Shown piece after piece: positions 1 to 23,700 of a DNA stretch of 23,700 nucleotides. Every line of letters begins with the position of its first letter. Position 1 is the first letter of the stretch. The DNA is taken from positions 1 to 23,700 of IMG/VR virus record IMGVR_UViG_3300006802_000581, one strand, 5' to 3'. This DNA is from a virus. Under the pieces are notes generated by a model. That model did not search any database. It was given only the letters and a program-made list of their open reading frames with translations, and was not told the DNA's origin. Both the position numbers and the translations under genes were made by a program.

Positions 1-53
1 AGCGGGTGGACACGCCAGCCGCGTTGGGCGTAGGCTAGGGCATACTGGATCAC
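1..53 (-). CDS. Bifunctional DNA primase/polymerase, N-terminal fragment (runs off the window)
   Basis: Only the first 17 codons are present: GTG at 53-51, then IQYALAYAQRGWRVHP. The pattern ALxYAxRGWxVxP is the usual opening of prim-pol domain proteins (PF09250), which prime DNA synthesis in many phages and plasmids. The GTG overlaps the helicase TGA stop (GTGA), and a GGGGGTGAG Shine-Dalgarno lies just upstream, inside the helicase C-terminus. Lying directly after a helicase fits a replication role. The family call rests on a very short stretch, so the catalytic residues cannot be checked. Confidence 0.6.
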   Translation of the reverse strand, partial: MIQYALAYAQRGWRVHP

Positions 54-1483
54 GCACTCACCCCCACATTCCGTTTAGCCGCCCACTCCTCCCGCCATCC
101 GCGCTTAGGCGGTCTGCCGTACAGCGCCCGAAACTTCACCACCGCATAGGCTGGCGAGTACGCCGAACCGTCCTTCCGCCGCTGCGTGTACTGCTGCGTC
201 AGGAACCATTCGTATTTCCGCCGCATCTCGTCCTCGGTGACCGGCTTCGCCTCCTTAACTAGCTCCAGTTCGCCGTCCACTTGCTTCGGAGGCTTCGACC
301 GGCGCGAGAACACATAGCCGCACTCGCAGCGCTCGTCGCTCAAGTCGGCCACGCGGTCGCAATCCGGGCATACCTTCACCACGTCGGCCACGTCCTTGAC
401 GCGCTTGCCCTTCGGTCGCGCCTCGTCTCCGTCAAGCGTCCATTGCCGCTCTGCCGTGACCAGCCCGTGCCGGTAGACGCATCCGCCGTGATCGAGCAGG
501 ACGCAATCCGCCTTGCCATCCGCAGGCCGTAGCGCCCGCCCAGCCATTTGGAGATACAGAGACAGAGATTGCGTCGGCCTGACGATGGACACCGCTGACA
601 CCACCGGACAGTCCCACCCCTCAGACAGCACGCCGCAATTCGTCAGCACCGTGATGCGCCCCGCCGCAAGGTCGGCCAGTAGCCGCTCGCGCTCGGCTTT
701 CGGCGTCGATCCATCCAAGTGTTCGGCCCGCACGCCAGCGGCCAGGAACGCATCGCGTAGAGCGAGCGAGTGCTTTACGCCAACAGCGAAAACCGCCGTG
801 GTTCGCCCGTTCGCGTACTTCTGCCACTCGCGCACCACGTCCCCGACGATCTCGGGCCGGTTCATAGCCGTTTCAAGCTCGTCCTGCTGGTAGTCGCCAG
901 CGGTCGTATGCACTGCCGAGAGGTCGGGCTTCTTCCGTGCGTAGGTTCTCGCAGGGACGAGGTGTTTCGCCTCGGTCAGTTCCGCCAGCGTCGGCCCGGT
1001 CACCATCGTTTCAAACGGCGGGCGCAATCCTTTGCCATCCGTGCGGACAGGCGTGGCCGTGATGCCGATGACCAGCGCCGACCGCATCGAATCGAGCACG
1101 GTCATATACTGCTGGCCTTTGATTCGGTGGCACTCGTCAACGAATACGAGGTCTGGCGTCCACGGCATCCCGCGCCGCGCGACGGTCTGGATAGAGCCCA
1201 CCTGTACGGGCGCAGCGTTCGCCCGATGGTCGTCGGCCATAATGACGCCGTGCCGCACACCAAGCCCGCGCAGGCGGTCGCTTGCTTGGTCGATTAGTTC
1301 TTTGCGGTGAGCGAGGAAGAGAATCTTTGAACCACGCGCCGCTGCCTGATGAATGATCGACGCCGCAACGGTGGTTTTCCCGCCGCCAGTCGGAAGAACG
1401 TACAGAACGTGCCGATAGCCTGCGCGGAAGCGGTGGCGGATTTCGTTTTCGGCGGCTAGTTGGTAGGGTCTAAGCACCTGCAT
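50..1483 (-). CDS. SF2 DEAD/DEAH-box DNA helicase
   Basis: A 477-residue superfamily 2 helicase of the ResIII/RecQ-like phage type. Walker A PTGGGKT is at residues 31-37, motif II DECH at 116-119 and motif III TATP at 142-145. Motif VI QMAGRALRP lies in the second RecA-like domain. A C-terminal zinc-binding segment follows (CPDCDR...CECGY). The start is ATG at 1483, with GGGGAG upstream; the reading frame continues upstream, but those codons are the VRR-NUC gene in another frame. It overlaps the VRR-NUC stop by 14 bp, and a primase-polymerase follows, so it is probably the replicative or recombination helicase of the phage. Its exact substrate is not visible from sequence. Confidence 0.92.
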   Translation of the reverse strand: MQVLRPYQLAAENEIRHRFRAGYRHVLYVLPTGGGKTTVAASIIHQAAARGSKILFLAHRKELIDQASDRLRGLGVRHGVIMADDHRANAAPVQVGSIQTVARRGMPWTPDLVFVDECHRIKGQQYMTVLDSMRSALVIGITATPVRTDGKGLRPPFETMVTGPTLAELTEAKHLVPARTYARKKPDLSAVHTTAGDYQQDELETAMNRPEIVGDVVREWQKYANGRTTAVFAVGVKHSLALRDAFLAAGVRAEHLDGSTPKAERERLLADLAAGRITVLTNCGVLSEGWDCPVVSAVSIVRPTQSLSLYLQMAGRALRPADGKADCVLLDHGGCVYRHGLVTAERQWTLDGDEARPKGKRVKDVADVVKVCPDCDRVADLSDERCECGYVFSRRSKPPKQVDGELELVKEAKPVTEDEMRRKYEWFLTQQYTQRRKDGSAYSPAYAVVKFRALYGRPPKRGWREEWAAKRNVGVSA

Positions 1484-1817
1484 TGAAAATCTCCCCGTAC
1501 TTCTGCAAAAACATCTCGAGCGAATCAGCCCATATGCAGGCGACTCCCTGCCGTCTGCGCTTCGCCATGTACTCACGCTGATGGTCGGCTGGCTTCGCCC
1601 CGGGCCGCTTCGCTTCGAATTCCAGGTACAGGCATCCCGGCCCACCGCACACCGGACGGACGGCCCGCCAGTCGCACTCGCCATACTCGCCCACCGATAC
1701 GGCACGACCGTCGCGGGTGTAGAATGTGCCGACGTGATTCCTGCGGACGATCCAGCCTTCGATGCGGAGCCATGTCACGATCTGATCTTCGATTTCGTTC
1801 TCGGTTTTGCGCCTCAT
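1470..1817 (-). CDS. VRR-NUC domain nuclease
   Basis: A 115-residue single-domain PD-(D/E)XK nuclease of the VRR-NUC family (PF08774). The core is visible: Asp49 in GECDW, the E-x-K motif at Glu68-Lys70 in LEFEAKRPG, and Gln80 in DHQREY. Stand-alone phage VRR-NUC proteins are thought to cut branched DNA or act in replication, usually beside an SF2 helicase as here. Start ATG 1817 forms an ATGA overlap with the preceding 82-residue gene, and the stop overlaps the helicase start. Length is normal for the phage version. Confidence 0.88.
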   Translation of the reverse strand: MRRKTENEIEDQIVTWLRIEGWIVRRNHVGTFYTRDGRAVSVGEYGECDWRAVRPVCGGPGCLYLEFEAKRPGAKPADHQREYMAKRRRQGVACIWADSLEMFLQKYGEIFNAGA

Positions 1818-2062
1818 ACCAGCGGCACCCCGTTTTCTCGGCGGTAGATTTCGGCCTCGGACTGCCCCGGCGCGGCGAGGATGTCGAGGTCGAGGACGAG
1901 CGTGATTTCGGCGTCGGGCCGGAGCGCCCAAGCCTCCATGCACTCGCCCGGTTCCAGCCGCTCGCAAATCGTGTCCCATATCTGCTGCGCGTCGAGGTGC
2001 TCGCGGATCTCCTGCCCCCTCAGCGTCAGCCGCAGCGTGTCGCCGTTGCGTTTAGCGGTCAT
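1814..2062 (-). CDS. Hypothetical protein, 82 aa
   Basis: A small acidic soluble protein with no recognised domain. It starts at ATG 2062, which overlaps the methyltransferase stop (ATGA), and ends in another ATGA with the nuclease gene, so it is translationally coupled on both sides. The N-terminal half is polar (KRNGDTLRLTLRGQEIREHL) and the C-terminal half has a hydrophobic strand (ITLVLDLDILAAPG). A short RLEPGEC phrase resembles LRPGEC in the 100-residue protein near attP; this may mark a shared small fold but is too short to prove homology. Confidence 0.75.
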   Translation of the reverse strand: MTAKRNGDTLRLTLRGQEIREHLDAQQIWDTICERLEPGECMEAWALRPDAEITLVLDLDILAAPGQSEAEIYRRENGVPLV

Positions 2063-3638
2063 TCCGCACCTCCGTCGAAAAGCTCTCCCTCGAATAGCCC
2101 TGCGCGTTGAGCCAGAGCGATAAACGCCGCACCGCCCTGGAGCGCCACGACTCCATTTCCAAGCTGGCGAAGTCGGTCCACCCGATTGGCAGTCCGAGGA
2201 GCCATTCCACGAAAATCGGAGATAGTCGCCGGCGCGAGGTCTGGCCTGACGGCGAGGATTTCGCGCCATGCGTCGTGGTCGCCTGGTCCGGGTGGAAACA
2301 GTGCGCCACAAAGTTCGGAAGCTGGTCCAAGTGCATCGCCCCGGTCGAGCGATCCATGTGGCTCTCCGAGTTCGCGCCCTTGTGGTCCCGGCTGGCTGGA
2401 GTCGGCCAGGCCGACTCCGTGTTCCACGCCGTCACATCGTCCGCCAAGTTCCGACCGCCGTGCTTCGTTCCAAACCGACCAACCCGGCTCGGATCTCCGC
2501 CGCTCGAATCGTGCGCTTGGGGAGTTGTCCACCACGCCGCCTGCTCGTTCAGGTCGATGGTCCATCCCTGCTCCAGCTTCCGCTTCGACCGCGCCGAATC
2601 CGGCTGGCTCGGGTTGTGGTCGTCTCTGGCGTTCGGAGTGGCCCACTGCGCCGCCTGCGCCGTCAGGCCGCTGAAGCAGTGTTCCCCGCGATCCGCGTTC
2701 CGCTTCACGAACGTCCCAGCTTGTTCCGTGCATTCGTTCGCTCGCGGGGTGTGCCACTGCGCCGCCGCGCTCGGCGGCATCAGGTCGCCGCGGCTGCCCG
2801 CTTGGTTCGGCCCGCCGTTCGTCCCGTCCGTGCCGCGGGGTGTCGGCCAGGTCTGCGAGAACATCGCCAGCGGTGTCCCCATGCCGTTTCCGTTGCCGTG
2901 CTTCGCCTTGTTCCTCGCCCGCCTCGCCTCGAATGATTCCGGCGTCTCCCCGTCGTTCATCGCGTTCGCGTCTGGCGTCGGCCAGGTCTGCACCTTCACT
3001 TGTAAGCTGCTGATCGTTTCCGCCGCCTTGCCGGTCCTGCCCAGTTTCGTTTCGCGCATCTTGCGATACGCTTCCGGCGATTTGTTGTCGTCTTGCGCTG
3101 CTGGCGTTGGCCACCCCTCGATAGGCGAGGATAAACGCCCGCTCCCGTCGATGCGGCGCGCCAACGTCGGACGCTCGAAGAGTTCCCCACTCCGCATCGA
3201 ACCCGATTTGGGCAAGTTCTCCGAGAACGGTTGGTCCTGCTGGAAAAGCGAGAACTGGCGGGACGTTTTCGAGAAACAGCCACTCGACGGATTCCAGCTC
3301 GCGAACGAGTCGGATGATCTCGAAGAACAGTCCGCTGCGCTCTCCGGTGATGCCTGCTTGGCGACCGGCAACACTGAGGTCTTGGCAGGGGAATCCTCCA
3401 ATGATTCCAGCCACGCGGCCACGATAGAGTCGGCTTGGGAAGGTTCGCACGTCGGAGTAGATAGGTGCTTCGTCCAAGTCGCCTTGCCCCATGCGAGCCG
3501 CCAGAATCGCGGCTGCCGGACCTTCCCGCTCACAAAAACAGACGCACTTAGCTCTTGGTAGAGCGAGGGACACGGATAAATCCAACATCCCGACCCCTGA
3601 AAAAAGTGAGATATATTTGAGGGAATGTGAATCCACAC
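2052..3638 (-). CDS. Candidate overprinted protein with W-x-T-P repeats, same strand as dcm
   Basis: A 528-codon frame open over the entire methyltransferase gene. It starts at GTG 3638, immediately after the HNH stop codon and 5 nt after GGAGG. It contains seven W-x-T-P units (WPTPAAQD, WPTPDANA, WPTPRGTD, WHTPRANE, WATPNARD, WTTPQAHD, WPTPASRD) and near its end FVEWLLGLPIGWTDF (2169-2213). From memory, phage and actinobacterial proteins annotated as methyltransferase-related carry (L/W)PTPxAxD repeats and a FVEWMMGxPxGW segment; this is recall, not a search. The Dcm frame holds all catalytic motifs and is certainly coding. This frame may be a second product, or a relic of the repeat DNA (TGGCCNACNCC reads WPTP here and LADA in the Dcm frame). 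Confidence 0.35.
   Translation of the reverse strand: MWIHIPSNISHFFQGSGCWIYPCPSLYQELSASVFVSGKVRQPRFWRLAWGKATWTKHLSTPTCEPSQADSIVAAWLESLEDSPAKTSVLPVAKQASPESAADCSSRSSDSFASWNPSSGCFSKTSRQFSLFQQDQPFSENLPKSGSMRSGELFERPTLARRIDGSGRLSSPIEGWPTPAAQDDNKSPEAYRKMRETKLGRTGKAAETISSLQVKVQTWPTPDANAMNDGETPESFEARRARNKAKHGNGNGMGTPLAMFSQTWPTPRGTDGTNGGPNQAGSRGDLMPPSAAAQWHTPRANECTEQAGTFVKRNADRGEHCFSGLTAQAAQWATPNARDDHNPSQPDSARSKRKLEQGWTIDLNEQAAWWTTPQAHDSSGGDPSRVGRFGTKHGGRNLADDVTAWNTESAWPTPASRDHKGANSESHMDRSTGAMHLDQLPNFVAHCFHPDQATTTHGAKSSPSGQTSRRRLSPIFVEWLLGLPIGWTDFASLEMESWRSRAVRRLSLWLNAQGYSRESFSTEVRNDR
2059..3636 (-). CDS. dcm: C5 cytosine-specific DNA methyltransferase (Dcm family)
   Basis: A 525-residue C5-cytosine methyltransferase. 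Visible motifs are motif I LFSGVGMLD (11-19), the catalytic PCQ loop GGFPCQDLSVAG with Cys84, motif VI ENVP (123-126), motif VIII-like GAPHRRERAF, and C-terminal ANRVDRLRQLGNGVV (483-497) carrying the R-L-x-x-L-G-N-G-V signature of motifs IX/X. Between motifs VIII and IX lies a long insert of about 300 residues with seven repeats of type (L/V)(A/G/D)(D/H/N)..R. Such inserts are common in phage Dcm proteins, where the target recognition region sits. Start GTG 3636 has GGAGG 7 nt upstream inside the HNH gene. The likely role is self-methylation against host restriction. A second long frame overlaps the whole gene (see separate entry). Confidence 0.93.
   Translation of the reverse strand: MDSHSLKYISLFSGVGMLDLSVSLALPRAKCVCFCEREGPAAAILAARMGQGDLDEAPIYSDVRTFPSRLYRGRVAGIIGGFPCQDLSVAGRQAGITGERSGLFFEIIRLVRELESVEWLFLENVPPVLAFPAGPTVLGELAQIGFDAEWGTLRASDVGAPHRRERAFILAYRGVANASSARRQQIAGSVSQDARNETGQDRQGGGNDQQLTSEGADLADARRERDERRGDAGIIRGEAGEEQGEARQRKRHGDTAGDVLADLADTPRHGRDERRAEPSGQPRRPDAAERGGAVAHPASERMHGTSWDVREAERGSRGTLLQRPDGAGGAVGHSERQRRPQPEPAGFGAVEAEAGAGMDHRPERAGGVVDNSPSARFERRRSEPGWSVWNEARRSELGGRCDGVEHGVGLADSSQPGPQGRELGEPHGSLDRGDALGPASELCGALFPPGPGDHDAWREILAVRPDLAPATISDFRGMAPRTANRVDRLRQLGNGVVALQGGAAFIALAQRAGLFEGELFDGGAE
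2397..3113 (-). repeat. Seven degenerate dodecamer repeats inside dcm
   Basis: Minus-strand units close to TGGCCNACNCCN occur at 3102-3113, 2973-2984, 2838-2849, 2745-2756, 2634-2645, 2520-2531 and 2397-2408, spaced roughly 93-135 bp. Each reads W-x-T-P in one frame and a LADA/VAHP/VGHS/VDNS-type tetrapeptide in the Dcm frame. The segments between them differ. They lie in the variable insert of the methyltransferase. Confidence 0.8.
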
Positions 3639-4277
3639 CTATGCCTCCATTGCTCGCCGAATCGCATAATGGACAGTGCTCTTGGTGACGCCGTATTGTT
3701 CTGCTATTTGGCTAATCGACTCACCGTTATTGATCCGACGAGCAACATCCTGCCTATCTGAAACCGGAATCTTTGCCCACGTCACCTTTTTGTTTAAATA
3801 CTTGTGGGCGTCATACTTCCTGTGGCACGATCGGCACATTCTTGCGAAATCTGCCGGATCTGAGTAATTCCCGGTCAAATTTGCCCAATCGTAGGATTTT
3901 GATGGATCTGTAGATCCACAGACGGAACACAGAGAAGGCCTTCCGAAAAGCTTGTTCAGCCGCAAATGCTTTGCTTGATACCCAGCGGCGTCCCCTTTCC
4001 AGTTTTGATTCTGCTCTGCCCTTCTCGGTTTTCTAGCGACAGCCATCCTCCTGGGTATGCCAGCCCTTCTCATCGCTCCCCAGATCGCTTTACTGGAAGT
4101 GTTTAGATATGCAGCGACCTCGGAAATCGTCATCCCGCCTTCGTACTTTTCTTTGATCACGTCAAGTGGTAAGTCGTAACTGTAGCGATCTGACTTAGCC
4201 TTGCGCCATTGATCCGTGCATCTCGCCTTCGCGGATGCACTCATCCGCTTCCTGGTTTCTTCACTAAACTGTTTCAT
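3639..4277 (-). CDS. HNH endonuclease with helix-turn-helix segments (homing-type)
   Basis: A 212-residue protein. The N-terminal SEETRKRMSASAKAR resembles a NUMOD3 DNA-binding motif. An HTH-like stretch follows (MTISEVAAYLNTSSKAIWGA), then a zinc-binding HNH-type core with CSVCG, a central WANLTGNY and MCRSCHRKYD. A C-terminal resolvase-like HTH closes it (ESISQIAEQYGVTKSTVHYA). Start ATG 4277 has GGAGGGGA upstream. The region is clearly less GC-rich than its neighbours (28 of 60 bases G/C in the sampled line 3661-3720), which suggests recent arrival as a mobile homing gene. Its last codons carry the Shine-Dalgarno for the methyltransferase. Confidence 0.85.
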   Translation of the reverse strand: MKQFSEETRKRMSASAKARCTDQWRKAKSDRYSYDLPLDVIKEKYEGGMTISEVAAYLNTSSKAIWGAMRRAGIPRRMAVARKPRRAEQNQNWKGDAAGYQAKHLRLNKLFGRPSLCSVCGSTDPSKSYDWANLTGNYSDPADFARMCRSCHRKYDAHKYLNKKVTWAKIPVSDRQDVARRINNGESISQIAEQYGVTKSTVHYAIRRAMEA

Positions 4278-4428
4278 TCGTCCCCTCCACCCGCGCGAAC
4301 GCGCCTTCCAAAAAAAGCTCCTCAGTGAACGCATCAAACAGCGCCAGCCGCGCCCAGTCCTGCGGCTGCTCCTTCTGCAACTCCTCAGCCGCGCGAAGCT
4401 GCTGGTCACGGCACCACTGGATGGTCAT
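4264..4428 (-). CDS. Hypothetical protein, 54 aa
   Basis: A short gene starting at ATG 4428 in an ATGA overlap with the zinc-ribbon gene and ending 14 bp inside the HNH gene. The product begins MTIQWCRDQQLRAAEELQKE and is acidic and helical (AEELQKEQPQDWARLALFDA, FTEELFLEG). No family is recognised. The tight coupling on both sides and coherent composition support it as real. The HNH gene appears to have entered just after it, since composition changes at this boundary. Confidence 0.65.
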   Translation of the reverse strand: MTIQWCRDQQLRAAEELQKEQPQDWARLALFDAFTEELFLEGAFARVEGTNETV

Positions 4429-4769
4429 GCCCGCCCCCGCTCAACCCGCTCGACGAACCGCGCCCGCTTCGGGCACACGTCCTCCTTCATCGCCGCCCAC
4501 TCCTCCCACCGGCCCGCGAACACGCGCGGAGCGGGGGACAGCTCGATAGCGTTGCCCTTCTCTTTCGCCAGATTGCAATGGCGGCAGGTGGCCGAGTCCT
4601 CGAAGATCGCCCGCCCGCACTTGCAGGTCTTCGTGCGCAGGCGCTCGCGGCGGCGATTCTGCTTCTCGTTGGCGCTCTCGCGGTAGTGCTTGTGGCAGAG
4701 CGCGCCCTTATAGCGCGGGCGGTCGCATTTCCGACACACGCCGGGCGTGATAGACTTCTGTTGTTCCAT
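4425..4769 (-). CDS. Small zinc-ribbon protein, 114 aa
   Basis: Three metal-binding Cys/His clusters are visible: VCRKCDRPRYKGALCHKHY (residues about 11-29), KTCKCGRAIF, and ATCRHCN. A linker rich in Arg and Asn/Glu joins them (ANEKQNRRRERLR). The C-terminal part is unassigned. Start ATG 4769 has GGAG upstream. Proteins of this layout are common in phage early regions and may bind nucleic acid or act as HNH-like accessory factors, but no H-N-H active site can be traced, so the function stays open. Confidence 0.72.
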   Translation of the reverse strand: MEQQKSITPGVCRKCDRPRYKGALCHKHYRESANEKQNRRRERLRTKTCKCGRAIFEDSATCRHCNLAKEKGNAIELSPAPRVFAGRWEEWAAMKEDVCPKRARFVERVERGRA

Positions 4770-4812
4770 AGTGGCTCCAAAACTCTGTGGATCTTGGGCG
4801 TCCGGTGGTCGG

Positions 4813-4989
4813 CTAAACTTCCCGGACGCCCTTCAGTGCTTCTTCGATCTCCTCATCTGTGAACCGCGACCACGGCGACGGGCGCGCCCACGGCACAACG
4901 GCCAACATCTCCCGCGCCTTCGCGGTGTCGGTGGACACCAGCAGCCTCAGTTCGCTTTCGCGCTTTTGGCCGAATTGCGGCTTCGCCAT
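4813..4989 (-). CDS. Hypothetical protein, 58 aa
   Basis: It starts at ATG 4989 with a strong GAGGAGG Shine-Dalgarno and ends TAG at 4813-4815. The product begins MAKPQFGQKRESELRLLVST; a basic start is followed by PWARPSPWSRFTDEEIEEAL. The pattern of a short polar head, a WxRPSPW turn and an acidic helix looks like a folded small phage protein, but I recognise no family. It overlaps the end of the 100-residue upstream gene by 43 bp. Confidence 0.65.
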   Translation of the reverse strand: MAKPQFGQKRESELRLLVSTDTAKAREMLAVVPWARPSPWSRFTDEEIEEALKGVREV

Positions 4990-5249
4990 GCGTTAGTCCT
5001 CCTCGGAAATATCCACAGCCAATCGCCCCGGAGAGCGACAGAAACGGCCACGCCGCGACGGGACGCCGCCGAATGGACCGACACATACGCGGCCCGATAC
5101 GAGCGATGCCGAAGATCCACGCGCAGGCACTCGCCAGGGCGGAGCAGCAACATGGCGTCGATGATGTCGGCCCAGGCCCGGTGACCGACTGGCTTCAGGC
5201 GGTTCTCGCGAGGCAGGTCGACCTTGCGGACTACTTCGTATTCGAGCAT
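4947..5249 (-). CDS. Hypothetical protein, 100 aa
   Basis: It starts at ATG 5249 with GGAGG 5 nt upstream. This is the first gene left of the attachment site. The product is mixed strand/helix (AWADIIDAMLLLRPGECLRV, AVSVALRGDWLWIFPR) and quite basic. No domain is recognised. The last 14 codons lie in an overlap with the 58-residue gene, and the C-terminal tail is poor in pattern, so this gene may be truncated in sense relative to relatives; a frame ending TAA at 4993 would give a shorter tail. Confidence 0.65.
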   Translation of the reverse strand: MLEYEVVRKVDLPRENRLKPVGHRAWADIIDAMLLLRPGECLRVDLRHRSYRAAYVSVHSAASRRGVAVSVALRGDWLWIFPRRTNAWRSRNSAKSAKAN

Positions 5250-5302
5250 GGTGCCTCCTTCGGCTTCTTTGCCGTACTCTCGGCGGCTTGTCGTTTGTGG
5301 GG

Positions 5303-5323
5303 TCTCCCCTTGATTTCCCCTCA
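5303..5323 (+). repeat. Arm-type repeat pair, left arm of attP
   Basis: TCTCCCCTTG at 5303-5312 and TTTCCCCTCA at 5314-5323 are near-copies spaced 11 bp start to start, about one helical turn. A weaker third copy (GCTCTCCTTG) follows at 5328-5337. The same pair occurs at 5491-5511 on the other side of the tRNA core. This is the arrangement of integrase arm-type binding sites. Confidence 0.55.
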
Positions 5324-5348
5324 AAATGCTCTCCTTGTGTGTGTTTTG

Positions 5349-5387
5349 GTGTGCAGTTGGCCCATAAAAACGCCAATAAAAGCACAC
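5349..5387. promoter_or_regulatory. Nested dyad between attP core and leftward genes
   Basis: GTGTGC (5349-5354) pairs with GCACAC (5382-5387), and inside it TTGG (5357-5360) pairs with CCAA (5373-5376) around an A-rich centre. It lies between the left arm repeats and the tRNA fragment, upstream of the gene at 5249. It could be a protein-binding site (directionality factor, IHF-like bending) or part of a promoter. No convincing -35/-10 pair was found. Confidence 0.3.
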
Positions 5388-5402
5388 TACGCAACCGTGT
5401 CA

Positions 5403-5462
5403 CTGGATTTAGGTTCCAGTGCCAGAAATGGCGTGCCGGTTCGACTCCGGCCATCCGTACCA
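5403..5462 (+). other. attP: attP core: 3' fragment of tRNA-Leu (anticodon UAG)
   Basis: The 3' part of a tRNA-Leu is complete from the anticodon stem onward: CTGGA/TCCAG stem (5403-5407, 5415-5419) with loop TTTAGGT and anticodon TAG (5410-5412); variable arm GCCA-GAAA-TGGC (5421-5432); T-stem GCCGG/CCGGC (5435-5451); acceptor strand CATCCGT, discriminator A, CCA (5460-5462). No matching 5' acceptor (ACGGATG) or D-arm lies upstream, so this is not a working gene. It is the copy a phage carries to restore the host tRNA on integration. The integrase stop codon is 5 nt from the CCA end. Confidence 0.88.
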
Positions 5463-5467
5463 ACAAC

Positions 5468-6532
5468 TTAGCTCGGTTTCATCTTCACCGTCTCCCCTTG
5501 TTCTCCCCTCAATTTGATTTTTGGCTCCCGCAGCGCAGCCGCCCTCTGGACATTGGCCGCGTCGATGATGTTGTAGCGCTCAAGCATTGAACTGGTCTTA
5601 TGGCCGCTGATCGCCATCGCCGTCGATGAATCCGCCCCAGCCGCCAGCCAATCGCGCACCGCAGTCCGCCGCAAGTCGTGAAACATCAACTTAGGCAGTC
5701 CCGCCTCGACTCGCGCCGTGTGCCATGCGTTTTTAAAGCTCTTGATCGGCTTCCCCGCGTTCTCAAAAACGTACTCCACATTCTTCGCCAGCGCCGTCGC
5801 GCAGTAGTGGCGCATCTCGCCGACAATCGGCGCGGTCTGGCTACGGCGGTTCTTCGTCTGTACGCGCGACACCCACACCAGCCCCGCTTCCATGTCAATC
5901 TGATCCAGTCGTAGCGCCAGCAGCGTTGAGCGCCGCAAGCCGGTGTAGTAGGCGAAGCACAGCAATGGCCGTAAATATTCCGGCAACGCGCGCTTCATTC
6001 GCTCGTACTCCTCCGGCGTCAGGAAACCAGTCCGCACGTTGTCCCCTTCGTCCAGGTGCGGCACTTGTACCGCCCTCGGAATCATCCCGTACTCGTCCGA
6101 CGCGGCCAGCCGAAGCGCCCGCCGCAGCAGGGACAGTTCCCGGTTGATCGTCGAGTCCTTGACGTGATCCTTCCGCCGCTTTGCCACATACGCCCAGATC
6201 GCCCGAGGCGTCAGCGATGCCGCCCGCTCGTGTCCTATGACCGGCCCGATGACCGACTCGGCCCTCAACTGTGGAATGTCGGCGTCCTTTCCGTTGCGGC
6301 GGTAGTCGGCAATCACGAGCTTCAGGCAGTCGGCCACGGTCACGTCCCCGCCGGCCTTGCGAACTGGAGTTCCCGCCGCGACTTCGCCGACGCGCTGGCG
6401 CAAAAGCTTCTCGGCTTTCGCCCGCGTCTCGCCTCCGAATTCTTCGTGTTGTCTGCCGTCCATGCCGTAGTACCTGACGTAGAACTTTCCGTTTCTCTCT
6501 CTCACTGAGCCTGATTTGTACTTGCGCTTCAT
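5468..6532 (-). CDS. int: Tyrosine recombinase / phage integrase
   Basis: A 354-residue integrase. It has an N-terminal Arm-DNA-binding region (SGSVRERNGKFYVRYYG), a SAM-like core-binding domain (about 65-150) and a catalytic domain with Arg200 (TGLRRST), Lys227, His285-x-x-Arg288 (FHDLRRT), His311 (SGHKT) and nucleophile Tyr320 (LERYNII). All catalytic residues are present and the length is normal. The gene ends beside the tRNA-Leu fragment, so it should integrate the phage into that tRNA gene. Its C-terminal codons contain one pair of arm-type repeats. ATG 6532 follows GGGG, partly folded into a small hairpin. It lies downstream of an excisionase-like gene. Confidence 0.95.
   Translation of the reverse strand: MKRKYKSGSVRERNGKFYVRYYGMDGRQHEEFGGETRAKAEKLLRQRVGEVAAGTPVRKAGGDVTVADCLKLVIADYRRNGKDADIPQLRAESVIGPVIGHERAASLTPRAIWAYVAKRRKDHVKDSTINRELSLLRRALRLAASDEYGMIPRAVQVPHLDEGDNVRTGFLTPEEYERMKRALPEYLRPLLCFAYYTGLRRSTLLALRLDQIDMEAGLVWVSRVQTKNRRSQTAPIVGEMRHYCATALAKNVEYVFENAGKPIKSFKNAWHTARVEAGLPKLMFHDLRRTAVRDWLAAGADSSTAMAISGHKTSSMLERYNIIDAANVQRAAALREPKIKLRGEQGETVKMKPS
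5491..5511 (+). repeat. Arm-type repeat pair, right arm of attP
   Basis: TCTCCCCTTG (5491-5500) and TCTCCCCTCA (5502-5511) are spaced 11 bp start to start and match the pair at 5303-5323. They lie inside the last codons of the integrase gene, about 30 bp from the tRNA core. The extended left and right copies (5302-5327 and 5490-5515) are similar over about 26 bp. Confidence 0.55.
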
Positions 6533-6535
6533 GCC

Positions 6536-6552
6536 CCAAGTCTAGCGCTTGG
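6536..6552 (-). promoter_or_regulatory. Small hairpin over the integrase ribosome-binding site
   Basis: CCAAG/CTTGG arms of 5 bp enclose a 7-nt loop that contains the TAG stop of the upstream gene. Part of the GGGG Shine-Dalgarno of the integrase is in the stem. Ribosomes finishing the excisionase-like gene would open it, so the two could be coupled. The stem is short and the role is inferred. Confidence 0.3.
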
Positions 6553-6769
6553 CTGCGTCGATGAACTTCTCCAGGTCGGCAACCTTAAGACGCGGATGGC
6601 TGTCGTAGAGCACAGGCCGCAGCCTGCCAGCCGCGATGAGATTCCGCACCTGTTGTTTGCTGCACGCGAGGTATTCCGCCGCCTTATCGATGGTCAGCAG
6701 GCCGCGCGGCTGGACGTTGATGCGGTCGGCTATGGCTGCGGCTAGGTCGTCGATGTTCAGCAGCGTCAC
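6542..6769 (-). CDS. Excisionase-like HTH_17 DNA-binding protein, 75 aa
   Basis: A 75-residue protein whose C-terminal half is a MerR/excisionase-type winged helix (LTIDKAAEYLACSKQQVRNL, then IAAGRLRPVLYDSHPRLKVA). This is the HTH_17 pattern found in excisionases and in regulators. Start GTG 6769 forms a GTGA overlap with the upstream gene; no better start exists. Its position directly before int makes a recombination directionality factor (Xis) the likely role, with transcriptional regulator as the alternative. Confidence 0.78.
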   Translation of the reverse strand: MTLLNIDDLAAAIADRINVQPRGLLTIDKAAEYLACSKQQVRNLIAAGRLRPVLYDSHPRLKVADLEKFIDAAKR

Positions 6770-7134
6770 GGCCCCACCTCCGGATCGGGCTGGATGGTCG
6801 CGGGCGCGGGCTGCGGCTGGCCGGAGATGGGCGAGGTGGCGAGGACTTCGGACATGATTTCGGACGGGATATCCTCTCCAGCGTGCGAATCAAACTGGCG
6901 CTTGGCATACCTGACCGCCCCCTCCAGCCGCGCGACGTACTCGATCAGGGCGCGGCGCTCGTGGCTCACCTGCTTCAAATAGTGCGCCATGTCCAGCGCC
7001 TCCTCGTATGCGTCCTGTAGCGGATCGCGCCCGTTCACGTCGTTCATCAGGTAGCGGCCATAGGTCTTCTTGCCGACCTCGGCGCGGGCTTCCACGTCGC
7101 GGATGACTTGGCGGTAAATTGGTTCGTTGCTCAT
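6766..7134 (-). CDS. Phage protein with MazG-like EExxD helix, 122 aa
   Basis: The first 60 residues (VGKKTYGRYLMNDVNGRDPL then QDAYEEALDMAHYLKQ) match a pattern I recall from phage proteins of unknown function. Its EEALDMA helix resembles the metal-binding helix of MazG-type nucleotide pyrophosphohydrolases. The second MazG helix pair cannot be seen clearly, so enzymatic activity is not claimed. The C-terminal 25 residues are Pro/Gln-rich and probably disordered. Start ATG 7134 has GGAGAGAG and an ATGA overlap with the coiled-coil gene. Confidence 0.72.
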   Translation of the reverse strand: MSNEPIYRQVIRDVEARAEVGKKTYGRYLMNDVNGRDPLQDAYEEALDMAHYLKQVSHERRALIEYVARLEGAVRYAKRQFDSHAGEDIPSEIMSEVLATSPISGQPQPAPATIQPDPEVGP

Positions 7135-7703
7135 CTCTCTCCTCCCGAACTCTCCGGAATTCCCGGATGGTTGACCATTTTCCCAACGTCGGCAAAATGG
7201 TCCCGCTCGGCGGCGATGGCGTCGGCACGGTCGAGCAGTTGATCGCTGGTCCACAGCCGTTCAGCGTTCATGACAGGCGTATTTGCCGCCAGCCGCCGCA
7301 ACTCTTCCGCCGCCCCCAGCGCCTTCATTCGCCGGTCGCGGGCGTCGAGGCCTTTCTGCGCCTCGGTGATCTTCGACAGGTAGTGAGCCGCCGCGCCATT
7401 GGCAGATTCGATACCCTGCCGTAGTTCCGCGATCTCCTTCGCCGCCGCCTCAGCCGCCTCCATCTCGGAGTGGAATCCGCGATTCGGCAGGGCCTCGCGC
7501 AGAATCCGCAGCGTCTCGTTGGCCGAGTCGTCGCGGACTTGAACCTCGGCCTCCAGTTCGCGCACCCGCTTCCGCGCCTCGCGCAGTTCGGCGGCGATGG
7601 CGGGGTAGGCGTTCCACAGAAACGCGGCCCGAGACGTCCACAGAATCGGCGCGGCTTCGGCTTCCGCTACCATTCGGTCGAGCGCCTCGAGGTCTACTTG
7701 CAC
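7131..7703 (-). CDS. Coiled-coil protein, 190 aa
   Basis: Start GTG 7703 is chosen because a perfect GGAGGTGA lies 4 nt upstream. The protein is mostly long amphipathic helix (AELREARKRVRELEAEVQV, AEAAAKEIAELRQGIESA, ALGAAEELRRLAA), rich in Ala, Glu and Arg, with no membrane segment. Such proteins recur in phage early operons with unknown function. It overlaps the 58-residue gene upstream by 10 bp and the next gene by ATGA. Confidence 0.75.
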   Translation of the reverse strand: MQVDLEALDRMVAEAEAAPILWTSRAAFLWNAYPAIAAELREARKRVRELEAEVQVRDDSANETLRILREALPNRGFHSEMEAAEAAAKEIAELRQGIESANGAAAHYLSKITEAQKGLDARDRRMKALGAAEELRRLAANTPVMNAERLWTSDQLLDRADAIAAERDHFADVGKMVNHPGIPESSGGER

Positions 7704-7870
7704 GGCGTCACCTCCACGCGGACGGGCTTCCAATCGCTTGCATCACCGAATGGCGCAAAGGATACGCCACGCGCTTCCGCTCTCGTTGTGTACATGCAGT
7801 ATGAATGCGCGTATCTCCGCACCTCGCCGGTCTGCTTGTGGACCAGCACCCACGCCTTAAACGGTTTCAT
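7694..7870 (-). CDS. Hypothetical protein, 58 aa
   Basis: ATG 7870 follows a long GGAGGAGGAGGAAG Shine-Dalgarno. The product begins MKPFKAWVLVHKQTGEVRRY and ends DWKPVRVEVTPCK. The strand-rich pattern with aromatic residues (AWVLVH, RRYAHSYCMY, SFAPFGD) looks like a small beta protein of the kind phages place in early operons. Function unknown. It overlaps the next gene by 10 bp. Confidence 0.7.
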   Translation of the reverse strand: MKPFKAWVLVHKQTGEVRRYAHSYCMYTTRAEARGVSFAPFGDASDWKPVRVEVTPCK

Positions 7871-7892
7871 CGGCTTCCTCCTCCTCCAATCC

Positions 7893-8078
7893 TTAAAACA
7901 TCTCGTCGAAACACGGCCCGCAGGTTTGCGAGATCAGCAGTTCACGGTCGTCTTCGCTCATTCCGGGAAAGGCTCGTTGGGCCAACACCCCGGCCTCCCA
8001 TGCCGCAAACTGTTCCGCTGGAGCGGACACCGGATACCGCTTGTGGCACATAAGGCAAGTGATGCTTCGAGTTATCAT
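7893..8078 (-). CDS. Small CxxC protein, 61 aa
   Basis: Two Cys pairs sit at opposite ends: ITCLMCHKRYP near residue 8 and SQTCGPCFDEMF at the C-terminus, spaced as in a small zinc knuckle. ATG 8078 has GGAGGAAAA upstream and overlaps the previous gene by ATGA. The family is not named, but the ending (TCGPCFDEMF) is a phrase I associate with small phage proteins. Zinc binding is inferred. Confidence 0.72.
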   Translation of the reverse strand: MITRSITCLMCHKRYPVSAPAEQFAAWEAGVLAQRAFPGMSEDDRELLISQTCGPCFDEMF

Positions 8079-8272
8079 TTTTCCTCCTCCAACCCACCCC
8101 GCTCAGCCGCGAACCTCGCCAGCCGCGCGGCGAGGCGCATATCAGAAATATCCTGCTGCCAATATTCGACCAATGAAGAAGGCCAGCCTGGCTCCGAAAG
8201 CAAATCATTCTCTTGTCCAGTCGCCTGCTCATCAATCCGCGCCGCCCACGCGATCAACTCGGCGGGCGTCAT
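8075..8272 (-). CDS. Hypothetical protein, 65 aa
   Basis: A helical, acidic protein (MTPAELIAWAARIDEQ..., DISDMRLAARLARFAAERG). ATG 8272 overlaps the upstream stop (ATGA) and its own stop overlaps the next start (ATGA), so it is part of a coupled chain. No family is recognised. Confidence 0.7.
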   Translation of the reverse strand: MTPAELIAWAARIDEQATGQENDLLSEPGWPSSLVEYWQQDISDMRLAARLARFAAERGGLEEEK

Positions 8273-8643
8273 GCGGCACCGCCGTTGGTCTTGTACAGCG
8301 TCTCCGGTGGCATCCCGTACAGCGGCAAAAACGGCCGGCCCTCCAGCCGAGACGCGCGGCGCAACTGGCCTTCGGTCAGCTCTTCGCCCGTGTCCGTGCG
8401 CTTCCAGTAGCTCCGGCCACGCTTCCACCCGACGTAGAAGGCGACGATGCTGTTGGAGGTCTTCGGCGTGATGATCGCTCGCGGCGCTCCGGTTTCCGCA
8501 GCCTCACGGTAAAGCGCCCAGATGGACACGCTGCGGCGGTCACGGTCGCCCATGCGCCACATCTCCAGCCGGTCGCCGACGACTTCGACGAGGATCGGAC
8601 GGCCCATCGCTTCTGCGGTGGTGCGGATACCCTTTTGCTTCAT
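8269..8643 (-). CDS. Hypothetical protein, 124 aa
   Basis: Start ATG 8643 has GGAGGTGGCGCG upstream and an ATGA overlap. The sequence looks like a beta-rich domain (PILVEVVGDRLEMWRMGDRD, SNSIVAFYVGWKRGRSYWKR) followed by a basic helix (ELTEGQLRRASRLEG). No catalytic motif or known domain is seen. It belongs to the early leftward operon between recombination genes and integrase. Confidence 0.72.
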   Translation of the reverse strand: MKQKGIRTTAEAMGRPILVEVVGDRLEMWRMGDRDRRSVSIWALYREAAETGAPRAIITPKTSNSIVAFYVGWKRGRSYWKRTDTGEELTEGQLRRASRLEGRPFLPLYGMPPETLYKTNGGAA

Positions 8644-8834
8644 CGCGCCACCTCCGCGCTCAGGTACTCCTTGCGCCGCTCCTCGCGCGTGATCGCCGCG
8701 TCTCGGTTCGAAAACGCCCACGCGCCAACTCGGTGCCACATCGCCACGCGCTTGGGCAGCACAACCAGATACACCGAAAGGGCCATCAACCCAGCGCCAC
8801 ACACAATTGCAAACATCATTTCGTTGCTTTCCAT
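8640..8834 (-). CDS. Small membrane protein, 64 aa
   Basis: One transmembrane segment near the N-terminus (MMFAIVCGAGLMALSVYLVV) is followed by a charged cytoplasmic tail (DAAITREERRKEYLSAE). Start ATG 8834 with GAGGAGAGAGAG. It is the first gene after a 237-bp gap, so it may head its own transcript. Function unknown; small single-TM early proteins often act on host membrane processes or superinfection, which is only a general possibility here. Confidence 0.68.
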   Translation of the reverse strand: MESNEMMFAIVCGAGLMALSVYLVVLPKRVAMWHRVGAWAFSNRDAAITREERRKEYLSAEVAR

Positions 8835-9071
8835 CTCTCTCTCCTCTCTCGTTTTCCGCCGCCCCAATCCTCCCCTGAGAGGTCAGGGCGGCGTTAGAAT
8901 CAACACATTCATCTGAAGCGTTTATTGCTGCGGCTAGGCATACCTCCTATGAACCGTATTAGAGGCCACAGCCTCCGGCGAGTGGATTCCAGGGACCGCG
9001 CCAATCCTGAAACGTCGGTGTCTCTCCCCGGTCGTCCACCCGCCGCAGGCTGCGCCACCTGCGGCACCCGA
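8835..9071. other. 237-bp non-coding gap in the early operon
   Basis: No convincing gene is present on either strand. A 50-codon + strand frame from 8948 lacks a Shine-Dalgarno. The minus strand has an AGGAGGT followed at once by a 10-codon frame. The gap holds a hairpin at 9043-9064 and a small GAGGC-TGTG-GCCTC dyad near 8966-8979. It may separate the recombination module from the small-gene cluster. Confidence 0.5.
9043..9064 (-). terminator. Hairpin 7 nt after the SSB-like gene
   Basis: CCGCAGG (9043-9049) pairs with CCTGCGG (9058-9064) around an 8-nt loop, directly after the stop of the SSB-like gene. There is no U-run, so it may stabilise or attenuate the recombination transcript rather than fully terminate it. 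Confidence 0.4.
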
Positions 9072-9500
9072 TCAGAAGGGCAGGTCGTCAGAGTCGGCTA
9101 GCGAATCGCCAGCGGTGGCAGCGAACGGCGAACCGCTCAACTCCATCGGTTTTGATCCACTGCCTGGGACGTACAGCCCCTTCAAATTCGTCCGCCCGTT
9201 GTACTCCTCGGCCTTCGCCTGGACTTGCTTGCCAGTCATCACGGTCGCGATATGGACGCGCCAGCCCGCCGATACGAGCGCCTGTGCATCACAGCCGAAC
9301 TCTATCAGCTTCTCGAAGATGCGGTCGTTGTTCGATTTGCCGTCCTTGCCCTTGTTGGAGCCCAGCCAGCACATCGAATTGACGGTTTCGCCGTCGATGA
9401 ACATCTGGATTTGAAACGCCGGTTTGTTGTTTTGGCCGACCTCGACAACCTCGAATCCGACCCACTCGCCCGTGTAGTATTTGCCCGCTTCGAGTTGCAT
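9072..9500 (-). CDS. Single-stranded DNA-binding protein-like, 142 aa
   Basis: The C-terminus LADSDDLPF is an SSB-type acidic tip (compare DDDIPF), which recruits repair and replication proteins. The body is a beta-rich domain (GEWVGFEVVEVGQNNKPAFQ, TVNSMCWLGSN, GWRVHIATVMTGKQVQAKAE, TNLKGLYVP) compatible with an OB fold, though classical SSB motifs are not obvious. It is linked to the RecT-like gene by TAATG. Exonuclease, annealase and SSB in one operon form a Red-type recombination module. Confidence 0.78.
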   Translation of the reverse strand: MQLEAGKYYTGEWVGFEVVEVGQNNKPAFQIQMFIDGETVNSMCWLGSNKGKDGKSNNDRIFEKLIEFGCDAQALVSAGWRVHIATVMTGKQVQAKAEEYNGRTNLKGLYVPGSGSKPMELSGSPFAATAGDSLADSDDLPF

Positions 9501-10168
9501 TACTGCACCCCCTCACGCGCGGCGGCGAGGCGTTCTTTGATGGCTTCCGTTGCGGTCGCCGTCTTCGCTTCCGTCGCGTCGATAACCTGCTCGATGGTCA
9601 GTTCCTGCGCGTCGTACATGACCGCGCCGACGACTTCGGCGGCGTACCAGCGGTGGAAATTCGAGATGCACCGCGCGTGCAGCATGTTGCGCGGGATCTT
9701 GTCGTAGTTGCCGACCTTACCACCGCCGCGCGAGTTGTTCACCCATCCGGCCTTCTCCGCGTCCTCCATCGTCACCGTCAGGTCCAGCGGCGCACCGTTC
9801 ACGTCCTGCATCGGCTGGCCCTTGTACCAGAACCGCAGCGTTACCTGCTTTTCCGTGTGAACCACCGGACGCCAGTCGTAACCGGCCTGCTTCAGAAACA
9901 TCGCGCGGGCATTGGCCGACAGCGCCGGTTTGCCGCTGATGATGTGGATCATCTGCAACGACAGAGCCGGGTTGAGGCCAAGGTCGCGCCCCATCGCGAT
10001 GGCGTAGGCGTTCGCGTCCGTCGCGTAGACCTTCGCCGTCAGGGCGTCGGCCCGCGCCGCTTCGGCCTGCTGCCGCGCCGACGTGTTCTCCACAATCGTG
10101 TCAAGAATCGACGGCTGCGCCGCCTGTTGCACTTGCGCCGCTTCCGGCGTCGTCTGAGTCGTGCTCAT
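9500..10168 (-). CDS. recT: RecT-like single-strand annealing protein
   Basis: A 222-residue protein with the layout of phage RecT-family recombinases: a GRDLGLNPALSLQMIHIISG helix-strand, GKPALSANARAMFLKQAGYDW, a DAEKAGW segment and KIPRNMLHARCISNFHRW followed by EVVGAVMYDAQELT. These match the conserved core of annealases that pair resected ssDNA with homologous strands. The N-terminal 25 residues and the C-terminus are Ala/Thr/Glu-rich linkers. Start ATG 10168 with GAAGGAGAAAGC overlaps the exonuclease stop (ATGA). It is slightly shorter than many RecT proteins. Confidence 0.85.
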   Translation of the reverse strand: MSTTQTTPEAAQVQQAAQPSILDTIVENTSARQQAEAARADALTAKVYATDANAYAIAMGRDLGLNPALSLQMIHIISGKPALSANARAMFLKQAGYDWRPVVHTEKQVTLRFWYKGQPMQDVNGAPLDLTVTMEDAEKAGWVNNSRGGGKVGNYDKIPRNMLHARCISNFHRWYAAEVVGAVMYDAQELTIEQVIDATEAKTATATEAIKERLAAAREGVQ

Positions 10169-11160
10169 GCTTTCTCCTTCTTCGTTGTCACCCGCAGCGG
10201 CCTGGACAAAGACCGAACCGCCACTTCCTTGTAAATCTCCGGGTACTTCAACTTCAGCCCCGCCGCGTCGATCCGCATGGACTCCTGCGGCGCGTAGCTG
10301 ACTTTGTACGGCCCCGCGTAAGCCGTCGCCGTGTCGCCCAGCGCTTCGACCAGCCGCGACTGGCACTGCTCTTTGTGCTCCTCGGCAGACTTCACAATCG
10401 CCCGCGCATCGTCGAACTGCTGGACGATCTGAATCAAGTCATCCCGCCGCTCGTCGCCGCCGACGTTGGCCCATTCCTCATCCCGACAGCTCGCGCCGAA
10501 TTCGCAGCCGTCGCAGCGGGTGTCCCGCGGATTCAGCGGCGGCGGCGGGTTGCGGTCGGTGACGCGCTGCCAGAACTCGTCCACTCGCTCCGATACCAGC
10601 GCCATCAACTCGTCGTCGTACTCAAATTGATAGAGCTTAACCTCGCCGTCGCCGTCGTGTTCACGGTTCCACGCGGCTATCGCGCCCCACTTCCAGCCCG
10701 TGAGCCGCATGTACCACTGGAGTTGCAGGACATACTGCTGCGGCACGCCGTCAAATAGCCATTTCCAGTACGCCTGACGGCCAATGCACTTGATCTCCAG
10801 CACTCCCGGCCCGCGCTCGTCCATGGCAACGATGTGCCGGTCGATATGCGCCCCTTCGTGCTCCATTCCCTGCACGGGGGCTTTCCGGCGCAGCTTTAAG
10901 CCGAACTGCCGCTCGACCTCATCGGCAATCCAGTCTTCCATGACGGTGCCGACGCGCATCGGGCCGGTTTCGCGAAACGGGCGATCCTCGGGTTGGTGGG
11001 TCTTGCGATACCACAGCCGGCGGGCGCAGCCGTAAGGCTCCAGGTTCAGGACGGCGGCGATCTCGGACCCGCCGACGTATCCGCGCCGATTGCTGGCGTC
11101 CTTGGGGATCGGTGCGGGGTTGTGGGCTTCGAGTTGGTGGAAGCGGTGGGTGAAGGTCAT
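10165..11160 (-). CDS. YqaJ-type recombination exonuclease with possible Fe-S cluster
   Basis: A 331-residue lambda-exonuclease-like (YqaJ, PF09588) 5'-3' nuclease. Motifs seen are VGGSEIAAVLN (29-39), a G-x-x-x-E helix with Glu75, Asp107 in HIDRHI, Glu122-x-Lys124 in GVLEIKCIG, and QLQWYMRLTG (147-156). It degrades one strand so the RecT-like protein can anneal the other. Unusually, Cys45 (YGCARRLWY) and a C-terminal C-x2-C-x5-C (216, 219, 225) reproduce the four-Cys pattern of Cas4/AddB-type [4Fe-4S] nucleases. The C-terminal 90 residues form an extra helical tail. Start ATG 11160 overlaps the upstream stop. Confidence 0.9.
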   Translation of the reverse strand: MTFTHRFHQLEAHNPAPIPKDASNRRGYVGGSEIAAVLNLEPYGCARRLWYRKTHQPEDRPFRETGPMRVGTVMEDWIADEVERQFGLKLRRKAPVQGMEHEGAHIDRHIVAMDERGPGVLEIKCIGRQAYWKWLFDGVPQQYVLQLQWYMRLTGWKWGAIAAWNREHDGDGEVKLYQFEYDDELMALVSERVDEFWQRVTDRNPPPPLNPRDTRCDGCEFGASCRDEEWANVGGDERRDDLIQIVQQFDDARAIVKSAEEHKEQCQSRLVEALGDTATAYAGPYKVSYAPQESMRIDAAGLKLKYPEIYKEVAVRSLSRPLRVTTKKEKA

Positions 11161-11342
11161 GCCAACCCCACAGCAACCGCGACCACAGACGCGAGCGCAT
11201 ACCACGCCGAGCGGTTGAACTGCGCGTTGTGGTAGCGCCAGTTGTGCTTACCCTTTGGCCCGAAGGCGCGGCGGAAGCACAGCCACGCGAGGATCATAAG
11301 GTCGGCAGCGGCGCAAAGCCAGAGGATCACGGCGGGGGTCAT
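11157..11342 (-). CDS. Small membrane protein, 61 aa
   Basis: Two hydrophobic segments are visible: PAVILWLCAAADLMILAWLC at the N-terminus and WYALASVVAVAVGLA at the C-terminus, with a basic loop between them (RRAFGPKGKHNWRYHN). ATG 11342 forms ATGA with the upstream stop. A two-TM hairpin protein in the early region; function unknown, and its place far from the lysis genes argues against a holin. Confidence 0.68.
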   Translation of the reverse strand: MTPAVILWLCAAADLMILAWLCFRRAFGPKGKHNWRYHNAQFNRSAWYALASVVAVAVGLA

Positions 11343-11527
11343 TGCGTCACCGCCTCAGCCGTCGCCATCGTCACGGGCAGTAGGCCAATCGCCCTCATCC
11401 GCGCCTCTCCGAGGTAGTGCAGCGCATAGTCCAGTCGCCCCGCCTTCGCCATCGCCAGCGCGTTCTGCGCCAGTTGGATCAGTTCGCTGTCGACGACTCT
11501 CTTACCTGGCAATCCAAGTGGTTCCAT
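11339..11527 (-). CDS. Hypothetical protein, 62 aa
   Basis: A helical protein (SELIQLAQNALAMAKAG, DYALHYLGEARMRAIG) with a TPR-like pattern that is too short to assign. ATG 11527 is preceded by GGAGGAG at a somewhat long distance. It lies just after a strong hairpin (11542-11569), which could tune its translation or mark a processing site. Confidence 0.65.
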   Translation of the reverse strand: MEPLGLPGKRVVDSELIQLAQNALAMAKAGRLDYALHYLGEARMRAIGLLPVTMATAEAVTQ

Positions 11528-11541
11528 CTCTTTGGCTCCTC

Positions 11542-11569
11542 CCCGGCCCGCGTCGGCTTGCGGGCCGGG
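11542..11569 (-). promoter_or_regulatory. Perfect 10-bp GC hairpin upstream of the 62-aa gene
   Basis: CCCGGCCCGC (11542-11551) and GCGGGCCGGG (11560-11569) form a perfect 10-bp stem with an 8-nt loop. It lies between the stop of the HTH gene (11585) and the Shine-Dalgarno of the next gene. No U-run follows on either strand, so it is not a standard intrinsic terminator. Attenuation or mRNA processing is possible. Confidence 0.55.
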
Positions 11570-11584
11570 TCTGTGTTGATTTCG

Positions 11585-11830
11585 TTACGCCGTGCGGCCC
11601 ATCGGCGGGTTGAACCGCGCCTCGTTGTGTCCAACGCGCCGCCCGCGTTCAAACATCGCGGCGTCACAGATGTCGTCCACCTGCCACCGCTGGATTCCGT
11701 ACTCGCGGGCGATGGTGAATCGGCTAGTGCCGAACACTAAAGCTCGCCTTGCGATGCTGGCTTTTTCGTGCTGATTCAACTTCACGGGAACAAGCGCCCG
11801 CGAATGTACCACTTGCAGCTGTGCGGTCAT
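11585..11830 (-). CDS. HTH protein, 81 aa
   Basis: The centre carries a helix-turn-helix pattern: HEKASIARRALVFGTSRFTI, AREYGIQRWQVDDICDA, resembling the HTH_23/resolvase type. ATG 11830 with GGGAGAAAAGCC overlaps the stop of the RHH-like gene (ATGA). As the second gene of the leftward early operon, a transcriptional regulator is a reasonable reading, but the family is not certain. Confidence 0.7.
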   Translation of the reverse strand: MTAQLQVVHSRALVPVKLNQHEKASIARRALVFGTSRFTIAREYGIQRWQVDDICDAAMFERGRRVGHNEARFNPPMGRTA

Positions 11831-12030
11831 GGCTTTTCTCCCTTGGGTCTATCATCGTGAGTGCCTACCAGCAGGTCGATAGCCTGCTCGATAGCGCCAC
11901 CGATCATCAGTCCGCGAGTACGAGCGTAAATCGCTAGTCGCTTTGCCTTCGACGGGCGAAGTTTCCAGTGGTACGTTCTCCGTTCCTCGATTTCGATATG
12001 ATTAGGTGTCGCTTCGGTGTCGCTGCTCAC
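11827..12030 (-). CDS. Ribbon-helix-helix-like protein, first gene of the leftward early operon, 67 aa
   Basis: The middle of the protein reads as a ribbon-helix-helix DNA-binding fold: strand RRTYHWKLRP, helix SKAKRLAIYARTRG, then helix IGGAIEQAIDLLVG. The ends are charged and probably flexible. The only usable start is GTG 12030, with no clear Shine-Dalgarno. A candidate -10 (TAGTAT, 12042-12037) would start transcription at about 12030, so the mRNA may be leaderless. It diverges from another RHH-like gene across a tandem 8-bp repeat, which points to repressor/antirepressor function. Confidence 0.68.
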   Translation of the reverse strand: MSSDTEATPNHIEIEERRTYHWKLRPSKAKRLAIYARTRGLMIGGAIEQAIDLLVGTHDDRPKGEKP

Positions 12031-12036
12031 AACCTG

Positions 12037-12066
12037 ATACTACAGTCAGACAGTCAGACATTGCAA
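12037..12066 (-). promoter_or_regulatory. Candidate leftward early promoter
   Basis: On the minus strand, -35 TTGCAA (12066-12061) and -10 TAGTAT (12042-12037) are separated by 18 bp. The spacer is filled by the tandem repeat, so a repressor bound there would block the promoter. Predicted transcription start is at the GTG start codon of the gene at 12030. Confidence 0.42.
12043..12058 (+). repeat. Tandem 8-bp operator-like repeat
   Basis: CAGTCAGA occurs twice in direct tandem (12043-12050, 12051-12058), followed by CA. It lies between two divergent genes whose products look like RHH proteins. RHH repressors such as MetJ bind tandem 8-bp boxes, so the period fits. Confidence 0.55.
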
Positions 12067-12100
12067 GCAGAAAAACAGACTTTTCAAAACAAAGTGCTTT

Positions 12101-12478
12101 ATGAAAACTTCCAAATGGCGTCCGACTCTTCTCCTGCCTCCCGAGGCTGAAAACCAACTCCAAGTGCTCGCCGCGAAACTCGGCGTGAGCCTTCAGGAAA
12201 TGATGCGCGACGCCGTAATGTCTCTACTGCGCCCGCAGTCCATGCCGTTGAGCAAAAAAGATGAAGATGTGTTAGCATTTCTAGGCGACATCACGCTAAA
12301 CAGCCCGAAAATCGCGGAGTCTATTAGAGATCTAATCGCTAAGTGTGCGGAGGAATACACGGCTCATGGGCACTCTACACTCGATGAACGAATCGAGACA
12401 GAGCTTGGAAAAGCGCAGCGAATTGTGGGTGCGCCTGCGCGAAGTACGAGACGCAATAAGGCGACTCGAGGCGCTTGA
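12101..12478 (+). CDS. Divergent regulator candidate with RHH-like N-terminus, 125 aa
   Basis: The N-terminal 45 residues read strand-helix-helix (KWRPTLLLPPEAENQLQVLA, AKLGVSLQEMMRDAVMSLL), the ribbon-helix-helix pattern of CopG/Arc-type repressors. The remainder is helical (KIAESIRDLIAKCAEEYTA) and ends in a basic tail. It runs opposite to both flanking operons from ATG 12101, with no strong Shine-Dalgarno and a relatively AT-rich leader. This position, between early and late leftward operons, is where a temperate phage keeps its repressor. The repressor role is inferred. Confidence 0.72.
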   Translation: MKTSKWRPTLLLPPEAENQLQVLAAKLGVSLQEMMRDAVMSLLRPQSMPLSKKDEDVLAFLGDITLNSPKIAESIRDLIAKCAEEYTAHGHSTLDERIETELGKAQRIVGAPARSTRRNKATRGA

Positions 12479-12527
12479 AAAGGAGATTCTCGCCCGCCTC
12501 GAAAATGAAAAAGCCCCCCGGCGTTAA
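12366..12527 (+). CDS. Small coiled-coil protein, 53 aa
   Basis: From ATG 12366 the frame encodes one charged helix with heptad character (RLREVRDAIRRLEALEKEIL, ARLENEK). GGAGG lies 12 nt upstream, rather far. It overlaps the 3' part of the upstream gene by 113 bp in another frame, which is long, so one of the two C-terminal readings could be non-coding. Its TAA stop lies in the loop of the terminator at 12508-12538. Confidence 0.45.
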   Translation: MGTLHSMNESRQSLEKRSELWVRLREVRDAIRRLEALEKEILARLENEKAPRR

Positions 12528-12538
12528 CCGGAGGGCTT
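12508..12538 (-). terminator. Intrinsic terminator of the late leftward operon
   Basis: AAGCCC pairs with GGGCTT and, after one mismatch, CCGG with CCGG, closing a 6-nt loop (12522-12527). On the minus strand it is followed by a run of five T (12512-12508). The loop holds TTAA, which supplies the stop codons of the + strand 53-residue gene and of the minus-strand zinc-finger gene. It marks the end of the tail/lysis transcription unit. Confidence 0.8.
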
Positions 12539-12769
12539 AGAAAACCACCACAAATCTATCCGCCGCTCGACGGATGGAAACCCCCACCCGCCTGGGTGGG
12601 AGCATTTCGGAACGCCGCGAGGCACCAGCTCGCGCGCCGCAGCCGCCGCCCGTTTGCGCGCGCAGTCGCAGACGACCGGAGCGCGACGGTACCAGCGCCA
12701 GCCGCATCCGTGGCACTTGGCGCAGCCGACGCGGGCGAGCGCCAGCGGGCTAAAAGGCAGCGACGACAT
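12524..12769 (-). CDS. Zinc-finger-like protein, 81 aa
   Basis: CAKCHGCGW followed by VVCDCARKR gives a CxxCxxC...CxC cluster typical of small phage zinc-binding proteins. The C-terminus is Trp-rich (RRIDLWWFSKPSG). Start ATG 12769 lies inside the 3' end of the exported protein gene (20-bp overlap) with GAGG close upstream. It is the last gene of the late leftward unit, ending in the terminator loop. Function unknown. Confidence 0.62.
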   Translation of the reverse strand: MSSLPFSPLALARVGCAKCHGCGWRWYRRAPVVCDCARKRAAAAARELVPRGVPKCSHPGGWGFPSVERRIDLWWFSKPSG

Positions 12770-13115
12770 CCTCGGCGTCCCACGGCACCAGCGGCACCAC
12801 GCGGCCAGCTTCTACGCGGTAGTCGAGGCCGGGAAGCTGGACGAGGCCGTTTCGCGCCACGGCCAGTCGGCCCTGCGCGTCGTATGAGCCGTCCGTGTTG
12901 CGCGTCAGCCGCACGGGCGCCGGCCGAGCCGCGCGAAGCTCACCGCCAACGATCTCGACGCCAGATCCGAGGCGAAGGCTGTAGAACTGCCCCGCGCCGT
13001 CAACGGCCACGATCTCGGCGGGCGTCTGCGAGCCGCGCCGGAGCTGGCCTCCAGTGATGCGGCTCTGCGCCCAGAGAGCGGCGGATATAGCGAGGATTGC
13101 AATAGCCGTTTTCAC
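12750..13115 (-). CDS. Exported tail-associated protein candidate, 121 aa
   Basis: It starts at GTG 13115 in a GTGA overlap with the preceding gene. A Sec-type signal peptide is evident (VKTAIAILAISAALWAQS). The mature part carries YSLRLGSGVEIVGGELRAA and a C-terminal RNGLVQLPGLDYRVEAGRVV segment. The latter resembles the yrNGlxQxpGxDYtvxGxxv repeat found in phage tail and fibre proteins. Together with the fibre gene just upstream it probably belongs to an adhesion structure. Confidence 0.7.
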   Translation of the reverse strand: MKTAIAILAISAALWAQSRITGGQLRRGSQTPAEIVAVDGAGQFYSLRLGSGVEIVGGELRAARPAPVRLTRNTDGSYDAQGRLAVARNGLVQLPGLDYRVEAGRVVPLVPWDAEDVVAAF

Positions 13116-13513
13116 TTTTCGGTCCTCGCCGCGTCGAACAGCGCTTTCCGCTTGGCCTCCAGCGCTGCTTTCTTCGCCGATAATTCGGCCACATCGGCCT
13201 GGGTCGCCGCGCTCGGGTATTGGCTTACAATAGACTCCAGCAGCGAGATGAGATGCGCCTTGGTCAATTCGGCGGCGTTGGCGTACTTCGGCGTGCATAC
13301 GGGCGGCGTAGCGGTGTCGCAGGTGGTCTGCGTCGCCATCCATTGCATCAGCGAGTCGAGCCCAGCACTGGCGGCGGTGCCGGTGATTTTGGCGGTTGTG
13401 ACAACGCCCGCGTCATCCGTCACGCGAATGATAATCGATGCTTTGGGGGTTTGCGCCTGGAGGCCCAGCGCGAAGATGAGGAGGGCCGCAGCCCGGATGA
13501 GGATGGTGGTCAT
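13112..13513 (-). CDS. Exported protein with C-terminal coiled coil, 133 aa
   Basis: A signal peptide (TTILIRAAALLIFALGLQAQ) is followed by a beta strand segment (KASIIIRVTDDAGVVTTAKI), a Cys pair (TCDTATPPVCT) that could form a disulfide, and a C-terminal charged helix (ADVAELSAKKAALEAKRKAL). ATG 13513 with AAAGGAAAAACC. It lies directly after the fibre-like gene and before another exported protein. No family is recognised; a fibre partner or chaperone is possible. Confidence 0.7.
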   Translation of the reverse strand: MTTILIRAAALLIFALGLQAQTPKASIIIRVTDDAGVVTTAKITGTAASAGLDSLMQWMATQTTCDTATPPVCTPKYANAAELTKAHLISLLESIVSQYPSAATQADVAELSAKKAALEAKRKALFDAARTEK

Positions 13514-13530
13514 GGTTTTTCCTTTATTGG

Positions 13531-15147
13531 TTAGAATGCTGCCAGTGTGGCGCGTTTGATGACGCCGGAAGCCGTGCAAGCGTAGACATACGATGCGTCC
13601 GCCCAGAGAGCACCAGCGGTGCAGGCGTCAGTGGAGGCAGAGGGGGTGGACTGGGATACGACGATTTTGCCGAGGCCGGTGGAGCCGTCGGTGACTTTGA
13701 GGTAACCGGCTGCGGCGCGTCGAAGTCCGATATCCTTAGACCCTGCAAAGCTCACTGTACTCGACCATGCAAGGCCACGGCTTGAAGCAAACAGCAGGTT
13801 ATCGGTGGCGTCGAAATCATCCTGCAGCGCCCAGCCGTTATCAATTAAAGACGTGAACCGAGGGCCAAACATGCGCCCGGTTGATCCGGTAGCAAGAAGC
13901 ACCGTACCCGCATAATTCTGCCACTCCGTCAGGTTCGTCGTACTCTGCCCTGCTCCGGCGCGGATAACGGCTTTGGTGACGCCGGTGGTGGCGGTCTGGT
14001 CGTAGACGCGTAGCGTGCCGGAGGAGCCGGAGTTGGCGACTTCGAGCTTGTAGTTTCCGTCCGTGGTGCCGCCGATGAGGAGGTTGCCTGTGGTGCTGGC
14101 AAGTCTCATTTTTTCAGAGTTGTTCACCGAAAACTTCAGCGCGTTCGTGCTCGCAGTGTTAATGGACATGTCAATTCCAGCGACTCCATCAATACCCTGC
14201 ATCCTTGCCCCGCCAGCAACATCGAGGGTGTATGCTGGACTACACGTCCCCACCCCCAACCGATGATTCGTCGTATCCGCGCAGATCACGCTATCACTCG
14301 TCGGTACCCCCGTTCCCTGGCCAATCCACAGCCGCCCGGATGCCACGGTGGACGACAGCGCGGTTGCGGTGCTGGCGTTGCCGGTGAGGGCACCGGTGAA
14401 TCCCGTCGAGGTCACCGACGTAAGCCCGGTGATCGTAGCGGGCAGGGACAGCGTAATCGCTCCCGTCGCCGCCGAAGCCGTGATCTGGTTGGCCGTGCCG
14501 CTGATCGTCGTCGGCAGAGCCGTGCAGGACTCGCTGTTGCCCGAAGCATCGACGCCCAGCGGAAACGTACCAGCCGCGCAGTTGGTGCCGTTGGCCGCGA
14601 GGGCGGTGGCGGTCCCGGCGTTGCCCGCGATATTGGTCGTCCATGCCGGATAACCACCCGACAGCGCCAGCACCTGCCCGTTGCTGCCAGCCGCCAGCGC
14701 GGTTCCCACGCCCGCGGACGAGCCGTAGACCATCGAGCCAGCGGCCAGCGCCAATTGCGACGCCTGGAAGGTCGCCGTCGGCGTCGGCACGGTCGTCGAG
14801 CGCATCGCCCGCACGGTGGTGGTTCCGGTGGCAGGCGTCCACGTCTCGGTCCACGGTGCGCCCTGCGAGGGTATGAAACGCGCCGAATACGAAGTCCCGC
14901 TAGGCGTAATCGAGTCCGTGCAAACCAGCGTCACCGCAAACGCGCCAGCCGTCACCGTGACAGTCCGCCGCCAGCCGGTGAGCGTGGTACTGCCGGTGTA
15001 CAGCGGCTGCGCGGAGGCCGGATTGTTCAAGCTGATCTCGACGCGGCCCGTGAAGGCGGTGCCGTCGAAGTTGGTCAGCGTGTCGCTGATGACGCAGTCG
15101 GTCGCGTGGGCTGACAAGGCCAGAAAAAAAAGTGCGAGGAAACGCAT
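13531..15147 (-). CDS. Exported tail fibre-like protein, 538 aa
   Basis: An N-terminal signal peptide (MRFLALFFLALSAHA) is unexpected for a virion protein. After a beta-domain with TGWRRTVTVTAGAFAVTLVC, the protein shows fibre features: GSNGQVLALSGGYPAW, GNAGTATALAANG, GNASTATALSS, NHRLGVGT...AYTLDVAGG and a C-terminal DACTAGALWADASYVYAC domain. It has eight Cys, an even number compatible with disulfides. Start ATG 15147 with AAGGAGATC about 9 nt upstream. It probably is a receptor-binding or surface-adhesion fibre. Alternatively it is a secreted host-type protein carried as a lysogenic conversion gene. Confidence 0.78.
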   Translation of the reverse strand: MRFLALFFLALSAHATDCVISDTLTNFDGTAFTGRVEISLNNPASAQPLYTGSTTLTGWRRTVTVTAGAFAVTLVCTDSITPSGTSYSARFIPSQGAPWTETWTPATGTTTVRAMRSTTVPTPTATFQASQLALAAGSMVYGSSAGVGTALAAGSNGQVLALSGGYPAWTTNIAGNAGTATALAANGTNCAAGTFPLGVDASGNSESCTALPTTISGTANQITASAATGAITLSLPATITGLTSVTSTGFTGALTGNASTATALSSTVASGRLWIGQGTGVPTSDSVICADTTNHRLGVGTCSPAYTLDVAGGARMQGIDGVAGIDMSINTASTNALKFSVNNSEKMRLASTTGNLLIGGTTDGNYKLEVANSGSSGTLRVYDQTATTGVTKAVIRAGAGQSTTNLTEWQNYAGTVLLATGSTGRMFGPRFTSLIDNGWALQDDFDATDNLLFASSRGLAWSSTVSFAGSKDIGLRRAAAGYLKVTDGSTGLGKIVVSQSTPSASTDACTAGALWADASYVYACTASGVIKRATLAAF

Positions 15148-15228
15148 TTTTTGCTTGATCTCCTTACGATAAGCGGTTAATGTATAGACATAGGGCAGCG
15201 GCGAACGCGGCCCGAGAGGAGAGAGAAA
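15148..15228 (+). promoter_or_regulatory. Upstream region of the + strand cassette
   Basis: This AT-richer gap lies between two divergent genes. TATAGA (15183-15188) could serve as a -10, but no -35 at the right distance is convincing. The Shine-Dalgarno GAGAGGAGAGAG (15213-15224) for the gene at 15229 is clear. Confidence 0.3.
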
Positions 15229-15402
15229 ATGGTCAGACTGTACGGCAACACCTACCCGGTAAAAGAAGCTCTCAAGGCTATTGGCGCTCGCTGGAACGCC
15301 GCCGAAAAAGCCTGGTACGTTCCGTCCAACCAGTCTCTCGTCGCAATGGCAATGATCGAACGCGGCTGCACCGCCGATGAGTTTTACGGACGCAACAATT
15401 AA
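15229..15402 (+). CDS. DUF5710-like protein, 57 aa
   Basis: Residues 6-31 (GNTYPVKEALKAIGARWNAA then EKAWYVPS) match the DUF5710 pattern, in which a small domain has the K-x-x-GARW...k-x-WyvP signature. This domain is often fused to primases and plasmid proteins; here it stands alone. ATG 15229 has GAGGAGAGAG upstream. It is the first of three closely spaced + strand genes that interrupt the leftward late operon. Confidence 0.75.
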   Translation: MVRLYGNTYPVKEALKAIGARWNAAEKAWYVPSNQSLVAMAMIERGCTADEFYGRNN

Positions 15403-15416
15403 CCACAGAGGAAACC

Positions 15417-15644
15417 ATGACCACCATCACCCACAACGGAAAACAGGCTCGCTTGCGGGCCGAGATTGGCGAATTCATCACCGAAACGCAAGCCAAGCGC
15501 GCCCTCAAGGCCATCGGCGGCAAAGGCCATTGGTTTGTTGGCGACAACGGCGTGCAGATTTTCAAACTGCACAACGGCCCGTTTGTTCTGCGCCAGCTTT
15601 CGCCGGATCAGGTCGCCGCCGTGCGGGAGGCGTCCAATGCCTAA
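15417..15644 (+). CDS. Hypothetical protein, 75 aa
   Basis: ATG 15417 with GAGGAAACC. The product (ITHNGKQARLRAEIGEFITE, TQAKRALKAIGGKGHWFVGD, then NGVQIFKLHNGPFVLRQL) is a compact basic alpha/beta protein. Its ALKAIGGKGHWFVG phrase recalls the ALKAIGARW...WYVP phrase of the preceding gene, so the two may be distant duplicates. It overlaps the next gene by 8 bp. Confidence 0.7.
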   Translation: MTTITHNGKQARLRAEIGEFITETQAKRALKAIGGKGHWFVGDNGVQIFKLHNGPFVLRQLSPDQVAAVREASNA

Positions 15645-15807
15645 AGACCCCGCCGCCGTCGCCCTCGGCCGCAAGGGCGGGCAGGCGAAGGTTAGTAAAG
15701 GCCCAACCAAAAGTATGACACCGGAAGAGAAATCCGCTTGGGGCAAGCGGCAAGCGGAGGCCAAGAAAGCCAAGCGGGCAGCTACCGCAGACGCTCCCAA
15801 GCCTTGA
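15637..15807 (+). CDS. Small basic protein, 56 aa
   Basis: ATG 15637 with GGGAGG upstream. The sequence is low-complexity and Lys/Ala-rich (AAVALGRKGGQAKVSKGPTK, EEKSAWGKRQAEAKKAKRAA). The LGRKGGQAK...GP phrase is seen in many small phage and bacterial proteins. It may bind nucleic acid. Its last 26 bp overlap, tail to tail, the end of the minus-strand 59-residue gene. Confidence 0.65.
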   Translation: MPKDPAAVALGRKGGQAKVSKGPTKSMTPEEKSAWGKRQAEAKKAKRAATADAPKP

Positions 15808-15961
15808 CCACATCAGCCCACGCCTTTAAGTCCAGAACGCCGTCCTTCAACCGGGCGGCGTACCCGTTATAGGCCGTTGCGAATTCGTTCATCCGCGCCT
15901 CGTCCACCGGAGCGTGCGGCTGCTCGGCTGCGGCGAGCATCAGCAGTTCGCGCCTCCTCAT
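15782..15961 (-). CDS. Hypothetical protein, 59 aa
   Basis: It starts at ATG 15961 in an ATGA overlap with the HExxH gene and ends TAG at 15782-15784. The product is helical (MRRRELLMLAAAEQPHAP, RMNEFATAYNGYAARLKDGV, LKAWADVVKAWERLR). Codon pattern and coupling support it. No family is recognised. It is the last leftward gene before the + strand cassette. Confidence 0.65.
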   Translation of the reverse strand: MRRRELLMLAAAEQPHAPVDEARMNEFATAYNGYAARLKDGVLDLKAWADVVKAWERLR

Positions 15962-16245
15962 CGCCGCACCAGAGCCCGCGCGATGTCGTCAATCCAGGCC
16001 TCGTGGCACGGGTCCGTTAGCCCGGTTCGGACGTGCAGTAGCTCATGCACCAGCACTCGCTCCATGTCCGCCCGCAGCCCGCGCCGGAGCCGCACGGTCC
16101 AGACGGGCGATTGTGAGCCGTCGTACTCGGCAAGGCCCAAGCATCCCGGCAGTTCACGTTCCATGAACAGGGCGGGCGGCTGAACAATGCCGAGGCGTCC
16201 GCACCACGCCAGCATCAGCGCTTGCGCGCGGTCGGCTTCTCGCAT
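15958..16245 (-). CDS. Small HExxH putative metallopeptidase, 95 aa
   Basis: HELLH at residues 67-71 within RVLVHELLHVRTG, with a downstream Glu82 in CHEAWID, makes a gluzincin-like zinc site. This resembles ImmA/IrrE or SprT-type minimal metallopeptidases. At 95 residues it is among the shortest such proteins and has almost nothing C-terminal of the site. ATG 16245 with GGGAGGTGCC. It overlaps the winged-helix gene by 31 bp. ImmA/IrrE-type proteins often cleave repressors, and a DNA-binding neighbour is suggestive, but substrate and activity are inferred. Confidence 0.7.
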   Translation of the reverse strand: MREADRAQALMLAWCGRLGIVQPPALFMERELPGCLGLAEYDGSQSPVWTVRLRRGLRADMERVLVHELLHVRTGLTDPCHEAWIDDIARALVRR

Positions 16246-16478
16246 GGCACCTCCCGGTAATGCGGCACTGGGTAGATTTTGCCGCCGCTGCGAATACGGA
16301 ACGCGCGGACCTCGACCAGCCCAGCGGCCACGGCGCGGCGGATTACTTCGGACGCTCTCGGCACCGACTTGCCCGAGTCGGCGGCAATTTGCGACATTGT
16401 GCGCCAGCCATCTGGCACGGCCTCGGCGGCTTTGTCGTCGAGCGCGGCGGCGAGGCGGGCTAGGAGGTTATCAGCCAT
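16215..16478 (-). CDS. Winged-helix DNA-binding protein, 87 aa
   Basis: A winged-HTH pattern is seen: WRTMSQIAADSGKSVPRASE then VIRRAVAAGLVEVRAFRIRS with wing GGKIYPVPHYR. Similar small proteins occur near holin and terminase genes in phages. ATG 16478 with GGAGAGCC. Role unclear: a regulator, or DNA contact within late functions. Confidence 0.75.
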   Translation of the reverse strand: MADNLLARLAAALDDKAAEAVPDGWRTMSQIAADSGKSVPRASEVIRRAVAAGLVEVRAFRIRSGGKIYPVPHYREVPCEKPTARKR

Positions 16479-17215
16479 CGGGGGCTCTCCTTCTCGCCGT
16501 GGCCGCAGCGCCAATGCAACAGATTCCCAGTGCTGTCGTCGTCGCAATACTCGCCGTAGGCTAGCCCGTGTCCCCATGCGAGAGTTTGCCGGCGGCGGCG
16601 GGCGTATCCCATTTTTCTCGGGTCCGCGCCGAGGCCAACGCAGATTCCCCACGGCGCTCCAATGACCCGCCCGGGGACGAACTCCGGCTTGTGGACGTGC
16701 GCCATGACCACGTTGTTTCCGCGCCGCATCTCAACGTGGTCGCGAACGGCGTTGACGTTGTACATGAACCCGTGTCCGAAGTCGGTGTTGCCGAGGGTGA
16801 GCCAGCCTGTCTCGATGTCGTAGTGATGGATCTTACACTTGACCGACCCCGCCGCCGCCTGCATATCCGCCCACAGCCGCCGCGACAGTTCGGACACGAT
16901 TGCGGATGGATGGTCGATCAGTTCGACCACGCGCGTGTCGTGGTTGCCGAGCATCCAATCACTCGGCTCCATTTCCTTGATCCAGTTCAGCGCGGCGCGC
17001 ACGTCTGGCTCGAGCGGTTCCGCCTCGTCTTTCGTGCCGCGCGCCCCGCCACGCAGGCAGGCGGTGTCGAGAACGTCGCCCAATTCAATGTGTCGGTCGG
17101 GCTTGAAGTCGCGCTTGAACGCGCGGACGTTTCGCTGGTACTCGCGACAGGCATAAACGCTGTGCAGGCACCCCGTCGCCATCCACCGCCGCCATCGCCT
17201 ATTTAGATTGGCCAC
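16460..17215 (-). CDS. Calcineurin-like metallophosphoesterase, 251 aa
   Basis: Motifs of the family are ELGDVLD (45-50), MLGNHDTR (88-95), GHGF (about 148-151) and MAHVHKP (about 170-176), which bind two metals and hydrolyse phosphodiesters or phosphomonoesters. The first motif, usually D-x-H, reads C-L-H (ATGCLHSVY), so one metal ligand seems to be missing or replaced. GTG 17215 is the start used here; ATG 17182 is an alternative. Phage versions are found in early or accessory regions and may remove phosphates from nucleic acids or nucleotides. Activity cannot be confirmed. Confidence 0.82.
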   Translation of the reverse strand: MANLNRRWRRWMATGCLHSVYACREYQRNVRAFKRDFKPDRHIELGDVLDTACLRGGARGTKDEAEPLEPDVRAALNWIKEMEPSDWMLGNHDTRVVELIDHPSAIVSELSRRLWADMQAAAGSVKCKIHHYDIETGWLTLGNTDFGHGFMYNVNAVRDHVEMRRGNNVVMAHVHKPEFVPGRVIGAPWGICVGLGADPRKMGYARRRRQTLAWGHGLAYGEYCDDDSTGNLLHWRCGHGEKESPRWLITS

Positions 17216-17495
17216 CGGCCACCGCCTGAAGAATCCACGACGCCAGCCCGCCTACGATGGACGCGACCGCCACCGCAGCCTTCCACGCTCCGCGCGCCTC
17301 GATAGCAGCCATCTCGATGGATGTCAGCCTCTCCTCGCTTTTGCCGACACGGCCATTGAGCCGCGCCAGGTGTTCGCGGATCTGTGTTATCTCCTGCCTG
17401 ATAAGAGCCGATTCCGTTCGGCTTTCCCCTTGCTCGGCAAGAATTCCGTCTAGTTTTTCCGAGAGGCGCTCGAATTGGTCCAAGGTCAACTCCAT
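17199..17495 (-). CDS. XhlA-like haemolysin/holin-associated protein, 98 aa
   Basis: A coiled-coil N-terminal part (LDQFERLSEKLDGILAEQ, REHLARLNGRVGKSEERLTS) is followed by one C-terminal transmembrane segment (AAVAVASIVGGLASWILQAV). This is the layout of XhlA-type proteins that work with holins in phage lysis modules. ATG 17495 with AGGAG about 11 nt upstream. Its neighbour is a two-TM holin candidate. Confidence 0.72.
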   Translation of the reverse strand: MELTLDQFERLSEKLDGILAEQGESRTESALIRQEITQIREHLARLNGRVGKSEERLTSIEMAAIEARGAWKAAVAVASIVGGLASWILQAVAGGQSK

Positions 17496-17509
17496 ACAGA
17501 GGGTTACTC

Positions 17510-17728
17510 CTACTGCTGGTCGGGGCGAGGCCCGGTTGCTCCCGTTCCGCGCGAGGGCGGCGGGGTGTATAGCCCGTGCAGGGCAAGTACAGTCTGCAAA
17601 CTGCCGACGACGAGAATCAGCCAATGGCCGAGCGGGTCATCGGCCAGAAGTCCCTGCGCCTGCGCCCCGTAGACGACTAGGAACACGAAATGCAGGAACA
17701 TTTGGATAGGCGCGGGTAGGTGTTTCAT
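17510..17728 (-). CDS. Two-TM holin candidate, 72 aa
   Basis: Two hydrophobic segments are visible: IQMFLHFVFLVVYGAQAQG and HWLILVVGSLQTVLALHGLY, with a short loop and a polar Pro-rich C-terminus. This matches small class II holins, which form membrane holes to free the endolysin. ATG 17728 with GGAGCCGAA overlaps the upstream stop (ATGA). The M15 endolysin lies about 1 kb upstream in the same operon. Confidence 0.7.
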   Translation of the reverse strand: MKHLPAPIQMFLHFVFLVVYGAQAQGLLADDPLGHWLILVVGSLQTVLALHGLYTPPPSRGTGATGPRPDQQ

Positions 17729-17901
17729 TTCGGCTCCAACGCGGAGAGTATCCGCTCAACACGCTCCAGCCCCGCGATGCGGACCAGATCGAACCGCTTG
17801 CGGATTTCCGGGTCCATCGTTTCGCGATCCTTTGCGGCCAACTCAATCAGCGCCGTCCCAAACTGCAACGCGGCGACAATCACGCCTTCATACGGGAGCA
17901 T
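17725..17901 (-). CDS. Hypothetical protein, 58 aa
   Basis: ATG 17901 has GAGG upstream and overlaps the previous gene by 14 bp. The product (MLPYEGVIVAALQFGTALIE, LAAKDRETMD, VRIAGLERVERILSALEPK) is a compact helical protein. It is coupled to the holin candidate by ATGA. No family is recognised; its place suggests a lysis accessory role. Confidence 0.65.
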   Translation of the reverse strand: MLPYEGVIVAALQFGTALIELAAKDRETMDPEIRKRFDLVRIAGLERVERILSALEPK

Positions 17902-18316
17902 TGATGCCTCTTTTCCTCAGCGCCTGGCTGATCTTGACGGGGTCGGTTTTCCGCTGGCCAAGTTTGTTCGACAAGACCTCCCAGCCGTGACCGAACAGAC
18001 CAACCAGATCCCAGGGGTTCCAGTGGTCGAAGTCAATCTCGTGCCGCCCGTCGTCATGCAGTACGATCTGCGCCGCGCATCTCCCGCGGGACTCGCGCCA
18101 GCCGGCGACCGCCGTATCGCCGTGGTTGCGGTAGTTGGCGGGCTTGAGGTCGCCACGGCTGACGACGTACTTCACCGACTCGGCCATGTTGAACGACGGC
18201 GCGAAGAAGCACCTATCGGCCCGCATCTCGACGGCGTTGCTCAACTCGATTCCAACATGCCGCGCCCACGCGCTGATGTTCGCGTAGCAGCGCATTTTCG
18301 GGGTGAGGTGCTTCAC
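17888..18316 (-). CDS. Hypothetical protein, 142 aa
   Basis: GTG 18316 with AGGGGGAAGT overlaps the upstream stop. The second half has a distinctive stretch (HDDGRHEIDFDHWNPWDLVG, LFGHGWEVLSNKLGQRKTDP) rich in His, Asp and Trp, resembling a conserved phage domain, but I cannot name it. The His/Asp cluster could bind metal. It lies between an unknown protein and the lysis cluster. Confidence 0.7.
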   Translation of the reverse strand: MKHLTPKMRCYANISAWARHVGIELSNAVEMRADRCFFAPSFNMAESVKYVVSRGDLKPANYRNHGDTAVAGWRESRGRCAAQIVLHDDGRHEIDFDHWNPWDLVGLFGHGWEVLSNKLGQRKTDPVKISQALRKRGINAPV

Positions 18317-18798
18317 ACTTCCCCCTGTGGACGCTTCGAGAACTCCTTGGCGATCTCCCGACGCACGCCGTCGAGAAAGCTCTCGGTGTGGCGGTAGTAG
18401 GTGCTGGCGAGCAATCCGGCGTTCAACACCGCATCCCGGCCACCCTGTGTGAAGTGGACCATCCACTTGTCGCGCCACATGAAAGGGCCGACCTTCACCT
18501 CTTCCATCGCCAGTTCGTACTTCCAGCCGTTCATGCCCCACTCGTCGCCGAACTTTTCCTTGATGATTTCGGCGATCTTCGCGGCCGTCTCCGGCGCTGC
18601 GAACTGGAGGGGGTTGTTGTCGTAGAACTTGTTCAGCGGCCAGTTCCAGATCGGCACGTTCAGGAACCGAAACCCGGTCCAGAACTTCACCCGCGGGATC
18701 GGAGTATCCGGCTGGGCGAACGGGTCCGGTTTCCCGGCAATCTCCAGAACCAAGACGCCATCGTTGTCGATGTAGGCGCCGTCCTGCAACTCAATCAT
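18313..18798 (-). CDS. Hypothetical protein, 161 aa
   Basis: ATG 18798 with GGAGGAGTTGCC overlaps the endolysin stop (ATGA). The protein is soluble and mixed alpha/beta (YIDNDGVLVLEIAGKPDPFA, KFWTGFRFLNVPIWNWPLNK, KVGPFMWRDKWMVHF). Aromatic content is high. No domain is recognised. Coupling between endolysin and the following gene suggests a late role. Confidence 0.7.
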   Translation of the reverse strand: MIELQDGAYIDNDGVLVLEIAGKPDPFAQPDTPIPRVKFWTGFRFLNVPIWNWPLNKFYDNNPLQFAAPETAAKIAEIIKEKFGDEWGMNGWKYELAMEEVKVGPFMWRDKWMVHFTQGGRDAVLNAGLLASTYYRHTESFLDGVRREIAKEFSKRPQGEV

Positions 18799-19217
18799 GG
18801 CAACTCCTCCCATTTCCCGCTCCACTTGACCTGATTGCCGTCGCGATCGTAGGCCCAAATCACTCGGCCTCCCGGCTTCACGCATTGGCGCATGTCAACG
18901 TGGATGAATCCCTGGTGCGGCGCAACACCGATTCCGACGAACTCGGGAAAGTCGGCCAGCGTGTGCCAAATCTTCTTCAGTGGGTGGCCGGCGATGTCGG
19001 CCGCGATGCCGAGGGTGTGCTGCCCCGGCTTCTGCTTCTTCGCCTCGACAGGGTGTTTCTCGCAGCGATACCCGCTCGTGATCTGCACCGGCCCGCCAAG
19101 CGCGTCCCGAAGGCCCTGTAGCGCCTCGACCAGCGCGAACTTGATGCCGTGCTTGCCACAGTGCTTGCAGACAAACTCGGATGCGTTGAAGTCGCGCGTG
19201 AGCTGATCGGTCGTCAC
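18795..19217 (-). CDS. Endolysin: peptidase M15-like D-Ala-D-Ala carboxypeptidase/endopeptidase, 140 aa
   Basis: A single-domain M15 (VanY/M15_3-like) peptidase with zinc-binding pattern QHTLGIAADI (His67, Asp74) and FIHVDMR (His106), plus SGYRCEKH (48-55). These enzymes cut peptidoglycan stem peptides and serve as phage endolysins. No signal peptide is present, so release would need a holin, which lies downstream. An extra CKHCGKHG near the N-terminus may bind zinc as well. GTG 19217 starts the gene 2 nt after the previous stop. Confidence 0.88.
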   Translation of the reverse strand: MTTDQLTRDFNASEFVCKHCGKHGIKFALVEALQGLRDALGGPVQITSGYRCEKHPVEAKKQKPGQHTLGIAADIAGHPLKKIWHTLADFPEFVGIGVAPHQGFIHVDMRQCVKPGGRVIWAYDRDGNQVKWSGKWEELP

Positions 19218-19219
19218 GA

Positions 19220-19558
19220 CTATTTCTCTTCTGTCAGAACCTTGATCTCGACCGACGTATGCTCAATGCCGTCAAAGACCAGCATCGCTACCTTCCGCCC
19301 GTATGAATCGGTCGAGATCTGCGTGTATTTCGTGACGCCACCAACAGTCGCAGAGGCAACATCACCTCGCTTGGCGTGGATCAATACCTGCGTCTGCTTT
19401 CCCTTGCCAACGAAGAATGGCGATAGTTTCGCAAGCGCGTCAAAGTCAACGCACGCAACCTCTGCGTGATCGACGTATGGATTGGCTGGGCGGGCGCCGC
19501 AAATCGTCGGTTCTGCGATCAAGATGGAAGCGGTAACGGCGAGTAGTGCCAGTTTCAC
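19220..19558 (-). CDS. Small exported protein, 112 aa
   Basis: Signal peptide KLALLAVTASILIAEPTICG, then a beta-rich body (VDHAEVACVDFDALAKL, GKQTQVLIHAKRGDVASA, VTKYTQISTDSYGRKVAMLV). Two Cys could form a disulfide. GTG 19558 with GGAGG overlaps the upstream stop (GTGA). It sits between a spanin-like gene and the endolysin. A lysis accessory, or an exported protein expressed from the lysogen, are both possible. Confidence 0.7.
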   Translation of the reverse strand: MKLALLAVTASILIAEPTICGARPANPYVDHAEVACVDFDALAKLSPFFVGKGKQTQVLIHAKRGDVASATVGGVTKYTQISTDSYGRKVAMLVFDGIEHTSVEIKVLTEEK

Positions 19559-19827
19559 TTCTTCGCCTCCTCGCGCTTCTGCACGGTCAACGTCTGCGGG
19601 TCGATTTGGCAGTTGCCAGGGTCGATCCCAGCGCGGGAGCAGATCGCCTTTACGGTCGTCTGCTGCTCCTCCTGGATGCGCTCGAACTGTTGCTTCGCGA
19701 GGGCGGCGCGCAGGCTGAGGTTTTCCAGCATCAGGCGCTCATCGTTCATCAGCTTCGCGGGCTGTTTCGGCTGTTCAGCCGCCGCTACTGCCGCGAGGAG
19801 TAGCGTGAGTGCGATGATGGTTCGCAT
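19555..19827 (-). CDS. Spanin-like exported coiled-coil protein, 90 aa
   Basis: An N-terminal hydrophobic segment (RTIIALTLLLAAVAAAEQ) is followed by a charged helix (ERLMLENLSLRAALAKQQFE, RIQEEQQTTVKAICSRAGI) and a C-terminal KREEAKK tail. Two Cys (C-x9-C) are compatible with the periplasm. The layout resembles an i-spanin (Rz-like) or a periplasmic helical protein. No lipobox is seen. It stands just before the endolysin, which favours spanin. Confidence 0.6.
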   Translation of the reverse strand: MRTIIALTLLLAAVAAAEQPKQPAKLMNDERLMLENLSLRAALAKQQFERIQEEQQTTVKAICSRAGIDPGNCQIDPQTLTVQKREEAKK

Positions 19828-19833
19828 AAGTCG

Positions 19834-21651
19834 TTAGCACGTTCCGCCGGTCATAATCCCGGCTGAGAACGTGAGGGTGCAATCCGATGCGCCGCCGGCG
19901 GCCCGCACCGTCTTCGTGCCGGTGAACGCCGTTCCACTAGGAGGAATTATCGTTCCGGTAACGTCGAGATCCTGGGTCCAAGTTTTAAGCCATCGACCTG
20001 TGGCGGCACCAAGAGAACCACTCAGAGACGTGGCCGGCTGTACATTTCCGCCATGCGTTCTGATAGATGTCGTTCGAACCATGTTCCAGTAATTCGTCGA
20101 CGATCCGAGTACGTAAGTGTCCGTGGTCGCCGGAATGAGATCCCCAGTCACGTTACCGCTAATGTTGAAGTTGCTGGTGTAGACGTTCGCCCAGCGGAAG
20201 GAGCCGCCGCCGAGAATGTAGGTATTGTTGGCTGATGGGGTCAGGTCGCTGGACACGCTTCCGGTGAGGGTGAGGCCAACGAACGTGGCATCCCTGGAGG
20301 CATTGATAACAGTGGTTCCGCTCACGCGGTAAGCCGGACTACCGGTGGCGTTAAAAGTGGTTGTGGAGACAATCCCGCCGAAGTTGGCGCCAGCGGTGGT
20401 TGTCAGGAACCCATTCTCCTCCATCACAAAGTGTTCTGTTCCGTTATGGTCAAGCACCCACCGAGACACAGCGCCAGATGGAGTTGTCCCAGCCGACCAC
20501 GCGCCAGCAGTTGAACTGCTGGCCCCGACTGTCCAATAAACTTTCTGGTTTGTACCTCTTGTCGCTCTATCGAGAACAAAAGAGTTTCCGTTGATAACCC
20601 AGGACTGGGCATTGACGGTAACTGTGTCATTGAACGTCTGTGCGCTAGTAAATGTTTGACCGATATTGGTGCCAGCCAGGGTGTACGAGGCGTTCTGCGG
20701 GGTCAGGACGCGCGTGGTGGCGGTAGTGAGGCCGTCAACCTCAAAGCGCAACTGCTTGGATGTGTCAGAACTTCCAGTAACAATGGATGTTGTGTCAACA
20801 GCAGGCAACCCACCAGGGCATCCAGTACAGGACCCGGTGATCGTGAGGTTGGCAACGGTCGCGTTGCGGCTGGCGTCGATGACGGTGGTCCCAGCCACCT
20901 CGATGGCACCCGATCCGATAACGTCGATCGAACCGTTGACCGTCAGTTCCTCTGTTACCGCCGCAGTTCCAATGCCGACACGCCCATCGGCAGCGACATA
21001 AAGGTCGTTGATCGGCACCGCGGATTCGTCGTCCTTGAACCGGCTCAGGGTCCAGTCCTCGGTTAGATAGCTCCAGTACATCCCCCTCGTCCACCCAGAG
21101 GTATTCGGAATGGTGGTTCCGAAGAGAATCGCGCTGTTCGCACTAGTCCTAAACCGCGCTGCAACGACTTGATTGTATGGCGTATAGGCGTATCCGTTCG
21201 AGCCGTACACGGAGAGCAGTCCTTTGGACGGCGCCGTTTCACCGATTCCGGTCACGCCAGAGACCGACGCCGTTCCCGTCACCGTGAGCGTTTGTCCCGG
21301 CGTCGAGGTGCCAATGCCGACGCTTCCCGTGGTCCGGTACGCATCGGAGCCAGAAACAGTCCAGCCCCCGCCAGCCGGAGTAGACCACGACAATACACCC
21401 GCGCCGTTTGTCGTCAGCGCTTGGCCGTTGGTGCCGTCCACCGACGGCAGATCCCACAACAACGACGTACCAACCGACTGCGGCGCGCGAAAACCAACAT
21501 GCTCCTGCCCATTGGTCCGCCGCTCCTGTAACCGGATTTCGCCCGTAAGGCTTCCAGCGCTCTGCACGACAGTGAGAGGTGTGGACACCTGCGAAAACGC
21601 GACAGCGCCCGCCAGAACGCCAGCGGCGATGATTTTATTGAGTGTCGTCAT
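19834..21651 (-). CDS. Exported tail fibre-like protein with repeats, 605 aa
   Basis: Signal-like N-terminus MTTLNKIIAAGVLAGAVAFS. The body repeats GTTVIDASRNATVANLTITG and GTTVINASRDATFVGLTLTG, and three times a block like YILGGGSFRWANVYTSNFNI, LGSSTNYWNMVRTTSI, LGAATGRWLKTWTQDL. The YRTTGSVGIGTSTPGQTLTV phrase is also fibre-like. It ends TAGGASDCTL...MTGGTC. Four Cys in total, all paired in spacing. ATG 21651 is 2 nt after the hub stop. A receptor-binding fibre is likely, with Sec export as the odd feature. Confidence 0.8.
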   Translation of the reverse strand: MTTLNKIIAAGVLAGAVAFSQVSTPLTVVQSAGSLTGEIRLQERRTNGQEHVGFRAPQSVGTSLLWDLPSVDGTNGQALTTNGAGVLSWSTPAGGGWTVSGSDAYRTTGSVGIGTSTPGQTLTVTGTASVSGVTGIGETAPSKGLLSVYGSNGYAYTPYNQVVAARFRTSANSAILFGTTIPNTSGWTRGMYWSYLTEDWTLSRFKDDESAVPINDLYVAADGRVGIGTAAVTEELTVNGSIDVIGSGAIEVAGTTVIDASRNATVANLTITGSCTGCPGGLPAVDTTSIVTGSSDTSKQLRFEVDGLTTATTRVLTPQNASYTLAGTNIGQTFTSAQTFNDTVTVNAQSWVINGNSFVLDRATRGTNQKVYWTVGASSSTAGAWSAGTTPSGAVSRWVLDHNGTEHFVMEENGFLTTTAGANFGGIVSTTTFNATGSPAYRVSGTTVINASRDATFVGLTLTGSVSSDLTPSANNTYILGGGSFRWANVYTSNFNISGNVTGDLIPATTDTYVLGSSTNYWNMVRTTSIRTHGGNVQPATSLSGSLGAATGRWLKTWTQDLDVTGTIIPPSGTAFTGTKTVRAAGGASDCTLTFSAGIMTGGTC

Positions 21652-21653
21652 GG

Positions 21654-23525
21654 TTAATCGAAGTTCACCGAGTAGGGAGCGCACACGGCCCACCATTTCC
21701 CGTCCGAACGGCCCCGGAAATGGAACGCTGTCACCGCGCCGCTTTTTGCTGGGATGTTGGTGTCGAAGTCGGTATTGAAGTCTGCGTCAAAGCTGATCGT
21801 GTACGGCCCAGCGCCCTGCGTGATGTAGACGTACAGCACATCGCCCGCGCTGGGAGTGTACGGGCTCGCGATGGTCGTATTGGCCGACAGCGTGATTTCA
21901 AGCGACGTACTTCCGCCGCCCGTTCCGACGCCAGAGACAGCGCCAGCCGCGCCAATCGTGGATGCGGTTCGGCCTCCGCCGGCAAACGACTTCCAGTAGT
22001 CGACTACGCCGATATACCGGGTCGCATCAATAGCTTTTACGCCGATCCGCAGCCACTGCCCGCCCACGTCGGTGATCGAGACTTGGCGGATTAGGTACGT
22101 GCCGCTCGACACGTTGAAATAGCTATTCGCGATGGTCTGAAGCTGGCCCGGCCGCAATGAGTGCGCCGTCGCCTCTACCTGCTGATCCGTCTCATAGCTG
22201 ATCTCGTTGACGATGCGCTTCCGTTCGGCGATGATTGCGTTGCCATCGGCCAGCGCCTGCGCCTGCCCAATTCCAGGCCGCTCAAAGACGCCCTGATAGA
22301 TTCCACTGTTCCCTTCAGCTGTAGCTGTCGAGGAGATGTCAGCCGAATCGTCGGTGTAAATGACGTTCGCGCCGAACTTCCGGTACGTCACCACTAGCGT
22401 GTCTGAGGTCGTCAGCACGGCTTCATCCGGGTCCTGACGGATTGTAGCCGTGCCTTCCTCGTAGTAGTACGCGCGGTCTGATTCGGCCAGCCAAACGGCG
22501 AATTCCTTCTTTTCGCCATTGACCGACACGGAAATCATCTGGCCGACCCGATAGGCCAGGGTCCAAGAGGTCGCGCTGCCATTGCCGGTGAACGTCTCTT
22601 CCTCGTAGCCGATCTGGTCCCAGTCAACGCGCATCAGCGCCGCGTTGACTTTGTCCTCCCGAGTGCGGCGAACGGACAAATTACGGTAATTGCCACCACT
22701 GCTCGACAAAGAAAACGGCGCAGTCGTGAAAGTGCGCGGCTGGAAGTACAGCTCCCGCTCTTCGTCGATCCACCATTGGAAACCGGACACTTCCGCTAGT
22801 TGGCTGATCGCCTCCGCAACGCTCGTTTCCTCGTTCCAAAGGATCGTATCGACCACGGCCCCTTTGGCGACGTTTGTATCTCCCAGCGGCTCGGACGTGG
22901 CCGCGTCGACCAGCAGCGCCTTGACCACGTCGCCCGCGCGGTTCGCAACCAAGACCTGCTCAAGCGTCCCGGCGTCGATGATGTTGACCGCAGCGCCGCC
23001 CGACGTGAGCGACAGCTTCAGCGTCGAGGTGCCAGCAGAGACAACGTAATACTCAATGGTCGAATCCAGCCCACCGCAGAGGGCCCCATTCGCGTGCGCT
23101 CGCACCTTCACCCGGTCGCCGTTGCTCAGCCCGTGACTGCCGACCGTCGTTAGGGTGTCGGTCGACGGATCGGCAGTCAACAGAAAGTTCCGCGAGTACC
23201 GCAGCGGCCGCCCGTTCGCCACATCCCAGCAATAGCGGCGGTCCAAGTACTGCTCCCACGTCACCCCGCGCAGCGCATAACGGCGAAACGTCGGCGCGGC
23301 CTCGGTGAGTGACATTTCATTCACTTCATCGACCGAGCCCGCCCACAGTTTCGACGCGCCCTCGAATAGTTCGATGTCCTGTCCGCACGTCGGGCGGAAG
23401 CTGGCGTTAGCCGACTGCACGACGACATCCAACGTCGCCCGGTTGCCGAGCGATGCAGATACGTTCAGCGTGCCGGGGACGGCTTCCACCGTGGTCCCGC
23501 CGATCTTGACGATAGGGTCAGGCAT
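21654..23525 (-). CDS. Tail hub / baseplate protein (siphovirus tail-associated), 623 aa
   Basis: N-terminal beta-domain (VSASLGNRATLDVVVQSANA, FEGASKLWAGSVDEVNEMSL), then VTWEQYLDRRYCWDVANG, a SH3/OB-like insert (HGLSNGDRVKVRAHANG), and the hub-type segment VAEAISQLAEVSGFQWWIDE followed by RELYFQPRTF. A C-terminal domain ends AVTAFHFRGRSDGKWWAVCA, a phrase also used in phage capsid or fibre surface domains. It follows the tape-measure gene, where siphoviruses place their distal tail/hub proteins. ATG 23525 overlaps the upstream stop (TAATG). Confidence 0.85.
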   Translation of the reverse strand: MPDPIVKIGGTTVEAVPGTLNVSASLGNRATLDVVVQSANASFRPTCGQDIELFEGASKLWAGSVDEVNEMSLTEAAPTFRRYALRGVTWEQYLDRRYCWDVANGRPLRYSRNFLLTADPSTDTLTTVGSHGLSNGDRVKVRAHANGALCGGLDSTIEYYVVSAGTSTLKLSLTSGGAAVNIIDAGTLEQVLVANRAGDVVKALLVDAATSEPLGDTNVAKGAVVDTILWNEETSVAEAISQLAEVSGFQWWIDEERELYFQPRTFTTAPFSLSSSGGNYRNLSVRRTREDKVNAALMRVDWDQIGYEEETFTGNGSATSWTLAYRVGQMISVSVNGEKKEFAVWLAESDRAYYYEEGTATIRQDPDEAVLTTSDTLVVTYRKFGANVIYTDDSADISSTATAEGNSGIYQGVFERPGIGQAQALADGNAIIAERKRIVNEISYETDQQVEATAHSLRPGQLQTIANSYFNVSSGTYLIRQVSITDVGGQWLRIGVKAIDATRYIGVVDYWKSFAGGGRTASTIGAAGAVSGVGTGGGSTSLEITLSANTTIASPYTPSAGDVLYVYITQGAGPYTISFDADFNTDFDTNIPAKSGAVTAFHFRGRSDGKWWAVCAPYSVNFD

Positions 23526-23700
23526 TAGCGAGGGATGACGCCGTACTGCTTCAGTAGGCGGGTGATCTCAGTCAGTGTTTGCTGCGGATTGCCGCCGTTG
23601 ATGTTGATCGTTACCGTTGCGCCGCCGCCAGCCTCGGCTACGGCCATCTGCCGCGTCTCCATGCGGATGAGCGACTCCCAGATGTTTTTGAGGTTCGGCA
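23525..23700 (-). CDS. Tape-measure protein, C-terminal end (partial)
   Basis: The last 57 codons of a gene that begins beyond the window. The tail GGGATVTININGGNPQQTL then TEITRLLKQYGVIPR matches the typical end of tail tape-measure proteins (ItINgxGxxPxxVxxxLkxYxxxnGxIP). Its stop TAA overlaps the hub ATG. Length and transmembrane segments of the protein cannot be seen. A different upstream tail protein is a less likely alternative. Confidence 0.62.
   Translation of the reverse strand, partial: PNLKNIWESLIRMETRQMAVAEAGGGATVTININGGNPQQTLTEITRLLKQYGVIPR

Follow-up and report, generated by a model that had tools for sequence, protein, structure and literature searches.

To our knowledge, the main examples of bacteriophage repressors with the ribbon-helix-helix (RHH) fold are those of the secondary immunity region of P22. 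This region, immI, contains two small RHH repressors that are divergently transcribed, with the operator placed inside a promoter. Its two repressor genes are mnt and arc (PMC2629481). The immI region controls the antirepressor gene ant and is a moron in the late operon, located beside a classical c2/cro switch. In SSV1, the RHH protein F55 maintains lysogeny via repeated sites at early promoters (PMC9608457). SSV1 is an archaeal virus with a single RHH protein of this kind, 55 aa long, whose 11-nt sites are found in several promoters. MetJ, a host metabolic regulator that uses a corepressor, binds tandem palindromic boxes of 8 bp with adjacent RHH dimers. Our searches of an open-access literature library retrieved no description of an RHH pair that acts as the main switch in a tailed phage.

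We analyzed a 23.7-kb phage record, positions 1 to 23,700 of IMGVR_UViG_3300006802_000581 (hereafter the window), in which two small divergent RHH-type genes flank a candidate operator situated inside a promoter, as in P22 immI. As for SSV1 F55, the arrangement combines an RHH protein with repeated sites at an early promoter, which it is predicted to bind; no sequence relation between the two systems was shown. We consider it reasonably probable that the locus controls the choice between lysis and lysogeny in a temperate tailed phage devoid of a cI-type helix-turn-helix (HTH) repressor, and that the divergent protein, RHH2, represses the early promoter. If true, a main RHH switch working without such a repressor would broaden the definition of a lysogeny module and account for temperate phages without an annotated repressor.

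Nearly all genes of the window are oriented leftward. The real-looking rightward exceptions are RHH2 (12101-12478), a small open reading frame (ORF) that overlaps its 3' end (12366-12527) and a short island of genes near 15229-15807. A near-identical twin record, G001 (99.97% over 17.6 kb), reaches further right and stops beside the terminase genes. The phage also encodes an SF2 helicase. A first search with YqaJ matched only the twin and one remote record. The features of interest are as follows.

5468-6532, minus strand: tyrosine integrase, marker of a temperate phage (Phage_integrase, 5.8e-24)
6542-6769, minus strand: excisionase-like HTH_17 protein
9500-11205, minus strand: YqaJ exonuclease and RecT-like annealing protein, early genes downstream of RHH1
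11585-11830, minus strand: second early gene, with weak HTH similarity (CENP-B_N 0.006, KorA 0.14)
11827-12030, minus strand: RHH1, 67 aa from its GTG, heading the leftward early operon (AlphaFold2 model against the PDB; homologues)
12037-12042, minus strand: -10 element TAGTAT of the early promoter (sequence; same TAnnnT-6 nt-GTG geometry in relatives)
12042-12060, no strand: tandem 8-bp repeat ACAGTCAG, 2.4 copies, candidate operator filling the promoter spacer (sequence)
12061-12066, minus strand: -35 element of the early promoter, TTGCAA (sequence; TTGACC/TTGACT at the aligned position in relatives)
12101-12478, plus strand: RHH2, 125 aa, proposed lysogeny repressor with an N-terminal RHH and a helical C-terminal domain (Pfam)
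12366-12527, plus strand: small ORF, 53 aa from its ATG, overlapping the 3' end of RHH2; possible accessory protein
12511-12538, minus strand: intrinsic terminator of the leftward late operon

On the minus strand, TTGCAA (12066-12061) is followed by TGTCTGACTGTCTGACTG (12060-12043), TAGTAT (12042-12037), CAGGTT and the GTG of the first early gene (12030). As the -10 element ends only 6 nt before this GTG, the early mRNA is probably leaderless, and early transcription would begin at GTG 12030 or adjoining it. The promoter was not listed by a generic scanner because only 8 of its 12 positions match. Its position is kept in relatives nevertheless. We scanned with a three-sequence alignment (A3) of a conserved late gene and obtained 35 related phages, 12 of which have an RHH1 homologue with a GTG start as their first early gene. 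Each of these 12 has TTGACC or a close variant, 17 to 18 nt, a TAnnnT-like -10 element, 6 nt and the GTG. The same geometry was found in at least 13 related phages, and G003, whose terminase is 76% identical, displays it; L126 and L129 are close to G003. Judged by this comparison, the leftward early promoter is real. A short element, GCTATATAGC, is conserved about 70 to 80 nt upstream of the early GTG in the RHH1-bearing relatives, and at this position the window reads TGCTTTATGAA (plus strand), which contains the RHH2 start codon. At the same distance from the early GTG in the integrase-negative records L143 to L156, a conserved palindrome, TGCTATATAGC, directly follows the late terminator. 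It could be an extended -10 element or an operator, and it is replaced by the RHH2 start in the window.

The whole 18-nt spacer between TTGCAA and TAGTAT consists of a tandem repeat. An exact tandem of CAGTCAGA is present at 12043-12058 and nowhere else in the window. The preliminary description had reported a perfect tandem in the spacer of a candidate promoter, and the run proved longer than it stated: perfect period-8 repetition extends over 12042-12060 (19 nt, 2.4 copies), reading ACAGTCAG-ACAGTCAG-ACA. It is the sole perfect tandem repeat of period 8 to 14 across the window. The chance of such a run, for periods of 7 to 12 in a 70-nt spacer with matching dinucleotide composition, is 0.0017, and 0.05 such runs are expected by chance in the whole window; a laxer local measure gives 0.07. 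Each box holds the odd palindrome GTC-A-GAC (12045-12051 and 12053-12059), with two-fold symmetry around one base. The period of 8 and the palindromic cores are shared with the MetJ boxes. However, the met box is AGACGTCT whereas that of the window is GTCAGACA; the boxes are not of the AGACGTCT type, and no MetJ homology was found.

Sequence profile searches returned no family match for RHH1. We built an AlphaFold2 model from five sequences (50 aa, pLDDT 73), and almost all of its PDB matches were RHH proteins, namely, PutA, CopG, Arc, AmrZ, NikR and MatP, with Z scores of 5 to 6.4 over about 43 residues. The model superposed on PutA, CopG and Arc chains with deviations of 0.9 to 1.8 A, at Foldseek E-values of 0.46 and above. 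On the basis of this model, RHH1 belongs to the RHH superfamily, with a predicted beta-alpha-alpha fold. The RHH1 homologues occupy the same place in 12 phages, and the 11 that were aligned are 24 to 36% identical to RHH1. Ungapped similarity with the most distant ones was weak (p = 0.016 for G003 and about 0.05 for four taken together), and homology was settled because closer homologues were found. Codon usage of RHH1 reads as coding. The second early gene (11585-11830) could be another regulator.

For RHH2, the N-terminus matched the Pfam families Antitox_RHH (5.7e-5) and RHH_1 (1.4e-3), both under the curated cut-offs, weakly but specifically. This N-terminal profile match assigns RHH2 to the RHH superfamily. 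The claim that both flanking genes are of RHH type was thus supported, by the AlphaFold2 model for RHH1 and by Pfam for RHH2. A single-sequence AlphaFold2 model of RHH2 placed helices at residues 14-27 and 31-43 plus three more, at low confidence (mean pLDDT 63.5). Fold searches with the whole model returned common helical arrangements and were uninformative, with permuted Arc (1u9p) at rank 2 and an E-value of 1.2. Codon usage of RHH2 reads as coding. No convincing promoter was found for RHH2, and direct searches of viral contigs, genome contigs and phage records retrieved only the twin record.

RHH2 and the small ORF form an extra cassette that separates the late terminator from the early promoter. 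Integrase-negative relatives have this terminator about 80 to 90 nt upstream of the RHH1 GTG with nothing between, whereas in the window it is 480 nt from the early GTG because the cassette intervenes. The codon signal of the small ORF is weak and equivocal, and it matched no Pfam or PHROG family. In a single comparison, it was 33% identical over 46 aa to the small ORF found at the same place in L157 (BLASTP E = 0.001). Its product may act as a helper or as an inducer, or may be toxic. The cassette might instead be a type II toxin-antitoxin moron, in which the antitoxin autoregulates through the boxes and touches the early promoter incidentally. The best Pfam match of RHH2 is indeed Antitox_RHH, NCBIfam gives a weak RelB-like antitoxin match, in toxin-antitoxin modules the RHH gene usually comes first and is overlapped by a small second gene, and other rightward cargo is present at 15229-15807. 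We nevertheless regard this reading as unlikely: the 53-aa product matches no toxin family, the boxes are placed exactly between the -35 and -10 elements of that promoter, and, as described below, the cassette and the integrase occur together. The island at 15229-15807 contains two or three small ORFs within the leftward late operon, one of them a DUF5710 protein (2.8e-8), and it looks like a moron.

We found an integrase in the window and its twin G001 and in L157, L162, L165, L166 and L167, and in none of the rest of the set. A divergent RHH or RHH-like gene was present in all six integrase-bearing phages (the window, L157, L162, L165, L166 and L167) and in 0 of about 14 integrase-negative relatives (Fisher 2.6e-5, ignoring kinship), several of the latter being fragments in which the absence of an integrase is not proven (L126 ends soon after YqaJ). 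With records longer than 30 kb only, the counts were 6/6 and 0/6 (Fisher 0.002, again ignoring kinship). Many of the relatives compared are fragments, and the comparison spans about three independent lineages. RHH2 therefore has the context expected of a lysogeny repressor, being divergent, adjoining the early promoter, carried by an integrase-bearing phage and absent from integrase-negative relatives. RHH1 behaves otherwise, since its homologue is the conserved first early gene also in relatives with neither an integrase nor a divergent gene. Hence, it is not specific to lysogeny and has a role outside it. The lysogeny switch that the preliminary description had built from the two proteins is supported as regards the divergent gene, which tracks with the integrase, but not as regards RHH1 as a lysogeny-specific partner.

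The same comparison bears on whether the boxes might be an autoregulatory site for RHH1, with RHH2 an unrelated lysogenic gene. Arc and CopG act on their own promoters, the RHH1 model resembles both proteins, and RHH1 would be expressed from this very promoter. Integrase-negative relatives, however, keep RHH1 and the promoter with no tandem repeat there. Repeats occur only alongside a divergent gene, bar a weak period-9 case within the early promoter of L129 (about 3115-3135), a record without integrase. Binding of RHH1 to its own promoter in an Arc-like manner thus appears an improbable account of the boxes.

A second array supports the proposed repression of the early promoter through the boxes by the divergent protein. 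L157 has a 135-aa RHH-like divergent gene, whose end is overlapped by a small ORF. At its version of the early promoter (TTGACT-18-TAGGAT), it carries the array CTACTTTT CTACTTGA CTACCTGA CTACTTCC, four copies with a period of 8 (p about 0.005). The core TGACTnnnTGACT is common to the two arrays, in the same orientation, and in about 1 Mb of compared sequence it is present in these two promoters and in two other places only. By our own estimate, coincidence of the TGACT core by chance would be about 1 in 10, given two repeats. The window integrase used as a query had no match in L157, so the two lysogeny modules look independently acquired. RHH2 and the L157 divergent gene show no detectable sequence similarity, and searches of viral contigs, genome contigs and phage records found no relatives of the latter.

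L162, L165, L166 and L167 have textbook divergent RHH pairs, whose members are 37 to 45% identical within one phage and are separated by about 100 bp, or by at most about 150 bp in L165. The pair adjoins the integrase where this was mapped (L166 and L167). A hidden Markov model of these pairs did not detect RHH1, RHH2 or the L157 gene. Their sites are inverted repeats of the GCGCAC/GTGCG type with no 8-bp tandem, and the 8-bp style is therefore not universal. The expectation that related phages with a divergent pair would share the repeat was borne out in L157, which has its own 8-bp tandem, and failed in these four.

The absence of the usual cI/cro HTH pair, noted from the start, held in both records of the phage: with HTH_3 and S24 models, we found nothing in the window or G001, which lack the left end of the genome. 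In L137 and L138, the region beyond the helicase contains primase-like and HNH genes and no evident repressor. The locus resembles lambda-type cI/Cro switches by its divergent regulator at the early promoter and its operator between promoter elements, but the proteins are HTH there and RHH in the window, and no HTH_3 or S24 repressor was found in the sequenced part of the genome. It also departs from P22 immI: the pair is located at the head of the early operon, our searches found no repressor of the cI type, and no ant-like gene was recognised downstream of RHH1. One might argue that there is no switch here, the repeat being a product of chance or neutral, RHH1 and RHH2 generic regulators, and the true repressor encoded at the left end, which is not sequenced. 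The sequence available from the window and its twin does fall short of the whole genome, and the chance of the repeat ranges from 0.0017 to 0.07 according to the measure. Given the lack of an evident repressor in L137 and L138, the absence of HTH_3 and S24 matches and the independent array in L157, we hold this to be very unlikely. An HTH_3 protein is encoded in the early operon of one RHH1-bearing relative (L126, 3253-3504). L138 also has a P22 coat-like protein (1150-1992, 3.7e-10) amid early-region genes, an odd place for a capsid gene.

Under the reading that we favor, with RHH2 repressing the early promoter, host RNA polymerase would use TTGCAA-18-TAGTAT in the lytic state and produce a leaderless mRNA that starts at the RHH1 GTG and extends through the genes for recombination and integration. 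The lysogen would express RHH2 from the divergent gene, and this protein is predicted to bind the two 8-bp boxes as adjacent dimers. By occupying the spacer between the -35 and -10 elements, it would exclude the polymerase and block the early promoter. Upon induction, the promoter would fire and yield RHH1 and the early genes. RHH1 would then be an inherited early regulator, with possible feedback on this region like that of Cro or Arc. The spacer filled by the candidate operator, the probably leaderless mRNA and the existence of relatives with and without integrase make the proposal readily testable with short DNA and two small proteins.

More tentatively, and with somewhat less than even confidence, we propose that there may be a cI-free class of temperate tailed phages in which RHH proteins are the primary switch. 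The divergent RHH cassette would have been gained in at least three lineages, with unrelated integrases in the window and L157. Every gain would have placed it at, or close to, an early promoter associated with a small RHH gene, and two of the lineages might use a small protein encoded alongside it as helper or inducer.

Two further observations were made along the genome. A C5 cytosine methyltransferase and an HTH/HNH-like homing endonuclease (2059-3636 and 3639-4409) have a GC3 below that of their neighbours and are likely recent cargo. On the terminase side, many independent contigs (L009 to L015) stop about 440 to 530 nt before the start of the terminase large subunit, and these ends look like a fixed physical genome end (cos).
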